The notes beneath the pieces are model-generated. The model had not been told where the DNA came from. It made no database searches and was given only the letters and a program-made list of their open reading frames with translations. The translations under genes and the position numbers were made by a program. From NCBI GenBank assembly GCA_009773355.1, contig WRPG01000010.1:1-64000 (forward strand): a stretch of DNA of 64,000 nt. Reading direction: 5' to 3'. How positions within the stretch are numbered: position 1 is the stretch's first letter; each line of letters opens with the position of its first letter. Origin of the DNA: Limisphaerales bacterium (GTDB lineage: Bacteria; Verrucomicrobiota; Verrucomicrobiia; Limisphaerales; SXTU01). Shown here in pieces: positions 1 to 64,000 of the stretch.

Positions 1-87
1 CTGGTCGTGCGCTACGAATACCATGCCGAGAACTTTCAAGGGTTTGTGCACCTTGCCGCCGCCGTCATCCTCTTGCGGCATTTATGA
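1..87 (+). mobile_element. C-terminal end of a transposase (IS5/IS4-like), cut by the window edge
   Basis: The first 28 codons read in frame to a TGA at 85-87 and end in VILLRHL. The pattern RYEYHAENFQGF followed by a short hydrophobic end resembles the extreme C-terminus of DDE transposases of the IS5/IS4 group. The sequence after the stop, GAGATGGGTTCTAA (about 88-101), would then be the right end of the element, and the S9 peptidase gene starts its 3' end only 14 bases later. The family call rests on 28 residues and is tentative; the rest of the element lies outside the window. Confidence 0.5.
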
Positions 88-114
88 GATGGGTTCTAAT
101 CACTTCTCCGCCGC

Positions 115-2037
115 TCAGTTCAGCAGGTGTTCTTTGTAAAACAGGATCGTGGACAGGAACTGAAAGTCCGCGTTGCGCTTCTTGGCGAAGCCGTGGCCCT
201 CGTCCTTGGCCATGAGATACCAGACCTTGCCGCCGGCGGCGCGGATGGCCTTGACCATCTGCTCGGACTCGGTGAGCGGCACGCGCGGGTCGTTCTTCCC
301 TTGCACGACGAAGAGCGGCTTCTTGATGCGCGCGGCGTGGTTGGCGGGCGAGATGCGTTCGAGGAACTCCTTCATCTTCGGGTCGCGCTCGTCGCCGTAT
401 TCCACGCGGCGGAGGTCGCGGCGGTAGTCCTGCGTGTTGTTCAGGAAGGTCACGAAGTTCGAGATGCCCACCACGTCAATGCCGCAGCGCAGGATGTCCG
501 CATACATGACCATGCACGCCAGGCTCATGTAGCCGCCGTAGCTGCCGCCCGTCACGGCGAGGCGGGTGCGGTCGAACTCCGGCTGGCGTGCCATCCACGC
601 CAGAATCGTGGCGATGTCGCGCACGGAGTCCTCGCGCTTGAAGCCGTTGTCGAGCGTGAGAAAGGTCTTCCCGTAGCCCGCCGAGCCGCGCACGTTCGGA
701 TACACGATGGCGATGCCCAGTTCGTTGAGGAGGTAGTTGTTCCGCGCCTGGAAGCCGGGGCGCGACTGCCCCTCCGGCCCGCCGTGGATGCTGACGATGA
801 CCGGGCGCGGGCCGGGAAACTTCTTCGGGTCGGGGCGGTAGGCGATGGCGCTGATGAGCAGGCCGTCGAAGCTGCTGAGTTTGATCAGCTCCGGCTCGAC
901 GAAATCCGCCGGGTTCAGGCCGCCCGTCTCGCTTTCGGTCCAGCGCTCCAACGTCCCGGTGCGGAGGTCGTAGGAATACACGTCGTAGGGCGACTTGGCG
1001 GAACTAAGGTTGAAGGCGAGGTCGTTCCCGTTCGGGTGCCACTCCAGATTGCTCACGGTGCCGAGCGGGAGCCTGGCCTTGGGCAAGGCCTTGCCCTTCT
1101 TCGTCTCCATCAGGTTCAGCGTGCCGACGCCCGCCTCGTTGGTGACGAACGCGATGACCTTGCCGTCGGGCGACTGCTCGAACTCCTCCACGTCCCACGA
1201 GATGTTCGCCGTGAGCGTGGTCTGCCCGCCGTCCTTGAGGTCAAGGCGGATGAGCTGCTGGAACTCCGAGTCGTCGTCGGAGGTCGCGTAGATGGCCTTG
1301 CCGTCCTTGGCGAAGCGCGCGTGGCCATAGGCGACCTTGTCCTTGCTCGGGCGCGTGAGCTGCGAACGCTTGCCGGTGCGGGCGTCCACGAGATGGAGGT
1401 GGCTTTCGTTGATGGAGAGGTATTGCAGCACCAGCAGCAGGCTGTCGTCCGGCGACCAGTCCAGCACGGCCCAGCCCCCGCCGGAAAGCTCGGTGAGCAG
1501 GCGGTTGGATTTCGGGTCGGACGGGTTCATCACCCAGATGTCGTTGTCCTTGCCGGTGCGGCGCGTGGAGGTGTAGGCGAGGTAGATGCCGTTGTTGGCG
1601 AACCGCGCGCCGGTGTTGCGCGACTTGCCGTCGGTCAGGAGCGTGGTCTTCCCATCATGCGCGTCGAGCCGGTAGAGCTGGTGGAACTCCCCGCCGCCGC
1701 TGTCCTGCGAATAGACGATGTAATCGCCCGCCTTGGGCCGGAACTTCGCCGCCCCCACCGGCTCGGTGCCGAACGTGACCTGCTTCCGCGCGCCGCCGGG
1801 CGCGCTGACGCGATGGAGCTGTGGCGTGTCCGCGAAGCGCGTGGTGATGAGCATCTCGCGCCGGATGGGATGCCAGCCCTGGAACGCCGCCGCCCGGAAC
1901 TCGAGGTAACGCGCCGCGCCCTGGCGCAGCTCCGGCGTGATGGCCGGCACGCCCTCGACGACGAGATTGTCCGGCGCCTGCGCGGACGCGGCCAGGGCGA
2001 GCAGGACGACCGGAAGACTCAGCAACAGCTTCTTCAT
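115..2037 (-). CDS. S9 family prolyl oligopeptidase-like serine peptidase, secreted
   Basis: The 640-residue protein has a signal peptide (about residues 1-20, ending ASAQA), a long WD40/PD40-like beta-propeller half (to about residue 380) and a C-terminal alpha/beta-hydrolase peptidase domain. The catalytic triad is readable: Ser499 in GGSYGGY, Asp583 in NDPRV and His615 in DEGHGF. This is the layout of dipeptidyl peptidase IV and acylaminoacyl peptidase relatives, which cleave short peptides; it probably acts in the periplasm. The ATG at 2037 fits the signal peptide. It faces a short gap before the SDR gene on the same strand and ends beside an IS remnant. Substrate specificity cannot be read. 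Confidence 0.93.
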   Translation of the reverse strand: MKKLLLSLPVVLLALAASAQAPDNLVVEGVPAITPELRQGAARYLEFRAAAFQGWHPIRREMLITTRFADTPQLHRVSAPGGARKQVTFGTEPVGAAKFRPKAGDYIVYSQDSGGGEFHQLYRLDAHDGKTTLLTDGKSRNTGARFANNGIYLAYTSTRRTGKDNDIWVMNPSDPKSNRLLTELSGGGWAVLDWSPDDSLLLVLQYLSINESHLHLVDARTGKRSQLTRPSKDKVAYGHARFAKDGKAIYATSDDDSEFQQLIRLDLKDGGQTTLTANISWDVEEFEQSPDGKVIAFVTNEAGVGTLNLMETKKGKALPKARLPLGTVSNLEWHPNGNDLAFNLSSAKSPYDVYSYDLRTGTLERWTESETGGLNPADFVEPELIKLSSFDGLLISAIAYRPDPKKFPGPRPVIVSIHGGPEGQSRPGFQARNNYLLNELGIAIVYPNVRGSAGYGKTFLTLDNGFKREDSVRDIATILAWMARQPEFDRTRLAVTGGSYGGYMSLACMVMYADILRCGIDVVGISNFVTFLNNTQDYRRDLRRVEYGDERDPKMKEFLERISPANHAARIKKPLFVVQGKNDPRVPLTESEQMVKAIRAAGGKVWYLMAKDEGHGFAKKRNADFQFLSTILFYKEHLLN

Positions 2038-2101
2038 AACGCGCCCTGCGGTGTAGCAGAAACCAGCCCGGGGGCAAACGCTTTAGCTCGCCCGGCCGCC
2101 T

Positions 2102-2827
2102 TCACGTCCAGCGGGCGATGCGGCTGTCGAGCTGGAAGAGCTGGCCGGAGATGTTTTGCGTGCCGGCGAGGAAAGCGGCGAAGCGCGCGACTTCGGCGGG
2201 GTCGTTGAGGCGGCCCAGCGCGTTCGCGGCGGCGAAGCCGGCGAGCTGCTCCGGCGTGAGACTGGCGGTCATGGGCGTGGGCAGGACGCCGGGGAGCAGG
2301 GCGTTCACGCGCACGTTGCGCGAGCCGGCTTCCTTGGCAAGCGAGGTGGTGAGGCCGAGGAGCGCGGCCTTCGCGGCGGCGTAGTTGGCCTGGCCACGGT
2401 TGCCGGTGCGCGCGCTGAAGGAGGCGACGTTCAGGATGTGGCCGTCGCGCTGCTTGAGCATCGGGCGCAGGACGGCCTGCGAGCAGAGGAACGCGCCCTT
2501 GAGATGCACGTCGAGGACGCGCTGCCAGTCGTCGTCGGTGAGCTGGCCGACGAGTTTGTCAGCGGTGTTGCCGGCGTTGTTGATGAGGAGGTCAACGCGC
2601 TGCCAGCGGGACAGCACTTGAGCGACGCCGGACGCAACGGCATCGCGGGAAGTCACATCAAGTGGCAGCGGCAGGAGAACCTCGCTCTCCGCGTGGGCGT
2701 TCTCGTGGTGGAAGCCGGCGGCGACGCGCCAGCCTTGAGCGAGGAACTCCGCGACGAGCGCACGACCGAGACCACCAGACGCACCGGTGATGAGGGCAAC
2801 GCGCGGCGTGCTAGCTGGCTCGCTCAT
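2102..2827 (-). CDS. SDR family oxidoreductase (FabG-like)
   Basis: The 241-residue protein is a classical short-chain dehydrogenase/reductase. The cofactor-binding TGASGGLG is at residues 14-21, NNAG at 83-86, and the catalytic Ser136, Tyr149 and Lys153 have the normal spacing. It resembles 3-oxoacyl-ACP reductases but the substrate is not known. The frame is open far upstream, but that part lies over the amidohydrolase gene; the ATG at 2827 gives a normal SDR N-terminus. It begins 5 bases after the amidohydrolase stop, so hpf, amidohydrolase and SDR probably form one operon. Confidence 0.9.
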   Translation of the reverse strand: MSEPASTPRVALITGASGGLGRALVAEFLAQGWRVAAGFHHENAHAESEVLLPLPLDVTSRDAVASGVAQVLSRWQRVDLLINNAGNTADKLVGQLTDDDWQRVLDVHLKGAFLCSQAVLRPMLKQRDGHILNVASFSARTGNRGQANYAAAKAALLGLTTSLAKEAGSRNVRVNALLPGVLPTPMTASLTPEQLAGFAAANALGRLNDPAEVARFAAFLAGTQNISGQLFQLDSRIARWT

Positions 2828-2832
2828 GGAAA

Positions 2833-4098
2833 TCAACCTTCCGGCTCGATGGCCCACTCGCCGCCGATCATCACGCCGGAGATTTCCGGCGCGGCGTGGA
2901 CGACGGCCTCGGCGGCGGCCTCGGGCGCGGCGTCCGAGCGAAGCACGAGGAGGTCGGCGTGGGCGCGGCGGGTGAGTTCGCCGACCTTGCCGCGCAGCCC
3001 GAGCGCGGCGGCGGCGTTGCGGGTGACGAGGTCGAGAAATTCCTCCGGCGAGAGGCCGGGCTGCTGGGCGGCGAAGGCGCGCAGCTCGGCAAACAGGTCG
3101 AGTTCGGGTTTGCGGCGGCCATCCTTGCCGATGCTCGCGAGGCTGTCGGTGCCCAGGCAGAGGTTCACCCCGGCATCGTGCAGCTCGCCGAAGGGAAACG
3201 GCGAATGGCGGAAGAAGGCGTGGCTGCGCGGGCAGTGGACGACATGGGCGCACGCGCGGGCAAGGAGGTCGGCGTCGCCGGGCGCGAGGTGGTTGACGTG
3301 GACGGCGAGGAAGCGCGGGTCGAGCAGCTTGAGCGCGGCGAGCTGCTGGACGGGCGAGCGCGCGCCACAGTCGCCCATGTCGCGCCCGTTGCGGCGGAGC
3401 CAGTTGAACATGGCCCCGCGGCCATTGCGGAACATGCCGAACTCCAGCCCGGACTCCGCCACGTGCATGGTGAGCGGCCAGCGGGCGCGGTGCGCCATGC
3501 GGCGCGCGAGCTTCAGCAGCTCGGGGTTCGTGGTGTAGAGCGCGTGCGGCGAGAGCGCGGCGCGGCTGCGGCCCTTGGGCAGCTCGTGGATTTTCCGAAC
3601 GGCCTGCCGGACGAGCGTGGCGGGGCGCTGACGGCGGCGGACGGAGATGAGTTCGAGGAACGACAGGACGCGCAGCGGGGTCGCCGTCCACACTTCGGGC
3701 AGCAGCTCGGGCACGGCCTCGATGTCCGCGACCGTGGTGCAGCCCGAGCGGAGGAGCTGCTTGGCGCCGTGGAGCCAGGACTGGGCGTAGTCGCTGTAAT
3801 CCCACGCCGCCTTGAGCGCGATGATGGCCTCGATCCAGTCGAGGAAGTTTCTCGGCGGCGGGATCGCGCCCGCCATGTCGGTGTAATCGAGATGGCAGTG
3901 CGCGTTGACGAGGCCGGGCAGGAGGACGACCTCGCCCAAGTCGCGCGTCCGGGCGGGGGCCTTGCGCCGCAGGTCGCGCCAGCGCCCGACGGCGGCGACG
4001 CGGCCCCGGGCAAGAAAAACCGCGCCGTCCTCAATCGCCGGCTGCGACCCCGGCAGGATGACTCGGGCGCGGAGGGCGACGAGCTTGGTTCCAGCCAT
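2833..4098 (-). CDS. Metal-dependent amidohydrolase (SsnA/ATZ-TRZ-like deaminase family)
   Basis: The 421-residue cytosolic protein has the amidohydrolase TIM-barrel signature: His67-x-His69 in NAHCHLDY, His212 in TMHVAES, His267/His270 in VHVNHLAPGD, and Asp318 in LGTDS. These are the metal and catalytic residues of the aminohydrolase subgroup that deaminates or dechlorinates purine- and triazine-like rings. A beta-sandwich N-terminal strand set (residues 1-60) also fits. Its ATG overlaps the stop of the hibernation factor gene by one base (TGATG), so translation is probably coupled. No signal peptide is seen. The natural substrate cannot be inferred. Confidence 0.88.
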   Translation of the reverse strand: MAGTKLVALRARVILPGSQPAIEDGAVFLARGRVAAVGRWRDLRRKAPARTRDLGEVVLLPGLVNAHCHLDYTDMAGAIPPPRNFLDWIEAIIALKAAWDYSDYAQSWLHGAKQLLRSGCTTVADIEAVPELLPEVWTATPLRVLSFLELISVRRRQRPATLVRQAVRKIHELPKGRSRAALSPHALYTTNPELLKLARRMAHRARWPLTMHVAESGLEFGMFRNGRGAMFNWLRRNGRDMGDCGARSPVQQLAALKLLDPRFLAVHVNHLAPGDADLLARACAHVVHCPRSHAFFRHSPFPFGELHDAGVNLCLGTDSLASIGKDGRRKPELDLFAELRAFAAQQPGLSPEEFLDLVTRNAAAALGLRGKVGELTRRAHADLLVLRSDAAPEAAAEAVVHAAPEISGVMIGGEWAIEPEG

Positions 4099-4445
4099 CA
4101 GGGGGTGCGGCGGCGCTCCTTGCTGCGGGCGGCGTCGGTGTGCTTCTTCGCCTTGTGCTTGCTGTGGCGCTTGCGGATCTGCTGCTCGATCTTCTTGGTC
4201 ACGGCGTCAATGGCCGCGTAGAGGTCGGCCTCGTGGTCCTCGGCGAAGAGGTCCGGGCCGCGCACGCCAATGCGCATGGAGCAGCCGAAGGCCTTGGCGG
4301 GGTCGCGGGTGTCGTCGTGTTCGATGATGACCCGGGCATCAATGGTCCAGCGGTCGAGATGCTCGATCTTGTCCAGGCGGTGGAGGATGTGCTCCAGGAT
4401 CGCCTCGGTCTTCGTGACATTGTGCGTTGAGAGAATCAACTTCAT
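4098..4445 (-). CDS. hpf: Ribosome hibernation promoting factor / sigma-54 modulation protein
   Basis: The 115-residue basic protein matches the short HPF/YfiA family: it starts MKLILSTHNV, contains the DPAKAFGCS and EADLYAAIDAV stretches and ends in a Lys/Arg-rich tail. Members bind the 30S decoding region and inactivate or dimerise ribosomes in stationary phase. The C-terminal dimerisation domain of long HPF is absent. The gene heads a probable operon with an amidohydrolase and an SDR, an unusual partnership for hpf. Confidence 0.88.
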   Translation of the reverse strand: MKLILSTHNVTKTEAILEHILHRLDKIEHLDRWTIDARVIIEHDDTRDPAKAFGCSMRIGVRGPDLFAEDHEADLYAAIDAVTKKIEQQIRKRHSKHKAKKHTDAARSKERRRTP

Positions 4446-4605
4446 GGCGAGAGCTTGGCGGCGGACAGGCCGGATTGCCAGCCGGGAATTGGCGAAGGCC
4501 GCCCATCAGTCGCACATCACGGCCGCCAGCGGGCAGTGAACAGGTGCTGCGCCGCGTGGTCGCAACCTTCAGGTTGCGAATCCAATCGCAGGCCGAAGCC
4601 CGCGC
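4446..4605. repeat. Short intergenic palindrome
   Basis: The 160-base gap holds a perfect hairpin, CGCAACCTTCAGGTTGCG at 4561-4578 (8-bp stem, 2-base loop). No T tract follows on either strand, so it is not a convincing terminator. It has the same short-hairpin design as the other intergenic repeats of the window. Confidence 0.6.
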
Positions 4606-4956
4606 CTACTTCTGCTGCGCGGCGTAGATGCGCGCCTCCTGCTCGGTGATCTTCCCGTCGGCGTTCGTGTCGCAGCGGCGCACGGCGGAATTGAAGGCGG
4701 TGTTCTCCGAGTCCTTCTCCGTCCGCTGCGTGTGGATGATCACGGGGATGTTGAACGTCGTGGTCTTCTCGTTCCGCTGCCGCGCCTCGGGGGACTTGGT
4801 GAACGCCTCGTAGAAGACGCGCGCGGCGGTGTCGCTCTCGAACTCCACCTTCACGCGCTCGGTCTCGCGATAGACGGTCTCCCGGCTGGAGATGCAGGCG
4901 GTGAGGGACGCGGCGGCGGCGAGCAGCGGGACGAGACGGAGAAGGCACGGTTTCAT
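4606..4956 (-). CDS. Small lipoprotein with one EF-hand
   Basis: The 116-residue product has a lipoprotein signal peptide with lipobox cysteine at residue 21 (SLTAC). Near its C-terminus, residues 96-107 (DTNADGKITEQE) form a canonical EF-hand loop, with Asp96, Asn98, Asp100, Lys102, Thr104 and Glu107 at positions 1, 3, 5, 7, 9 and 12. One calcium ion could bind. The frame is open further upstream, but only the ATG at 4956 gives a signal peptide. No family is recognised. It is transcribed away from rlmN. Confidence 0.75.
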   Translation of the reverse strand: MKPCLLRLVPLLAAAASLTACISSRETVYRETERVKVEFESDTAARVFYEAFTKSPEARQRNEKTTTFNIPVIIHTQRTEKDSENTAFNSAVRRCDTNADGKITEQEARIYAAQQK

Positions 4957-5080
4957 GTTCGGAGCAAAACCCGGTTGGGGCGGGAAAGGTTTCGCCGAAA
5001 AGCCCGGCCCGGGCAAGCGATCAATGTTCAGGCCCAACCCGGCGGGCGCTTTTTCCGTGCGCGCCCTCCTGGGTTCCATT

Positions 5081-6217
5081 ATGCCCTCCGGCGTGATGCC
5101 CCACCTTGAGGCAACGGTTGCGGCCAGCACGCCCAGCTTGCCCGCCCTCGCCGACCTGGATCCCGCCACGCTCGCGCGGCAGTTCGCGGCGTGGGGCTGC
5201 AAACCCAGCCACGCGGCGCGGGTGCTCCGGGCCTTTTACTCAGGCAACGAGATCGTCAGCTCGCCCGCGCGCGGGCTGCCGCAAGAATTGCTCACGCGTT
5301 TGCGCACGGAGTTCTCGCCCAGTTCGGCGACGCTTGCGGCGCGGCAAGTGGCGGCGGACGGCACGACCAAGCTGCTGCTCCGGCTCGGGGACGGTCGCAC
5401 GGTGGAGTCGGTGCTGATGCCGGATTTTCGGGCGGACCGGGCGGCGGGGTGCATCTCGTCGCAGGTGGGGTGCGCGATGGGGTGTGACTTCTGTGCGACG
5501 ACCAAGACGGGCTTCGAGCGCAATCTCACCGCCGGGGAAATCGTGGAGCAGTTCCTGGCCCTGCGGCGGGAGGCCAGCGCGGTCGGGCGCAAATTGCAGA
5601 CCGTCGTCTTCATGGGCATGGGCGAGCCGCTGCTGAACCTCGACGCCGTCCTCACCGCCGTGCGCCGGCTTGCGGACAACGCGCTCGGCGGGCTGGGCTG
5701 GCGGCAGATCACCGTCTCCACCGTCGGCATCGTGCCGGGCATCGAGGCGCTCACGGCCGCGGGGTTGAACATCCATCTCGCCGTTTCGCTTCACGCACCC
5801 GACGACGCCACGCGCGCGCGGCTGCTGCCGATGGGCAAGCGCATTCCCATCGCGGACATCCTCGCGGCGGCGGACCGCTTTCAGGCGCGGCGCGGGCGGC
5901 CCGTGACGATTCAGTATTGCCTGCTCGCCGGGGTGAACGACTCGCAGGAGCACGCGCGGCTGCTCGCGGAGCTGCTCGGTTCGCGGCGAATGCACATCAA
6001 CCTCCTCCGCTACAACCCCACCGGCCTGAGCCTGCGCGGCGTCGCCTACGAGCCGTCGTCCGACGCGACCGCCGAGGCGTTCGCCGCCGTGCTGCGGGAG
6101 CGCAAGCTGGTGGCGCACTTCCGCCGCTCGCGCGGGCCGGACATTGACGCGGCGTGCGGCCAGTTGCGTCGCCGGACCAGCAGTGGGGCGAGGGCAGCTG
6201 TCGGCGGCGATCTGTGA
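5081..6217 (+). CDS. rlmN: Dual-specificity 23S rRNA/tRNA adenine-C2 methyltransferase RlmN
   Basis: With the ATG at 5081 the protein has 378 residues. The radical-SAM cluster motif CxxxCxxC is Cys131, Cys135 and Cys138 (GCAMGCDFC), followed by FMGMGEPLLN, and the conserved C-terminal catalytic cysteine is Cys359 in ACGQL. RlmN methylates A2503 of 23S rRNA and A37 of some tRNAs. An in-frame ATG at 5096 is an equally possible start; the open frame upstream of 5081 overlaps the divergent lipoprotein gene. After ACGQL the last codons run into a GC-rich hairpin (6201-6226) that belongs to a repeat family seen at 60.25 kb. Confidence 0.95.
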   Translation: MPSGVMPHLEATVAASTPSLPALADLDPATLARQFAAWGCKPSHAARVLRAFYSGNEIVSSPARGLPQELLTRLRTEFSPSSATLAARQVAADGTTKLLLRLGDGRTVESVLMPDFRADRAAGCISSQVGCAMGCDFCATTKTGFERNLTAGEIVEQFLALRREASAVGRKLQTVVFMGMGEPLLNLDAVLTAVRRLADNALGGLGWRQITVSTVGIVPGIEALTAAGLNIHLAVSLHAPDDATRARLLPMGKRIPIADILAAADRFQARRGRPVTIQYCLLAGVNDSQEHARLLAELLGSRRMHINLLRYNPTGLSLRGVAYEPSSDATAEAFAAVLRERKLVAHFRRSRGPDIDAACGQLRRRTSSGARAAVGGDL

Positions 6218-6226
6218 CCGCCGTCC
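6201..6226. repeat. Hairpin repeat arm at the rlmN stop codon
   Basis: TCGGCGGCGATCTGTGACCG followed by CCGTCC matches the inner hairpin arms at 60249-60318 (core GGCGGTCTGTGACCGCC) with few changes. The rlmN stop codon (6215-6217) is inside it, so the last codons of rlmN come from repeat sequence. Confidence 0.5.
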
Positions 6227-6297
6227 AATTCGTTGCTTGCGGAACGGCTTTTTGATTTCCCTGCGCGCTGCCACCGGCGCAAGCTCGCGCCACAGCC

Positions 6298-7641
6298 GTG
6301 AGCGAACCGACGCCTTCAACTCCGCCACCCGCCACGCCCGTTGGGCGCGTCGTGCTCGCCAGCTTCATCGGCACCACCATCGAGTGGTATGACTTCTTCC
6401 TCTACGGCACGGCGGCGGCGCTGGTGTTCAACAAGCTGTTCTTCCCGAACGTGGACCCGCTCGCAGGCACGATGGCGGCCTTCGCCACCTACGCCGTCGG
6501 CTTCTTCGCGCGGCCGCTGGGTGGTGTCATCTTCGGCCACTTCGGCGACAAGCTCGGGCGCAAGTCCGTGCTGGTCACCACGCTCATGCTCATGGGCGTC
6601 GCGACGTTTGGCATCGGCCTGCTGCCGACCTACGAGCAGGCGGGCGTGCTCGCGCCGGTGCTGCTCGTGGCGCTGCGGTTCGTGCAGGGCCTGGGCGTCG
6701 GCGGCGAATGGGGCGGCGCGGTGCTGATGGCGGTGGAGCACGGGCATCGCGGGCGGCGGGGCTTCTACGCAAGCTGGGTGCAGGCTGGCGTGCCGGTCGG
6801 GCTGCTGCTGGCCAACGCGGTCTTCTCCGCGTGCTCCTCCATGCCGGAAAAGGACTTCCTTGCATGGGGCTGGCGCGTGCCGTTCCTGCTGGGGATTTTC
6901 CTGCTTGCCGTCGGCATGTTCATCCGGCTGCGTGTGCTGGAAAGCCCGCTGTTCGAGGCCGCCAAAGCCGCCGCCCCGGAGAACGAGTCGCGCCTGCCCG
7001 TGCTGGAAGCCATCCGGCTGCATCCGCGCAACGTGCTCGTGGCGATGGGTGCGCGCTTTGCGGAGAACGCGTCGTTCTACGTCTTCACTGTCTTCGTGCT
7101 CTCCTACGCCACGACGCGTCTGGGCACGACAAAGGCCGACGTGCTGAATGGCGTGCTGCTCGGCTCGGCGGTGCAGCTCGTGGCCATCCCGTTCTTCGGC
7201 GTGCTGTCGGACCGCGTCGGGCGGCGGCCCGTGTATCTGGCTGGCGCGGCGGGGCTGGCGCTCTTCGCGTTCCCATTCTTCTGGCTGGTGGACACGCGCG
7301 CGACGGCGGGCCTGTGGGCGGCCATCATCGTTGGCCTCGTCGTCCACTCCGCGATGTATGGGCCGCAGGCGGCGTTCTTCTCGGAGCTGTTCAGCACGCG
7401 CGTGCGGTGCAGCGGCGTGTCGCTAGGCTACCAGCTCGCCTCGCCGCTCGCCGGCGGACTCGCGCCGCTCATCGCCACGGCGCTGCTCAAGTGGGCCGAC
7501 GGCAATCCCTGGCCCATCGCGGCCTACCTCATTGCCATGTCCGCCATCACGCTCGTGTCCGTCTGGTGCGCGCAGGAAACGCATCGGACGGAGCTGACGG
7601 AGGAGCGCGGCGTTCACGCCGCAGGAGGCAACGGCAGATAA
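6298..7641 (+). CDS. MFS transporter, metabolite:H+ symporter (MHS/ProP-like) family
   Basis: The 447-residue membrane protein starts with GTG. It opens with the MHS family hallmark FIGTTIEWYDFFLYG and carries the MFS loop 2-3 motif FGDKLGRKSV. Its length and many hydrophobic segments fit twelve membrane helices. Relatives move alpha-ketoglutarate, citrate, shikimate or betaine with protons; the substrate here is unknown. It lies 80 bases behind rlmN with no clear terminator between them, and converges on the CoA-transferase gene. Confidence 0.9.
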   Translation: MSEPTPSTPPPATPVGRVVLASFIGTTIEWYDFFLYGTAAALVFNKLFFPNVDPLAGTMAAFATYAVGFFARPLGGVIFGHFGDKLGRKSVLVTTLMLMGVATFGIGLLPTYEQAGVLAPVLLVALRFVQGLGVGGEWGGAVLMAVEHGHRGRRGFYASWVQAGVPVGLLLANAVFSACSSMPEKDFLAWGWRVPFLLGIFLLAVGMFIRLRVLESPLFEAAKAAAPENESRLPVLEAIRLHPRNVLVAMGARFAENASFYVFTVFVLSYATTRLGTTKADVLNGVLLGSAVQLVAIPFFGVLSDRVGRRPVYLAGAAGLALFAFPFFWLVDTRATAGLWAAIIVGLVVHSAMYGPQAAFFSELFSTRVRCSGVSLGYQLASPLAGGLAPLIATALLKWADGNPWPIAAYLIAMSAITLVSVWCAQETHRTELTEERGVHAAGGNGR

Positions 7642-7691
7642 GCGGGCGCGGAATATGCAGCGCGCTGCCTTCTGCGGCCTGAAGGCCGCGC

Positions 7692-9221
7692 TCACTTCGC
7701 GAAGCACTCCGCCGCCATTCGCCCGGACTGGGAAACCTGCGGCATGAACTCCATCCGCCGCAGCACGTCGGCCTCCAAGTCCACGCCGGGCGCGAGTTCG
7801 AGCAGATGCAGGCCGTCCGCCTTCAGCTCGAACACCGCGCGCTCGGTGACGTAGAGCACCTGCTGGCCGCGCGCCACGGCGGATGGCCCGTGGAAGCAGA
7901 CTTGGGCGACGCGCTTCACAAACTTCGCCTTCGCGCCCTCGCGCCTGATGCGCAACGCGCCGTCCGTCGCATCCACCTCCAAGCCGTCCGCGCGAAACGT
8001 GCAGGCGAAGACGACGCGGCGCGCGCTCTGCGTGATGTTCACGAAGCCGCCCACGCCCGCGAAGCGCCCGCCACCGAGTGTGCTCACGTTCACGCTGCCC
8101 TCGGCGTCCACCTCGAGCGCGCCGAGCACGGCCACGTCCAGCCCGCCGCCGTCGTAGAAGTCAAACTGCGACGGCTGGTCCACGACCGCCTCCGGGTGCG
8201 CGCTGCAACCGAAGCTCAACCCGCCCGCCGGCACGCCGCCGATGGGGCCGCTCTCCAGCGTGAGCGTGAACTCCGCGAGCCGCCCGGTCTCTGCCGCGAC
8301 CGCCGCCACGGCCTCGGGCACGCCGATGCCGAGGTTCACGATGTCGCCCGCGCGGATTTCACGCAGCACGCGGCGACCGATGATTTTTCGTTCGCTGAAC
8401 GGCATCGGCTCGAAGGCAGCGGAACTTCCTGTGCTCGTGACGTAAGCCTCGTTGAACGGCTCGGCGAAGGTCTGGTCATGCTGCGCGCCGCCGGAGACGA
8501 CGATGAAGTCCACCAGCGCGCCCGGCACACGCACGGCCTTCGGGTCGGCGATGCGCTCGACGACTCGCTCGACCTGCGCGATGACGAGGCCGCCGTGGTT
8601 GCGCGCGGCCTGCGCGATGGGCAGCACTTCGCCGATGAGCGCCTCGCGTTCGAGCGTGAGGTTGCCACGTGCATCGGCGGTCGTCGCGCGGATGAGGCCG
8701 ACGGTGACGGGAAACGTCCGGTAGCGCAGCCAGTCCTCGCCATCGAGCGAGACGCGCTCGACGAGTGGCTCAGTCGTGCGCGCGTTGAGGCGGCCGCCGC
8801 CGTTGACCGGGTCAATGAAGGTGTTCATCCCGATGCGCGTGAAGACGCCGGGCCGCTTCGCCGCGATCTCGCGCAGCAGCACACAGAGGACGCCTTGCGG
8901 GAAGTTGTAGGCCTCTATCTCGTTCGCCAGCGCGAGCCGGCCCAGCTTGGGCGCGAGGTTCCAGTGGCCGCCGACGACGCGCTTCACAAGGCTGGCGTGG
9001 GCGAGATGGTTCAGGCCGCGTTCGCCTCGGTCGCCCTGGCCGGCGCAGTAAAGCAGCGTGAGGCCGCGTGGCGATCCGATTTCCAGAAACCGCCGTTCCA
9101 GCGCGGACGACAGCATCTCCGGATGTCCCGCGCCCACGAAGCCCCCGACCGCAACCGTCGCGCCGGATGGAATCGCGGCCACGGCCTCGGCGGCGGAGAC
9201 GATGCGGGCGGAAGCTCTCAT
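7692..9221 (-). CDS. Acyl-CoA:acetate/3-ketoacid CoA-transferase, fused alpha-beta (YdiF-like)
   Basis: The 509-residue protein joins both CoA-transferase family I halves in one chain. The alpha half begins with SGATVAVGGFVGAGHPE; the beta half has IVNLGIGVPE and the catalytic glutamate Glu323 in LESGPIGG, which forms the glutamyl-CoA thioester. Such enzymes activate short-chain fatty or keto acids with CoA from acetyl- or succinyl-CoA. A FabG-like SDR lies just upstream on the same strand, so the pair may serve hydroxyacyl or ketone-body metabolism. A strong palindrome separates them. Confidence 0.9.
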   Translation of the reverse strand: MRASARIVSAAEAVAAIPSGATVAVGGFVGAGHPEMLSSALERRFLEIGSPRGLTLLYCAGQGDRGERGLNHLAHASLVKRVVGGHWNLAPKLGRLALANEIEAYNFPQGVLCVLLREIAAKRPGVFTRIGMNTFIDPVNGGGRLNARTTEPLVERVSLDGEDWLRYRTFPVTVGLIRATTADARGNLTLEREALIGEVLPIAQAARNHGGLVIAQVERVVERIADPKAVRVPGALVDFIVVSGGAQHDQTFAEPFNEAYVTSTGSSAAFEPMPFSERKIIGRRVLREIRAGDIVNLGIGVPEAVAAVAAETGRLAEFTLTLESGPIGGVPAGGLSFGCSAHPEAVVDQPSQFDFYDGGGLDVAVLGALEVDAEGSVNVSTLGGGRFAGVGGFVNITQSARRVVFACTFRADGLEVDATDGALRIRREGAKAKFVKRVAQVCFHGPSAVARGQQVLYVTERAVFELKADGLHLLELAPGVDLEADVLRRMEFMPQVSQSGRMAAECFAK

Positions 9222-9232
9222 GTCATCTCCTC

Positions 9233-9301
9233 GTAGCAGCCGACGTAAGGAGGCTCTGACTGAACTCGTCTTAAAGTGAGCCTCCTCACGTCGGCTGCTA
9301 C
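9233..9301. repeat. Inverted repeat, 24-bp arms
   Basis: Arms 9233-9256 and 9278-9301 are complementary at 23 of 24 positions, with a 21-base centre. The arm begins GTAGCAGCCGACGTAAGGAG. It sits between the CoA-transferase and SDR genes and has no T tract, so it does not look like a normal terminator. Confidence 0.85.
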
Positions 9302-9312
9302 CGGATTGGGGT

Positions 9313-10074
9313 TCACCCGCGCCATCCTCCGTTCACCTCGATGGTCTGGCCGCTGACGTAGCTGGCGAGCGGGGAGCAGAGGAAGAGCGCGACGTCCGCG
9401 ACTTCCGCCGGCATGCCGAGGCGGGCGAGCGGGATGTTCTTGAGCATCTCGGCGCGGACGGACTCGGGGATGGTCGCGGCCATCGTGGTGTCAATCACGC
9501 CGGGCGCGATGGCGTTGGCGCGGATGCCGCGGCGCGCGCACTCGCGGGCCAGCACGCGCATCATGGCCTGCACGCCGGCCTTCGCGGCGGCGTAGTTCGC
9601 CTGGCCGAAGAAGCCCTGGATGGCCGCGATGCTCCCCATGCTCACGATGGCCCCGTCGTCGCGCATGACTTCGAGGCCGAACTTGCAGCAGTGGAAGACG
9701 CCCGTGAGGTTCACGTCCAGCACGGCCTGCCAGTCCTCGGATGACATCTTGGCCAGCGTGCGGTCGCGGAGGATGGCGGCGTTGTTGATGAGAAAGTCCA
9801 GCCCGCCGCGCCGCGCCTTCACCGCCTGCATCATTGCGCGAACGGCGTCGGCATCGGCCACGTCCGCCGCCAGCACGTCGGCGCTGTCGAGGCGGAGCGC
9901 GTTCAACTCGCCGGCCAGATGCTCCGCGTCCGCGCGCGTGCTGCCGAGGTCGGGATGATTGAGCACGATCGTCGCGCCGGCGGCGTGAAAGGTGCGCGCG
10001 ATCTGCGCGCCGATGCCTTGTGACGCGCCGGTGACGAGCGCAACCTTGCCGGAGAGATCAATGGCGATGGCCAT
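9313..10074 (-). CDS. SDR family oxidoreductase, 3-oxoacyl-reductase-like
   Basis: The 253-residue protein is a classical SDR. TGASQGIG occupies residues 15-22, NNAA 97-100, and the catalytic Ser148, Tyr161 and Lys165 are in place; it ends with the family-typical GQTIEVNGGW. It resembles FabG or acetoacetyl-CoA reductase more closely than the SDR at 2.1 kb does. Together with the CoA-transferase downstream it could interconvert 3-oxo- and 3-hydroxyacyl thioesters; this is inference from adjacency. Confidence 0.9.
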   Translation of the reverse strand: MAIAIDLSGKVALVTGASQGIGAQIARTFHAAGATIVLNHPDLGSTRADAEHLAGELNALRLDSADVLAADVADADAVRAMMQAVKARRGGLDFLINNAAILRDRTLAKMSSEDWQAVLDVNLTGVFHCCKFGLEVMRDDGAIVSMGSIAAIQGFFGQANYAAAKAGVQAMMRVLARECARRGIRANAIAPGVIDTTMAATIPESVRAEMLKNIPLARLGMPAEVADVALFLCSPLASYVSGQTIEVNGGWRG

Positions 10075-10248
10075 GCGGTGCGGCGATGAAACCGGAGCGG
10101 CGGTGGGATTTCAATGCGTTTGCTGAGGCGGCACGCAGAAGCACTCTGGGGCAAGGCACCATTTTGGTTGCTGCTGCACCAGTTTGCTGGGAGAACGACG
10201 CGGTAGTCCTTTGTAACAGCCCACGCAATCGCTCCGTCCAATCCGCCC

Positions 10249-13200
10249 ATGAACTTCCCGTCGCTTCCCGCGCTGCTGCCTGTCGCCGTGCTCTGTCTCA
10301 CCGCCGCCGCCGCGCGCGCCGACTGGCCCACGTATCTGCACGATGCCTCGCGCGTCGGCCACACGGCCGCGCCGCTCACCGCGCCGCTCGCGTCGCGCTG
10401 GGTGTCCGCCTCGCCGACGGCACCGAAGCTGGCTTGGGCGGGCGAGGACGGGCGGGTCTTCGAGGGCTTGGAGACGCGGAACCGCATCCGCTTCGATGAT
10501 GTGTTTCACGTCGCCATCGCGGGCGGGCGCGTGTTCTTCGGCTCGTCGGTGGATGGCCGGGTGCAATGCCGCGACCTCGCCACGGGCCGCGAGGAGTGGG
10601 CGTTCTTCACCGACGGCCCCGTGCGGCTTGCGCCGATGGTCGTGGGTGGGCGGGTGTTTGTCGGGTCGGATGACGGCCATGTGTATTGCCTCGATGCGGC
10701 GAGCGGGAAGGTGGTCTGGAACATCCGCGCCGGCCCGAACGACGAGCGCATCCTCGCGCGCGGGCGGATGATTTCGCGCTGGCCGGTGCGGACGGGCGTG
10801 CTGGTGGACGACGGCGTGGCGTTCTTCGGCGCGGGGGTATTCCCGCACGAGACGATTTATCTCTACGCGGTCGAGGCAGCCACGGGGAAGGTGATTTGGA
10901 AGAACGACCGCATCAGCCAGCAGGACGCCGGGCGCAACGACCTTTCGCCGCAGGGCTATCTGCTCGCGACCAAGGACACGCTGTTCGTGCCGTCAGGCCG
11001 CTCGCTCGCGTCGGCCTTCAACCGGAAGACCGGCGAATTCATCAACCAGCCGCAGCCGGGCTGGCGGGCGGACGGGCAGATCGGCGGCACACAGGCGTTC
11101 CTCGCTGACGATCAGATTTTCGCAGTGGGCGAGCATCAGGTGCTGGCGCTCGACCAGGCGAAGGGCAAGTCCGGCTTCGGCTGGTTCCAAGGCCGGCAGA
11201 TGACGCTGGCCGGCGACATGGGCTACATGGCGAGCGGCAAGTCCGTGACCGCCGTGGACTTCGTGCGCCACGCCGAGGGCACGCGCGAACGGCACAAGCT
11301 CGAGCTGGCCGCGAAGAAGCTGGAGGCGGACCTGCGGAAGCATCCCGCGCTGACGGAACTGAAGGCCGTGCAGAAGGCGGAGACGGAGTTGAAGGACGCG
11401 CGCGAGGAACTCAAATCGCTCGAAGCCGCTGGCAAGGCGCAGTCCGCCGAATACAAGGCGGCGCAGGCGGACGTGGTGAAGGAGGAGAAGGCGCTCGCCG
11501 CCGCCGGCAAGCGCTACGAGGCGAAGCGCGCCGACTATCAGAAAAAGAAGGACGAGCTGGCCGTGGCGAAGAAGCAGGCCGGCAATGTCGCGGACATCGG
11601 GGTGAAGTGGCGCTTCGCGTCGCAGCACGATTCCGCGCTCATCCTCGCCGGCAGCACGTTGGTCCTCGGCGGCACGAATGAAGTCACCGCGCTCGATGCC
11701 GAGTCGGGCAAGGTGCTTTGGAAGTCCTCGGTCGAAGGCGAGGCGCGCGGCCTCGCGGTGTCGGACGGGCATCTCGTCGTCAGCACCACGGCGGGCAAGG
11801 TGTATTCGTTCTCCGACGCGAGCCGCAAAAGCCTGCCGCGCGCCACCGAGGCCACGCCGAAGCTCGTTGCCGAGCCGTTCCCGAAGGACGCGCTCACCGA
11901 GACTTACGCCGCCGCCGCCGAGACCATCCTGAAGCAGACCGGCATCCGCAGCGGCTTCTGCCTCGTGGTCGGCAGCGAGCAGGGCCGGCTCGCGCATGAG
12001 CTGGCGAAGCGCAGCGAGCTGGTCATCTACGGCGTCGAGCCGGACGAGGCGAAGGTGCAATCGTCGCGCGCGGCGTTGCTCAAGACCGGCCTCTACGGCC
12101 CGCGCGTCACGGTGGACCGGCTGGACTTGTCGCAGATTCCCTACGCGAGCTACTTCGCGAACCTCATCGTGTCGGACAGCCTGCTGCTCACGGGCGAAGT
12201 GCCCGGCATCCCGACGGAAGTCGCGCGCAACTTGAAACCCATCGGCGGCGCGCTCTGCCTCGGCGTGCCTGACAACGCGTCCGACGCGGTGAAGGCAAAG
12301 GCGCGGCAGTCCATCCCGACGTGGCTCGCCGCGACGAAGCTCGCCGATGAGAAGGCCGTCATCACGGGCGAGGGCAACTGGACGCGGCTGGTGCGCGCAG
12401 CGTTGCCCGGCGCGGGCGCGTGGTCGCACCAATACGGCAACGCGGCGAACACTTCGAGCAACGACGACGAGCGCATCAAGGGCGGCCTGAGCGTGCTCTG
12501 GTATGGCGACCCCGGCCCCGGCGCGATGGTGAACCGCCACGCCGGCGCGGTTGGGCCGATTTCGGTGAACGGCCGGCTCTTTGTGCAGGGCGAGGAGACC
12601 GTAATAGCTTACGACGCGTTCAACGGCCGGTTCCTGTGGGAGTGGAAAAATCCCGGGGCCATGCGCGCCGGACTCAAGCGCGCCTACGAGCCGGGCAACA
12701 TGGCGGCGAGCGACGACAGTCTGTTCGTGGTCATCGAGGACACCTGCGTCCATCTCGACGCGGCCACGGGGAAGATCCGCCGCACCTACCGCCTGCCCAA
12801 CGCGCGCGAGAACGACCCGCGCCAGTGGGGCTACATCGCCTTCAAGGACAACGTGCTCTTCGGCACCGCGACCAACCGCAAGCAAATCACCGCCGAGCAG
12901 CAGCGGCGCGGGAAGATTTCCGCCGGCGCGACCGACACGGTGTTTGCCCACGACACGCAGACCGGCGCGCTGCTCTGGGCGCATCAGGGCAAGAGCATCT
13001 CGCACGTCGCGATGGCGGTGGGCGACGGGAAGATTTTCTTCGTGGACAGCTCGCTGACACCAACCCAGCGCGAGGAGTTCCTGCGGCAGGACAAGACCGC
13101 GCTGGCGAACCTGACCGGCGCGGCGCAGAAGCTCGCCGAGGAGCGCATCAAGAAGGCCGACCTGCGCATGGCCACCGGCCTCGACGCGCGCACCGGCAAG

Positions 13201-14409
13201 GTGCTTTGGATGAAGCCCGTGGACGTGACGGACGCGAGCGACATCGGCGAGGGCGGCGGCAGCCTCACGATGATTTACCACAACAACCACCTCGTGTTGG
13301 GCGGCGCAAACGCCAACGGGCACTACTGGACGCAGTTCCTCGCGGGCGAGTTCAAGCGCCGCCGGCTCGTGGTGCTCGACTCGAACTCCGGCGAGAAGAT
13401 GTGGGCCAAGGACGCAAACTACCGCCACCGGCCCATCATCATTGACAACGAAATCATCGCCGAGCCGTGGAGCTACGACCTCTACACCGGCAAGCAGAAG
13501 ACCCGCACGCATCCGCTGACGGGCGAGCAGACGCCGTGGATGTTCGCGCGCCCCGGCCATCACTGCGGCGCGATTTCCGCGACGCCGAACATGATGTTCT
13601 TCCGCTCGAAGTTCACCGCCTTCTACAACCGCGACGCGGACGAGGGCACCGAGCACTTCGCCGGACACCGGCTCGGCTGCTGGATCAACACCATCCCGGC
13701 GAACGGCCTCGTGATGGTGCCCGAGGCCAGCGCGGGCTGCGTGTGCCTCTTCTCCATCGCGGCGACCATCGTCTTCGAGCCGCGCGGCGACCGGTCGCAG
13801 TGGGGCGTCTACAGCGCGAGCGGCGCGACGCTGCCGGTGCAGCACATGGCGCTGAACCTCGGCGCGCCGGGCGACCGCCGCGACGCTCACGGCAAGCTCT
13901 GGCTCGGCTATCCGCGCCCGAGTTCGCGCGCGGGCATTGACCTGCCGCTGAACCTCAAGCCGAAGTTCGCGAAGGACGGCGACTTCTACGCGCTCAACGA
14001 AACTTCCACGAAGGTGGACGGCACTGACACGCCGTGGGTCTTCACCTCGGGCGCGCGCGGCCTCACGCGCGCGGACGTGCCGCTCATCGGCAAGGGCCAG
14101 CCCGCCGCGACTTACACCGTGCGCCTCTACTTCGCCGCGCTTGAGGGCGATCAGCCCGGCCAGCGCGTCTTCGACATCAAGCTCCAGGACAAGACCGTGG
14201 CGAAGGGTTTCGACCCGGTTGCGAAGGCCGGCGGCGCACAGCGCGCGTTCATGGTGGAGTTCACCGATGTCGCCGTGACCAGCGACCTCGTGCTCGAACT
14301 GGTTTCCGCCAACAACGCCCCGGACGCCACGCATCAACCGCTCCTCAGCGGCCTCGAAGTCCTCCGCACCAACGCGAAGGAGATCATTGACCGCGTCGCC
14401 GCGAGGTGA
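10249..14409 (+). CDS. Giant exported PQQ-propeller protein with embedded methyltransferase-like domain and C-terminal malectin-like domain
   Basis: The 1386-residue protein has a signal peptide (about 1-24, ending ARADWPTY). PQQ-type beta-propeller blades fill residues 25-330 (for example GRVFVGSDDGHVYCLDAASG). A charged coiled coil follows at about 337-444, then one or more blades. At about 551-717 lies a Rossmann-like methyltransferase fold (LVVGSEQGRLAHELAKRS, then VIYGVEPDEAKV). A second propeller runs from 724 to about 1217, and the last 140 residues (TVRLYFAALEGDQPGQRVFD) look like a malectin/carbohydrate-binding sandwich. It is probably periplasmic or outer-surface. Function is unknown; the propellers could bind a quinone cofactor or act as scaffold. 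It is a single gene with no obvious operon partner. Confidence 0.85.
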   Translation: MNFPSLPALLPVAVLCLTAAAARADWPTYLHDASRVGHTAAPLTAPLASRWVSASPTAPKLAWAGEDGRVFEGLETRNRIRFDDVFHVAIAGGRVFFGSSVDGRVQCRDLATGREEWAFFTDGPVRLAPMVVGGRVFVGSDDGHVYCLDAASGKVVWNIRAGPNDERILARGRMISRWPVRTGVLVDDGVAFFGAGVFPHETIYLYAVEAATGKVIWKNDRISQQDAGRNDLSPQGYLLATKDTLFVPSGRSLASAFNRKTGEFINQPQPGWRADGQIGGTQAFLADDQIFAVGEHQVLALDQAKGKSGFGWFQGRQMTLAGDMGYMASGKSVTAVDFVRHAEGTRERHKLELAAKKLEADLRKHPALTELKAVQKAETELKDAREELKSLEAAGKAQSAEYKAAQADVVKEEKALAAAGKRYEAKRADYQKKKDELAVAKKQAGNVADIGVKWRFASQHDSALILAGSTLVLGGTNEVTALDAESGKVLWKSSVEGEARGLAVSDGHLVVSTTAGKVYSFSDASRKSLPRATEATPKLVAEPFPKDALTETYAAAAETILKQTGIRSGFCLVVGSEQGRLAHELAKRSELVIYGVEPDEAKVQSSRAALLKTGLYGPRVTVDRLDLSQIPYASYFANLIVSDSLLLTGEVPGIPTEVARNLKPIGGALCLGVPDNASDAVKAKARQSIPTWLAATKLADEKAVITGEGNWTRLVRAALPGAGAWSHQYGNAANTSSNDDERIKGGLSVLWYGDPGPGAMVNRHAGAVGPISVNGRLFVQGEETVIAYDAFNGRFLWEWKNPGAMRAGLKRAYEPGNMAASDDSLFVVIEDTCVHLDAATGKIRRTYRLPNARENDPRQWGYIAFKDNVLFGTATNRKQITAEQQRRGKISAGATDTVFAHDTQTGALLWAHQGKSISHVAMAVGDGKIFFVDSSLTPTQREEFLRQDKTALANLTGAAQKLAEERIKKADLRMATGLDARTGKVLWMKPVDVTDASDIGEGGGSLTMIYHNNHLVLGGANANGHYWTQFLAGEFKRRRLVVLDSNSGEKMWAKDANYRHRPIIIDNEIIAEPWSYDLYTGKQKTRTHPLTGEQTPWMFARPGHHCGAISATPNMMFFRSKFTAFYNRDADEGTEHFAGHRLGCWINTIPANGLVMVPEASAGCVCLFSIAATIVFEPRGDRSQWGVYSASGATLPVQHMALNLGAPGDRRDAHGKLWLGYPRPSSRAGIDLPLNLKPKFAKDGDFYALNETSTKVDGTDTPWVFTSGARGLTRADVPLIGKGQPAATYTVRLYFAALEGDQPGQRVFDIKLQDKTVAKGFDPVAKAGGAQRAFMVEFTDVAVTSDLVLELVSANNAPDATHQPLLSGLEVLRTNAKEIIDRVAAR

Positions 14410-14501
14410 TGGGCGCTCGACTCCAGCACTCGTTGCTCACCACAGCACAGCGCCCGTTTGAATCGCACTGAATTGCGGCTCCGCTCTCCCGTCCGAAACC
14501 C

Positions 14502-15782
14502 GTGTCACTGCCGTCCGTCAAACCCGTCCGCCAGCCCGCGCTCATCTTCATCTTCATCACGCTGTTCCTGGACATCCTCGGCATCGGGCTGATCGTGCCC
14601 ATCCTGCCGAAGCTGGTGGAGAGCTTTCAGGGCGGCAGCATCGCGGCGGCGTCGCACACCTACGGCTTGCTCGCGGCGCTGTATGGGCTGATGCAATTCG
14701 TCTTCTCGCCGTTGCTGGGCAGTCTTTCGGACCGCTTCGGGCGCCGGCCCGTGATTCTCGCGTCGCTGTTCGGGTCGGGCCTCGACTACCTGCTGCTGGC
14801 TTACGCGCCAAACCTCGCGTGGTTCTTCGTCGGGCGGCTCATCGCGGGCATCACGGGCGCGAACTTCTCGGCGGCGACGGCCTATATCGCGGACATCAGT
14901 CCGCCGGAGAAGCGCGCGGCCAACTTCGGCATCATCGGCGCGGCGTTCGGGCTGGGCTTCATCGCGGGACCGGCACTGGGCGGCGTGTTGGGCAACGTGG
15001 ACTTGCGGATGCCGTTCTTCGTGGCGGCGGGGTTGACCTTGTTGAACTGGCTCTACGGCCTGCTCGTGTTGCCCGAGTCGCTCAAGCCGGAGAACCGCAG
15101 CCGGTTCTCCTGGAAGCGAGCCAACCCCGTCGGCGCGCTGCTCGCGTTGCAGCGCTACCCGGTGGTCTTCGGCCTCACCGGCACTTACTTCCTGATGAAC
15201 CTCGCGCACCAGGTCTTCCCGAGCACCTGGGTGCTCTACACGAGCTACCGCTACCACTGGACGCCAGGGCAGACGGGCATGTCGCTCGCGATGGTCGGCC
15301 TTACGGCGGCCATCGTGCAAGGCGGCCTGACGCGCGCCATTATCCCGCGCCTCGGCGAGCGCCGCTCCGTGACCGTCGGCCTGACCATCAGCGCCGCCGG
15401 CCTCATCGCCTACGGCCTCGCGACGGAAGGTTGGATGGCCTACGTCATCATCGCCGTCGCCTCCATCTCCGGCATCAGCGGGCCGTCCGTGCAAGGGCTG
15501 ATCTCCCGCAGCGTGGGCGCGGACGAGCAGGGCGCGGTGCAAGGCTCGTTGAACAGCCTCGCCAGCATCGCGGGCGTCCTCGGGCCGCCGCTGGCCACGG
15601 GCTTGTTCGGCTTCTTCATCAGCGCCGGCGCGCCGGTGAAGCTGCCGGGCGCGGCGTTTTTCTTCAGCAGCGCGCTGACCGTCGCCGCCATGCTGCTGGC
15701 GGTGCGCTCGTTCCGGCGCGAGTTGCCAACGGCGAAGAGCGAGCCGGCGTCGGAGTTGCAAGCGGACTCTGCGCGAGGATAA
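14502..15782 (+). CDS. MFS transporter, TetA-like drug:H+ antiporter family
   Basis: The 426-residue membrane protein starts with GTG. Near the N-terminus it has the DHA1 pattern FLDILGIGLIVPILP, and the loop 2-3 motif GSLSDRFGRRPVIL. IAGITGANFSAATAYIADI and the fifth-helix motif GAAFGLGFIAGPALGG are typical of the TetA/TCR subgroup. Members export tetracycline or related small molecules, but most chromosomal homologues in environmental bacteria have no proven drug. The next gene, a CoA-binding protein, begins 7 bases later, so the two are probably co-transcribed. Confidence 0.88.
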   Translation: MSLPSVKPVRQPALIFIFITLFLDILGIGLIVPILPKLVESFQGGSIAAASHTYGLLAALYGLMQFVFSPLLGSLSDRFGRRPVILASLFGSGLDYLLLAYAPNLAWFFVGRLIAGITGANFSAATAYIADISPPEKRAANFGIIGAAFGLGFIAGPALGGVLGNVDLRMPFFVAAGLTLLNWLYGLLVLPESLKPENRSRFSWKRANPVGALLALQRYPVVFGLTGTYFLMNLAHQVFPSTWVLYTSYRYHWTPGQTGMSLAMVGLTAAIVQGGLTRAIIPRLGERRSVTVGLTISAAGLIAYGLATEGWMAYVIIAVASISGISGPSVQGLISRSVGADEQGAVQGSLNSLASIAGVLGPPLATGLFGFFISAGAPVKLPGAAFFFSSALTVAAMLLAVRSFRRELPTAKSEPASELQADSARG

Positions 15783-15789
15783 TCGCACC

Positions 15790-16158
15790 ATGAAATCCGT
15801 CGCCGTCATCGGGGCCTCCACTGACCGCAGCAAGTTCGGCAACAAGGCCGTGCGCGCCTACGCGCAGCGGGGCTTCACCGTCTGGCCGGTCAACCCGAAG
15901 GAGTCGGTCGTCGAGGGTCTGCCCGCGTTCGCGAGCATCGCTGACGTGCCAAGCCGACCCGACCTCGTGAGCGTCTATCTCCCGCCACCCGTCACGCTCA
16001 AGGTGCTCCCCGCCATCGCCGCGAAGGGCTGCGATGAACTCTGGCTCAACCCCGGCACGGAATCGCCCGAAGTGCTCGCGGAAGCGGAGCGGCTGGGGCT
16101 GAACGTGGTTCAGGCGTGCAGCATTGTGGGCATCGGGGTGTCACCGGCGGGGTTGTGA
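15790..16158 (+). CDS. CoA-binding domain protein (YccU-like)
   Basis: The 122-residue protein is a stand-alone CoA-binding Rossmann domain: it starts VAVIGASTDRSKFGN and has the family stretch VNPKES. Such domains resemble the N-terminal part of succinyl-CoA synthetase alpha subunits. They bind CoA, but their role is not established. It follows the MFS gene by 7 bases. Confidence 0.85.
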   Translation: MKSVAVIGASTDRSKFGNKAVRAYAQRGFTVWPVNPKESVVEGLPAFASIADVPSRPDLVSVYLPPPVTLKVLPAIAAKGCDELWLNPGTESPEVLAEAERLGLNVVQACSIVGIGVSPAGL

Positions 16159-16167
16159 GGCGGAACC

Positions 16168-16257
16168 GTAAAACGTAAAACGTAATGCGTAAGAAGACAC
16201 AGTGGGCAGCCGTGAAGGCCGCTGGCTCCCTACGTCGACTTACGTTTTACGTTTTAC
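16168..16257. repeat. Inverted repeat with perfect 18-bp arms, spanning a start codon
   Basis: The arm 16168-16185 is the exact complement of 16240-16257 (TTACGTTTTACGTTTTAC). Related sequence occurs at 50.7 kb (both arms) and 55.19 kb (one arm). The left arm ends on the first base of the ATG of the downstream gene, and the right arm lies in its coding sequence. Confidence 0.9.
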
Positions 16258-17672
16258 GTTTCACGCTCCTCCTCCTCGCCACCCTCGCCTCCGCCCAAGA
16301 CTTCGACCTCGTCCTCGCCAACGGCCGCATCCTCGACCCCGAATCCAAACTCGACGCCATCCGCCACGTCGGCATCCGCGACGGTGTGATTCGCACGGTG
16401 TCGGAGACGCCGTTGCGCGGGCGAACGGTTGTTGATGCCAGCGGCCTCGTCGTCGCGCCCGGCTTCATTGACCTGCACCAGCACGGGCAACAGCCGGAGG
16501 ATTACCACCTCAAGGCGCAGGACGGCGTGACGGCGGCGTTCGAGCTGGAGGTCGGCACGGCGGACGTGGACGCGTGGTATGCCGCGCGCGCGGGCAAGAC
16601 GCTGATTCACCACGGCGTGAGCGTCGGCCACATCCCGTGCCGCATGGCCGCGATGGGCGACCGGCCCGCGTTCCTGCCCGGCGCAAACTCCATGACGGCA
16701 ACCAACCCCGCGAGCGAGGCGCAACTGGCGGACTTGCGCCGGCTCGTCGAGCGCGGCCTCGAACGCGGCGCGGTGGCCGTGGGTTTCGGCATCCAATACA
16801 CGCCCGGCGCGACACAGTGGGAGATTCTGGAGATGTTCCGCGCCGCCGCGAAGTTCCGCGCGGCGTGCTCGGTCCACATCCGCGCGAAGGGCGACACGGG
16901 ACCGCACAATGTCTTCTCGTCCATTGAGGAACTCATCGCCGCCACCGCCGTCACCGGCGCGCCCGCGCACATCTGCCATGTCCAGAGCACCGCGAACCGC
17001 CTCACGCCTCGCGCGCTCGAACTCATCGCCGCCGCCCGCGTGCGCGGTCTCGACGTGAGCGTCGAGTGCTATCCCTACACCGCCGGGATGACGGACATCC
17101 GCTCGGCGATTTTCGACCCCGGCTGGCAGCAGCGCGCAGGCATTGATTTCGCCGACCTGCAATGGCCTGCGACCGGCGAACGGCTAAACGCGGCGAGCTT
17201 CGCGAAGTTCCGGCAGACTGGCGGCATGGTCATCGTCCACTCGAACCCCGAGTCCGTGGTGCGCGACGCCGTGGCGCATCCGCTCACCATGATTGCCAGC
17301 GATGGAATTCGCGGCCACCCGCGCCACGCCGGCGCGAGCGCGCGCATCCTTGGCCGCTACGTCCGCGAGACGCAGGCGCTCACGCTGATGCAGGCGGTCG
17401 AGAAACTTTCACTGATGCCCGCGCGCCGCCTGGAAGAACGCGTCCCGGCCATGAAGAACAAAGGTCGAGTGCGCGTGGGCGCGGATGCGGATCTCGTGGT
17501 CTTCGATGCGACCAAAGTCCGCGACCGCGCGACCTACGAGCAGCCCGACCTGCCGTCGGAAGGCATCCGCGATGTGCTGGTGGGCGGAGTATTCGTGGTG
17601 CGGGACGGCGCGTTACAGCCCGGCGTGCTGCCGGGAAAAGCCGTGCGAGCGCCAGTGTCTGCTGTGAAGTGA
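16185..17672 (+). CDS. Secreted D-aminoacylase / N-acyl-D-amino-acid deacylase-like amidohydrolase
   Basis: The 495-residue protein has an amidohydrolase fold: the N-terminal sandwich DLVLANGRILDPESK, the metal-binding His98-x-His100 in IDLHQHG, AHICHVQS, and the late Asp in MIASDGIRGHPR. The closing motif GADADLVVFD is typical of D-aminoacylases and dihydroorotase relatives. Residues 1-37 hold a signal peptide (VLRFTLLLLATLASAQ), suggesting export. The start codon at 16185 lies at the edge of an inverted repeat, and the hydrophobic stretch of the signal peptide is partly encoded by the other arm. Substrate is unknown. Confidence 0.85.
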   Translation: MRKKTQWAAVKAAGSLRRLTFYVLRFTLLLLATLASAQDFDLVLANGRILDPESKLDAIRHVGIRDGVIRTVSETPLRGRTVVDASGLVVAPGFIDLHQHGQQPEDYHLKAQDGVTAAFELEVGTADVDAWYAARAGKTLIHHGVSVGHIPCRMAAMGDRPAFLPGANSMTATNPASEAQLADLRRLVERGLERGAVAVGFGIQYTPGATQWEILEMFRAAAKFRAACSVHIRAKGDTGPHNVFSSIEELIAATAVTGAPAHICHVQSTANRLTPRALELIAAARVRGLDVSVECYPYTAGMTDIRSAIFDPGWQQRAGIDFADLQWPATGERLNAASFAKFRQTGGMVIVHSNPESVVRDAVAHPLTMIASDGIRGHPRHAGASARILGRYVRETQALTLMQAVEKLSLMPARRLEERVPAMKNKGRVRVGADADLVVFDATKVRDRATYEQPDLPSEGIRDVLVGGVFVVRDGALQPGVLPGKAVRAPVSAVK

Positions 17673-17682
17673 GCCAGTGACC

Positions 17683-17820
17683 GTCTTGGACTGCGGTGGC
17701 AAGCGGAGCGCGACACCGCTTTTTTTCCCGTGGAGCGGCTCCTATTCCACAAGCCTCCGCCCTGCTCCGCAGGATGCCAAAGCGCCGTCGCCGCTGCGCT
17801 CTGCCGGCGCAGTCCAAGAC
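17683..17820. repeat. Large intergenic palindrome (family shared with 29.7, 42.7 and 56.4 kb)
   Basis: The left arm 17683-17720 (GTCTTGGACTGCGGTGGC...) pairs with the right arm 17780-17820 (...GCGCAGTCCAAGAC). The reverse complement of 17683-17722 matches 42720-42759 at 37 of 40 positions, so this arm is a dispersed repeat. It fills the gap between two convergent genes. Confidence 0.8.
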
Positions 17821-17847
17821 TGCTCTCCGAAAACCGAACGCCGTAAT

Positions 17848-19068
17848 TCAGCCCGGCGACGGGAAGCTGTCTTCGAGTAATTTCACCTGCTGTGGACGCA
17901 GCGTGTGGACGGAGAACCTCGCGGCGGTGCGGGCGAACAGCTCCTTGTCCCCGCGCGTGCCGAGCGCGGCGATGCGCCTGATCTGCGCGGCCGCGTCGTC
18001 CGGCCGTCCGTGCGCCACGCGCGCGGTGTGCGGCGAGCCGTCCATGCTCGCGAGGATGTCCGCGAGATGACTTGGCTCGGGGCCGACGTAAAGCACCGGC
18101 GCGCCGACGGTGAGGATGTTGTAAATCTTGCAGGGGTGAATCATCCCGACGAAAGGCTCGCCGAGCACGACCGTGTGCAGATCCGCCGCCGAGAGCGACC
18201 CGGCCAGTTCGTTGAGCGGCTGGTAGGGCAGGCAGAGGATGTTCTTCAAGCCGTGTTGCTCGGCGAACTTCCGCACCCGGGGATGCTCGCTGCCGCCGCC
18301 GACGAAGCAGAAGGCAAAGCGCGGGTCGCCGGCGAGCTGGCGCGCGGCTTCCATCAGCGTCGTGAGCGGATGCACCGGGCTGTGGTTGCCGGAATACATG
18401 ACGACGAACTTGTCTGTCAGCCCGTGCGCGGCGCGGAACTTCGCCCGGCCCTCGGCATCGAAGTGAACGGCCTCGTCGTGCGCCCACGGCGGAATGACTG
18501 CGACGCGTTCGGCGGGAATCCCCTTGGCCACGATGCGGTCGCGCATGAAGCGGTCAAGCGCGATGATGCGGTGCGACTGCCGCAGGCTGAAGCGCGACAT
18601 CACTTCCAGCGCGCGCGTCGGGAGGCTGCCTTCGCGCAACCAGCCGGCGGCGAGCGCCTCGTCCGGGTTCATGTCCATCACCCAGTAGAAGAGCTTCGCG
18701 CCGCGCAGCCGGCAAAACCACGCGGCGAGATATGAGACGAGCGGCGGCGAGGTCAGGGCAACGACCGCGTCGTAACGGCCCGCCGCGAGCAGGCGAAGCG
18801 TGCAGGCCGCGCTGAACGAGCCGAAGTCCGCCGCGCGCTTCCACTTCGCGCCCTTGCCGAAGCCGGTCGAGGCGAGGCGGCGGATTTCAATGCCCTTCCA
18901 AGTTTCGCGCGCCGGGAAGCGCTGCTCCGGCCGGTCATAGGCGCGGCGGCTGGCGATGGCCGTGACGTGGTGCCCGCGCTCCACCAGCCCCACGCCGAAG
19001 TCGGACAAGTGCTGCGCCGTGGACGCCACGTCCGGGTGGAAGCACTGGTTGAGGAGCAGAATGCGCAT
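17848..19068 (-). CDS. Glycosyltransferase family 4 (WcaI-like)
   Basis: The 406-residue protein is a GT-B glycosyltransferase. Its start, MRILLLNQCFHPDVASTAQHL, is close to WcaI-like enzymes; the C-terminal nucleotide-sugar site is seen as MYSGNHSPVHPLTTLMEA and GMIHPCKIYNILTVGAPVLYVG. It should add a sugar to a growing polysaccharide or glycolipid on the cytosolic membrane face. The ATG at 19068 is preferred over an upstream TTG. A terminator-like hairpin ends 12 bases before this ATG. The neighbouring epimerase and GT4 gene suggest a small exopolysaccharide locus. Confidence 0.88.
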   Translation of the reverse strand: MRILLLNQCFHPDVASTAQHLSDFGVGLVERGHHVTAIASRRAYDRPEQRFPARETWKGIEIRRLASTGFGKGAKWKRAADFGSFSAACTLRLLAAGRYDAVVALTSPPLVSYLAAWFCRLRGAKLFYWVMDMNPDEALAAGWLREGSLPTRALEVMSRFSLRQSHRIIALDRFMRDRIVAKGIPAERVAVIPPWAHDEAVHFDAEGRAKFRAAHGLTDKFVVMYSGNHSPVHPLTTLMEAARQLAGDPRFAFCFVGGGSEHPRVRKFAEQHGLKNILCLPYQPLNELAGSLSAADLHTVVLGEPFVGMIHPCKIYNILTVGAPVLYVGPEPSHLADILASMDGSPHTARVAHGRPDDAAAQIRRIAALGTRGDKELFARTAARFSVHTLRPQQVKLLEDSFPSPG

Positions 19069-19072
19069 CGGC

Positions 19073-19109
19073 AAAAGCAAACGCGCCGACGCTAATGAGC
19101 CGGCGCGTT
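19073..19109 (-). terminator. Intrinsic terminator of the epimerase gene, abutting the next start codon
   Basis: On the minus strand a 10-bp stem (19099-19108 with 19081-19090, one G-U pair) is followed by TTTGCTTTTG. It lies 26 bases after the epimerase stop and ends only 12 bases before the ATG of the glycosyltransferase. Confidence 0.75.
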
Positions 19110-19134
19110 CGAGGGAAGCTTCGGTGTCAGCGGC

Positions 19135-20121
19135 TCACTTCGATTTCGCCTGGGACACCATCTGGTCGTGGATCCACGCGTAAGTCTTCTCCAGGCCGGT
19201 GCGCAGCGGGATGGACGGCTCCCAGCCGAAGACTTTTTGGATGAGCGTGTTGTCCGAGTTGCGGCCGTTCACGCCCTTGGGCGCGTCGAGCTTGTAGTTG
19301 CGCTTGAGCTTCACGCCGGCGATGGACTCTGCAAGGTCCACGAGCTGGTTGATGGTGACCTTCTCCGAGCTGCCGATGTTGATCGGCTCGACGTAGTCGC
19401 TGTGCGTGAGCATCTGCGTGCCCTTGAGGCAGTCGTCAATATACATGAACGAGCGCGTCTGGTTGCCGTCGCCCCAGATTTCGATCTCGTGCTTCCCGGC
19501 GAGCTTGGCGGCGATGACCTTGCGGCACACGGCGGCGGGAGCCTTCTCGCGTCCGCCGTCCCAGGTGCCCTCGGGGCCATAGACGTTGTGATAGCGGGCC
19601 ACGCGGGTCTTCACGCCGTAATCCTCGCGGAAGTGGCGGCACATCCGCTCGCTGAAAAGTTTTTCCCAGCCGTAGCCGTCCTCGGGCATCGCGGGATAGG
19701 CGTCCTCCTCCTTCAGTCCGGTGATCGAGGGGTCGGTCTGCTTGGAGCCGTTATAGACGCACGCGGAGGACGCGTAGAAGAAACGGTCCACGCCGGCGGT
19801 CTTGGCGGCCATGAGCAGGTGGGTGTTGATGAGCACGCTCAACATGCAGAGCGCCTTGTTGTTCTCGATGAAGCCCATGCCGCCCATGTCGGCGGCGAGG
19901 TTGTATACCACGGACGCGCCCTGCATCGCGCGCTCGCACGCGGCCTTGTCCTGCAGGTCGAGGACGAGGTTCTCCACGCCATCGAACTTCTGATACCAGC
20001 CGTCGAAGGGCTTCACGTCCACGCTGCGGATGGGGCCGATGCCCTGCCGCCGCAAGTCCGCCACCAGATGGCCGCCGATGAAGCCGCCACCGCCACACAC
20101 CACCGTCACGTTGTTTTTCAT
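19135..20121 (-). CDS. GDP-mannose 3,5-epimerase-like NAD-dependent epimerase
   Basis: The 328-residue extended SDR resembles plant GDP-mannose 3,5-epimerase closely. NAD binding is GGGGFIGG (10-17); the catalytic set is present as Cys121 in SSACVY, Tyr150 and Lys154 in YGWEK; the substrate loop REKAPAAVCRK is at 191-201; and GTWDGG, WGDGNQTRSF and GRNSDN match the plant enzyme. The reaction converts GDP-D-mannose to GDP-L-galactose (and L-gulose), here presumably for surface glycan. The ATG at 20121 gives the proper Rossmann start; the open frame further upstream has no support. GT4 genes lie on both sides. Confidence 0.87.
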   Translation of the reverse strand: MKNNVTVVCGGGGFIGGHLVADLRRQGIGPIRSVDVKPFDGWYQKFDGVENLVLDLQDKAACERAMQGASVVYNLAADMGGMGFIENNKALCMLSVLINTHLLMAAKTAGVDRFFYASSACVYNGSKQTDPSITGLKEEDAYPAMPEDGYGWEKLFSERMCRHFREDYGVKTRVARYHNVYGPEGTWDGGREKAPAAVCRKVIAAKLAGKHEIEIWGDGNQTRSFMYIDDCLKGTQMLTHSDYVEPINIGSSEKVTINQLVDLAESIAGVKLKRNYKLDAPKGVNGRNSDNTLIQKVFGWEPSIPLRTGLEKTYAWIHDQMVSQAKSK

Positions 20122-20272
20122 GCGTCTGTTCTGCGTCGAGCCGTCGGCGGGTTCAAGCTGGCTGCCAACGGCGCGCCCAGAAGCCGAACGGGCGGACAGA
20201 TTGTCCAAGTTCAGCCCCGAGGGAAATCAGTTTCTTTGCTGACGGCGCGGCGGCCGCGCGCGGCGGCTCGTT

Positions 20273-21511
20273 TTGACTTCGCCGGCCATTGTGGCTTCAC
20301 TGCCGGCCTTGAGCACGCAAACCGAAGGCGGCATCACGGTTGGCTATGTCGGCGTCCATGCGGCCTACCAGGCGGCGCTGACGGCGGCGGAGCTGGGGCG
20401 GCTCGACTGCTTTTACTGCTCGTTGCTGGCGGCTCCGGGGAAATGGGGCGGTCTGGCTTCCTGCGTGGCGGGTGCGGACCGGCTCGCGAGCCGCCGGCTT
20501 TCCGGCCTGCCTCCTGAACGGGTGGTGGAACACCCGTGGCCGTTTCTCGCCGAGCGGCTGCACGCGCGGTTGGGGCGGGGCGGCACGGATCACTGGCTGC
20601 GCGCGTGCGAGGCGTTCGATCAGTGGATGGCCCGACGGCTCGCGGCCAGCCGGAGCCGGTTGATTTACGGCGTGGACAGTTGCGCCGAAGCAACCTTCCG
20701 GCAGGCCTCGGCAATGGGCATGGTCCGGGTGGCTGAGTGCCCGGGAGTTCATCCCCAGTTCATGCAGGGAATCCTGGCGGAAACTTTTGGCGGCTCCGGC
20801 CAGGCCTATCTCGCCGCGCCCATCCCGCAGCGCAAGCTCCGCACCTACGAGCTTGCGGACGTGCTGGTGACGCATTCCGCCATTCACACGCGCAGCTTCG
20901 TCGAGGCGGGCGTTCCATGTGACCGGATCTTCGAGTGCCCGCTCTGGGTGGACACCGACCTGTTTCATGCGGAAGGACGCCCCTCGGGAGCCGGATCAAG
21001 CGGCCGGCTGCGGGCCTTGTTCGCGGGCAGAGTCAATGTGCTCAAGGGCATCCCCTGGCTGTGCGACGCCCTCCGCCGGGTCCAGGCCGATGTTGACCTG
21101 ACCGTGGTCGGGACGGCTGACGCGAAGGGCCGCGAGCTGCTGGGCCGGGCGCCGGCGAACGTCACCTGGCATCCGCCCGTCACCAAGCCGGAGCTGCGGG
21201 CCATTTACCAGCGGCACGACGTGCTGGTGCTGCCCTCGCTGATGGACACCTTCGGCTCCGTCGCGCTGGAGGCGATGGCCTGCGGCCTGCCGGTGATCGT
21301 GACGCACCATTGCGGCGTGCCCGTCCCCGACGAGTCATGGCGGGTGCCGGTCAGAAACAGTGATGCCATCGCCGAACGGCTGGCCATGTATGCCGCGGAT
21401 CGCGCGCGGCTGGCGCGGGACGCGCAGGCGGCCCTGACCTTCGCGCGCCAGCAGACGCCGGCAGCTTTTCGTCAGCGGCTGGCGGCGGGGTTTCAGGCCT
21501 GGTGCGTGTGA
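20273..21511 (+). CDS. Glycosyltransferase family 4
   Basis: About 412 residues if the TTG at 20273 is used; a GTG at 20289 is another choice, and there is no early ATG. The C-terminal half has the GT4 GT-B features LFAGRVNVLKGIPWLCDALR, VLPSLMDTFGSVALEAMACGLPV (with the acidic EALEAMA-like motif) and VIVTHHCGVP. It should be a retaining nucleotide-sugar glycosyltransferase. It is divergent from the GDP-mannose epimerase, sharing a 150-base upstream region, which supports a shared glycan role. Confidence 0.82.
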   Translation: MTSPAIVASLPALSTQTEGGITVGYVGVHAAYQAALTAAELGRLDCFYCSLLAAPGKWGGLASCVAGADRLASRRLSGLPPERVVEHPWPFLAERLHARLGRGGTDHWLRACEAFDQWMARRLAASRSRLIYGVDSCAEATFRQASAMGMVRVAECPGVHPQFMQGILAETFGGSGQAYLAAPIPQRKLRTYELADVLVTHSAIHTRSFVEAGVPCDRIFECPLWVDTDLFHAEGRPSGAGSSGRLRALFAGRVNVLKGIPWLCDALRRVQADVDLTVVGTADAKGRELLGRAPANVTWHPPVTKPELRAIYQRHDVLVLPSLMDTFGSVALEAMACGLPVIVTHHCGVPVPDESWRVPVRNSDAIAERLAMYAADRARLARDAQAALTFARQQTPAAFRQRLAAGFQAWCV

Positions 21512-21545
21512 GCGCGGGCTTAACCGGAACGCTGAAGTCGCCGGC

Positions 21546-21606
21546 CGCGCCGCCCGGGGGTGGCGCAGGCTTGCCGCCTGCTGTTTTGCGGGTGGGCAAC
21601 CCGCCG
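21546..21606. repeat. Pair of short hairpins
   Basis: GCAGGCTTGCCGCCTGC and GCGGGTGGGCAACCCGC lie about ten bases apart. They have the short-stem hairpin design seen elsewhere in the window. The surrounding gap 21512-21752 shows nothing else except the rho terminator. Confidence 0.5.
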
Positions 21607-21695
21607 CCGTCACGCACTTTGCTGAACGGTGCTGATGGCCGGATGACCTCCCGCCTGCAAGTCTGCGCTGCGAGGCCGGGCCACCACCGTCCTCC

Positions 21696-21726
21696 AAAGC
21701 AAAAGGCCGGCAACCAGCCGGCCTTT
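21696..21726 (-). terminator. Intrinsic terminator of rho
   Basis: AAAGGCCGGCTGGTTGCCGG continues with CCTTTTGCTTT on the minus strand: a GGCCGGC stem around CAACCA (21702-21726), then T residues. It lies about 26 bases past the rho stop. Confidence 0.75.
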
Positions 21727-21752
21727 GCGTGAAACTCGAAGGCAGACGACGA

Positions 21753-22907
21753 CTACTTCATCTGCGAAAGCAGCTCGTCGTTGGTCTTGAACTTCTTGAG
21801 CGCGTTCAGGAGCGTCTCCATGGCCTCGACGGGGTTGAGGTCCACCATCATGCGGCGCAGCTTGCGGATGGCGTCGAGATGCTTCACGGGGAAAAGTTTC
21901 TCCTCCTTGCGCGTGCCGGACTTGGGGATGTCAATGGCCGGGTAGAGGCGGCGGTCGGAGAGCTTGCGGTCGAGGACCAGCTCCATGTTGCCGGTGCCCT
22001 TGAACTCCTGGAAGATCAGCTCGTCCATGCGGCTGCCGGTGTCCACCAGCGCGGTGGCGATGATGGTCAGGGAGCCGCCACCCTCGATCTTGCGGGCGGA
22101 GGCGAACATCTTGCGGGGGATCTCCAGCGCGCGGGCGTCCACGCCGCCGGTCATCGTGCGGCCGGAGCCGCCGTGGACGGAGTTGTAGGCGCGGGCGACG
22201 CGGGTGAGGGAGTCGAGCAGGACGACGACGTCCTTGCCGCCCTCGACCATGCGGCGGCAGCGCTCGATCATGAAGCGGCTGAGGCGGACGTGGGTTTCGA
22301 GGTCCATGTCGTTGGAACTGGCGACGACCTCGGCGGTGACGCTGCGCTGGAAGTCGGTGACCTCCTCGGGGCGCTCGTCAATGAGCAGCACCATCACGAA
22401 GACCTCGGGGTGGTTGGTGGTGATGGCGTTGGCCATCTGCTTCATCACCGTGGTTTTGCCGGTGCGGGGCGGGGCGACGATGATGCCGCGCGTGCCGCGC
22501 CCGATGGGGGTGACGAGGTCAATGACGCGGGTCTCGAGCAGGTCGGGCGTGGTTTCGAGGCGGAACTTGTCAATGGGGTCAATGGACGTGAGGTTCTCGA
22601 AGCGGGACTGCTTGGTGTAGTCGTTGAAGGGCAGGCCGTTGACGTTGATGACCTCGCGGAGCTGCGGGCTGCTGCCGCGATGGGGCGGCTGGAGCTTGCC
22701 TTCGACGAGCACGCCCTCCCGGAGGAAGTTCTTCTTGATGCAGTCGGGCGTGACGAAGACGTCGGTGGGCTTGGGCTGGAACTTGTTGTCAATGGAACGG
22801 AGAAACCCGAAGCCCTTCTCGGCGATTTCAAGGAAGCCGGAGCCAATCTCCGGGGTTTTGTGCTGCTGCTGCTGCCCCTGCGGGTGCTGCTGGTCTGGTC
22901 TGCTCAT
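21753..22907 (-). CDS. rho: Transcription termination factor Rho
   Basis: The 384-residue ATPase has the Rho cold-shock-like RNA-binding region ([14 protein letters not shown], then [17 protein letters not shown]) and the hexameric motor. The Walker A sequence PPRTGKTT is at about 146-153, with [31 protein letters not shown] and [16 protein letters not shown]. The chain is shorter than E. coli Rho (419) and has a Gln-rich N-terminal stretch. The ATG at 22907 is chosen; an upstream TTG would add 15 residues of no known role. The gene has its own terminator. Confidence 0.96.
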
Positions 22908-23255
22908 ATGAATCTCTGGTGGCAATCCAACGCTCGAATCGAAGGCGGGCAACTACAGGTATGCCTAGACCTTGGCTCCGGTGAACCGGAAGACTTTTCA
23001 ATCTGCTCTCTGGAAAACCGCGCCCGGCGTGAATGCCGAAGTTTGGCGCTGGTTGGTTGCGACGCGCGCAGTAGAGCCGCCTCGCCGGGCGGATGCAACT
23101 GTTATTTTGGCGCGCGCCCAACCAAGGTGCCGCACTTCGCCCGGCGGGAACCGCACGCGTCTCCAAGCCAGGTCGTGCCCGGCATTGCCCAGTTGACATG
23201 AAAACGCCCGCTGCCGGTGGACAGCGGGCGCTGGTGCGGAAAGCGAGGACGCGGA
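22908..23255. other. 348-base gap between rho and the superoxide dismutase gene
   Basis: Apart from the sod terminator at 23201-23230, no gene or strong repeat is seen. A rho promoter should lie here, on the minus strand, but no convincing -35/-10 pair was found by eye. Confidence 0.5.
23201..23230 (-). terminator. Intrinsic terminator of the superoxide dismutase gene
   Basis: On the minus strand CGCCCGCTGTCCACCGGCAG continues with CGGGCGTTTT: an 8-bp GC stem (CGCCCGCT/AGCGGGCG region) then four T residues, 26 bases after the stop codon. Confidence 0.85.
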
Positions 23256-23879
<624 letters not shown>

Positions 23880-23951
23880 AGGATTTTCGATTTGGGTTTG
23901 TTGACTGAAACAGCGGGGCGGAACGTAACACCCGTCCGCGCGTCCGACAAG

Positions 23952-24569
23952 TCAGGAGGCCAGCCGGACGAAGTTTTCGAGCAGCCGCAGGCCGACGGCC
24001 TGGCTCTTCTCCGGGTGGAACTGCGTGGCGAAGACGTTGTCGCGCCACACCGAGGAGGCGAAATGGTCGCCGTAGTCCGTGCGGGTGGCAATGATGTCCG
24101 CGTCAATGGGCTGCGGGTAGAAGCTGTGGACGAAATAGACGTGGCTGCCGTCGGGAATGCCCGCGTAGAGCGGGCAGCCGGGGCGCACCAGGTGAACCTG
24201 GTTCCAGCCGATCTGCGGGATCTTCAGCCCGGGCCGCTCCGTGAAGCGCACCACCTTGCCGCCGAACACGCCGAGGCCCGCCGCGCAACTGTTGAACTCC
24301 TCGCTCTTCTCGAACAGCGCCTGATAGCCGACGCAGATGCCCAGGAAGGGCCGCCCAGTCTGGATGAACTCCTTCACCGCCCCGAGCAGGTCCTGCCGCT
24401 GCATCGCGGAGATGCAGTCGTCGAACGCGCCGACACCAGGCAGCACGACGGCGCGCGCCTCGCGCAGCGGCTCGGGCCGCGTGGTGACGAGCAGGTCCGC
24501 GCCCACCTTGCGCAGGGCCTTCTCCACGCTGCGCAGGTTGCCGGAGCCGTAATCGAGCAGAGCAATCAC
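23952..24569 (-). CDS. hisH: Imidazole glycerol phosphate synthase glutaminase subunit HisH
   Basis: The 205-residue class I glutamine amidotransferase starts with GTG (MIALLDYGSGNLRSVEKAL). The nucleophile cysteine is in GICVGYQAL, where most homologues have GICLGMQ, and the His-Glu pair is in QFHPEKSQ. HisH supplies ammonia to HisF in histidine synthesis. HisF and the other his genes are not beside it. Confidence 0.93.
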   Translation of the reverse strand: MIALLDYGSGNLRSVEKALRKVGADLLVTTRPEPLREARAVVLPGVGAFDDCISAMQRQDLLGAVKEFIQTGRPFLGICVGYQALFEKSEEFNSCAAGLGVFGGKVVRFTERPGLKIPQIGWNQVHLVRPGCPLYAGIPDGSHVYFVHSFYPQPIDADIIATRTDYGDHFASSVWRDNVFATQFHPEKSQAVGLRLLENFVRLAS

Positions 24570-24583
24570 GGGAAAAGTCTAAG

Positions 24584-24610
24584 CACGGATGGATGCGGAT
24601 GGACACGGAT
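24584..24610. repeat. Half-copy of the CACGGATG repeat
   Basis: CACGGATGGATGCGGATGGA followed by CACGGAT resembles one arm of the outer palindrome at 60218-60370. No matching arm is seen nearby. It lies in the divergent gap between hisH and hisS. Confidence 0.5.
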
Positions 24611-24719
24611 TTTCTGTTCGTCGCCTCTGCCCTTTCCCGCCGGCCATTCCCGCTCCTGCCCTGGCCGCCCGCTTTTCTCCTTTATCGCTTCCCGCCCGCT
24701 CCGCATAGTCCCCGACCCT

Positions 24720-25979
24720 ATGGACCGACTGCCTGGCTTCCGGGACTTCTATCCCGAACCGCTGCCGCCGACGAAGGACGAGTTGTGGAGCATGGACGCC
24801 CGCAACCACATCTTCGACTCGTGGCGCGCGGTCGCCCGCCGCTATGGCTTCCGCGAATACGAAGGCCCGCCTCTCGAACCCCTCGAGCTTTACACCAACA
24901 AGTCGGGTGAGGAAATCGTCGGCCAGCTCTTCAACTTCGTGGACAAGGGCGAGCGCGCCGTCGCGATGCGCCCGGAGATGACGCCCACGCTCGCTCGCAT
25001 GGCTGCCGCACAGGAACGCGCCTACAAGAAGCCCTTCAAGTGGTTCTCCATCCCGCAGCTCTTCCGCTACGAGAAGCAGCAGAAGGGCCGCAAGCGCGAA
25101 CACTTCCAGCTCAACTGCGACATCATCGGCGAGCACGACCGCGCCGCCGACGCCGAGCTGATTGCGCTGCTCATTGACACGCTCCGCGCGCTCGGTCTGA
25201 CCAGCGCGGACTTCGTCGTGCGCCTGAGCAGCCGCAACGCGTGGTCCGAGTTCTTTGCCTCGCGCTGCCCCGACGCCGCCAAGGCCTACGACTTCTTCCA
25301 GATCGTGGACAAATTGGACCGCACCCGGCCGGAAGACAGCGCCGCGCTGCTCGCCCCGCTCGGCTTCAAGCTGGAGGAAGTGCAGGCGTTCATCACCGGC
25401 GGCCAGCCCAACGCGGAGTTGCAGCTCATCCTCGACCAGCTTGCCGCGCGCGGCCTGCGCGACTTCGTGCGCGTGGACTACGGCGTCATCCGCGGCCTCG
25501 CCTACTACACTGGCCCGGTCTTCGAGGCCTTCGACATCAAGGGCGAGTTCCGCGCCATCTGCGGCGGCGGGCGTTATGACCACCTCATCAAGCAGGTCAG
25601 CGGCGGCAAGGTGGACCTCCCCGCGCTCGGCTTCGGCATGGGCGACGTCGTGCTCTTCGAGTTGCTCAAGTCGCGCGGCCTGCTCCCGCAGTTCACCGCC
25701 GGCCTCGCCGTCTACGTGCTCATCGAGGACGAGACCCTCCGCGCCGACTCCCTCCGCCTCATCCAGCAACTCCGCGAAGCCGGCCTCGCCACCGAGTTCA
25801 GCCTCACGCCCACGAAAGGCGACAAGCAGTTCAAGCGCGCGCTGGAACTGAACGCCGCGCACACGGTCCGCCTGGAGAAGCAAGCCGACGGCTCGCTCGC
25901 CGCGAAGCTCAAGCATCTCAAGTCCCGCGAGGAATCCACACTCGCTCCCGCCGAAGTGGTGAAACGCCTCGTCCCCTAA
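24720..25979 (+). CDS. hisS: Histidyl-tRNA synthetase
   Basis: The 419-residue class II synthetase begins MDRLPGFRDFYPE. Motif 2 appears as RPEMTPTLARM and KWFSIPQLFRYEKQQKGRKREHFQLNCDI; the histidine-binding region is GLAYYTGPVFEAFD and GGGRYDHLI; the C-terminal anticodon domain follows from about residue 330. The frame is open for 1.5 kb upstream, but that part overlaps other genes and lacks similarity. der follows after 6 bases, so hisS and der are almost certainly co-transcribed. Confidence 0.95.
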   Translation: MDRLPGFRDFYPEPLPPTKDELWSMDARNHIFDSWRAVARRYGFREYEGPPLEPLELYTNKSGEEIVGQLFNFVDKGERAVAMRPEMTPTLARMAAAQERAYKKPFKWFSIPQLFRYEKQQKGRKREHFQLNCDIIGEHDRAADAELIALLIDTLRALGLTSADFVVRLSSRNAWSEFFASRCPDAAKAYDFFQIVDKLDRTRPEDSAALLAPLGFKLEEVQAFITGGQPNAELQLILDQLAARGLRDFVRVDYGVIRGLAYYTGPVFEAFDIKGEFRAICGGGRYDHLIKQVSGGKVDLPALGFGMGDVVLFELLKSRGLLPQFTAGLAVYVLIEDETLRADSLRLIQQLREAGLATEFSLTPTKGDKQFKRALELNAAHTVRLEKQADGSLAAKLKHLKSREESTLAPAEVVKRLVP

Positions 25980-25985
25980 ACCATC

Positions 25986-27659
25986 ATGCCCGGTCTCATC
26001 GCCATCGTCGGTCGCCCCAACGTCGGGAAGTCCGCGCTCTTCAACCGCATTGCCGGACGCCGCATCGCCATCGTGCATGACATGCCGGGCGTCACCCGTG
26101 ATCGCGTGACGGCGGAGGCCGAGTGGCGCGGGCGGCAGTTCACGCTCGTGGACACCGGCGGCATCGGCCTGCTGCGCGGCGAGAAGGTCGAGGACGTCAT
26201 CATCAACGCCGCGCTCGACCAGGTGCAAATCGCCGTCGAAGCCGCGCACGTCATCATCCTCGTGGTCAACGTGCAGGAAGGCGTCGTGCCGCTGGACAAG
26301 GAAGTGGCGGACCGCTTGCACAAGTCCGGCAAGCCCGTGCTCGTCGCCGTCAACAAGGTGGACAATTACAAGTCCGAGGCCGGCGTCACCGAGTTCGCCG
26401 AGCTGGGCTTCGACCAGATATTTCCCGTCACCGCCATTCACGGGCGCGGCATCGAATGGCTGATGAACAAGGCGGCCGGCTATTTGCCGGAAGCGAAGGC
26501 GAACGACAACCCGGAGGGCGATGCGCCCTACGGCGTGACCGAGGAAGAAGCCGCTGCCGAAGTGGAGGCTGCCGTTGCCGCTGACGCCGCAGCCGGGGAG
26601 TCCGGCTCCGCCAAGCCGCGCTTCAAGCCCCGCACCGGCCCGGTCAAGCTCGCCATCGTGGGCCGCCCCAACGTCGGCAAATCCTCCATCATCAACGCGC
26701 TTACCCACTCCGAGCGCGTCATCGTCAGCCCGATTCCCGGCACCACGCGCGATTCCGTGGACGTGCCCTTCGAGGTCGAGACCGACGGCGTGCGGCAGCA
26801 GTATGTGCTGATCGACACCGCCGGCCTGCGCAAGGCCCGCCGCGTGGACAACACCGTCGAGTATTTCAGCGCGCAGCGCACCGAGGAGGCCATCAATCGC
26901 GCCGACATCGTCGTGTTCGTGCTGGACGCCGTGACGGGCATCGTCGAGCAGGACAAGAAGATTGCCGACCTCATCGTCTCGGCGAAGCGCGCGTGCATCG
27001 TGGTCATCAACAAATGGGACTTGGTGGACAAATCCGTCCGCGTCGCCCGCGAGGAGGAGCTCGCGCGCCGCGAGAAGCAGGGCAAGCGCCACCGCGAAGG
27101 CGCCGTTTCCAGCGTGCTCACCACCCTCGCCGAGTTCGGCGCGTGGGTGCAGGAGAAGCTCTTCTTCCTCGATTACGCGCCGGTGATTTTCACCTCCGCC
27201 ACCTCCGGCTTCCAACTTGACCGTTTGCTGGAAGCCGTCCGTTACGTGGGCGCGCAGCTCCAGCAGCAGGTGCCCACCGCCATCCTGAACCGCACGCTCA
27301 ACGACGCCATCACGCGCCGCCAGCCCATCAGCTCGGTCGGGCATTTCATGAAGTTCTTCTACGCGACGCAGGTCCGGCAGGCCCCGCCCACGTTCCTGCT
27401 CTTCGTCAACCGCGACGAGCTGCTCTCGCCGCAATACGCCAAGTATCTGGCGGGCGAGATGCGGAAGGCCTTCGGCTACGAAGGCTGTCCCATTGTCCTC
27501 GTCGCGAAAGGGCGGCCCAAGACCGTCGAGCCGGTGCGGAAGTTCAAGCAGCGGCCCGGCGGCCCGCCGATCCGGCCCAAGTTCAAGCCCGGCAAGCGCA
27601 GCGGCCTGCCCCCGGAGCGCCGCTCTGGGAAGGCCCGCGCCGCGCGAGCCCGACGGTAG
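25986..27659 (+). CDS. der: Ribosome biogenesis GTPase Der (EngA)
   Basis: The 557-residue protein has two tandem GTPase domains: P-loops GRPNVGKSALFN (residue 8 on) and GRPNVGKSSIIN (about 225 on), with VDTGGIG/VNKVDN and IDTAGLR/INKWDL. A KH-like domain follows. Der helps assemble the 50S subunit. It is longer than the usual 440-500 residues because of an acidic, Ala/Glu-rich linker between the G domains (about 175-215) and a basic Arg/Lys/Pro tail after about residue 515. Confidence 0.95.
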   Translation: MPGLIAIVGRPNVGKSALFNRIAGRRIAIVHDMPGVTRDRVTAEAEWRGRQFTLVDTGGIGLLRGEKVEDVIINAALDQVQIAVEAAHVIILVVNVQEGVVPLDKEVADRLHKSGKPVLVAVNKVDNYKSEAGVTEFAELGFDQIFPVTAIHGRGIEWLMNKAAGYLPEAKANDNPEGDAPYGVTEEEAAAEVEAAVAADAAAGESGSAKPRFKPRTGPVKLAIVGRPNVGKSSIINALTHSERVIVSPIPGTTRDSVDVPFEVETDGVRQQYVLIDTAGLRKARRVDNTVEYFSAQRTEEAINRADIVVFVLDAVTGIVEQDKKIADLIVSAKRACIVVINKWDLVDKSVRVAREEELARREKQGKRHREGAVSSVLTTLAEFGAWVQEKLFFLDYAPVIFTSATSGFQLDRLLEAVRYVGAQLQQQVPTAILNRTLNDAITRRQPISSVGHFMKFFYATQVRQAPPTFLLFVNRDELLSPQYAKYLAGEMRKAFGYEGCPIVLVAKGRPKTVEPVRKFKQRPGGPPIRPKFKPGKRSGLPPERRSGKARAARARR

Positions 27660-27816
27660 TGGACACCCACGCCGACAGGTTGGAAGGCTCGCGAGGACGC
27701 TCGCCCCACCGGCTCTCAATCGCCGGATTTTTCCTTTGAATCCCGCGTGCTTCGCGCCAAAGTCCGCGTCCTTTCGGCGGTCGCTGACCGCTGATAGCTG
27801 ACTGCTGACCGCTACC
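27660..27816. repeat. Gap between der and aspS with repeat-like sequence
   Basis: A short hairpin GCGAGGACGCTCGC lies near 27692-27705. A tandem of related units (GCTGACCGCTGATAGC, GCTGACTGCTGACCGC; about 27782-27813) abuts the aspS ATG at 27817 and leaves no obvious Shine-Dalgarno sequence. Confidence 0.45.
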
Positions 27817-29646
27817 ATGAAACGCACGCATCACTGCAACGAATTGCGCCCGGAACACGCCGGGCAGACCGTCACTTTGACCGGCTGGTGCCACTCCCGC
27901 CGCGACCTCGGCGGCGTCCTCTTCATTGACCTCCGCGACCGCGAGGGGCGCACGCAGACGGTGTTCGACCCGCAGGATTTGGCCAAGGAGACCTTCGACA
28001 CCGCCACGCACCTGCACGCCGAGTCGGTCATCGAAATCACCGGCAAGGTCCGCGTCCGCCCCGCCGGCACGAACAACGACAAGATCCCCACCGGCCAGGT
28101 CGAAGTGCTCGTGAAGGAACTCACCGTCCTCAACCACGCCGCCGTGCTGCCGTTCCCCGTGGACGACCCCGAGGTCGCCAACAAGGTCAACGAGGAGCTG
28201 CGCCTCCAATACCGCTACCTCGACCTCCGCCGCCCCGAGATGGCGCGCAACCTCCGCGTCCGCTCGAAGGTCGCCACCGCCACGCGCGTGTTCATGGACG
28301 AGCAGGGCTTCCTCGAAGTCGAGACGCCCACGCTCTTCAAATCCACGCCCGAAGGCGCGCGCGAGTTCCTCGTGCCGAACCGCCGCGACCCCGGCACGTT
28401 CTACGCGCTGCCGCAGTCGCCCCAGCAGTTCAAGCAGATCCTCATGGTCAGCGGCATCGAGCGCTACTTCCAGCTCGCCCGCTGCTATCGCGACGAGGAT
28501 CTGCGCGCCGACCGCCAGCCCGAGTTCACGCAGGTGGACATCGAGATGAGCTTCATCGAGCGCGAGGACATCTACGCGCTGATCGAGGGCCTGTTGAAGC
28601 GCGTGTGGAAGACGGCGCTGAACCTTGACATCCCCACGCCCTTCAAGCGCATCAGCTTCGAGGAGGCGCTGAACCGCTACGGCATTGACAAGCCGGACAC
28701 GCGCTTCGGCATGGAACTCGTGGACTTCACCGAGGACTTCCGCGCGAGCACGTTCAAGGTGTTTTCCGGCGCGATTGCCAACGGCGGCGTGGTGAAGGCG
28801 ATGAACGCCAAGGGCATGGCCGGCGCGACGCAGGGCCAGATCGAGACGATGACCGAATACGCCAAGAGCTTTGGCGCGAAGGGCCTCGCCTACATCAAGG
28901 TGGAGAACGGCGACTGGAAATCCCCCATCGTGAAGTTCTTCTCCGAAGCCGAGAAGACCGCGCTCAAGACCAAGCTCGCCATCGAGGAAGGCGACCTGAT
29001 CCTCTTCGCCGCCGACCAGTGGCTCAACGCCTGCGAAATCCTCGGCAAGATCCGCCTCTACTGCGCCGACGTGCTCAAGACGCAGGGCAAGCTCGTCATT
29101 CCGGCCGACCAGTTCAATTTCCTCTGGGTCATCGAATTCCCGCTGCTCGGCTTCGACCGCGAGCTGAACCGCTGGTATTCCAGCCACCATCCGTTCACCG
29201 CGCCGGTGACGGAGGACATCCCGCTGCTCAAGACCGACCCGAAGAAGGTCCGCGGCCAGCACTACGACATCGTGGTCAACGGCGTGGAACTCGGCGGCGG
29301 CAGCATCCGCATCCACCAGCCGGACGTGCAGAAGACCATCTTCGAGGAACTCCTCGCCATCCCGCCCGACGAGACCCAGCTCCGCTTCGGCTACATGCTG
29401 GAAGCCTTCAAGTATGGCGCGCCCCCGCACGGCGGCATCGCGCTGGGCTTCGACCGCCTCATCGCGATCCTCTGCAACACTTCGAGCATCCGCGACGTCA
29501 TCGCCTTCCCGAAGACCGCGAAGGGCGTCTGCCTGATGACCGACTCTCCAAGCGCCGTCTCCGCGCGGCAATTGCGCGACCTGCACATCGAAGTGAAGGC
29601 GGCGGTGAAGAAGGAAGCGCCTGCGCCCGGCGCGCCGAGCGTTTGA
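27817..29646 (+). CDS. aspS: Aspartyl-tRNA synthetase
   Basis: The 609-residue class IIb synthetase has the N-terminal OB anticodon domain (LTGWCHSRRDLGGVLFIDLRD), motif 2 (RYFQLARCYRDEDLRADRQPEFTQ), a GAD insertion domain (about 290-420) and motif 3 (GGIALGFDRLI). It has the bacterial-type length. Whether it is discriminating or also charges tRNA-Asn cannot be decided; no gatCAB gene is in the window. Confidence 0.96.
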   Translation: MKRTHHCNELRPEHAGQTVTLTGWCHSRRDLGGVLFIDLRDREGRTQTVFDPQDLAKETFDTATHLHAESVIEITGKVRVRPAGTNNDKIPTGQVEVLVKELTVLNHAAVLPFPVDDPEVANKVNEELRLQYRYLDLRRPEMARNLRVRSKVATATRVFMDEQGFLEVETPTLFKSTPEGAREFLVPNRRDPGTFYALPQSPQQFKQILMVSGIERYFQLARCYRDEDLRADRQPEFTQVDIEMSFIEREDIYALIEGLLKRVWKTALNLDIPTPFKRISFEEALNRYGIDKPDTRFGMELVDFTEDFRASTFKVFSGAIANGGVVKAMNAKGMAGATQGQIETMTEYAKSFGAKGLAYIKVENGDWKSPIVKFFSEAEKTALKTKLAIEEGDLILFAADQWLNACEILGKIRLYCADVLKTQGKLVIPADQFNFLWVIEFPLLGFDRELNRWYSSHHPFTAPVTEDIPLLKTDPKKVRGQHYDIVVNGVELGGGSIRIHQPDVQKTIFEELLAIPPDETQLRFGYMLEAFKYGAPPHGGIALGFDRLIAILCNTSSIRDVIAFPKTAKGVCLMTDSPSAVSARQLRDLHIEVKAAVKKEAPAPGAPSV

Positions 29647-29647
29647 A

Positions 29648-29748
29648 AAAGCGGCGGTGAACGCGCCGCAGTCCAAACGCTGGCGCGACTCCTCATCGGC
29701 AACCGGCCTCGCGCAGCGTCTGGACTGCGGTGGCTTCAGCACCGCTTT
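29648..29748. repeat. Inverted repeat, about 41-bp arms (GGACTGCGG family)
   Basis: The left arm (about 29648-29689, ending ...GCGCGAC) pairs with the right arm 29708-29748, which carries GTCTGGACTGCGGTGGC. The arms resemble those at 56358-56458 and 17683-17820. The left arm starts within a few bases of the aspS stop codon. Confidence 0.75.
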
Positions 29749-29779
29749 CCCGAACCGGCCAAAGCAATTTCACCCCAAC

Positions 29780-29812
29780 GAAAAGGCGGACGGTTCACCC
29801 CGTCCGCCTTGG
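29780..29812 (+). terminator. Possible terminator of aspS
   Basis: AAGGCGGACGGTTCACCCCG continues with TCCGCCTTGGTT: the stem AAGGCGGACGG/CCGTCCGCCTT around TTCACC (about 29782-29810). The T tract is weak. Confidence 0.5.
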
Positions 29813-29818
29813 TTGCAG

Positions 29819-29866
29819 GTAGGGACGACCTGCCGGTCGTCCGGACGCGCGGCAGCGCGTCCCTAC
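29819..29866. repeat. Composite double hairpin
   Basis: GTAGGGACG (29819-29827) pairs with CGTCCCTAC (29858-29866). Inside lie two small hairpins, ACGACCTGCCGGTCGT and GACGCGCGGCAGCGCGTC. This is the same design as other composite palindromes in the window. Confidence 0.65.
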
Positions 29867-29874
29867 CGCGTGCC

Positions 29875-29999
29875 TCACGCCTTGAACACCCCGGCCGCTG
29901 TGTCGCTGCGCAGGCCGATTTCGTCATCGTCCGACACATACACCGCCTGATACTCGCGGCGCTTCGTGGCGACGCCGTTCAGGTTCGGGCGGTTGTGAG
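29875..29999 (-). pseudogene. Possible remnant of a small protein gene
   Basis: One minus-strand frame ending in a TGA at 29875-29877 reads like protein: it includes NLNGVATKRREYQAVYVSDD and ends DEIGLRSDTAAGVFKA. No ATG is found upstream in the same frame, and the only early GTG is internal. It may be the 3' end of a decayed gene. No family is recognised. Confidence 0.3.
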
Positions 30000-30101
30000 A
30001 CCGGTGAAACGCATTTCCAAGGCTGTGCCATCCCCGGCCCGGTGCCGCCGGGCCACACGCGGCCTTGAATTCCCGGCGGTGCTCCTGCCACCTTCCCCGC
30101 C

Positions 30102-30509
30102 ATGAAAGTCAACAAGCTCCTCCACACCCGCTACCGCGTGAACGACATCGAGCGCACGGTGAAGTTTTATCGCGAGATTCTCGGTCTCGAAGAAGTGCGC
30201 CGGCACAAGTCGCCGCGCGGCTCGGAGCTGGTCTTCCTGAAAGCCCCGCAGAGCGAGGAGACGGTGGAGATTTGCTACTTCCCGTCCAGCGGGCCGGTGC
30301 AGGTGCAGCCGGACCTGACGCATCTGGCCTTTTCGGTGGACAGCCTCGCCGCGTTCGGCCAGCACCTCGCCGCGCACGGGCTGAAGTATTCCGACGGGCC
30401 GACGATGAAGGAGAGCGGCGGGGGCTTCGCGTTCATTGACGCGCCGGAGGGCTATGAGATCGAGCTGATCGAGCCGGCGAAAGCCGCAGCCGGGACGGGC
30501 GGCTATTGA
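30102..30509 (+). CDS. VOC family protein, lactoylglutathione lyase-like
   Basis: The 135-residue vicinal-oxygen-chelate protein has the four metal ligands of glyoxalase I: His in LLHTRYRV, Glu in VEICYF, His in LTHLAFSV and Glu in YEIELIEP. It resembles GloA, which isomerises the methylglyoxal-thiol adduct, but methylmalonyl-CoA epimerase-like or other VOC roles are possible. It is probably expressed alone. Confidence 0.82.
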   Translation: MKVNKLLHTRYRVNDIERTVKFYREILGLEEVRRHKSPRGSELVFLKAPQSEETVEICYFPSSGPVQVQPDLTHLAFSVDSLAAFGQHLAAHGLKYSDGPTMKESGGGFAFIDAPEGYEIELIEPAKAAAGTGGY

Positions 30510-30619
30510 ACCGGCGCGCGGTGGGGGCCGGTCTGCCGTCGTCCGCGCGCACGGGGAATTTCCCTTCTGATTTATAGCGTGTCCCCCGTGCCCGGCCCTG
30601 CTACCTTCGCGGCCAGCAA

Positions 30620-31627
30620 ATGACCCAGCCCACGCGCATCTCGTTCGGTTTCATGTTCCTGCTACTGGTCCTCGTGGCGGCGATGGGGCTGGCGACGCCG
30701 CTGCTGACGGTGCTGTTCTCGTTCTTCGCGCTGAACGTCTTCCGGTGGAAGGGCCGCAGCAAGAACTTCGCGGTGGCGATGCTGCTGGTGACGGTGACGG
30801 GCATCTGCGTGGGCTTCGTGCTGTTTGGCACGAAGTCCGTGGTGGCCGCGCCGGAGATCGCCGGCCGGCTGATTCCGCGCCTGGCCGAGGTCGCCTTGAA
30901 ATTGGGCTTTGAGCTGCCGTTCACGGACCTACAGGGGCTGCTGGTGCTGGTGAAGGGCGAGGTGGCGGAGCGGTTCGGGCTGGTGGGGCTGGCGGGCACG
31001 ACCCTGCTGCGGCAGATGGCCTTTGTCATCATCGGCATGGTGGTGGCGATCAGCCTGTTCCACAACGCGGCCATCGTCATTGACCGCGACAAGCACACGC
31101 TGAAGAACAACCTTTACTCGATGTCCGCCGACGAGATCGCCAACCGCTTCGAGCTGTTCTACAAGAGCTTTCACACCGTGATGGGCGCGCAGATCATCAT
31201 CTCGTCCATCAACACGGTGTTCACGGGCATTTTCCTGGCCGCCGTCCACTATCCCTACTGGCAGTTGCTGATCGTGGTGACGTTCCTCTGCGGCCTGCTG
31301 CCCATCCTCGGCAACATCCTGAGCAACACCCTCATCGTCTGCGTGGGACTGACCGTGGACATCCAGCACGCGCTCGGCGCGCTGGCCTTCCTCGTCGTCA
31401 TCCACAAGCTCGAGTATTTCCTGAACAGCAAGATCATCGGCAAGCGCATCCAAAACCCGATGTGGATGACGTTGCTGGGCCTCATCATCGGCGAGCGGCT
31501 CATGGGCGTGCCGGGCATGATCCTCGCGCCGGTCATCCTCCACTACATCAAGATGGAAACCTCGCGTGTGGCCGTGGAGCAAAAGGTGGAGCGCGTCGTG
31601 CCGCTGTCCGAAGCGAAGGTAGATTGA
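30620..31627 (+). CDS. AI-2E family transporter (UPF0118 permease)
   Basis: The 335-residue membrane protein has the AI-2E transporter pattern: paired N-terminal helices, a central soluble stretch (about 90-170), then conserved C-terminal helices with GLLPILGNILSNTLI and PMWMTLLGLIIGERLMGVPGMILAP, close to the family signature. Known members export autoinducer-2 or act as Na+/H+ antiporters; the name does not prove signalling. The C-terminus is short and charged. Confidence 0.87.
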   Translation: MTQPTRISFGFMFLLLVLVAAMGLATPLLTVLFSFFALNVFRWKGRSKNFAVAMLLVTVTGICVGFVLFGTKSVVAAPEIAGRLIPRLAEVALKLGFELPFTDLQGLLVLVKGEVAERFGLVGLAGTTLLRQMAFVIIGMVVAISLFHNAAIVIDRDKHTLKNNLYSMSADEIANRFELFYKSFHTVMGAQIIISSINTVFTGIFLAAVHYPYWQLLIVVTFLCGLLPILGNILSNTLIVCVGLTVDIQHALGALAFLVVIHKLEYFLNSKIIGKRIQNPMWMTLLGLIIGERLMGVPGMILAPVILHYIKMETSRVAVEQKVERVVPLSEAKVD

Positions 31628-31649
31628 CGCGGGCCGCCCGAAACGCGGC

Positions 31650-32144
31650 TCAGTCCAGCAGCCGCTCCATGTAGATGACGTCCAGCCAGCGGTCGAACTT
31701 GTAGCCGACCTGCTTGAAGTGCCCCACCTGGACGAAGCCGAACTTCGCGTGGAGGCGGATGCTCACCTCGTTCGTCGCGTCAATCGCCGCGATGATCGCG
31801 TGCAGGCCTCTCGCGCGAGCGGCGTCAATCAGCGGCGAGAGGAGCAGTTTGCCGAGGCCCTGTCCGCGCTTGTCCGCTGCGATGTAGACGGAGTTCTCCG
31901 AGGTGAAACGGTAGCCGGGCCGCGCGTGATATGGGTTCAGCGCGCTCCAGCCGACGATGCGCCCGCTTTCGTCTTCCGCCACAAAGACTGCGTAGCCGTC
32001 GCGCGTGTGCTGGTCGAACCACTCCTCGCGCTGCGCCAGCGTGCGCGGCTCGTAATCGTAGGTCGCCGTCGTGGTCAGCACCGCGTCGTTGTAGATGGCG
32101 AGGATGCCCGGGCAGTCGGTGCGCGTCGCGGGGCGGATGGTCAT
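31650..32144 (-). CDS. GNAT N-acetyltransferase, phosphinothricin acetyltransferase-like
   Basis: The 164-residue protein starts MTIRPATRTDCPGILAIYND and has the acetyl-CoA loop DKRGQGLGKLLL, ENSVYIA and LHAKFGFVQVGHFKQVGYKF, the pattern of the PAT/Bar/YncA subgroup that acetylates phosphinothricin or methionine sulfone/sulfoximine. The ATG at 32144 is chosen; the upstream extension lies in repeat sequence. It is convergent with the AI-2E gene, 22 bases apart. Confidence 0.87.
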   Translation of the reverse strand: MTIRPATRTDCPGILAIYNDAVLTTTATYDYEPRTLAQREEWFDQHTRDGYAVFVAEDESGRIVGWSALNPYHARPGYRFTSENSVYIAADKRGQGLGKLLLSPLIDAARARGLHAIIAAIDATNEVSIRLHAKFGFVQVGHFKQVGYKFDRWLDVIYMERLLD

Positions 32145-32175
32145 GGCAACGCGGCTGTCGGAAGCGCTTCTCCCT

Positions 32176-32453
32176 CTCCCTTTGCGGAGCAAGGGGAGAG
32201 AATCCTCGATCCCCAAACTTCCGCGATTGCAGCCCCTGAACCGGAGCGCGGCCCTCCGGGCCGCAGCGGCAACTTGCGCCAGCTACCGTGCGAATATCCG
32301 CAGCGCCCCCGGGTTGAGGTGGCTGCTGCGGGCCGGAGTCCCGCGCTCCGGTCCATGGAAAGGGCCGGGGTGAGGGGTTGGCTGCGTTGGCGCAAGTGGC
32401 TGCTCCCCACATCCGGCCTTCGGCCACCTTCTCCCCTCGCTCCGCGAAGGGAG
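32176..32453. repeat. Outer inverted repeat enclosing the 124-bp element
   Basis: CTCCCTTTGCGGAGCAAGGG (32176 on) is complementary to the arm at 32430-32453. Each arm is itself a hairpin (CTCCCTTTGCGGAGCAAGGGGAG region). Confidence 0.7.
32235..32358 (-). repeat. 124-bp dispersed repeat, copy 1
   Basis: The reverse complement aligns without gaps to 37359-37482; by hand 101 of 124 positions agree. The ends are inverted (CCTGAACCGGAGCGCGG / CCGCGCTCCGGTCCATGG), so the element can fold on itself. The outer thirds are best conserved and the centre is least conserved. Confidence 0.88.
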
Positions 32454-32508
32454 AAGGCGAGCGCGTAGCCGTAGCTCGCCTCTGCAATAACCAGTTGTCG
32501 CAACACCG

Positions 32509-33105
32509 TCACTTCGCCTCCTCCGGCGCGGCCTCGGGCGCGGTCTCCGGCTCTTTTTCTTCTTCCGGCTCCGGCTCCTTCGCCTCGGCGGATTGCAGCG
32601 CCGCGCTGATTAGGCCCGCGAACAGCCCGCCGCTCAGGAGGGTGTTGCGGAAGAACGTCCACGTCTCCGGCCAGCCGCTGGTGCCAGTGGTCAAAGCGCG
32701 GAACCACTCTGCAAGCGACTTGGCGTAAGCTGGGTTGTCCAGCCACGAGCCGGTGTTGGTGATGAGGTAAAAGAGAATCGCGCCGAGCAAGCTGCCGGCG
32801 ATGTGCTTGAGCACCGACGCGCGATGGGCGAACAGTCGGCCTAGCACATACAACGCCGCGAACCCGATGTAGTTCACTAGGTGATAATCTTCCAGCGGCG
32901 GTCGGTTGTAATAGAGCACGTTCAACCCAATGTCCGTTCCGACCAGCGTGCCGAACACCGCCCACCAAGGCAGCCGCCGAGGAAATGCCCCGGCGCAAAA
33001 CACCAGCCCGTAGGCCATGCTGAAATTGAGCGGCATCGTCCCCGGCCAGCGCGTGAGCGCAAATACCGCCAGCAGCAGCACGGGAATGAGCACGGTTCGT
33101 TTCAC
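32509..33105 (-). CDS. Integral membrane protein of unknown function (DUF6580-like)
   Basis: With a GTG start at 33105 the protein has 198 residues. It shows about five hydrophobic segments (VLIPVLLLAVFALTRWPG, MAYGLVFCAGAFP, WWAVFGTLVGTDIGLNVLYY, NYIGFAALYVLGRLF, SLLGAILFYLITNTGSWL) and a charged Pro/Glu-rich tail. The pattern PLNFSMAYGLVFCAGA with GTDIGLN and NTGSWL fits the DUF6580 group. It may be a small transport-type membrane component. An upstream TTG would add an unlikely Pro/Cys-rich lead. Confidence 0.7.
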   Translation of the reverse strand: MKRTVLIPVLLLAVFALTRWPGTMPLNFSMAYGLVFCAGAFPRRLPWWAVFGTLVGTDIGLNVLYYNRPPLEDYHLVNYIGFAALYVLGRLFAHRASVLKHIAGSLLGAILFYLITNTGSWLDNPAYAKSLAEWFRALTTGTSGWPETWTFFRNTLLSGGLFAGLISAALQSAEAKEPEPEEEKEPETAPEAAPEEAK

Positions 33106-33199
33106 GGCGGCGGATGATACGGCGGGGCAGGGGAGTGCAAAGGGGAAAGTGAGGGGCGGGCAATCGGGCAATCGGTCTCAAGTCGGGCACTCAGGATGG

Positions 33200-33267
33200 G
33201 TTGCGTGCTGCGTGCTCCGTGTTGCGTGACCCAGTCCGGAGCCAACACGCAACACGCAGCACGCAAC
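33200..33267. repeat. Inverted repeat of GTTGCGTG units
   Basis: GTTGCGTGCTGCGTG (33200 on), followed by GTGTTGCGTG, pairs with 33243-33267 (CAACACGCAACACGCAGCAC...). It is a low-complexity palindrome in the divergent gap before the pseudouridine synthase gene. Confidence 0.75.
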
Positions 33268-33344
33268 ACGCCCGCAGCCCATCACGCGCCACGCGCCACG
33301 CTTCCTGCTGGCCTCTGTCCGTCCGGGCCTCGACACTCCCGCCC

Positions 33345-34097
33345 GTGCCCGACCTCTTCGCCATCCTCCACGAAGACGCCGACCTGCTGGCCATCAACAA
33401 GCCCGCCGGCCTCGTCTGCCATCCCACCAAGGGCGACGTTTATTCCAGCCTCATCAGCCGCGTGCGCCTGCATCTCGGCGACGCCGTCTCCGCGCACCTC
33501 GTCAACCGCCTCGACCGCGAGACCAGCGGCGTCATCCTCGTCGCCAAGTCACCGGAGGCCGACGCCGCGCTCAAGAAACTCTTCGCCCAGCGCCGCGTGG
33601 AGAAGGAATACCTCGCCATCGCGCACGGGCACTTCGCCGCCGACTCGGTGACGTGCGAAGCCGCGCTCGGCAAGGACGAGCAGGCCATCATCGCCATCAA
33701 GGACTGCGTGCGGCCCGACGGCGCGGTGTCGAAGACCGAATTCGTCGTGGAGCAGCGCATCACGCGCGCGGAAGGAAACTTCACCGTGCTGCGCGTTCGT
33801 CCCCACAGCGGGCGCAAGCACCAGATTCGCATCCACCTCCAGCACCTCGGCCACCCGCTTGTCGGCGACAAGCTCTACGGCGGTGACGAGCGGCTCTACC
33901 TCGATTTCGTTCTGCGCCAGCTCACGGCGGAGCAGCGCGCCCGCCTCATCCTGCCCTGCCAGGCCCTGCACGCCGCCGTGCTGCGCTTCACCTGGCGCGC
34001 CCGCGACTGGGAATTTCGCGCCGACCCGGAGCCGTGGTTCACCGACTTCATCGCCGGCCAACCCAGCACGCCGGACTGGGCGGAGAAGTATCTGTGA
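33345..34097 (+). CDS. RluA family pseudouridine synthase
   Basis: From the GTG at 33345 the protein has 250 residues. It begins with the catalytic domain directly (ILHEDADLLAINKPAGLVCHP), with the RluA motif HLVNRLDRETSGV containing catalytic Asp57, and later SGRKHQIRIHLQHLGHPLVGDKLYGG. No S4 domain is present. It isomerises uridine in rRNA or tRNA; the target cannot be read. The upstream open frame covers a repeat and is not used here. Confidence 0.87.
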   Translation: MPDLFAILHEDADLLAINKPAGLVCHPTKGDVYSSLISRVRLHLGDAVSAHLVNRLDRETSGVILVAKSPEADAALKKLFAQRRVEKEYLAIAHGHFAADSVTCEAALGKDEQAIIAIKDCVRPDGAVSKTEFVVEQRITRAEGNFTVLRVRPHSGRKHQIRIHLQHLGHPLVGDKLYGGDERLYLDFVLRQLTAEQRARLILPCQALHAAVLRFTWRARDWEFRADPEPWFTDFIAGQPSTPDWAEKYL

Positions 34098-34197
34098 AAT
34101 GGAGAATGGCGAATTCCGAATGTCGAATCTGAGCCTGCGACCGCACAACGCATCCGAGGGCGACATTCCCCATTCGCAACTCGCCATTCGCAATTTC
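34096..34197. repeat. Inverted repeat, 33-bp arms
   Basis: Arms 34096-34128 and 34165-34197 match at about 27 of 33 positions (GAAATGGAGAATGGCGAATT... / ...TCGCCATTCGCAATTTC). The left arm begins inside the stop codon of the pseudouridine synthase gene. Confidence 0.75.
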
Positions 34198-34223
34198 TCG
34201 GGCCAGCCGCTAAAAGCTCCGCC

Positions 34224-35312
34224 GTGTTGACGACATCAACGCCGATTCCTCAAGCGATGCAGGCCGTGGTCTATCGCGGCGTGAACGACCTGCGCGTCGA
34301 GACCGTGCCCGTGCCGCGCATCGGCGCGGGCGAGTTGCTCGTGCGCGTGGCCGTGTGCGGCGTGTGCCCCACCGACATCAAGAAAATCCACCACGGCACC
34401 GTCGCGCCGCCGCGCATCTTCGGTCACGAGACCGCCGGCACCATTGTGCGCGTTGGCGCGCGCGTGCGCGGCTTCCGCGTTGGCGACCGCGTGGCGCTGC
34501 ACCATCACGTCCCCTGCCTCGACTGCCACGCCTGCCGCCACCGCGCCTTCGCGCAATGCCCGCAATACAAGCGCACCGGCATCACCGCCGGCTTCGAGCC
34601 GGCCGGCGGCGGCTACGCGGAATTTGTGCGCGTCATGTCCTTCTGCCTGCCCGGAGTGGTGAAAATCCCGGCGAAGAATTCCTTCGTCGAGGGCTCGTTG
34701 CTCGAACCCGTCAACACCGTGCTCAAGGGCGTCCACCGCCTTGCCGTGCTGCCTGGTGATTTCGTGCTGGTGGCGGGGCAGGGGCCGATTGGCCTGCTGT
34801 TCACCAAGCTCCTTGCGCTGCGCGGCCTGCGCGTCATCGCCACCGATCTGATCGAGCCGCGCCTCCAGCTCGCCCGCCGCTTCGGGGCCGCGCGCGCCCT
34901 GCGCCCCGACGCGCCGGACTTGCCCGCGCAAATCCACCGCCTCACGCGCGGGCGCGGCCTCGACGCCGCTGTCATCGCCGTCCCCGTGGACGCCGCTGTG
35001 CAGCAGGCCCTCGCGCTCGTGCGCGGCGCTGGACAAATCCTGCTCTTCGCTCACACCAAGCGCGGCGCGGTGGCACCCGTGGATTTCTCCAGCGTGTGCG
35101 TGGACGAGAAGGATCTGCTGGGCAGCTACTCCTCCGATGTGACCCTCCAGCCCGCCGTGGCGCGGCTGGTGTTCTCGCGCAAGCTGGACGTGCGCCCGCT
35201 CGTCACGCACCGCTTTCCGCTCGCGGAAACCACCGCCGCCGTGGCACTGGCCGCCCGCCCGCAGCCGGATTCGCTCAAGGTGCTCGTGGATCAATCCGGG
35301 GTCCGCGAATGA
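34224..35312 (+). CDS. Zinc-dependent alcohol dehydrogenase (MDR superfamily, sorbitol/threonine dehydrogenase-like)
   Basis: The 362-residue protein (GTG at 34224; ATG at 34257 is an alternative) has the catalytic zinc residues Cys45 and His68-Glu69 (GHETAG), the structural zinc cysteines Cys98, Cys101, Cys104 and Cys112 (CLDCHACRHRAFAQC), and a Rossmann domain starting VLVAGQGPIGLLFTKLLALRG. It should oxidise a secondary alcohol or polyol with NAD(P). The next 547 bases hold only repeats. Confidence 0.88.
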   Translation: MLTTSTPIPQAMQAVVYRGVNDLRVETVPVPRIGAGELLVRVAVCGVCPTDIKKIHHGTVAPPRIFGHETAGTIVRVGARVRGFRVGDRVALHHHVPCLDCHACRHRAFAQCPQYKRTGITAGFEPAGGGYAEFVRVMSFCLPGVVKIPAKNSFVEGSLLEPVNTVLKGVHRLAVLPGDFVLVAGQGPIGLLFTKLLALRGLRVIATDLIEPRLQLARRFGAARALRPDAPDLPAQIHRLTRGRGLDAAVIAVPVDAAVQQALALVRGAGQILLFAHTKRGAVAPVDFSSVCVDEKDLLGSYSSDVTLQPAVARLVFSRKLDVRPLVTHRFPLAETTAAVALAARPQPDSLKVLVDQSGVRE

Positions 35313-35380
35313 CCGGCCCTGAGCCGATCACGACCGGTGCCGGGAAAGAACCCATGAGCCACCACGGCTCCCGATTTCAG

Positions 35381-35533
35381 CCCCTGAACTGGCAAGGCTG
35401 GTGGGGTGAGGCTCCTGCCGAGCCGGAAGGAGCCACGTTGTTCAAGGCGCTTCCCAGCGCACCGCACCTGCCTCCGGCTCGGCAGGAGCCTCGCCCAACG
35501 GTTACACCGTCTCTTCGAGCGGCGGTTCAGGGG
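35381..35533. repeat. Nested palindrome
   Basis: Outer arms CCCCTGAAC (35381-35389) and GTTCAGGGG (35525-35533) are perfect. The inner arms 35405-35426 and 35474-35495 match at 21 of 22 positions (GGTGAGGCTCCTGCCGAGCC / GGCTCGGCAGGAGCCTCGCC), and each inner arm is itself a hairpin. Confidence 0.85.
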
Positions 35534-35571
35534 TAGCCGACACGGCCCGAACGCCGCGCATTGGGATCCTT

Positions 35572-35662
35572 AACGGCCACACAGATTCAGGGCGGAGCAC
35601 AGATGGAAAACCAATCCCTGCACAAGTCTATCCGTGTTCCGCCCTGAATCTGTGTGGCCGTT
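35572..35662. repeat. Inverted repeat, 29-bp arms
   Basis: AACGGCCACACAGATTCAGG (35572 on) pairs with 35634-35662 at 28 of 29 positions; the centre is 33 bases. No T tract is present. Confidence 0.9.
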
Positions 35663-35859
35663 CATAAAGAGGGCCAATTGCCTCGATTTTCCCCGTTTTT
35701 GGGCCTTGCCGCCCGCCCGCTGCGCGCTTCGGGTTCTCCCGTGGATGCTCTGGCAAAAGAGGGTGAAACTAAGGCAAAGTCCTGAGGAAAAAACCGTTGA
35801 CGGAAAGGCGCTTATCTGCGACAAAGACACTGCACACGAGATACGGAAAGACCAAAGAC

Positions 35860-36507
35860 ATGAAAGCCAAAACACTTCTCGCCGCCGGGCTGATGATGGC
35901 AGCCACTGCGGCCTCCTCCCTCGCCCAGACCGTGTATTCGGTCAACGCGGTGGGGTTCGTGAATGTGGAATGCCCGCCGGGATTTTCGCTTATTGCCAAC
36001 CCATTGGCTGCGGCGACAAACACGGTTGCTGTCTTGTTTCCGGCACCCACATCCGGAACTGTGATTTTCAAGTTCAACCCTGTGACCGGTGGTTTCGTCT
36101 CCTCAACATTCTCGACTTTCTTGGGAGGTTGGACGGACCCGAATATGAGCCTCGTTCCGGGGGAAGGCTTCTTTTACAAGAACCCTGGTGCCACAGCAGT
36201 GACGAACACTTTTGTCGGAAATGTTCAGCAAGGCACCTTGGTGACTTCGCTTGGAACCGGGTTTACCCTCGCGTCCTCTCAGGTTCCTCAACAAGGCCTG
36301 ATCTCTACCGACCTTGGTTTGCCAAATGATTCAGGAACTACTGTCTTTACGTTCTCAAATGCAGGCAACGGTTACAGTTCATTCGTCTTTTCCTCATTCC
36401 TTGGTGGATGGTCGCCTAATGAGCCTACTATCGGGGTGGGACAAGGTTTCTTTGTGAGGCGTTCAACTGCTGCGAGTTGGACGCGCACATTCACCGTCAA
36501 TCAATAA
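35860..36507 (+). CDS. Secreted protein with repeated FLGGW motif (NAVGF type), unknown function
   Basis: The 215-residue protein has a signal peptide (about 1-23, ASSLAQTVYS), then SVNAVGFVNVECPPGFSLIA, an opening frequent in secreted proteins of Verrucomicrobiota. Two similar halves each contain FxxFLGGWxxN/D...GxGFF (near residues 85-110 and 175-205). Codon use is much richer in A/T than in the neighbours. The PEP-CTERM gene follows after 24 bases, so the two may be co-expressed. No catalytic motif is seen. Confidence 0.8.
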   Translation: MKAKTLLAAGLMMAATAASSLAQTVYSVNAVGFVNVECPPGFSLIANPLAAATNTVAVLFPAPTSGTVIFKFNPVTGGFVSSTFSTFLGGWTDPNMSLVPGEGFFYKNPGATAVTNTFVGNVQQGTLVTSLGTGFTLASSQVPQQGLISTDLGLPNDSGTTVFTFSNAGNGYSSFVFSSFLGGWSPNEPTIGVGQGFFVRRSTAASWTRTFTVNQ

Positions 36508-36531
36508 CAAAGCAGTTAACCATTCTAACAA

Positions 36532-37122
36532 ATGAAAGCGCTCAAATATTCGTTGATGGCCGCCCTTGCGGTTTTCCTCACCACTTCGGCTCAAGCGTAT
36601 TACCAAATTAAGTTCTACACGCTGAACAACGACACCACACCGACCAATCCCATTTTTGACACGGATAGCACGACCAAGTTGTTAGGGTCGGCTGGATACG
36701 TTGGCCAACTTTACGTTCAGGTTGGTGCAGGCAGTTTTACCGCCATCGGCTCCGCAGTTTCATTCCTAAACGGAGGTGCGGCCGGATTCATTACCGGTGG
36801 TGCAACTCCAGATATTATTGTCCAAGACACCTCGGTGCAAACCACCACTTCCGGTGCTTATCAGGTGCGTGTATGGAACACCGCAAATGGTTCCACTTAT
36901 GAGGCAGCAGCAGCGACTGTCGGAGCAAAGGTCGGTGCTTCCTCCACTGTTTCTGTCAACCTCTTGGGTTACGATCACCTCACCGCAAGTGCTCCTCCTG
37001 GCTATCCCACTGCGAATGGGTTTGCATCATTTAGTTTGAGCACGGTGGCAGTCCCCGAGCCCGCCACCATTGCCCTCGGTCTCTTCGGTGCCGCTGGCCT
37101 GCTCATCCGCCGCCGCAAGTAA
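36532..37122 (+). CDS. PEP-CTERM sorting domain protein
   Basis: The 196-residue protein has a signal peptide ending near TTSAQAYYQ and a classical C-terminal sorting tail: VPEPATIALGLFGAAGLL (about 174-191), then the basic anchor RRRK. Exosortase should cut at the PEP motif on the way to the outer surface; no exosortase is in the window. The middle part is Thr/Ser/Gly-rich with no recognised domain. Like the gene before it, it is less GC-rich than its surroundings. Confidence 0.92.
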   Translation: MKALKYSLMAALAVFLTTSAQAYYQIKFYTLNNDTTPTNPIFDTDSTTKLLGSAGYVGQLYVQVGAGSFTAIGSAVSFLNGGAAGFITGGATPDIIVQDTSVQTTTSGAYQVRVWNTANGSTYEAAAATVGAKVGASSTVSVNLLGYDHLTASAPPGYPTANGFASFSLSTVAVPEPATIALGLFGAAGLLIRRRK

Positions 37123-37143
37123 TTGCGTCGTTGCTTACTCTCA

Positions 37144-37171
37144 AGCCGCCCGGAAACGGGCGGCTTTTTTG
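37144..37171 (+). terminator. Intrinsic terminator of the PEP-CTERM gene
   Basis: AGCCGCCCGGAAACGGGCGG followed by CTTTTTTG: a GCCGCCCG/CGGGCGGC stem, GAAA-type loop and six T residues, 21 bases after the stop. Confidence 0.93.
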
Positions 37172-37227
37172 TTCTCCGCAATTGACATCGCGAAACGCGC
37201 GCGATTAGCATCACCGCCGTTCTGGTT

Positions 37228-37302
37228 GGCCTGTTCGTCTATCGGCTAGGACACGGCCCTCTCAAGGCTGAAAGATGGGTTCGATTCCCATACGGGCTAC
37301 CA
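37228..37302 (+). tRNA. tRNA-Glu (anticodon CTC)
   Basis: The 75-base sequence folds as a cloverleaf. The acceptor GGCCTGT pairs with ACGGGCT (two G-U pairs), the anticodon stem is CGGCC/GGCTG with loop CTCTCAA (anticodon CTC), and the T arm is ATGGG-TTCGATT-CCCAT. The CCA end is encoded. The D arm TCGTCTATCGGCTAGGACA matches bacterial tRNA-Glu. Confidence 0.95.
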
Positions 37303-37615
37303 CTCCTCCTTTTTTGGTTCCTGATCCCAATGCGCGGCTTTCGGGTCATGATGATTGCCATGAACCGGAGCGCGGGCGTCCCGCCCGCAGCAGCCACTGC
37401 AGCGCGGAAGTGCTTCGGACATTCGCACGCCTCGTTGCGCAAGTTGCCGCTGCGGCCCAGCGGGCCGCGCCCCGGTTGAGGGACCGAAATCGCGGCAATG
37501 GACAGGCCGGGGTTCTCTTCCTTTCGTTCTCTTTCGTTCCTTTCGGCCAACTTCGGAATTTGGGCTGATCCGCTGCCCTGCGTCAGTGCTGGATCTAAGT
37601 CTGGGGCCGTTCGTG
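37303..37615. other. 313-base gap after tRNA-Glu holding a dispersed repeat
   Basis: No gene or integrase is seen. The 124-bp repeat copy 2 covers 37359-37482. The rest, including a TTTCGTTC-rich stretch near 37520-37550, is not explained. Confidence 0.6.
37359..37482 (+). repeat. 124-bp dispersed repeat, copy 2
   Basis: It aligns gaplessly to the reverse complement of 32235-32358 (101 of 124 by hand). It starts CCATGAACCGGAGCGCGG and ends GCCGCGCCCCGGTTGAGG, so its termini are inverted. Confidence 0.88.
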
Positions 37616-38251
37616 CTACAGCCACTTCTCCTGCGTCTTCCACTCCGCCTCGGCCACGCGCAGCACCAGTTCCATGGGGTGACTGGTCAGCACGTCCCGC
37701 AGGATGCCTCCGCCGCGCTCCAGCGTCTTGCTCGGGCCGCTCTGAATCACCCCGCGCAGCCGGTGCGCCGCCGTCCGCATTGGCTCGGAGCGGCTGGCGG
37801 AGGGTGACGCCGCTGCGGCGGCTAGGGCCGCGAGCACCTGCTCGCGTGACAAACCTTCCAGCGCCTCGCGAAAGACCGTCGCCCGGGCCGAACTGTCGAA
37901 GCCGGGCGCGCCGAACACCTGCGACAACGCGGAGACGATCTCGTCCTGCGCACTGGGCGGGCGATCTTGCGCAGCCTCGTCCGTTGACGCAGCCGATGCT
38001 TCGGCTCCGGCGGGCCGTTCGCCGGCCGTGAACTCGATGGTCACCGAGTGCGGGCCTTTGGCCGATGCCAGCGCCTGGGTTCCCGCCTCGTCGAGCGTGA
38101 AATTCAGCGACAGGTGGACGCGCGCGGGAACCAGCGGGAGTTTTCCCTGCTGGCGTTGCTGGGCGATGCCCGACTCCACTTCGCGGAGCGCGGCGGTGAT
38201 GGCGTGACGGAGCGGTTGCACGGCCGCATTGTAGCAGACCGGGCAAGCCAT
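37616..38251 (-). CDS. Hypothetical protein with N-terminal CPVC
   Basis: From the ATG at 38251 the product has 211 residues and begins MACPVCYNAAVQPLRHAI. It is probably cytosolic, Ala-rich and helical; an Ala/Ser/Pro-rich linker (about 85-105) separates two halves. The CxxC could hold a metal, but only one pair is seen. No family is recognised. It is divergent from the DUF5069 gene, 57 bases away. Confidence 0.6.
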   Translation of the reverse strand: MACPVCYNAAVQPLRHAITAALREVESGIAQQRQQGKLPLVPARVHLSLNFTLDEAGTQALASAKGPHSVTIEFTAGERPAGAEASAASTDEAAQDRPPSAQDEIVSALSQVFGAPGFDSSARATVFREALEGLSREQVLAALAAAAASPSASRSEPMRTAAHRLRGVIQSGPSKTLERGGGILRDVLTSHPMELVLRVAEAEWKTQEKWL

Positions 38252-38308
38252 CGCCCCGCCTTCGCAATCGGCGATTGTCCCCGGCCTGCCGCGCGCTATC
38301 CTCGCGCC

Positions 38309-38839
38309 ATGAGCGACCATGAATGGCAGCGGGAGTTTCGCGGAGTTTGGGATCGTGCGGAAAAGGCGTGGCACGCGGGGCGCAAGACGCCGGGCACCAT
38401 GTTCAGCGCGGCGGATGCCTCCTTCCTCACCAGCCTGGGCTGCACCGCGCAGGAGCTATTTGATTTCGTGGACGACGCGCAGCGCTACAACGGCGACCCG
38501 GACTACGAAACCACCCTGGCCGTCACCGCCCTCCGCCGCGATTACTTCCTGAACGTGCTCGGCGGCAAATCCACCGGGCGCACGGCGACGATGGCGAGCC
38601 TGCCCGCGAAGTCCGCCGAGGTGGACGGTATCGCGTGGCTGCCCCGGCTCATCGTGAAGGCCCGTCTGAAGCTGCGCGGGGAAATGCCCGCCGACCTCAT
38701 GTATGGCTGCGCGGGCGACCGACCGTTCCTCCGCCGCATGAACCTGACCCTGCCGCAGTTCCTCGAACTGGTCCGCGACTGCGGCAACGACGACCGCCGC
38801 ATTGTCAACGCGGTGAAGCAGGCGGCGGGATCGCGTTGA
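38309..38839 (+). CDS. DUF5069 family protein
   Basis: The 176-residue cytosolic protein begins MSDHEWQREFRGVWDRAE. LPRLIVKARLKLRGEMPAD and LYGC-like MYGCAGDRPFL fit the DUF5069 family found in Verrucomicrobiota and Planctomycetes. The function is unknown. The ATG at 38309 is chosen because the open frame upstream overlaps the divergent gene. The next gene, a sulfatase, starts 59 bases later. Confidence 0.75.
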   Translation: MSDHEWQREFRGVWDRAEKAWHAGRKTPGTMFSAADASFLTSLGCTAQELFDFVDDAQRYNGDPDYETTLAVTALRRDYFLNVLGGKSTGRTATMASLPAKSAEVDGIAWLPRLIVKARLKLRGEMPADLMYGCAGDRPFLRRMNLTLPQFLELVRDCGNDDRRIVNAVKQAAGSR

Positions 38840-38898
38840 GCCACGCGGCCCGCAACTCCCGCTTGAGCATCGCCGTCGGGCGGCGCAAGCTCGCGCCC

Positions 38899-40332
38899 AT
38901 GCACGCCCGCCTGCTCCTGCTGCTCCTGTGCGCGCTCACGTTCGTCGCGCCGGCCGCGCCCAAGTTCAACGTCCTCTTCGTCGTCTCGGACGATCTCTGC
39001 ACGGCGCTCGGCGCCTACGGCCATCCACTGGTCAAGTCGCCGAACCTTGACCGGCTCGCCGCGAAGGGCGTGCGCTTCGACCGCGCGTATTGCCAATACC
39101 CGTTGTGCAATCCGTCGCGCGCCTCGTTCCTCACCGGCCTGCGGCCCGACACCACGAAGGTCCACGAGAACCGCACGCACTTCCGGCAGGCCGTGCCGGA
39201 GGCGCAGTCGCTCGGGCAGACTTTTCAAAAGGCCGGTTACTTCGTCGCGCGCGTGGGCAAGCTCTACCACTACGCCGTGCCGTTGCAGATCGGGACCGAC
39301 GGCCTCGACGACCCGCCGTCGTGGCAGAAGGTCATCAACCCGTCGGGCCGCGACAGGGCCGACGAACCGAAGATTTTCTCGCTCACGCCCGGCGTGTTTG
39401 GCGGCTCGTTGAGCTGGCTCGCGGCGGACGGCGCGGACGAGGAGCAGACCGATGCGATGAGCGCGGCGGAGGCCATCAAGCTCCTGGAGGCGAACCGGGA
39501 GAAGCCCTTCTTCCTCGCCGTCGGTTTCTTCCGCCCGCACACGCCCTACGTCGCGCCCAAGAAGTATTTTGATCTCTACCCGTTGAACCAGATCAAACTG
39601 GCCGACGTGCCCGCGGATCACAAACAAGGCGTGCCCGCGTTTGCCTTCGGCAGCGAGAAGAAGGACCAGGAGCAGCTCACCGACGACCTGCGCCGCCAGG
39701 CCATCCAAGCATACCATGCCTCGACGAGCTTCATGGACGCGCAGCTCGGCAAGCTCCTCGACGCGCTGGACCGTCTTCAGCTCGCGGAGCGGACCATCGT
39801 CGTCTTCTTCAGCGACCACGGCTACCACCTCGGCGAGCACGGGCTGTGGCAGAAACTCAGCTTGTTCGAGCAGTCCGCGCGTGTGCCGCTGGTCATTTAC
39901 CAGCCCGGCGCGAAGGGCAACGGCAAGGTTTCTCCGCGCACCGTCGAGCTGATTGACCTGCACCCGACGCTCGCCGAACTCTGCGGCCTGCCCGCGCCCC
40001 CGCGCGTCGAAGGCAAGAGCCTCAAGCCGCTGCTCGACAACCCCGCCACCAAGTGGGACAAGCCGGCCATCACGCAAGTCGCGCGCAACCTGAACGTCGG
40101 CACGTTCGTGAAGGACGGCGACAAGAAGAAGAAAGCCCAGCGTCCCGTCATGGGCTACAGCGTCCGCACCGAGCGCTGGCGTTACACCGAGTGGGACGGC
40201 GGCAAGCAGGGTGCGCAGCTCTACGACCACTCGACTGACCCGTTGGAGCTGCGCAATCTCGCGACCGACCCGAAGCACGCGGGGACGGTGGCGGAGTTGG
40301 GTGAGTTGCTGAAGCGCGGGAAAAGCAGATAA
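38899..40332 (+). CDS. Sulfatase, iduronate-2-sulfatase-like
   Basis: The 477-residue secreted protein has a signal peptide (1-20) and the alkaline-phosphatase fold of sulfatases. Metal-binding Asp31-Asp32 is in VVSDDL; the formylglycine cysteine is Cys70 in CNPSR; FFSDHGYHLGEHGLW is the later metal and active-site segment. The order resembles iduronate-2-sulfatase. It should remove sulfate esters from polysaccharides in the periplasm after Cys oxidation by a formylglycine-generating enzyme not in this window. Confidence 0.92.
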   Translation: MHARLLLLLLCALTFVAPAAPKFNVLFVVSDDLCTALGAYGHPLVKSPNLDRLAAKGVRFDRAYCQYPLCNPSRASFLTGLRPDTTKVHENRTHFRQAVPEAQSLGQTFQKAGYFVARVGKLYHYAVPLQIGTDGLDDPPSWQKVINPSGRDRADEPKIFSLTPGVFGGSLSWLAADGADEEQTDAMSAAEAIKLLEANREKPFFLAVGFFRPHTPYVAPKKYFDLYPLNQIKLADVPADHKQGVPAFAFGSEKKDQEQLTDDLRRQAIQAYHASTSFMDAQLGKLLDALDRLQLAERTIVVFFSDHGYHLGEHGLWQKLSLFEQSARVPLVIYQPGAKGNGKVSPRTVELIDLHPTLAELCGLPAPPRVEGKSLKPLLDNPATKWDKPAITQVARNLNVGTFVKDGDKKKKAQRPVMGYSVRTERWRYTEWDGGKQGAQLYDHSTDPLELRNLATDPKHAGTVAELGELLKRGKSR

Positions 40333-40425
40333 GGGCGAGGCTGCCGGGGCGATGCCGTCGCTTCAACAGCCCCTTGCCAGCCTGCGGCTCCTGCTTCTGC
40401 AAGCGGCTGGCCTCTCACGCCGCCG

Positions 40426-40980
40426 CTAGGGTGTCTTCGCTTCCGCCGGCTTCGGCACGAACTTGAGCGCCACGCCGTTGATGCAATAGCGCTGGTCCGT
40501 CGGCGTGGGGAAGCCCTCGCCCTTGAAGACGTGGCCGAGGTGGCCGTTGCACTTGGCGCAGAGCACCTCCACCCGCGTCACGCCAAACGCCCGGTCCTCG
40601 CGCGTGCGGACGTTCTTCGCGTTGGCCGGGTCGTAGAACGACGGCCAGCCGCAGTGCGAGTCGAACTTGTGCGCGGAGGAAAACAGCTCCGCCCCGCAGC
40701 CGCCGCAGACATAGGTGCCCGCGCCCTGCGCCTTGAACTCCTCATAAGCCTTGCCGTGCGGGCGTTCCGTGCCGGCCTCGCGCAGGATGTGGTATTGCTC
40801 CGGCGTGAGCCGCTTGCGCCACTCGGCGTCGGTTTTGGTGACGGTGCTCGTGGTGTTCGTGTCCGCCGTGGCAGGCTGGCTGGGAGTGGTCATGGCGGTG
40901 GGCGGCATTTCCTTCGGCGCGCAGCCGGCGAGCACGGCCAGCGTGATGCCGAGCGCGAAGCCGGTGCGGATGCGATTCAT
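40426..40980 (-). CDS. msrB: Peptide-methionine (R)-S-oxide reductase MsrB, lipoprotein form
   Basis: The 184-residue protein begins with a lipobox (Cys20 in LAVLAGC), a Thr-rich linker to about residue 50, then a complete MsrB domain. Zinc cysteines are in CGGCGAE and CAKCNGHLGH; the catalytic Cys166 is in RYCINGVALKF, and the recycling cysteine is in SHCGWPSF. It should repair oxidised methionine in envelope proteins as a membrane-anchored enzyme. It sits between two sulfatase genes on the opposite strand. Confidence 0.93.
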   Translation of the reverse strand: MNRIRTGFALGITLAVLAGCAPKEMPPTAMTTPSQPATADTNTTSTVTKTDAEWRKRLTPEQYHILREAGTERPHGKAYEEFKAQGAGTYVCGGCGAELFSSAHKFDSHCGWPSFYDPANAKNVRTREDRAFGVTRVEVLCAKCNGHLGHVFKGEGFPTPTDQRYCINGVALKFVPKPAEAKTP

Positions 40981-41072
40981 GCGGAAACCATACGGGGTGC
41001 CGCGCGCCGCGCAAGGTGGCGGGCGAAAATTCCCTTAACCTCCCGCCTCGCCGCGCCCGTCTCTCCTCGCGT

Positions 41073-42644
41073 ATGCTTTCGCCCATGCGCCTGCCGACAT
41101 GCCTTCTCGCCATCCTCTTTGCGCTCTCAGCGCCCTTTCGCGGCTCCGCCCTCGCCGCGCCCACGCAGCCCAACATCCTGCTCATCTACATTGACGACCT
41201 TGGCTACGGCGACGTGGGTTGCTACGGCGCGAAGGCCGTGAAAACGCCCAACGTGGACCGGCTCGCGCGCGAGGGCTTGCGCTTCACGGACGGACACTGC
41301 GCTGCCGCCACCTGCACGCCGTCACGCTACGCACTGATGACGGGGGAATATCCGTGGCGCAAACGCGGCACCGGCGTGTTGCCGGGCGATGCCGGCCTGG
41401 TCATCGAACCTGAGCGCGGCACGCTGCCGCTCACGTTGCGCGGCGCGGGCTACACGACCGGCGCGGTGGGCAAGTGGCACCTCGGCCTCGGGCCGCAGGG
41501 CGGGCCGGACTGGAACGGCGAGGTGAAGCCCGGCGCGCGCGAGGCGGGCTTTGACTTCAGCTTCATTATGGCCGCCACCGGCGACCGCGTGCCGTGCGTC
41601 TACGTCCACAACGGCCGCGTCGCCGGTCTCGACCCGAAGGATCCGATTGAAGTGAGCTACCAAAAGCCCTTCCCCGGCCTGCCCACCGGCAAGGCGAATC
41701 CCGAGCTGCTCAAGATGCACCCGAGCCACGGCCACGACATGGCGCTCATCAACGGCGTCAGCCGCATCGGCTACATGAAGGGCGGCACGGCGGCGCACTG
41801 GAAGGATGAAGACATGGCGGACGTGTTCACGCGCCAGGCCGTCGGCTTCATCGAGGCGGGCAAGGGCAAGCCGTTCTTCCTCTACTTCGGCACGCAGGAC
41901 ATCCATGTGCCGCGCGTGCCCCACCCGCGCTTCGTTGGCCAGTCCGGCATGGGTCCGCGCGGTGACGCCATCGTGCAGATGGACTGGTGCGTGGGCGAAC
42001 TGCTCGCCGCGCTCGACCGCCTCAGGCTCACCGAGAAGACGCTCGTCGTTTTCAGCAGCGACAACGGCCCGGTGATTGACGACGGCTACAAGGACGACGC
42101 GGTCACCAAGCTCGGCGCACACCGGGCCGCCGGACCCTGGCGCGGCGGCAAATACAGCAACTTCGAGGCGGGCACGCGCGTGCCGTTCATCGTGCGCTGG
42201 CCGGGTCGTGTGAAGCCCGGCGTCTCGGACGCGCTCGTGTCTCAGCTCGACTTCCACGCCTCGTTCGCCGCGCTCGCCGGCGCGAAGCTGGCCGAGTCGC
42301 GCGATAGCCAGAACATTCTGCCCGCGCTGCTGGGCGATTCGCCCAAGGGCCGCGCTGCCCACGTCGCCAGCGCGAGCGTGTTGTCCTTGCGCGCGGGCAA
42401 CTGGAAATACATCAGCCCCAGCCAAGGCCCGAAGCGCAACGCCAACACCAACACCGACACGGGCAACGATCCCGGCGGCCAGCTCTACGACCTCGCCACC
42501 GATCCGGGCGAGACGAAGAACCTCGCCGCCGAACAGCCGCAGCGCGTCGCCGAGTTGGCCGCGCAGTTGGAGAAGATTCGCCAGGCCGGCCGGCTGCCCG
42601 CCGTCGCTCCCGCCGGCAAGGGCGCGAAGAAGGCCAAGCAATAA
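41073..42644 (+). CDS. Sulfatase, arylsulfatase A-like
   Basis: From the ATG at 41073 the protein has 523 residues (ATG at 41085 also possible). After the signal peptide come Asp41-Asp42 in YIDDLGYGD, the formylglycine site Cys81 in CTPSRYALMTG, GKWHLG, and SSDNGPV. It is a group I sulfatase of the arylsulfatase/N-acetylgalactosamine-sulfatase type. A Gly/Lys-rich C-terminal tail ends the chain. With the sulfatase at 38.9 kb it suggests use of sulfated glycans, although no glycoside hydrolase is nearby. Confidence 0.92.
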   Translation: MLSPMRLPTCLLAILFALSAPFRGSALAAPTQPNILLIYIDDLGYGDVGCYGAKAVKTPNVDRLAREGLRFTDGHCAAATCTPSRYALMTGEYPWRKRGTGVLPGDAGLVIEPERGTLPLTLRGAGYTTGAVGKWHLGLGPQGGPDWNGEVKPGAREAGFDFSFIMAATGDRVPCVYVHNGRVAGLDPKDPIEVSYQKPFPGLPTGKANPELLKMHPSHGHDMALINGVSRIGYMKGGTAAHWKDEDMADVFTRQAVGFIEAGKGKPFFLYFGTQDIHVPRVPHPRFVGQSGMGPRGDAIVQMDWCVGELLAALDRLRLTEKTLVVFSSDNGPVIDDGYKDDAVTKLGAHRAAGPWRGGKYSNFEAGTRVPFIVRWPGRVKPGVSDALVSQLDFHASFAALAGAKLAESRDSQNILPALLGDSPKGRAAHVASASVLSLRAGNWKYISPSQGPKRNANTNTDTGNDPGGQLYDLATDPGETKNLAAEQPQRVAELAAQLEKIRQAGRLPAVAPAGKGAKKAKQ

Positions 42645-42645
42645 C

Positions 42646-42714
42646 GTGCCGGCGACTTGCAGTCGCCGCTGGGGTTACGGTGGGCCGCAGACGGCGACTG
42701 CAAGTCGCCGGCAC
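42646..42714. repeat. Perfect inverted repeat, 23-bp arms
   Basis: GTGCCGGCGACTTGCAGTCG (42646 on, to 42668) is the exact complement of 42692-42714. Each arm is also a hairpin (CGGCGACTTGCAGTCGCCG). The family recurs at 61288-61383. Confidence 0.93.
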
Positions 42715-42719
42715 AAGCC

Positions 42720-42759
42720 AAAGCGGCGTCGCGCTCCGCTTGCCGCCGCAGTCCAAGGC
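42720..42759. repeat. Half-copy of the GGACTGCGG repeat
   Basis: It matches the reverse complement of 17683-17722 at 37 of 40 positions (AAAGCGGCGTCGCGCTCCGC...). The opposite arm is missing here; it directly follows a different palindrome. Confidence 0.85.
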
Positions 42760-42811
42760 GAACGTATTGCCTCATTGCCGCGCAGGATTCGTTGGCTCAC
42801 ACTCCGCTTCC

Positions 42812-43804
42812 ATGAAATCTGCCTTGCCGACTCTCTTTTCCGTTTTCGCGTCACTTTGCGTTCTTTGCGGCCAATCCTCCGCGCAGGACGCGGCAAAGAA
42901 ACCTGACCCCAAGGCCAAGCCCGCCGCGCCGCCCCAGCGCCCGCCCACGCAGGCGAACGTCGCCTACGGCAAGCACGAGCGGCAGGTGCTGGACTTCTAC
43001 CGCGCTGACTCCGCCGCGCCCACGCCCGTCGTCTTCCACATCCACGGCGGCGGGTGGGTGGCGGGCGACAAGAAGGGCGTCGCCAGCCTGGAGAAGTATC
43101 TCGCGGCCGGCATCTCGGTCGTCTCCATCAACTACCGCTACAGCACGCAGGCGCAGCTCGCCGGCGTGAAGCCGCCCGTCGAGTGGCCCATCGCCGACGC
43201 CGCGCGGGCGCTCCAGTTCGTCCGCAGCAAGGCCAAGGCATGGAACCTCGACAAGCAGCGCATCGGCGCGACCGGCGGCAGCGCGGGCGCGTGCTCCAGC
43301 CTGTGGCTCGCCTTGCACGCCGACCTCGCCGACCCGAAGAGCACCGACCCCGTCGCGCGCGAGTCCACCCGCCTCTGGTGCGCGGCAGTCATCGGCGCGC
43401 AGACCTCGCTCGACCCGAAGGAGCTGAAGGAGTGGACACCCAACAGCCGTTACGGCGGCCACGCCTTCGGCTTCATGCCGGACCCAAAGGACAACAAAAC
43501 CCGCGACACGACGTTCAAGGAGTTCCTCGCCGGGCGCGAGTCCGTGCTGCCGTGGATCAAGAAGTATTCCCCCATCGAGCACGTCACCGCCGACGACCCG
43601 CCCATCTGGATGATCTACTCCACGCCGCCCGCGCTCGGCCAGGAGCAGAAGGACCCCACGCACACGGCGAACTACGGCGTGAAGCTTCAGGAGAAGTGCC
43701 GGCGGCTCGGCGTCACCTGCGAACTGGTTTATCCGGGCGCGCCCGACGTGAAGCACGCCAAGACCGAGGACTACCTCATCGCCACGCTCAAGGCGAAGCG
43801 GTGA
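42812..43804 (+). CDS. Secreted alpha/beta hydrolase (esterase/lipase, HGGG family)
   Basis: The 330-residue protein has a signal peptide (about 1-24) and a Lys/Pro-rich linker. The oxyanion-hole motif HGGGW is at 78-82 and the nucleophile Ser157 in TGGSAGA, as in hormone-sensitive-lipase-like and BD-FAE-like carbohydrate esterases. The acid and histidine of the triad are less clear; candidates are Asp near PPIWMIYS and a C-terminal His in DVKH. It follows a sulfatase and may deacylate glycans. Confidence 0.85.
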   Translation: MKSALPTLFSVFASLCVLCGQSSAQDAAKKPDPKAKPAAPPQRPPTQANVAYGKHERQVLDFYRADSAAPTPVVFHIHGGGWVAGDKKGVASLEKYLAAGISVVSINYRYSTQAQLAGVKPPVEWPIADAARALQFVRSKAKAWNLDKQRIGATGGSAGACSSLWLALHADLADPKSTDPVARESTRLWCAAVIGAQTSLDPKELKEWTPNSRYGGHAFGFMPDPKDNKTRDTTFKEFLAGRESVLPWIKKYSPIEHVTADDPPIWMIYSTPPALGQEQKDPTHTANYGVKLQEKCRRLGVTCELVYPGAPDVKHAKTEDYLIATLKAKR

Positions 43805-43869
43805 GGCGTCCTCCCTCGCGTCTCGACCGGGGCGCTGGAGATGGCCGTGCCCGCCGGCATCACGTTCGA

Positions 43870-43959
43870 GCGGGCGTGACGTATGAGCTGTGGCTCCAGG
43901 CGCGTAACAGCAGGGGTTCGAGTGGTCCGGGACCGAAGCAAAGCTGGACTGCTCCGTGA
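43870..43959 (+). pseudogene. Remnant of a fibronectin type III-like domain
   Basis: One frame ending in TGA at 43957-43959 reads VTYELWLQARNSRGSSGPGP followed by KQSWTAP, the pattern of the last two strands of a fibronectin type III domain. The bases just before it read STGALEMAVPAGITFERA in another frame, which could be the preceding strands after a frameshift. No start codon or longer reading frame supports a live gene. Confidence 0.45.
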
Positions 43960-43988
43960 GTGGAAGCGGGCTGGTGCCCCCTCTTAAT

Positions 43989-44062
43989 CGTAATCTTAAT
44001 CCTACTCTTAATCCTCGGTCGGAGCGGGGAGGATTAAGAGTAAGAGCAAGATTAAGATTACG
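43989..44062. repeat. AT-rich inverted repeat
   Basis: CGTAATCTTAATCC...TACTCTTAATCCTC (43989-44016) pairs with 44029-44062 if six bases are left unpaired. It is built of CTTAAT/TACTCT units and contrasts with the GC-rich repeats elsewhere. Confidence 0.75.
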
Positions 44063-44130
44063 AGGGTGAAGGGCGAGGTGTAGTGGCGAAGAAGTGGATA
44101 CATTTGCTTCGCGAACTGGCCTGCGTCCCG

Positions 44131-44376
44131 TCAGTCAGGCTTCGGAAACGTGGTGCGGATGATTGAAGCGATAAGGTCCTGATCGTCCTCCTTGCGGAAC
44201 CAGAAGATGTCGTAGCTCTGCTCGTCGGGATTGTCTTTGGGGCCGTTGACGGTCACATCGAAGTAGATCCCCGCGTGTCGGAGCGCCTCCATCAATCTGT
44301 AGGTGTCCTTGGGTGCTGTCGCCGCAAACGTGGCATCCAAGTCTGTAATGGGATGGTTGAGGTCTGGTTGGAGCAC
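44131..44376 (-). CDS. Small hypothetical protein
   Basis: The 81-residue acidic protein (GTG start) reads MLQPDLNHPITDLDATF, later GIYFDVTVNGPKDNPDEQSY and DIFWFRKEDDQDLIASIIR. It has no membrane segment or signal peptide. No family is recognised; the mixed alpha/beta pattern looks like a real folded protein. The region is less GC-rich than its surroundings. Confidence 0.55.
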   Translation of the reverse strand: MLQPDLNHPITDLDATFAATAPKDTYRLMEALRHAGIYFDVTVNGPKDNPDEQSYDIFWFRKEDDQDLIASIIRTTFPKPD

Positions 44377-44509
44377 GCAGTTATGGCTAGGAGTTCAACA
44401 GGGAACTTTATGGACTTGTGGAGATTGGTGTAGCGCGACTTGGACTCAATGTCGAGAGAGTCTCGGATTGCCCGCTTGCTCCCGCTCTGCCGTGGGCTAG
44501 GCTGCGCGA

Positions 44510-46693
44510 GTGACTTTCCGCTCAACGCTCGCTCAACGTGCCGGTGCCCTAGCCGGCCTTTCACTGGCCGTTGCCCTGCCACTCGCCGCCGCCGAGAAAT
44601 CCAAAACCCCCGTGTCCACGAACCCGCCCGCCGCCCACAAGCACACCAACCGTCTCGCGCAGGAGAAGTCGCCCTACCTGCGCCAGCACATGCACAATCC
44701 CGTGGACTGGTATCCGTGGGGCGAGGCGGCCTTCAAGAAAGCGCGCGACGAGGGCAAGCCCATCCTGCTCTCCATCGGCTACTCGACGTGTCACTGGTGC
44801 CACGTCATGGAGCGGGAGTCGTTCGAGGATGAGAAGGTGGGTGAGTTCCTCAAGCAGCACTTCGTCGCCATCAAGCTGGACCGCGAGGAGCGACCGGACG
44901 TGGACAAGATTTACATGACGGCGGTGCAGGCGATGGGGCAGGGCGGGGGCTGGCCGCTCAATGTTTTTCTCACGCCGGACTTGAAGCCGTTCTACGGGGG
45001 CACCTATTTCCCGCCGCAGCCGAAGTTCGGACGGCCCAGCTTCCTGCAACTCCTCGGCCGCATCTCGGAACTGTGGGTCGAGAAGCGCAAGGAAATCACG
45101 GAGAGCGCGGGACAGATCGCCGAGCAGCTCAAGGGCCTCGGCGAGCATGAGGCGAACCAGGACGCGGTGCTCGCGCCGGCGGTGCTGACGAACGCACTCA
45201 AGCGCATGACGGCCGAGTATGACCCGCGCAATGGGGGATTCGGTCGCGCACCGAAGTTTCCCCGGCCTTCCCAGCCGGCGTTCATCCTCCGCGCGGCCGT
45301 GCGCGCGAAGGACGAGGCGGCGGTGAAGGCGGTCCTGCACACCTGCGAGCGGATGGCGGCGGGGGGCATGTATGACCAGCTCGGCGGCGGGTTCGCGCGC
45401 TACTCGGTGGATGAGAAGTGGCTGGTGCCGCACTTCGAGAAGATGCTGTATGACAACGCGCAGCTCCTGCACCTGTATCTCGACGCGCATCTGGTCAGCG
45501 GCGAGGCACGCTTCGCGGATGTGGCGCGGGACATCGTGCGCTACGTGCTCCGGGACATGACGCATCCGGAGGGCGGGTTTTACTCGGCGGAGGACGCGGA
45601 CTCCGAGGGGCACGAGGGGAAATTCGCGTGTTGGACAAAGGCGGAGGTGATGAAGGTGTTGAGCGCGGAGGAGTTCAAGGTGGCGGAGCGTTACTTCGGC
45701 ATCACGGAGGAAGGGAACTTTGAGGACCATTCCCATCCGCAGCCGCTCAAGAAGCTCAATGTGTTGAGCATCGTGGACCCGAAGTTGAGCGACGCGGAGG
45801 CGAAGCTCCTCACGGCGGCGAAGGCGAAGCTCTTCGCGGTGCAGCAGAAGCGCATCCGCCCGCACCTCGACGACAAAGTGCTCGCGTCGTGGAACGGCCT
45901 GATGCTCGGCGCGCTCGCGCGGGCCGGCGTGGTGCTCGGGGACCCGACGTATCTCGCGGCGGCGGAGCGGAATCTGGCGTTCCTCCAAAGCAAGCTGTGG
46001 GACGCGAAGTCGAAGACGCTCTACCATCGCTGGCGCGACGGCGAGCGGGACAACGTGCAGCTCCTGGACTCTCACGCCTATCTGCTCGAAGGGATGATTC
46101 ATCTCTACGAAGCGACGCTGGAGCCTAAGCACCTGGACTTCGCCCTCGCGCTGGAGTCGGCGATGACCGCGCGCTTCTACGATGCTGCGAATGGCGGGTT
46201 CTTCCAGAGTCCCGCCGGTTCCGCCGACCTGCTGTTTCGCGCGAAGGAGGATTACGACGGGGCCGAGCCGAGCGGGAACAACGTGGCGACGCTCGCGCTG
46301 TTCAAGCTCGCCGCCATCACGGACAACAAGGCGATGCGCGGTCACGCCGAGAAGACGCTGCGCCTGTTCTCGGAGCGGCTCCAACGCATCCCGCAGGCGG
46401 TGCCGAATCTGCTGCTGGCGCTGGATTTCTACTTGCACGAACCGTTCCGCGTGGTCATCGCCTCACCCGCGAAGCCTGACGCGAAGGCGACAGCGGCACT
46501 CCTCCGCGCCGCGCACGGCGTCTATCAGCCGAACAAAGTCGTCCTCGGCAACGTGGGCGCGGTGGAGCCGTTTGCGAAGACCCTGCCCGTGAAGGATGGC
46601 CCGCTGGTCTTCCTCTGCACCGGCACCGCCTGCCAAGCCCCGACGGCAGACCCGGCGAAGGTGAAGACGATGCTGGTGGGGAAGCTGCCTTGA
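44510..46693 (+). CDS. YyaL/SPATA20-type protein: thioredoxin-like (DUF255) plus (alpha/alpha)6 domain
   Basis: The 727-residue protein (GTG start) has a signal peptide ending near PLAAAEKS. It then has the DUF255 thioredoxin domain: [24 protein letters not shown], the redox-like Cys94-His-Trp-Cys97 in [10 protein letters not shown], and [17 protein letters not shown]. The remainder resembles the N-acylglucosamine 2-epimerase/cellobiose epimerase barrel (about 200-640). Homologues occur in all domains without a settled function. Export is notable, because most bacterial members lack a signal peptide. Confidence 0.9.
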
Positions 46694-46717
46694 GTGGGCA
46701 CTGCTGGGCACCCTGCA

Positions 46718-46748
46718 AAGCAAAAGGCGCGGAACATTCCCGCGCCTT
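46718..46748 (-). terminator. Intrinsic terminator of infA
   Basis: On the minus strand AAGGCGCGGGAATGTTCCGC continues with GCCTTTTGCTTTG: a perfect AAGGCGCGG/CCGCGCCTT stem and T-rich tail, 26 bases after the infA stop. Confidence 0.85.
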
Positions 46749-46773
46749 GAAAGCGTGACCGTGGCGTTTCCGA

Positions 46774-46995
46774 TTAGCGATGCCGGAAGGTGATGCGGGC
46801 CTTGCTCAGGTCGTAGGGGGACATCTCGGCCTCGACCTTGTCGCCCACGCTGATGCGGATGAAGTTCTTGCGCATCTTGCCGGAGATGTGGGCGAGCACC
46901 TCGTGGCCGTTGGGGAGGGCGATGCGGAACATCGTGCCCGGCAACACCTGCGTCACCGTGCCCGTAAAAGTAATTGGCTCTTCTTTCGCGGTCAT
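46774..46995 (-). CDS. infA: Translation initiation factor IF-1
   Basis: The 73-residue S1-fold protein matches IF-1: [40 protein letters not shown], and [23 protein letters not shown]-1 occupies the ribosomal A site during initiation. It is transcribed divergently from rpmB, has its own terminator, and is not in the usual ribosomal protein cluster. Confidence 0.96.
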
Positions 46996-47111
46996 TCCAA
47001 CAACTTAGAGGCGCGGAAGTTGCCGGGTTTGGCCGGGGTTGGCAACTCCGATTTGTTGGGATTTGTTGGGGAATGGGCCGAAAGGCGGGGTCCAAGGTGG
47101 CGAAATCGTGC

Positions 47112-47141
47112 TTGCACGGTGCGTGCGATGCTGGCTAACTA
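47112..47141 (+). promoter_or_regulatory. Weak promoter candidate for rpmB
   Basis: TTGCAC (47112-47117) and TAACTA (47136-47141) are 18 bases apart, 31 bases before the rpmB ATG. The match to sigma-70 boxes is partial. Confidence 0.25.
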
Positions 47142-47171
47142 CGCGCTCCTTTAACTGGAAACCGAGATTTT

Positions 47172-47441
47172 ATGGCACGCATTTGTGAACTGACCGGCAA
47201 GCGCCCGATGAAGGGCAGCAAGATTTGGCGCAGTGGTAAGGCGAAGCGCGAGGGCGGCATTGGCACGCACATCACCGCCATCACCAAGCGCCGCTTCTTT
47301 CCGAACCTCCAGCGCGTCAAGGCCGTCGTGAACGGCGAGGTGCGCTACATTCGCGTGACGGCCGCCGCCATCAAGAAGGGCCTCGTGGTCAAGCCTCTCA
47401 AGCGCACTTGGAAGAAGGATGCCGCGCCGAAGGCGGCCTGA
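47172..47441 (+). CDS. rpmB: 50S ribosomal protein L28
   Basis: The 89-residue basic protein begins MARICELTGKRPMKGSKIWR and contains GIGTHITAITKRRFFPNLQR and GEVRYIRVTAAAIKKGLV, typical of L28. The Cys near the N-terminus is single, so the zinc form is not supported. The usual partner rpmG (L33) is absent. Confidence 0.95.
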   Translation: MARICELTGKRPMKGSKIWRSGKAKREGGIGTHITAITKRRFFPNLQRVKAVVNGEVRYIRVTAAAIKKGLVVKPLKRTWKKDAAPKAA

Positions 47442-47508
47442 CACTTTTCCCGGCGGCCTTTCCCCGCGCAGCCAGTGGCGTCCCGTGCGGACGCCATTTT
47501 GCTTTTCC

Positions 47509-47964
47509 TCAACGTCCCTTCGACCGCAACGCCAGCTCGCGCTTCATCTCCCGGTCGGCCTCGCGGCGCTTGAGGTCCTCGCGCTTGTCGTATTGCGCCT
47601 TGGCCTTGCCCACGGCGAGCGCGACCTTCACGCGCCCGTCCTTCCAGAAAAACGACAGCGGGACCAACTGGTTGCCCTTCACGGCGGAGAACTCGTGCAG
47701 CTTGCGGATTTCGGACCGGTGCAGCAGCAGCTTGCGCGGAGCCTTGGGCACATGGTTCTCGCGGTTGCCGTGGGTGTATTCCTCGATGTGCGCGTTGTGC
47801 AGCCAGACTTCGTCCCGCTCGACGCGCGCAAAGGCATCGCTGATCTGCACATGGCCGGCGCGGATGGACTTCACCTCCGTGCCGCGCAGCACCAGCCCGG
47901 CCTCGAACGTCTCCAGGATTTGGTAATCCCGGCGGGCCTTGGGATTGCTGACGATCTCGGCCAT
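47509..47964 (-). CDS. smpB: SsrA (tmRNA)-binding protein SmpB
   Basis: From the ATG at 47964 the protein has 151 residues and starts MAEIVSNPKARRDYQILETF. It has EAGLVLRGTEVKSIRAGHVQ, NAHIEEYTHGNRENH and the basic C-terminal helix KREADREMKRELALRSKGR that enters the mRNA channel. It rescues stalled ribosomes with tmRNA. The start codon follows the hairpin and T tract behind rpoZ by only 12 bases, leaving no room for a usual Shine-Dalgarno sequence. Confidence 0.95.
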   Translation of the reverse strand: MAEIVSNPKARRDYQILETFEAGLVLRGTEVKSIRAGHVQISDAFARVERDEVWLHNAHIEEYTHGNRENHVPKAPRKLLLHRSEIRKLHEFSAVKGNQLVPLSFFWKDGRVKVALAVGKAKAQYDKREDLKRREADREMKRELALRSKGR

Positions 47965-47967
47965 AAA

Positions 47968-47997
47968 CAAAACCAGCCAGAAGGCGGAACCTTCTGG
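47968..47997 (-). terminator. Terminator-like hairpin between rpoZ and smpB
   Basis: On the minus strand CCAGAAGG-TTCCG-CCTTCTGG (47997-47977) is followed by CTGGTTTTGTTT and then the smpB ATG. It may end rpoZ transcription or control smpB. Confidence 0.75.
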
Positions 47998-48024
47998 CCG
48001 GGGCGAAATTAATCCGAGGGCCGC

Positions 48025-48267
48025 CTAGTGCTTGCGGCGCTTCTTGGGCGTCGGCTCCGCCGCCTCCGGCGTCTCCGGCGCGTCCCAGTTCATCTTCCCA
48101 TCAACAATCTCCGACAGCGCGATGTCCGCCGCGCCCATGGTGGGCGGGACGACGAGCAACGGGCGGTTGCCCGAGTTGAGCTGGCGCACCCGGCGCGACA
48201 GCAGGTTGGTCAGAATGTTGGGGTTGATGACTCTTTCAAGAGCCTTGCGGACGAGTTCAGGATTCAT
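48025..48267 (-). CDS. rpoZ: DNA-directed RNA polymerase omega subunit
   Basis: The 80-residue protein begins MNPELVRKALERVINPNILT and has NLLSRRVRQLNSGNRPLLV and MGAADIALSEIVDGKM, the pattern of omega subunits. The basic tail PKKRRKH ends it. The ATG at 48267 is chosen; the upstream extension has no support. Omega helps assemble and stabilise RNA polymerase. It lies upstream of smpB on the same strand. Confidence 0.83.
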   Translation of the reverse strand: MNPELVRKALERVINPNILTNLLSRRVRQLNSGNRPLLVVPPTMGAADIALSEIVDGKMNWDAPETPEAAEPTPKKRRKH

Positions 48268-48408
48268 GTCTTCGTTAACACCCGAATTGAGCCGCGCAGC
48301 ATACTGGCGGGCGGAAGGCAGGCAATAGATTTTTTCGGCTGGTTTCAACAGCCAATTGCCAGCCGGGCTTTTGGCGCGAGCGGCTGCCCGCGTGCCGGTC
48401 AGAAGCGG

Positions 48409-49845
48409 CTACGCCAGAATCGGCCTGATGACCTCGCCGTAGTCCAGGTCGAGGCGCTTGCGGTCGGGGACTTCCAGCTTGCGGCCATTGAGGCCGAGCT
48501 GGTGGAGGAGCGTGGCGTGGATGTCCGTGACGTAGTGCGCGTCCTCGACGGCGTGAAAGCCCAGCTCGTCCGTCGCGCCGTGGACGACCCCGCCCTTGAT
48601 GCCGCCGCCGGCCAGCCAGACGCTGAAGCCGTAGGGATGATGATCGCGCCCGTCCGCGCCCTGCGAGCCGGGCGTGCGGCCAAACTCGGTGGCGAAGACC
48701 ACGATGGTCTCGTCCAGCAGGCCGCGGCGCTTCAAGTCGTGGAGCAGGCCGGCGGTGGGCTTGTCCACTTGCGCGGAGAGCTTGGAGTGGTTCGCCTTCA
48801 GGCCGCTGTGCGCGTCCCACGCGCCCGCCGCGCCGTCGCCGTGCTGGATCTGGATGAAGCGCACGCCGCGTTCGACAAAGCGCCGGGCGGCGAGGAGCTG
48901 CATCCCGAACGGCTTCGTATCGCTCTGGTCCAGCCCGTAGAGCTGCTTCGTCTCCGCCGGCTCGCGCTCGAAGTTCACCACCTCGGGCACGGCCATCTGC
49001 ATGCGGAAGGCCAGCTCGTAGCTCTTGATGCGCGCGTCGAGCGCCTGGTCGCCAGGATATTGCGCGGCCTTGAGACGGTTGAGCTTGCCCACGAGGTCGA
49101 ACTGGATTTGCTGCTCCGCCGAGGTCAAGTCGCCTTCGGGCCGGGCGTAGGCCAGCGGCTCGCGCGGGTCAATGACGAGCGGCACGGCGTCGTAGGCGGG
49201 GCCGAGGTAGCGGCCGTCGCGCTTGTCGAAGAAGCGCGGGCCCATGTTGATGAACTGCGGGAGGTTGTCGTTGAGCGAGCCGAGGCCGTAGTTGACCCAC
49301 GCGCCGATGGTCGGCTCCTGCACGTCGAGCATGTGGCGGCCCGAGTGGAACTGGATCTGCGCGCCGTGGTTGTCGTCGGTGGTCCACATCGAGCGCACGA
49401 TGGCGAGGTCGTCCACGGAGGCGCGGAGATGGGGAAACCAGTCGCTCACCTCGATGCCGCTCTTGCCGCCGGGCGCGAAGCCGATCTGGAGCGGGTAAAC
49501 CTTGTTCCGCTGCTGGCCGTTGGCGTCGTTCACCACCACCACGCGCACGCGCTTGCGCTTCTCGGGATCGTTGACGCCCTTGAACGGCGTCTCGTCGAAG
49601 GTCTTGCCGGAATATTGGGTGAGCGCGGGCTTGGGGTCGAAGCTCTCCATGTGGCTCAACCCGCCGCGCAGGAAAATCCAGATGACCGACTTCGCCCGAG
49701 CGGGGAAGTGCGGCAGGCCCGTGGGCGGACGCCAACTGCTCTCCAGCCCGAAGCCATCGCGCGCGAGCATGGTGCCCAGCGCGAGGCCGCCGAAGCCGAG
49801 GCCGGAGCGGGTGAGGAAAGAGCGGCGGGTGGGGAAAGGGTTCAT
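48409..49845 (-). CDS. DUF1501 protein, TAT-exported sulfatase-like
   Basis: The 478-residue protein starts with a twin-arginine leader ([19 protein letters not shown]) and has the DUF1501 pattern: [65 protein letters not shown] and [15 protein letters not shown]. The fold is alkaline-phosphatase-like without an established activity. DUF1501 genes nearly always accompany DUF1549/DUF1553 genes, as here; the pair may work together on the outside of the cytoplasmic membrane. Confidence 0.92.
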
Positions 49846-49854
49846 GACGCACAC

Positions 49855-50061
49855 TCAACGGCTCAACAGCCGGACGACGGCAGTGATGAAGGCGAGCAGC
49901 AGTGACAGGAACAAAGCCGGTAGGGCCAGCAGGCCAAGCGGCGGCGCGACGGGAACCAGCACCGTGCATCCGACGCAGAGGCAAAGCAGCAGCCAAGCCG
50001 TCTTGCGGAACACGCCCGTGGGCGACTGGAACCATTCGGAGAGACGGAGGAGGAAGTTCAT
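49855..50061 (-). CDS. Small two-helix membrane protein
   Basis: The 68-residue product (ATG at 50061) begins MNFLLRLSEWFQSPTGVFRK and has two hydrophobic stretches, about 23-40 and 42-64. Its stop is 9 bases before the DUF1501 start and it begins 58 bases after the DUF1553 stop, so it fits the operon. No family is recognised; it could be an anchor for the partner proteins. Confidence 0.6.
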   Translation of the reverse strand: MNFLLRLSEWFQSPTGVFRKTAWLLLCLCVGCTVLVPVAPPLGLLALPALFLSLLLAFITAVVRLLSR

Positions 50062-50119
50062 GGTGACAAGCTACCGATTCCCTTGCTCCGAGTCGAACGA
50101 GATTTCGAACGGTTGAGAT

Positions 50120-53100
50120 TCATCGAATCGTGATGAAGTCGTTGTGATTCAAGAGCGCGTGGACGAGGGCGGCGCGGGCCTTGGCCTCGGGCTGGGCAGC
50201 CTTGCGCTCCTGCGCGGCGGCGAGAAACCGGGCGAGGCTTTCCGCGCAGAGCTGCTGCTCGGCGGGCGTGGGCGCGGCGGCGAGGACGGTGCTGAATGTC
50301 GTGCGGATGAACACCTCGTCGGACGCGCTTTCCGTGTCCTTCACGAGGCGCTCGGCGAGCTTTGCGGCGGCGGTGGAGACGAGCCGGCTGTTGGCCAGCG
50401 CGAGCGCCTGCTGTGGCAGAATGCTCTCGTCGCGGCGGTAGCATTCCTTCGTGTTCGCGTTGTCGAACATCTCCAGGAACTTGTTCAGGTCCTCGGGCGA
50501 CTGCGTGAAGTAGAAGCTGCGACGGAGGGAATCCTCGCGCTTCGGGTCAATGGTCGGGCCGCCGATCTTGGGGTCGAGCGTGCCGGCGAGGTGGAGGAGG
50601 CTGTCGCGGAGAACGTTGGCGTCCATGCGCTGGGAGTTCATGCGCCAGTAGTATTTATTTTCTGGGTCGGTCGTGGCACCGATAGACTCCTCCTTACGTT
50701 TTACGTCTTCACGTTTTCCGGCCCCGTAAGACGTAACGCGTAATGCGTAAGCAGAGGACGAAGTCATGCGATACGCCTCCGACAGCACCATCTGCCGGTG
50801 CAGACGTTTGAGGCTCCAGCCGTGCTCCATGAAGTCCACGGCGAGCCAGTCGAGCAGTTCGGCGTGGACGGGCTTCGCGGCGCGGCGGCCGAAGTCGGTG
50901 ACGTTGGCCACAAGCGGCTGGCCGAAGTGGCGGGTCCAGACGTGGTTCACGAGCACGCGCGCGGTCAGCGGGTTCTGGCGGTCGGCGAGCCAGTTGGCGA
51001 ACGCGAGCCGTCGGCCGGTGCTGGTGGTCGGATACGGGAGCTGGCGGCGTGCCTCCGGCTCGTCCGGCCCCTCGAAGGCTTTGAGTGTCGCGCGCAGCGC
51101 CGTGTAGTTCGTGCCCGGCGACGCGATGGCCTTTTGCGCCTTCGCCAGCGCGTCCTGCGCGGTCTTCAACTTCTTCTCGGCGTCCGGCTCCTTCTTCTTT
51201 TTCGCGTCGGCGCTGGGCGAAAGGATTTCCAATTCCGCCTTCGCCACGTCGGCCTCGGCTAGGGCGAGCTTGAACTTGGCTTCCGCGAGCGCGGCGGCCT
51301 CCAACGTAGGGCGAGCATCCTGCTCGCCTTCCGCCTTCTTCGCACCGCGAACCTGCGGTTCGCCGGAGGCGGGCAAGATGCCCGCCCCACGTTGGTCAGC
51401 TTCCCACACGGCGCGAACCATCGCGGGGCGCAACTCGGCGGCGGCGAGGGCGAGTTCAGCAGCCTTGAGCGCGGCGCGGGCCTGGTCGGGCGTGGAGACG
51501 ATGGCAGGGGCGGCGGGAGCCTTGGCGCTCGGCGTGGGGGCGGGCGAACTGGACTTCACAAGCTGCACCTCGGCGGGCAGCGCGCTCAGCTCGAAGGCGA
51601 GGAAGTCCGCCGTGGCGTCGTAGGTGATGAGCTGGAACCTGCCGGGCGTGCGCTCGGGCAGCTCGAAGGCCAGCGCGGGCGCGCCGTTGACGGCGACGTT
51701 GATGAGCGGGCCGCGCACGCGCACGGTCAGCTCGTAGGTTTTGCCAAGTTTCACGGGGCGGGCCTGCATGCCACCAGGCGGGTAGGCGTATTGGTTGGCC
51801 TTGCCATAGGCGATCTGGAGTTTCGGGCCGGGCGCGTGGGCGCTGAGATACACGAGCGACTCGCGGGCGTCGGTGGTGTCGAAGGTGAAACCGACGGACT
51901 TGTAGTTCGCGCCGCCGGTAATGCGGAACTTGAGCATGGCCTGGAAGTCGGCGGGATGATCCGCGCGGCTGCGGGCGGCGCTGCGGGAAGATTGCACCTG
52001 CGATTGGCGCAGCACGCCGTTGGTGTAAGCCCACTGGCCGTCGCGCAGTTCCCAGAGCTGCGGGCTCGCGGCGGCGAAGGTGTCGGTGAAGAGCGGCTTG
52101 CCACCGGAGCGCCGAGCATTGCTCGGCGTTGAGTTGGGTGCCTCGGCAGCGAGGGATAGCGCAACAGTCTTCGTAGCGTCTGGCCGAGCGATGCTCGGCG
52201 CTCCGGCGGAGGTGCGCTCGACCTCGGCGAGCTTCTTCTTCGCCGCCTCGACGGCCTGCCGTGCGATGGTGATCTGCTCCTGCGCGGCGGCGAGATGGTT
52301 CGTGAGCACCCACGGCTGGAGCGCGGGGTTGTGCGCGGGCGGTGGGAGCTTCACCGGCTGGATGGCGAGCGGCTTGAACGCGAGCGCGGCGGGCACGGCG
52401 GCACGGATGACCTGGTTCGTGTCGGGGTTCTTCTCGTTGCCCTTCACATGGATGTAAGTGGGCCGGTCGAGGTGCAGGTCGTAGGCGCGCGGGAGACCGT
52501 CCTTCTCCAAGTCGGTCGTGCCGGGCAGCTCGTCGAGCCGCGCGTGATACGGCTCGAAGATGGCGCGCATGGCGTAGTAGTCGGTCGTGGTGAGCGGGTC
52601 GTATTTGTGGTCGTGGCACTTCACACAGTTCATCGTGAGGCCGAGGAAGGCTTTGCTGGTGTGCTCCACCACGTCGTCCATCCAGGTCGTGCGGTTGAAG
52701 AGGTAGTAGTTGCGCGCGAGGAAGCCGGTGGCGCGAAGGGTCGCGGTGTCGGTGGGCGCGAGTTCGTCGCCGGCAAGCTGCTCGACGATCATGCGGTCGT
52801 AGCCCTTGTCGGCGTTGAGCGACTCCACAATCCAGTCGCGCCAGTGCCAGATGTGCTTCTGGCTGTAGCGGAGCTGCGCGCCCAGGCCCCACCAATCGCT
52901 GTAGCGCCAGATGTCCATGAAGTGCCGGCCCCAGCGCTCGCCGTGGTGCGGGCTGGCAAGGAGGCGTTCGACGACGCGCTCGTGGGCCTGCGGTGATTGG
53001 TCCGCCGCGAAGGCGCGCAGTTCATCCGGCGTGGGTGGCAGTCCGGTGAGGTCGAGCGTGACGCGGCGGAGCCAGATGGATTTCTCGGCGGGCGGCTGGG

Positions 53101-53644
53101 CGGTGAGCTTCTGCGCGCGGCGCTGGGCTTCGAGGAAGGCGTCAACGGGATTGGCGATTGGCGATTGGCGATTGGCGATTTTTGGCACCGCTACCTTCAC
53201 CGGGGCTTTGAATGCCCAATGCTCGCGCGGGTCGCTCTCCGGCTTCTCGTCCTTCGGCGCGGTCGCTCCTGCTGCAATCCACTCGCGCAGCGCGGCGATT
53301 TGCGGTGCATGGAGCGGCTCGCCTTCGGGCGGCATCCGCTCGTCGAGGCTCGTGGCGGAGACCTTCTTGAAGAGCCGGCTTTCGGCGGGCCTGCCGGGGA
53401 CGATGGCGGGGCCGTGCTTGCCGCCTTTGCGGATGAACTCCGCCGTGTCGAGCCGCAGCTTGCCCTCCTGCTTGAGCGCGCCGTGGCACGCGTAGCAGCG
53501 CGCCGCCAGGACAGGCTTCACGTCCTTGAGATAATCCACGCGCTCGGCGGCCCCGGCGGCGAGGCCGAGGCTGGCGAGCGCGATTGCGGCGGTGCGAAAC
53601 ACGCTGACTCGGACGCTGCGGACCAGGGCTTTATTGCCGCGCAC
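50120..53644 (-). CDS. PSCyt1-DUF1549-DUF1553 protein with in-frame palindrome insertions
   Basis: The 1174-residue exported protein (GTG start, signal peptide to about 33) begins with a haem c domain (CYACHG, near residue 48), then DUF1549 (about 165-380), a LamG/DUF1080-like sandwich (about 525-690), coiled coil, and DUF1553 (about 880-1170, NHVWTRHFGQPLVANVTDFG). It probably acts in the periplasm with the DUF1501 protein. Three regions are palindromes translated in frame: residues about 480-514, 750-782 and 964-984. A heptamer tandem lies at about 155-166. The homologous body does not need these stretches. Function is unknown; links to sulfated glycan breakdown are only proposals. Confidence 0.9.
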   Translation of the reverse strand: MRGNKALVRSVRVSVFRTAAIALASLGLAAGAAERVDYLKDVKPVLAARCYACHGALKQEGKLRLDTAEFIRKGGKHGPAIVPGRPAESRLFKKVSATSLDERMPPEGEPLHAPQIAALREWIAAGATAPKDEKPESDPREHWAFKAPVKVAVPKIANRQSPIANPVDAFLEAQRRAQKLTAQPPAEKSIWLRRVTLDLTGLPPTPDELRAFAADQSPQAHERVVERLLASPHHGERWGRHFMDIWRYSDWWGLGAQLRYSQKHIWHWRDWIVESLNADKGYDRMIVEQLAGDELAPTDTATLRATGFLARNYYLFNRTTWMDDVVEHTSKAFLGLTMNCVKCHDHKYDPLTTTDYYAMRAIFEPYHARLDELPGTTDLEKDGLPRAYDLHLDRPTYIHVKGNEKNPDTNQVIRAAVPAALAFKPLAIQPVKLPPPAHNPALQPWVLTNHLAAAQEQITIARQAVEAAKKKLAEVERTSAGAPSIARPDATKTVALSLAAEAPNSTPSNARRSGGKPLFTDTFAAASPQLWELRDGQWAYTNGVLRQSQVQSSRSAARSRADHPADFQAMLKFRITGGANYKSVGFTFDTTDARESLVYLSAHAPGPKLQIAYGKANQYAYPPGGMQARPVKLGKTYELTVRVRGPLINVAVNGAPALAFELPERTPGRFQLITYDATADFLAFELSALPAEVQLVKSSSPAPTPSAKAPAAPAIVSTPDQARAALKAAELALAAAELRPAMVRAVWEADQRGAGILPASGEPQVRGAKKAEGEQDARPTLEAAALAEAKFKLALAEADVAKAELEILSPSADAKKKKEPDAEKKLKTAQDALAKAQKAIASPGTNYTALRATLKAFEGPDEPEARRQLPYPTTSTGRRLAFANWLADRQNPLTARVLVNHVWTRHFGQPLVANVTDFGRRAAKPVHAELLDWLAVDFMEHGWSLKRLHRQMVLSEAYRMTSSSAYALRVTSYGAGKREDVKRKEESIGATTDPENKYYWRMNSQRMDANVLRDSLLHLAGTLDPKIGGPTIDPKREDSLRRSFYFTQSPEDLNKFLEMFDNANTKECYRRDESILPQQALALANSRLVSTAAAKLAERLVKDTESASDEVFIRTTFSTVLAAAPTPAEQQLCAESLARFLAAAQERKAAQPEAKARAALVHALLNHNDFITIR
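50693..50751. repeat. TACGTTTTACG-type palindrome inside the DUF1553 gene
   Basis: CTTACGTTTTACGTCTTCAC (50693 on) faces CGTAAGACGTAACGCGTAATGCGTAAG (50725-50751, read as its two parts). It is translated as YALRVTSYGAGKREDVKRKE. The same family occurs at 16168-16257 and 55187-55212. Confidence 0.75.
51301..51395. repeat. Palindrome inside the DUF1553 gene (residues about 750-782)
   Basis: Arms 51301-51328 and 51368-51395 match at 24 of 28. Each arm contains its own hairpin (GGCGAGCATCCTGCTCGCC and GGCGGGCAAGATGCCCGCC). The peptide is RGAGILPASGEPQVRGAKKA and on to EGEQDARPT. Confidence 0.88.
52104..52206. repeat. Palindrome inside the DUF1553 gene (residues about 480-514)
   Basis: Arms 52104-52127 and 52183-52206 match at 23 of 24 (CCGGAGCGCCGAGCATTGCT / ...GATGCTCGGCGCTCCGG); each has a GCCGAGC/GCTCGGC hairpin. 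The peptide runs from SAGAPSIARPDATKT to STPSNARRSGG. Confidence 0.9.
53149..53180. repeat. Tandem heptamer GATTGGC, four copies, inside the DUF1553 gene
   Basis: Four full GATTGGC units and part of a fifth run from 53149. They encode PKIANRQSPIANPVD on the minus strand. Seven is not a multiple of three, so loss or gain of one unit shifts the frame. Confidence 0.85.
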
Positions 53645-53650
53645 AGCGCC

Positions 53651-54121
53651 TCAACACGACTTCATCATCGCCGCCATGCGCCGGCCAATCTCCTCGGGCG
53701 TCACGTCCTCGACGTGCGTGGCCAGCGTCCAGCGGTGGCCGAAGGGGTCCAGCAGCGTGCCGGAGCGGTCGCCGTAAAACTTGTTCTCCATCGGCTGCTC
53801 GGACTTCGCGCCGGCGGCGATGGCGGCGGCGAACATCGCATCCGCGTCCGGCACGTAGAGGTGCACAAACACCGATGAACCGCCGAGGGTCTGCGGGCTG
53901 ACCGCGCCCATGCCGGGAAACTCGTCGGCCAGCATGATGACGGAGCCGCCGATCTCGATTTCCGCGTGCATGACGGCACCGCCAGGACCGGGAAGGCGCA
54001 TCCGCTCCCGCGCGCCGAAGACGCGCTGGTAGAAGTCGAGCGCCTGCGCGGCACCCTTGATGATGAGATACGGAGTCACGGCGGAGTAGCCGTCGGGGAT
54101 GGGTTTGGGTTTGGTGCTCAT
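53651..54121 (-). CDS. VOC family protein, PhnB/glyoxalase-like
   Basis: The 156-residue protein begins MSTKPKPIPDGYSAVTPYLI and has the PhnB pattern ALDFYQRVFGARERMRLPGP, HAEIEIGGSVIMLADE and DRSGTLLDPFGHRWTLATH. It is a paired beta-alpha-beta-beta-beta fold; in this subgroup function is mostly unknown. The stop lies 6 bases before the DUF1553 start, and the Gfo/Idh/MocA gene ends 22 bases upstream, so it is inside an operon. Confidence 0.88.
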   Translation of the reverse strand: MSTKPKPIPDGYSAVTPYLIIKGAAQALDFYQRVFGARERMRLPGPGGAVMHAEIEIGGSVIMLADEFPGMGAVSPQTLGGSSVFVHLYVPDADAMFAAAIAAGAKSEQPMENKFYGDRSGTLLDPFGHRWTLATHVEDVTPEEIGRRMAAMMKSC

Positions 54122-54143
54122 GGTGGGTTTTGGTTTGCTGAAA

Positions 54144-55181
54144 TCATCCGCGTTTCACCGCCTTGGTCTGGCCGGACTTCGCGGCCTCGTAGAAGGCATA
54201 AATGGCATCCAGCACGCGCAGCCCTTCGCGGCCGGTCACGGGCGGGTCTTGCAGACCTGCGGCGGCACGGGCGCAGGCGTGGACCCAGGGCGTGTAGCCG
54301 GTCGGCTCGTTCGGCGGCGTGTAGGTCTGGATGCCGTTCACCTTCGGCTCGGCGGTGGAATACCACTTCAGGCTGACCTCGGGCTGGTGGTTCAGCTCCA
54401 GCCAGCCTTTCTCGCCCCAGACCTTGAGGTGCTGGTGATAGCCGCGGTCGAGGTAGTAGCCGCTGGTGAGCGTGCCGAAAGTCCCGTTGGTGAAGCGCAA
54501 GGCGGCGGCGTTCGAGTCCTCCACGTCCATCGGCTGCCCGCCGACGTTGCCGGAGAAGCCCGCGACCGCCTCGATTTCCGCGCCCGTGATGAAGAGCGCC
54601 AAGTCCAGCCAGTGAATGCCCAGCCACGTCAGATGCCCGCCGCCACCGCGCGCTTTCTGGCCATACCAAGCCTGCCGGTAGCCCGGGTTCTTCAGCCGCG
54701 TCTGGTCCGCGACGAGGTGAATCTCCATGCCGTAGAGTTTTCCCAGCCTGCCCTCGCGCACGAGCCGCTGCGCCTCGCGCGCCTCGGGGCGCAAGCGGTT
54801 CGCGAACGCGAGCATCAGGTGCAGGTGCTTGCCCTCGGCCTTGCGCACGAGCGGCTCGAAGTCAGAAGCGCGCACGCACGCGGGTTTTTCCGCCATCACA
54901 TGGCAGCCGTGCTCCAATGCGGCGTCAATCGCCGGCGGCGCGAGCACGGCCTCCATCGTGACGAGGGCGAACTTGGGCTTGTGCTCGCGCAGCAACGCTA
55001 CGGCGTCCTTGCCGGTGGCCTTGAGCTTCGGCCCAAGCGTCTTCTGCGCGGCGGCGAAGGTGGCTCCGCTCGGGTCGGCGATGGAGACCTCACCGACCTC
55101 CGTGCTGGCGGCGAGGCCGGCGAGATAGGCGTCAAGGTGCGGGCCTGCGGCGTGCGTGAGAACGGCGACGGGGATGGGCAT
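54144..55181 (-). CDS. Gfo/Idh/MocA family oxidoreductase
   Basis: The 345-residue protein has an N-terminal NAD(P)-binding domain, with the MAEKPACVRASDFEPLV segment containing the EKP lysine, and the C-terminal alpha/beta domain (GGGHLTWLGIHWLDLALFI, with the dyad His of this family). Its usual reaction is oxidation or epimerisation of a sugar or inositol. No clear signal peptide. It neighbours a DUF4380-like protein and VOC/DUF1553 genes on the same strand, suggesting a sugar-related pathway. Confidence 0.9.
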   Translation of the reverse strand: MPIPVAVLTHAAGPHLDAYLAGLAASTEVGEVSIADPSGATFAAAQKTLGPKLKATGKDAVALLREHKPKFALVTMEAVLAPPAIDAALEHGCHVMAEKPACVRASDFEPLVRKAEGKHLHLMLAFANRLRPEAREAQRLVREGRLGKLYGMEIHLVADQTRLKNPGYRQAWYGQKARGGGGHLTWLGIHWLDLALFITGAEIEAVAGFSGNVGGQPMDVEDSNAAALRFTNGTFGTLTSGYYLDRGYHQHLKVWGEKGWLELNHQPEVSLKWYSTAEPKVNGIQTYTPPNEPTGYTPWVHACARAAAGLQDPPVTGREGLRVLDAIYAFYEAAKSGQTKAVKRG

Positions 55182-55186
55182 GGGAA

Positions 55187-55212
55187 TTACGTTTTACGCA
55201 TTACGAATTACG
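55187..55212. repeat. Half-copy of the TACGTTTTACG repeat
   Basis: TTACGTTTTACGCATTACGA followed by ATTACG lies between the DUF4380-like stop and the oxidoreductase start; the opposite arm is missing. Confidence 0.6.
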
Positions 55213-55218
55213 CCGCAC

Positions 55219-56223
55219 TCACTTGAAGGCCGCCTCCACCTGCGCCGCCAACTTCGCCAAATCAATCTGCCCGCCCGCCGCCGGGAACTTGTGCGGGAGC
55301 AGATACCAATCCTCCGTGAAGCTCACGCTCGCGCCCGGCGCGATGGTCTTGCGCGGGCCGTGCGGCTCCAGCTCGCACGCGGGGACTTGGGTGGCCTGCG
55401 GATACCAGAAGCACAGCGTCAGCCCGGCGATTTCGGGATACACGCCGTCCTTGGGCGACGGGTAGCGCTTCACGAACGCCTGGCCGTGCGGCATCACGTA
55501 GGCGAACCACCCGGCGTTCGAGTCGAAGCCGAGCTTGGGCTGGCGCGTCGGGCCGAGGACTTCGAGGAAGTTGCCGCGCATCCGCACGTTCGGGTCGGTG
55601 GGTTTGAGGATGATGGAGTGCTCCGCGCCTTGGTTATACATCACGAAGCCGGTCGGAAACCGCCGCGTGTCCGGCGTCTGCGGGATGACGCCGATGCCGC
55701 CATGCACCGCGAACGTGCGGCTCCAGTGCGTCCAGAACTTCGGCTCCTTGGAAACATTCTTGATGACCTGCTCGCAGGCGAGATGGGTGCCCGTCGCGGC
55801 GAGGCGGAAATTGCGGATGAGCTGCACGCCGGTCGCGTCGTCAGGCTGGCTGGTGAGCCGCACCGCACGCGGACCGATGGCCTCGGCCTGCCACGCGCCG
55901 GCCCAGAGCTTGTCGCGCTTGGGGATGAGATACTCCGGCCCGATGTCGAAGCGGCCCGCGCTGGATGGTGCTTTCGGTCCGCCGGGCGTGCCCCACTTCT
56001 CTTCGCGCGGGTCGAGGTAAAGCGCGTTCTTGCCCTGGTGCGTGTATTCCAGCACGCGCCCGCCGACTTGGTGGCCGAGCGTGACCTTCGTGTCGGCGTT
56101 GGAGAGTTCGAAGCAATCGGGGTAGTTCAGCACCTTCACTCGGCGCACGCCCTCGGGCAGCGCGGCGGCGGAGACGGTAAGTTGAAGCGCGAGCAACGCG
56201 GCGGCAAGACAGGTGGAGCGCAT
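55219..56223 (-). CDS. Secreted DUF4380-like protein
   Basis: From the ATG at 56223 the protein has 334 residues with a signal peptide (about 1-20, TVSAAALPEG). The pattern ELSNADTKVTLGHQVGGRVL, EYTHQGKNALYLDPREEKWG and FDIGPEYLIPKRD resembles DUF4380, a galactose-mutarotase-like beta-sandwich. It may bind or epimerise sugars in the periplasm. It is the first gene of the run toward Gfo/Idh/MocA. Confidence 0.75.
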   Translation of the reverse strand: MRSTCLAAALLALQLTVSAAALPEGVRRVKVLNYPDCFELSNADTKVTLGHQVGGRVLEYTHQGKNALYLDPREEKWGTPGGPKAPSSAGRFDIGPEYLIPKRDKLWAGAWQAEAIGPRAVRLTSQPDDATGVQLIRNFRLAATGTHLACEQVIKNVSKEPKFWTHWSRTFAVHGGIGVIPQTPDTRRFPTGFVMYNQGAEHSIILKPTDPNVRMRGNFLEVLGPTRQPKLGFDSNAGWFAYVMPHGQAFVKRYPSPKDGVYPEIAGLTLCFWYPQATQVPACELEPHGPRKTIAPGASVSFTEDWYLLPHKFPAAGGQIDLAKLAAQVEAAFK

Positions 56224-56270
56224 TGCTGATTCTGAGCGGAGCCAGCGCGGGAAAAGCAACGAAGATTTCT

Positions 56271-56535
56271 GCCCGCGAAAAACGCGAATCCCGAACCGGG
56301 AGCAGGGGGCGAACCGGTCGGATGATAGTGGCGTGCGGATGGCCTTCCGGAGACGAGGTCGCGAAGCGTCTGGACTGCGGTGTCTTTAGCACCGCTTTTG
56401 GAAGTCGTGCGGTTCAGAGAGCGGCGCTGAAGCCGCCGCAGTCCAAACGCTTCGCGACTTCCATTGCCTTGATGGGTGCGAGCCGTGCCGGCCAAATCCC
56501 ATCTTGTTTCGCGTCTATTCGCGTGTTTCGCGGGC
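56271..56535. repeat. Nested palindromes between the DUF4380-like gene and xseA
   Basis: Outer arms 56271-56289 (GCCCGCGAAAAACGCGAAT) and 56517-56535 (ATTCGCGTGTTTCGCGGGC) match at 18 of 19. Inside, arms 56358-56396 and 56420-56458 match at 34 of 39 and belong to the GGACTGCGG family. The right outer arm covers the last xseA codons. Confidence 0.88.
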
Positions 56536-57975
56536 CACCCTCTTCGCCTCGCCTTTTACGACGCTCTCGATTTCCCCGTGCTGGACGCGCGTGCGGAGCG
56601 TCTGGCCCGGCTTCGTCTGCTCGGCGCTGCGGATGACCTTGCCGGTCGCCGCGTCCGTGGTGATGGAGTAGCCGCGGGCGAGGACGTTCTCCGGCGAGAG
56701 CAGGCGCAGGCGGCTGGTGAGCGCGGCGAGCTGCTCACGGCGCACAGCGAGCTGCGCGGTGGGCTTGAGGCGTTGCAGCCGGAGCGCGGCCTGACTGAAG
56801 CGGTGCTGCCGCTCCCGCAACTGCGTCTTCGTCTCGCGGGCCAGGGCCACACCCGCGTCGTCGAGCCGCTGTGCCCACTCCTGCAAGCGCCGTCGCGGGT
56901 GCGCGAGCGCTAGCCGGTGGCGGACTTGTGCGAAGCTTTCTTCAGCCGCTTCCAAATGCTGCCCCGCGAGTTGGCGCAGCCGCGACGTTGCCTCCGCCAC
57001 AAACTCCCGGCAGGCGAACGCGCCTTCCGTAATCAACTCCGCCGCCGCGCTCGGAGTCGCCGCGCGCAGGTCCGCGACGAAGTCCGCGATGGTGAAGTCA
57101 ATCTCGTGCCCGACCGCCGACACGACGGGAATCGCCGACTCGAAGATGGCGCGAGCAACCGCTTCTTCGTTGAAGGCCCACAAGTCTTCGAGGCTGCCAC
57201 CGCCACGGGTCACCAAGATGAGGTCGAGCTTGGGCAGGTGAGAAAGTGAGAGAGCGGGATAGTGAGAGGGTGCCTCGGACACCTCTCTCACTTTCTCACT
57301 CTCTCGCTTTCCCACCTGCTCCGCTACCTGCTCGGCATCGGAAGCCGAATACTGATTCAAAAGCCGAACCGCTCTCGCGACTTCCAAAGCCGCCCCCTCC
57401 CCCTGCACGCGGCACGGGACGAAGATGATTTCCAAGCCCGGCTGGCGGCGCTGGATGACGTGCAGGACGTCGCGGATGGCCGCGCCGGTGGGCGACGTGA
57501 CAAGGCCGATGCGCTGCGGGTAGCGCGGGAGCTTGCGCTTGCGGTCCAGTTTGAAGAGGCCTTCCGCCGCGAGCTTTTCCTTCAGTCGCTCGAAGGCCGC
57601 CTGCAACGCGCCCACGCCCTGCAACTCCGCGCTGCTGACGATGAGCTGATACTGCCCGCGCGCCTCATAGATCGTCACGTCGCCGGTGAGCAGCACCTTC
57701 TGGCCGTCCGCTAGCAGCGAGCGGTGCGGGACGGACGTGTTGCGGAAGAGCACGCACGCGAGCTGCGCGCCCGCGTCCTTGAGCGTGAAGTAAACATGCC
57801 CCGACGACTGCGCGCGGAGGTTGGTAATCTCGCCGGAGACGGCGACCTGCCCGACCTGCTTCTCCAGCAGCCGCTTGATATTCCCGGTCAGCTCCGAGAC
57901 GGACAACACCTTGCGCACCGCCTCCGTCGGGAAGAGTTCGCCGAAGTCCCATTGCGATTTGGAAGGTTTGGCCAT
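56515..57975 (-). CDS. xseA: Exodeoxyribonuclease VII large subunit, with an in-frame palindrome insertion
   Basis: The 486-residue protein starts MAKPSKSQWDFGELFP and has the OB domain (VSGEITNLRAQSSGHVYFTL), the catalytic region TSPTGAAIRDVLHVIQRR and VTRGGGSLEDLWAFNEE, FTIADFVADLRA, then a coiled coil. With XseB it degrades single-stranded DNA; no xseB is adjacent. Between the ISP-like helix and TRGGGS lies an extra stretch, about residues 219-247 (EQVGKRESEKVREVSEAP, then SHYPALSLSHL), that is a translated palindrome. The last six residues also come from a repeat arm. Confidence 0.93.
   Translation of the reverse strand: MAKPSKSQWDFGELFPTEAVRKVLSVSELTGNIKRLLEKQVGQVAVSGEITNLRAQSSGHVYFTLKDAGAQLACVLFRNTSVPHRSLLADGQKVLLTGDVTIYEARGQYQLIVSSAELQGVGALQAAFERLKEKLAAEGLFKLDRKRKLPRYPQRIGLVTSPTGAAIRDVLHVIQRRQPGLEIIFVPCRVQGEGAALEVARAVRLLNQYSASDAEQVAEQVGKRESEKVREVSEAPSHYPALSLSHLPKLDLILVTRGGGSLEDLWAFNEEAVARAIFESAIPVVSAVGHEIDFTIADFVADLRAATPSAAAELITEGAFACREFVAEATSRLRQLAGQHLEAAEESFAQVRHRLALAHPRRRLQEWAQRLDDAGVALARETKTQLRERQHRFSQAALRLQRLKPTAQLAVRREQLAALTSRLRLLSPENVLARGYSITTDAATGKVIRSAEQTKPGQTLRTRVQHGEIESVVKGEAKRVARETRE
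57235..57318. repeat. Palindrome inside xseA
   Basis: CAGGTGAGAAAGTGAGAGAG (57235 on) faces 57281-57318 (...CTCTCGCTTTCCCACCTG). The arms are purine/pyrimidine-rich GTGAGA units with a few differences and a short centre (57272-57280). Confidence 0.85.
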
Positions 57976-58006
57976 TTGGGTTTGGTCGGAACCTGGCGAA
58001 GAATTC

Positions 58007-58624
58007 TCACTTCACTCGTGCGGCGACAGCCTCCACAAGTTTCCGCTCCTGTTCGGGGAAAATCTCAGTTTCCGGTCTCCAATCTGCGTAGTTCACCGGG
58101 GCATGCGAAGTGGTATACATCGCCACATTCACTAACGCACCGGTGGATGAGATGAAGAAATAACCGAACCCCGTGCCATTGATGACAGTGCCTTTCATTC
58201 CATCGCCTTTGGTTATTTTGCCTTCATATCCGTTTGGAGAAAAGTATTGCATTCCCTTCACCGGCGATTCGACGACACGAACTCTGCCGCCGAGCTCTTC
58301 AATGCTATGAGCGCGTTGCTTGATGACCTCCTCAGGTGGGAGCGTGCTCTGGCGACGGACAGAGACTTGGATTGCTTGCCTGACCCCTTCACTAAAATTG
58401 TCCACTTGCTTCGCTTTGATGACAAACCACCAAGCATCTGGATTCATTTGAAGGCGCGGCAGCTCGCTGGGGACTCGCACCTGAACGCCGTTTAGGAGGT
58501 GTTCTTTCCAGGTGCTGGGGTCATTTGACCAGTTGGCCTCAAACTGGGCTGTCCGGCAGCTCGCCAGGCAGAGCGGGACCAAACAAGTGAGCAACAGAAC
58601 CTTCTGGAGCGAGTATCCTTTCAT
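58007..58624 (-). CDS. Lipoprotein of unknown function
   Basis: From the ATG at 58624 the protein has 205 residues. It has a signal peptide with a lipobox (LCLASC, Cys23). The rest is mixed alpha/beta with FVIKAKQVDNFSEGVRQAIQ, SPVKGMQYFSPNGYEGKI and NVAMYTTSHAPVNYADWRPE; no family is recognised. An ATG at 58648 would add eight residues before the signal. Codon use is less GC-rich than the neighbours. It lies between xseA and the YmdB-type gene on the same strand. Confidence 0.72.
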   Translation of the reverse strand: MKGYSLQKVLLLTCLVPLCLASCRTAQFEANWSNDPSTWKEHLLNGVQVRVPSELPRLQMNPDAWWFVIKAKQVDNFSEGVRQAIQVSVRRQSTLPPEEVIKQRAHSIEELGGRVRVVESPVKGMQYFSPNGYEGKITKGDGMKGTVINGTGFGYFFISSTGALVNVAMYTTSHAPVNYADWRPETEIFPEQERKLVEAVAARVK

Positions 58625-58649
58625 GAGTTTTGAGTTTGGATGACTCATG

Positions 58650-59435
58650 CTAGGTCACAAGCGCCTCCGACACCCGCTGAATCGCCGTCGCCTTCCCCGT
58701 CTTGTCATCCAGTTCGATGACCACGCCTTGCAGCAGCACGCGGTCGCGGGCCACGGAGAAGCGGCGGGGCTGGCTGGTGATGAAGCGCTCGATGATGGGC
58801 TGGATGTCGCGGCCCAGGCAGCTTTCGTGCGGGCCGGTGAAGCCCGCGTCGCACAGGAAGGCCGTGCCGCCGGGGAAGATTTGCTCGTCCGCCGTCTGCA
58901 CGTGCGTGTGCGTGCCCACCACGGCGCTGACCTGCCCGTCGAGCATCCGCGCGATGGCGATTTTCTCCGAGGTCGCCTCGGCGTGCATGTCCACGAAGAT
59001 GAAGGGCGTGTGCTGCCGGAGCTGCTCGACCTCGGGGCGCACGCGGATGAACGGGTTGTCCAGCGGCGGCATGAAGGTGCGGCCTTGCAAGTTGATGACC
59101 GCGAGCAAACGCCCGTCCGGCAGGCGGTGCGTGGTGCTGCCCTGGCCGGGCGAGCCGGGGGGGTAGTTCAGCGGGCGCACGAAGCGCGGCTCGCCGGTGA
59201 GCAGCACGGAGACTTCCTTCTGGTCCCAGAGATGGTCGCCGCTGGTGATGATGTCCACGCCGGCGGCGAAGAGGTCCGCCGCCGTCTCGGGCGTGATGCC
59301 GGAACCGCCCGCCGAGTTCTCGCCATTGGCGATGACGACATCGAGGCCGTGGCGTGCGCGGAGAACCGGCACCAGCTCGGTCACGGCCCTGCGGCCCGGC
59401 GAGCCGACGACATCGCCGATGAAGAGGATTTTCAC
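58650..59435 (-). CDS. YmdB-type metallophosphoesterase (2',3'-cyclic nucleotide phosphodiesterase)
   Basis: The 261-residue protein (GTG start) matches the TIGR00282/YmdB family: FIGDVVGSPGRRAV, VIANGENSAGGSGITPETA, ITSGDHLWDQKEV, VDMHAEATSEKIAIA and VVGTHTHVQTADEQIFPGG hold the dinuclear metal site residues. YmdB hydrolyses cyclic nucleotides and affects RNA turnover and biofilm choice in Bacillus. Its role here is unknown. Confidence 0.92.
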   Translation of the reverse strand: MKILFIGDVVGSPGRRAVTELVPVLRARHGLDVVIANGENSAGGSGITPETAADLFAAGVDIITSGDHLWDQKEVSVLLTGEPRFVRPLNYPPGSPGQGSTTHRLPDGRLLAVINLQGRTFMPPLDNPFIRVRPEVEQLRQHTPFIFVDMHAEATSEKIAIARMLDGQVSAVVGTHTHVQTADEQIFPGGTAFLCDAGFTGPHESCLGRDIQPIIERFITSQPRRFSVARDRVLLQGVVIELDDKTGKATAIQRVSEALVT

Positions 59436-59479
59436 GCGGCGAGACTAGACGGCGCGGTGAGGCAGGCAAGCTTGCGCGC

Positions 59480-59548
59480 GGAGCGCCGGTGTCCAACCGG
59501 CGGTTCTCACTGCGGCGTGAACGCGCAGGTTGGACACCTGCGCTCCGC
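59480..59548. repeat. Inverted repeat, 24-bp arms
   Basis: CGGAGCGCCGGTGTCCAACC (59480-59503) pairs with 59525-59548 at 22 of 24. Each arm is also a hairpin (CGCCGGTGTCCAACCGGCG and CGCAGGTTGGACACCTGCG). Confidence 0.88.
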
Positions 59549-59600
59549 CGTTTACAGATGTCAGGCTGGAAGCCAGACCTACTTCTGGTAGCGTCGCGGC

Positions 59601-60218
59601 GTGCGCATCAAAGCTTGGTTCCCGACGTTCATTTATTGCGCCCCGCTGCTCCGCACGGGTGCAGCGCGGTTCAACGCGGAGCTGATCAAGGAGGCTTACC
59701 AGCTCCGCGACTTCGACCGCGACGGGCAGAAGTGGTCGAAGAAGAATTACCCCGGCGGCTTCACGAGCTACGGCTCGATGGACAAGCTGCACCAGTTCTC
59801 GTCCACGTTCACCGAGCTGCAACGGCGCATTGATCGGCATGTGAAGGCGTTCGCGCGCAAGCTGGACTTCGACCTCACGAACCGCCGGCTGGAGATGACC
59901 GACTGCTGGGTGAACATCATGCCGCGCCAGACCGCGCACGGCCTGCACCTGCACCCGACCTCGACGATCAGCGGCACCTACTACGTGAAAACGCCCAAGG
60001 GTTGCGCGGCGATCAAGTTCGAAGACCCGCGCCTCGATCGCTTCATGGCCGCTCCGCCGCGCAAGGCCGGGGCAAGCCGGGAGAACCAGACCTTCGCCCA
60101 TTACGCGGCGGAGGCGGGCAACGTCATCCTCTTCGAGAGCTGGCTCCGCCATGAAGTCCCGGCAAATCCGGTCGAGGCCGAGCGCGTGAGCGTGAGTTTC
60201 AACTACAACTGGTTTTGA
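59601..60218 (+). CDS. 2-oxoglutarate-Fe(II) oxygenase-like protein (TIGR02466 family)
   Basis: The 205-residue protein (GTG start) begins MRIKAWFPTFIYCAPLL. The iron-binding core looks intact: the HxHxxS-type segment HGLHLHPTSTISGTYYV supplies the first ligands, and FESWLRHEV followed by RVSVSFNYNW supplies the distal His and the Arg for 2-oxoglutarate. Relatives hydroxylate small molecules or peptides; the substrate is unknown. The stop codon is the first base of a 31-bp palindrome arm. Confidence 0.82.
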   Translation: MRIKAWFPTFIYCAPLLRTGAARFNAELIKEAYQLRDFDRDGQKWSKKNYPGGFTSYGSMDKLHQFSSTFTELQRRIDRHVKAFARKLDFDLTNRRLEMTDCWVNIMPRQTAHGLHLHPTSTISGTYYVKTPKGCAAIKFEDPRLDRFMAAPPRKAGASRENQTFAHYAAEAGNVILFESWLRHEVPANPVEAERVSVSFNYNWF

Positions 60219-60370
60219 ACCACGGATGAACACGGATGAACACGGATGTGGCGGCGGTCTGCGACCGCCGTTTGCGCGGACGCCAACGCCGTTCGTCGGC
60301 GGTCACAGACCGCCGCTACAAGGGCTGGGCGCTTTTCCTCATCCGTGTCCATCAGTGTTCATCCGTGGTT
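60218..60370. repeat. Nested palindrome: 31-bp outer and 22-bp inner arms
   Basis: Outer arms 60218-60248 and 60340-60370 match at 29 of 31 (AACCACGGATGAACACGGAT... ). Inner arms 60249-60270 and 60297-60318 match at 20 of 22, each containing the hairpin CGGCGGTC-nnn-GACCGCCG. The whole gap before fdhD is repeat. Confidence 0.9.
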
Positions 60371-60378
60371 AGAATTCC

Positions 60379-61215
60379 ATGCCTGATTCCCCCGAAATCG
60401 TGCGCGCCGAAATCCTCCGCTGGCGGAAGGGCGAGGAGCCACGTCGAGAGACGGACGCGCTCGCCCGCGAGGAGCCGCTGGAGATTCGCGTGCGGGGGCA
60501 GAGCGTGGCGGTGACGATGCGGACGCCGGGACATGACGCGGAACTGGCTGCTGGTTTCCTGTTGACCGAGGGGCTGGTCCAGCGCCGCGAGGACATCATC
60601 GAGATCGCCCCTTGCCAGCAGGGTGAGGCGGCGCAGCTTGGCAACACGCTCAATGTCTTCCTCGCGCCATCCGTGGTCGTGGACTTCGAGCAGCTCACGC
60701 GGCACGTCTTCGCGTCGTCGAGCTGCGGCCTGTGCGGCAAGGCGACGATTGAGTCCGTCCACCAGCACTTTCCGCCGGTCACATCGCCGGTCTGCATCGC
60801 GCCGGAAGTTCTGCTGCGGCTTCCCGCCAAGCTCGCCGCGCAGCAAACCACCTTCGACCAGACCGGCGGACTCCACGCCGCCGCGCTCTTCACAGCAGCC
60901 GGCGAACTGCTCGTGCTCCGCGAGGACGTGGGCCGGCACAACGCCGTGGACAAGGTGCTGGGCTGGGCCTTCCTCAACGGCCCGTTTCCGCTGGCCGACC
61001 ATGTCCTGCTCGTCAGCGGGCGCGCGTCGTTCGAGATCATGCAGAAGGCGCTGGCCGCGCGCGTGCCGGTGGTGGCGGCGGTCTCCGCGCCGTCGAGTCT
61101 GGCGGTTGAGTTCGCGCAGCGAAGCGGGCAGACGCTGGTGGGCTTCCTGCGGGGCGCGGGGATGAACATTTACGCGGGGACGGAGCGGCTGGCGCAGCCG
61201 GGCGAGAGCGCTTGA
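60379..61215 (+). CDS. fdhD: Formate dehydrogenase accessory sulfurtransferase FdhD
   Basis: The 278-residue protein has the FdhD pattern: TPGHDAELAAGFLLTEGLV, SSCGLCGKATIE with Cys116 and Cys119 carrying the transferred sulfur, EDVGRHNAVDKVLGWA, LLVSGRASFEIMQKA and VGFLRGAGMNIYAG. It passes sulfur to the molybdenum cofactor of formate dehydrogenase. No formate dehydrogenase gene is in the window. The ATG follows the palindrome by eight bases. Confidence 0.94.
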   Translation: MPDSPEIVRAEILRWRKGEEPRRETDALAREEPLEIRVRGQSVAVTMRTPGHDAELAAGFLLTEGLVQRREDIIEIAPCQQGEAAQLGNTLNVFLAPSVVVDFEQLTRHVFASSSCGLCGKATIESVHQHFPPVTSPVCIAPEVLLRLPAKLAAQQTTFDQTGGLHAAALFTAAGELLVLREDVGRHNAVDKVLGWAFLNGPFPLADHVLLVSGRASFEIMQKALAARVPVVAAVSAPSSLAVEFAQRSGQTLVGFLRGAGMNIYAGTERLAQPGESA

Positions 61216-61258
61216 AGCGCCCCCCGCCAACCGCCGTCTGACACCCGTCGTCAAACGC

Positions 61259-63538
61259 TTGAACCCGCTGCCCCAACTCCGTTTCCCGTGTCGGCGATTT
61301 GCCAGCGCCGTCCGGGTCGTGCGTCCGTTCGCGGCGGCTTGGCGCGAGGGGCGCTGCGGACGGCGATGGCAAATCGCCGGCACGGCGCTCGCGGTGCTGG
61401 CGCTGTTCTGCGCGACCCCGGCGCTCGCGGCTCCGGCGAAGGCTCCCGCGCCGCGCGCGTTCAATTTCGAGAACGACATCAGCCCGCTGCTCACGCGGCA
61501 CGGCTGCAATGCCTCGCAGTGCCACGGCAAGGCGGAGGGGCAGAACGGCTTCAAGCTCTCCGTCTTCGGCTACGACGCGCTGGCGGACTGGCGGGCGTTC
61601 ACTGCGGAGAGCAAGGGACGGCGCACTTCGTCGGCCGCGCCGGAGCAAAGCCTCTTTCTCGCCAAGGCGAGCGGCACGATGCCGCACCAGGGCGGGGCGC
61701 GCATCCCGGTCGGTTCGCCGGACTACGAAACCATCCGCGCGTGGCTGGCTGCCGGTGCGCCGTTTGGCTCGACGAATGATGCGAAGGTCGTGCGGGTCGA
61801 GCTGGAGCCACGGGAAAAAATCCTCGCGCCGGGCGCGAAGCTCCAGCTCCGGGTGAATGCGTCTTACTCCGACGGGCGCAAGGCGGACGTGACGCGCTAT
61901 TGCGTGTTTCAGTCCAACAATGACTCACTCGCGAAGGTGGACGAGCACGGCGCGGTGGTCATCGGCTCGCTGCCCGGACAAACGTCGGTGATGGCGCGTT
62001 ATCTCGGCGAAGTCACCTCGTTCATGGCCATCGTGCCGCGGCCGGGCAAGCCGGTCGGCAATGCGGGCTTTGCGGAGTTCAACTTCATTGACCGGCACGT
62101 CAACGCGCACTTGAAGAAGCTCAACCTGCGCCCGAGCGACGTGTGCGATGACGCGACGTTCCTGCGCCGCGCGCACCTCGACATCATCGGCACGCTGCCC
62201 ACGGCGGCGGAGGTGCGGCGCTTCCTCGCGGACGAGTCGTCGGACAAGCGCTCGCAGCTCGTGGACGCCTTGCTGAAGCGGCCTGAATTCGCTGACTTCT
62301 GGGCGCTGAAGTGGGCCGACCTGCTGCGCGTGGACCGGCAGAAGCTCGGCCAGCGCGACGCCTATGCCTACTACCGGTGGATTCGCGGGGAGTTCGCCGC
62401 GAACCGTCCGCTTGACCAGTTTGCCCGCGCGCTGCTCACCGCCGAGGGGCCGCTGGACGACGCGCCCGCCGGGCATTTCTACAAGGTCGTGAGCAAGCCC
62501 GGCGAGATGGCGAACGCGGTTTCGCAGGTCTTCCTCGGCATCCGCATCGCGTGTGCGGAATGCCATCACCACCCCTTCGACCGCTGGAGCCAGGCGGACT
62601 ACTACGGCATGTCCGGCTTCTTCTCGCAGGTGAACGTCCGCAAGGGCGCGCTGGGCGAGACGCTGCTGGCGGAGGGCAATCCCGGCGTGAAACACCCGCG
62701 CACCGGCGCGGCGGTGCAGCCTTACGCGCTGGGCACGGAGATGCCCGCCACCGCGCCCGCTGGCGACCGCCGCCGCGTGCTGGCCGAGTGGTTCACCGCG
62801 CCGGAGAATCCGTGGTTCGCGCGCAACCTCGCCAACCGCCTCGTCGCGCATTTCCTCGGGCGCGGCGTCGTCGAGCCGGTGGACGACGTGCGGGCGACCA
62901 ATCCCGCGGGCAACCCCGCGCTGCTCGACGCGGTGGCCAAGTCGCTCGTGGACGCGCGCTTCGACCTCAAGCAGTTCATCCGCACGCTCACGGCCTCGCG
63001 CACCTACCAGCTTTCCGCGACGCCGAACGACACCAACGCGCAGGACGAGCAGAACTACTCGCGCGCCCTCTTCAAGCGCCTGCCCGCCGAGGTGCTGCTT
63101 GACGCCGTGTGCCAGGTGACGGGCGTGCCGGAGAAGTTTGACGGCGTTCCCGCCGGCGCGCGCGCCATCCAGCTCTGGGACAGCCAGACGCAGCATTATT
63201 TCCTCAAGCTCTTTGGCCGCCCCGTGCGCGTGACGGCCTGCGAGTGCGAGCGCAACAGCGGGGCCAGCATCGCGCAGGTGCTGCATCTGCTGAACTCGCC
63301 GAACTTGCAGGCCAAGCTGACCCACGCCGACGGCCAGCTCGCGCGGCTGGCGGCAGCGCACCCGGACAATGCGAAGCTCGCGGACGAGCTTTACCTGACC
63401 TTCTTCAGCCGGCTGCCGAGCGACACCGAGCGGCAACTGGCCGTGAAGCATCTCGCCGCCAGCCCGAACCGCCTGCAGGCCGTCGAAGATTACGCGTGGA
63501 GCCTGTTGAACGCGGTTGAGTTTGTGTTCAACCACTGA
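61259..63538 (+). CDS. DUF1549/DUF1553 protein with CX4CH motif and Big-2-like domain
   Basis: The 759-residue exported protein has a signal peptide ending near ALAAP (about residues 41-60). Next come a haem-like motif CNASQCHG (CX4CH rather than CXXCH), a bacterial Ig-like domain (LAPGAKLQLRVNASYSDGRK), DUF1549 (about 270-480) and DUF1553 (about 500-750, NPWFARNLANRLVAHFLGRG). The TTG at 61259 is uncertain, since the first 40 codons lie in a palindrome and no ATG is near; a GTG inside is possible. No DUF1501 partner is beside it within the window. Confidence 0.85.
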   Translation: MNPLPQLRFPCRRFASAVRVVRPFAAAWREGRCGRRWQIAGTALAVLALFCATPALAAPAKAPAPRAFNFENDISPLLTRHGCNASQCHGKAEGQNGFKLSVFGYDALADWRAFTAESKGRRTSSAAPEQSLFLAKASGTMPHQGGARIPVGSPDYETIRAWLAAGAPFGSTNDAKVVRVELEPREKILAPGAKLQLRVNASYSDGRKADVTRYCVFQSNNDSLAKVDEHGAVVIGSLPGQTSVMARYLGEVTSFMAIVPRPGKPVGNAGFAEFNFIDRHVNAHLKKLNLRPSDVCDDATFLRRAHLDIIGTLPTAAEVRRFLADESSDKRSQLVDALLKRPEFADFWALKWADLLRVDRQKLGQRDAYAYYRWIRGEFAANRPLDQFARALLTAEGPLDDAPAGHFYKVVSKPGEMANAVSQVFLGIRIACAECHHHPFDRWSQADYYGMSGFFSQVNVRKGALGETLLAEGNPGVKHPRTGAAVQPYALGTEMPATAPAGDRRRVLAEWFTAPENPWFARNLANRLVAHFLGRGVVEPVDDVRATNPAGNPALLDAVAKSLVDARFDLKQFIRTLTASRTYQLSATPNDTNAQDEQNYSRALFKRLPAEVLLDAVCQVTGVPEKFDGVPAGARAIQLWDSQTQHYFLKLFGRPVRVTACECERNSGASIAQVLHLLNSPNLQAKLTHADGQLARLAAAHPDNAKLADELYLTFFSRLPSDTERQLAVKHLAASPNRLQAVEDYAWSLLNAVEFVFNH
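61288..61383. repeat. Palindrome over the start region of the second DUF1549 gene
   Basis: Arms 61288-61314 and 61357-61383 match at 25 of 27 (GTGTCGGCGATTTGCCAGCG... ). The family is that of 42646-42714. It encodes CRRFASAVRVVRPFAAAWRE and onward before the signal peptide core. Confidence 0.88.
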
Positions 63539-63570
63539 TTGCTCCATCCTGCGCGAAACAACGCACGCGT

Positions 63571-64000
63571 ATGAAAATACTTGCCGCCGATGACTCGCGG
63601 GTTTCGCGGAACCTCATCAAGGCCATCTTGGAGGAGATGGATTTTGAAGTGCTCGCTGCGGAGAACGGGCTGGAGGCTTGGCGCATCTTTGAGCGCGAGG
63701 AGATTTCCCTGCTCATCTCGGACTGGATGATGCCGGAGATGGATGGGCTGGAACTGTGCCGGCGCGTCCGCGCCGCCCCGCACCGGCCCGGCTACACCTA
63801 CATCATGATGGTGACGGCGCAGGACGGGTTGAAAAACTTCGTCACCGCCATGGCCGCCGGGGCGGATGACTTCATCGTGAAGCCCTTCGAGCCGGAGATG
63901 CTCCGGTGCCGGATCCGGGTCGCGCAGCGCGTGCTGGCGATGCAGCACGAGCTGCGGGCGCTCGCGGCGGCGCTGCCCTTCTGCGGCGCCTGCGACACCA
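63571..64000 (+). CDS. Response regulator receiver protein, cut by the window end
   Basis: The 143 visible residues start MKILAADDSRVSRNLIKAIL. Acidic Asp7-Asp8, phospho-acceptor Asp51 in ISDWMMPEMDG, Thr82 and Lys104 in VKPFEP complete a CheY-type receiver. A helix with HELRALAAALPFCGAC follows, resembling the linker after the receiver in regulators that lead to an output or further sensing domain. No stop codon is reached. The histidine kinase is not visible. Confidence 0.92.
   Translation, partial: MKILAADDSRVSRNLIKAILEEMDFEVLAAENGLEAWRIFEREEISLLISDWMMPEMDGLELCRRVRAAPHRPGYTYIMMVTAQDGLKNFVTAMAAGADDFIVKPFEPEMLRCRIRVAQRVLAMQHELRALAAALPFCGACDT

Follow-up and report, generated by a model that had tools for sequence, protein, structure and literature searches.

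Signal peptides are tolerant of sequence, and the origin of new ones is rarely caught in the act. The repeats closest to the one described here are of known kinds: REP sequences and REPINs, heptamer repeats, and palindromes inside proteins. REPINs, or REP doublets (Bertels and Rainey 2011, PMC3116915), are inverted, hairpin-forming pairs of a short dispersed sequence that lie mostly outside genes, occur in hundreds of copies and have spacers less conserved than their arms. REPs tagged with GTAG or CGTC have been reported inside open reading frames, most of all in Opitutus terrae, and were proposed as post-transcriptional elements; the N-terminal cases were largely dismissed as extragenic and export signals were not discussed (PMC3733652). 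Direct repeats of the heptamer TAACTGA are found near start codons in Beggiatoaceae, Cyanobacteria and Bacteroidetes, and their arrays contain stops in one orientation and are open in the other, which was noted as shaping their distribution (MacGregor 2015, PMC4679880). Rickettsia palindromic elements (RPEs; cited in PMC3733652) are palindromic repeats translated in frame in proteins, and in a gene family of Schistosoma japonicum a dispersed signal sequence has repetitive elements on either side, with which its spread has been connected (PMC3434034). In the literature searched, no case of a bacterial signal peptide formed from repeats came to light.

Here we describe an inverted repeat across the start of an amidohydrolase gene in a 64,000-nt stretch of DNA from a Limisphaerales bacterium (the window). 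We consider it likely, from sequence comparison, that this feature belongs to a dispersed, REPIN-like family of elements, of which it is one copy, that the leader of the amidohydrolase starts inside it, and that its right arm makes up the first half of the hydrophobic segment. What appears to be new is the recurrent construction of predicted export signals in which the arms provide stop codons, a start codon and the hydrophobic core.

The family shares with REPINs the inverted hairpin pair, the high-copy and mostly extragenic dispersal, and spacers that are less conserved than the arms. Its arms, however, are 7-bp tandem arrays with neither the GTAG tag nor an internal palindrome, and its spacers are wholly unrelated between copies. 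No RAYT or other transposase flanked by the same repeat was found among the three Y1_Tnp loci of the genome, whose assembly is 95% complete. With no transposase found and arms that are not palindromic, the family behaves like REPINs but departs from that class on two counts. One of the three Y1_Tnp loci, in contrast, is a REPtron (L084; C27, ~209-212 kb), in which a 263-codon, RAYT-like Y1 transposase frame has GTAG-tagged REP dimers, GTAGCTCGACATTCCAATGTCGAG, on both sides; this other family of the genome is exactly a GTAG-type REP dimer with its own RAYT. The family also differs from MITEs, whose terminal inverted repeats enclose a conserved interior, since its loops differ completely. With the TAACTGA repeats it has in common tandem 7-bp units by start codons and the stop/open asymmetry, whereas those are direct arrays of another word, have no link to signal peptides and lack the inverted partner present both at this locus and in many further copies. 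RPEs, in the account cited, have no tie to export signals or start codons. The Schistosoma family is eukaryotic, and there recombination duplicates a signal-bearing segment, the arms not being read as signal.

The inverted repeat spans the start of the amidohydrolase gene

The element sits in the gap between two co-directional genes and runs into the second. The features, all on the plus strand, are as follows.

15790..16158, +, upstream gene encoding a CoA_binding_2 protein of 122 aa; its stop lies 26 nt before the ATG, and the neighbour is conserved in genus-mates G006, G009 and G001
16167..16193, +, left arm, CGTAAAACGTAAAACGTAATGCGTAAG, built of 7-bp units; every frame has a stop, the ATG falls within it, and an identical copy is found at C62:60326
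16185..16187, +, start codon ATG; aligned ATG in G006
16194..16238, +, loop; encodes the KTQWAAVKAAGSLRR part of the leader, homologous only in G006
16212..16214, +, alternative in-frame start GTG, in the loop; ATG in G006
16239..16265, +, right arm, CTTACGTTTTACGTTTTACGTTTCACG; no stop in any of the three frames; its translation, LTFYVLRFT, is the n/h part of the predicted signal peptide
16266..16298, +, remainder of the signal peptide, LLLLATLASAQ, non-repeat (heuristic reading)
16299..17672, +, mature amidohydrolase, N-acyl-D-amino-acid deacylase-like (Pfam Amidohydro_3, NF006560, PDB 3gip)

A sequence-only reading of this DNA had described perfect 18-nt arms (16168-16185 and 16240-16257) with the ATG at the end of the left arm and LTFYVLRF encoded by the right. 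All of this is exact: the arms extend by one outer base pair to 19 nt (16167-16185 and 16240-16258), the A of the ATG (16185) is the final base of the perfect left arm, and 16239-16262 reads CTT ACG TTT TAC GTT TTA CGT TTC, which translates to LTFYVLRF. Allowing mismatches, the arms widen to 27 nt at 89% pairing (16167-16193 and 16239-16265) around a loop of 45 nt.

The inverted repeat is not a product of chance. Inverted repeats of the same class (arms 18 nt or longer with no less than 85% pairing, and loops not exceeding 100) occur at 150 per Mb in the genome, compared with 0 in 544 kb of a third-order Markov control. When the leader was recoded with random synonymous codons, the longest perfect inverted repeat in 300 draws was 17 nt, against the 19 observed. 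For RNA spanning the start region, the predicted folding energy is -72.5 kcal/mol (z = -7.7), and none of 200 shuffles was equally stable.

Translation of the amidohydrolase must begin inside the element, because an in-frame TAA lies within the left arm (16176-16178) and the frame has no ATG, GTG or TTG in the right arm or beyond it before codon 68, which falls inside the conserved amidohydrolase domain. The available in-frame starts are only the ATG at 16185 and the GTG at 16212, both within the element; the internal start that could have bypassed the repeat, one of the grounds on which the sequence-only reading was open to refutation, is thus lacking over that interval. If a standard start is used, the right arm is translated and encodes LTFYVLRF. 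Judged by its reading frame, the repeat would then be translated in frame within a real gene, as RPEs are. The predicted leader follows the pattern MRKK..RRLTFYVLRFTLLLLATLASAQ, with a charged n-region, a hydrophobic core and an A-x-A ahead of the mature domain, signal peptides here and below being judged by hydrophobicity and A-x-A heuristics only. The conserved part of the protein starts at about residue 36, and its PDB match, 3gip, is an N-acyl-D-glutamate deacylase.

The element belongs to a dispersed heptamer family

Each arm is made up of two 7-bp words, CGTAAAA and CGTAATG, repeated in tandem, and the arms form an inverted pair (the ACGT family). In the window's genome the pattern CGTAAWRCGTAAWRCGTAA matches 99 times, and in each of ten genus-mates between 0 and 12 times; across the order it is present in 13 of 293 genomes. 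As a control, the reversed pattern gave a single match in the window's genome. Arms are common to the copies, but loops differ completely, that of the window copy included. These data bear out the dispersal implied by an earlier description of the repeat as mobile; an empty ancestral site, or a filled and empty pair, was not found at this locus, and the closest relatives that lack this element have others instead.

The 27-nt left arm recurs exactly at C62:60326 with its ATG, and the ATG, which comes from the unit CGTAATG, therefore belongs to the repeat and not to the locus, in keeping with the earlier claim that the repeat supplies the start codon. Fifteen dimers of the family were found, nine intergenic and six overlapping a gene end. 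When ACGT-family dimers were read in all frames, the left arm was blocked in three frames in 15 of 16 and in two frames in the remaining one, the right arm was open in all 16, and an ATG lay within the left arm in 13. Since 7 and 3 have no common factor, a 7-bp array gives one cyclic heptapeptide in all frames: CGTAAAA arrays read in the sense direction have stops in every frame, and their reverse complement gives (TFYVLRF)n or (HYALRIT)n with no stop. A gene entered from such an element would thereby be offered an upstream stop, a start codon and a hydrophobic open stretch.

Orthologous leaders carry several unrelated repeats

In G006, the ATG, the frame and the hydrophobic core of the leader are retained. 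The leaders are 52% identical over residues 1-27 and the mature proteins 88%, while third-position identity is 0.67 in the leader and 0.61 in the mature part; as third positions are equally diverged, the drop in identity indicates that the leader is little constrained as protein. The G006 region has no significant hairpin (z = -0.7), and remnants of the arms are present (GTGAAACTTAATAG/CTTTTACGTTTCAC), which point to decay of the hairpin after the leader was founded. A homologue with the same leader and no repeat would have told against the proposal; G006 comes close, with almost no repeat left, but the arm remnants persist. The sequence-only reading had also put the repeat forward as a candidate source of the gene's control region. 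This part is weak: the hairpin is not conserved as a regulator, because the G006 leader persists without a significant one, and we therefore do not take RNA regulation to be its main function.

Other repeats occupy the same place in other relatives. G009 and G002 have GCGTGTTCCGTG arms and relatives of these, there the ATG falls within the loop and the right arm is part of the coding sequence, and their hairpins are weaker (z = -1.1 and -2.1, respectively). A further pair, rich in GC, is found within the leader of G001. In one of the more distant orthologues (L061), a REP dimer lies wholly within the leader with no later start, and its pattern has 166 matches in that genome once mismatches are allowed, an exact search finding only the copy itself. 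In another (L058), CACGAAAG arrays (53 matches in its genome) directly precede the core, and a GTG within the right arm could also serve as start. By sequence comparison, then, the export signal predicted for this gene is one that several unrelated dispersed repeats have entered. An argument for leader replacement from the gene tree was dropped, the G000-G006 branch having a support of 52-55%.

Two side observations concern these orthologues. A GTAG-tagged REP-like sequence supplies the TAG stop of the CoA_binding_2 gene in G009 and G001, and G002 is alike, with ATAG (L043, L045, L046). Orthologues of 70-92% identity (L052, L054, L058) lie in contigs titled as Akkermansia muciniphila and Klebsiella pneumoniae MAGs, which look like mislabelled bins.

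Repeats have replaced a leader at a second locus

At L207 (C56):2604-9400, four consecutive genes for exported proteins form one apparent operon, and each leader is built from a different 7-bp repeat family. The gene at C56:3718 was compared across nine genus-mates. In two of them, G009 and G002, the leader is compact and free of repeats; in G009 it has the form MSASGKL..LVRLLAMAATSFAAAAFA, with MSASGKLRGGPLVRLLAMAATSFAAAAFA standing before TNLPP. The other seven carry repeat pairs in the leader, of four kinds, none of them the window family. G005 starts at an aligned ATG, and its n-region and core are separated by a CGTGTTCC hairpin. The arms are CAACGTT in G001, of the TTGGAGC type in G003, G004 and G006 (with partial decay in G006) and TTGGTCA in G000 and G008, the left arm also providing the ATG in G000. 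In G000, G003, G004, G006 and G008 the entire hydrophobic core is encoded by or derived from repeat (for example VIGHWSLVILSSLVIGHWSFAQS in G000), and these repeat-made cores join the same mature N-terminus in frame. At C56:2604, the core is made of TTGGGAT/TTGGAGC words in four species and of TTGGTCA words in four others, and is decayed in G006. Direct comparative support thus exists, at C56:3718, for repeats having replaced a predicted export signal, an idea first raised for the amidohydrolase and borne out in another gene of the same genome.

Survey of N-terminal overlaps

We surveyed 2.0 Mb of the genome in stretches partly chosen around family hits, so that densities are approximate, and found 273 REPIN-like hairpins. 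Other families of the same build fill the genome, some of them GTAG-tagged REP dimers. In the surveyed sequence, 87 hairpins overlapped an N-terminus; most of these overlaps could be escaped by a later ATG, and in such cases the hairpin probably lies just upstream of the true gene. Where no such escape was available, 10 of 11 genes were signal-peptide-like, compared with 409 of 1349 (30%) of all genes (binomial ~5e-5, calculated by hand). Genes in this set had to lie 10 or more codons from their next start and to reach a coding score of 3; they were picked by these thresholds and by eye, after the data had been seen, and gene calls and signal peptides came from simple in-house scripts. Left out of it were L110:1466 and L206:13044, which are inserts in or beside domains, and L194:4981, in which a later ATG opens a good signal peptide. 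The genes confirmed among the unescapable cases encode a sulfatase, BatD, DUF3472 and DUF6298 proteins, and the one exception to the signal-peptide type is YbeY. At L141:12895-13950, an in-frame REP dimer has a prepilin-type N-terminus (PF07963) right behind it, and a further case has a probable Tat leader. The excess of lag-7 repeats in leaders is modest (10 of 310, versus 3 of 310 gene interiors).

Arm words differ at fixed sites

Upstream of QueD (L133:7595-7676, C16:42595; orthologues L229-L233), the gap from the upstream stop to the ATG holds, in each of six genus-mates, a hairpin that keeps its geometry. The arm words are CGTAATG in the window's genome and AGTGTTC-like or TAGTGAT-like in five others. 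At L107:5726 and L131:9074, loops are homologous between species and the arms are of one family, and at L137:10014 the arm words differ between G000 and G006. Such word differences may reflect either new insertions at permissive sites or rewriting in place.

A proposed route and its alternatives

We propose that, in an ancestor shared with G006, the element either inserted at the start of the amidohydrolase gene or expanded over it, and that it would have displaced the old start and n-region. The new leader would then have been kept by selection for export only, leaving the hairpin dispensable and free to decay, as it appears to have done in G006. By the same process, with other repeat families, the leaders of other exported proteins in the genus may have been rewritten.

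A more modest account is that repeats are merely tolerated here: n-regions, being least constrained, would be invaded by intergenic repeats, the repeat would create nothing, and the old core, LLLLATLASA, would do the work as it did before. It is a serious possibility, though one that we doubt. The final 11 residues of the leader are indeed non-repeat and align with the core of orthologues, the leader evolves almost without protein constraint, and in most survey cases the element is in the n-region only. Tolerance fits poorly, however, with the cores at C56:3718 and C56:2604, which are wholly repeat in several species, the ancestral-type core being gone; the window gene, moreover, has no start codons available other than those within the element. 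Another account is a mis-annotated start, in which the true start would lie downstream and the repeat would be an ordinary intergenic element. An ATG just after the hairpin is the usual situation in our survey and was noted for N-terminal REPs (PMC3733652), but here the frame offers no ATG, GTG or TTG between the right arm and codon 68, and we regard this explanation as highly improbable.

It is also unlikely that the hairpin is a conserved regulatory RNA, acting by sequestration of the start codon or by translational coupling to the upstream gene, with its coding content incidental. The very stable predicted fold with a paired ATG, the upstream stop only 26 nt away, the retention of the QueD hairpin in six genus-mates despite different arm words, and the post-transcriptional role proposed for REPs (PMC3733652) would all suit such an RNA. 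Against it stand the G006 leader, which has no significant hairpin, and the loops and arm sequences, which are not conserved between species.

The preferred reading, of an element in which the leader starts and whose right arm contributes to the hydrophobic segment, can be carried further in a speculative form that we lean against for now. Inverted heptamer pairs might act as portable leader cassettes in this verrucomicrobial group, in which the upstream arm closes all frames and provides the start, the downstream arm is open in every frame and hydrophobic, and insertion founds an export signal at once; in addition, arm words at fixed sites might be exchanged in concert by an undescribed genome-wide process. 

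At one gene, the species of a single genus line up in a series from a plain signal peptide, through one with an inserted hairpin, to ones made wholly of repeat, and this provides a testable route from selfish or structural DNA to a working export signal. The comparisons also carry a warning that start-site annotation in repeat-rich genomes can err in both directions.

Other repeats in the window and genome

REP dimers also occur away from leaders. One lies inside the body of a Glyco_tran_28_C/acetyltransferase protein (L110:1466-1538), and another immediately ahead of the DUF1549 domain in a PSCyt2/PSD1 protein (L206:13044-13141). A partial Y1 transposase match at L083 (C27:165344-165580) shares one open frame of 599 codons with a proline-racemase-like gene, perhaps as a fusion or a decayed insert. 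Within the window, a hairpin at 61286-61385 encodes the predicted signal-peptide n-region of a DUF1549/DUF1553 protein, whose sole later start is a GTG in the core. The intervals 60218-60370, 43979-44066 and 32221-32361/37355-37495 contain further hairpins, with CACGGATGAA, CTTAATC and REP-like GC-rich arms, and a 141-nt inverted pair ~5 kb apart.
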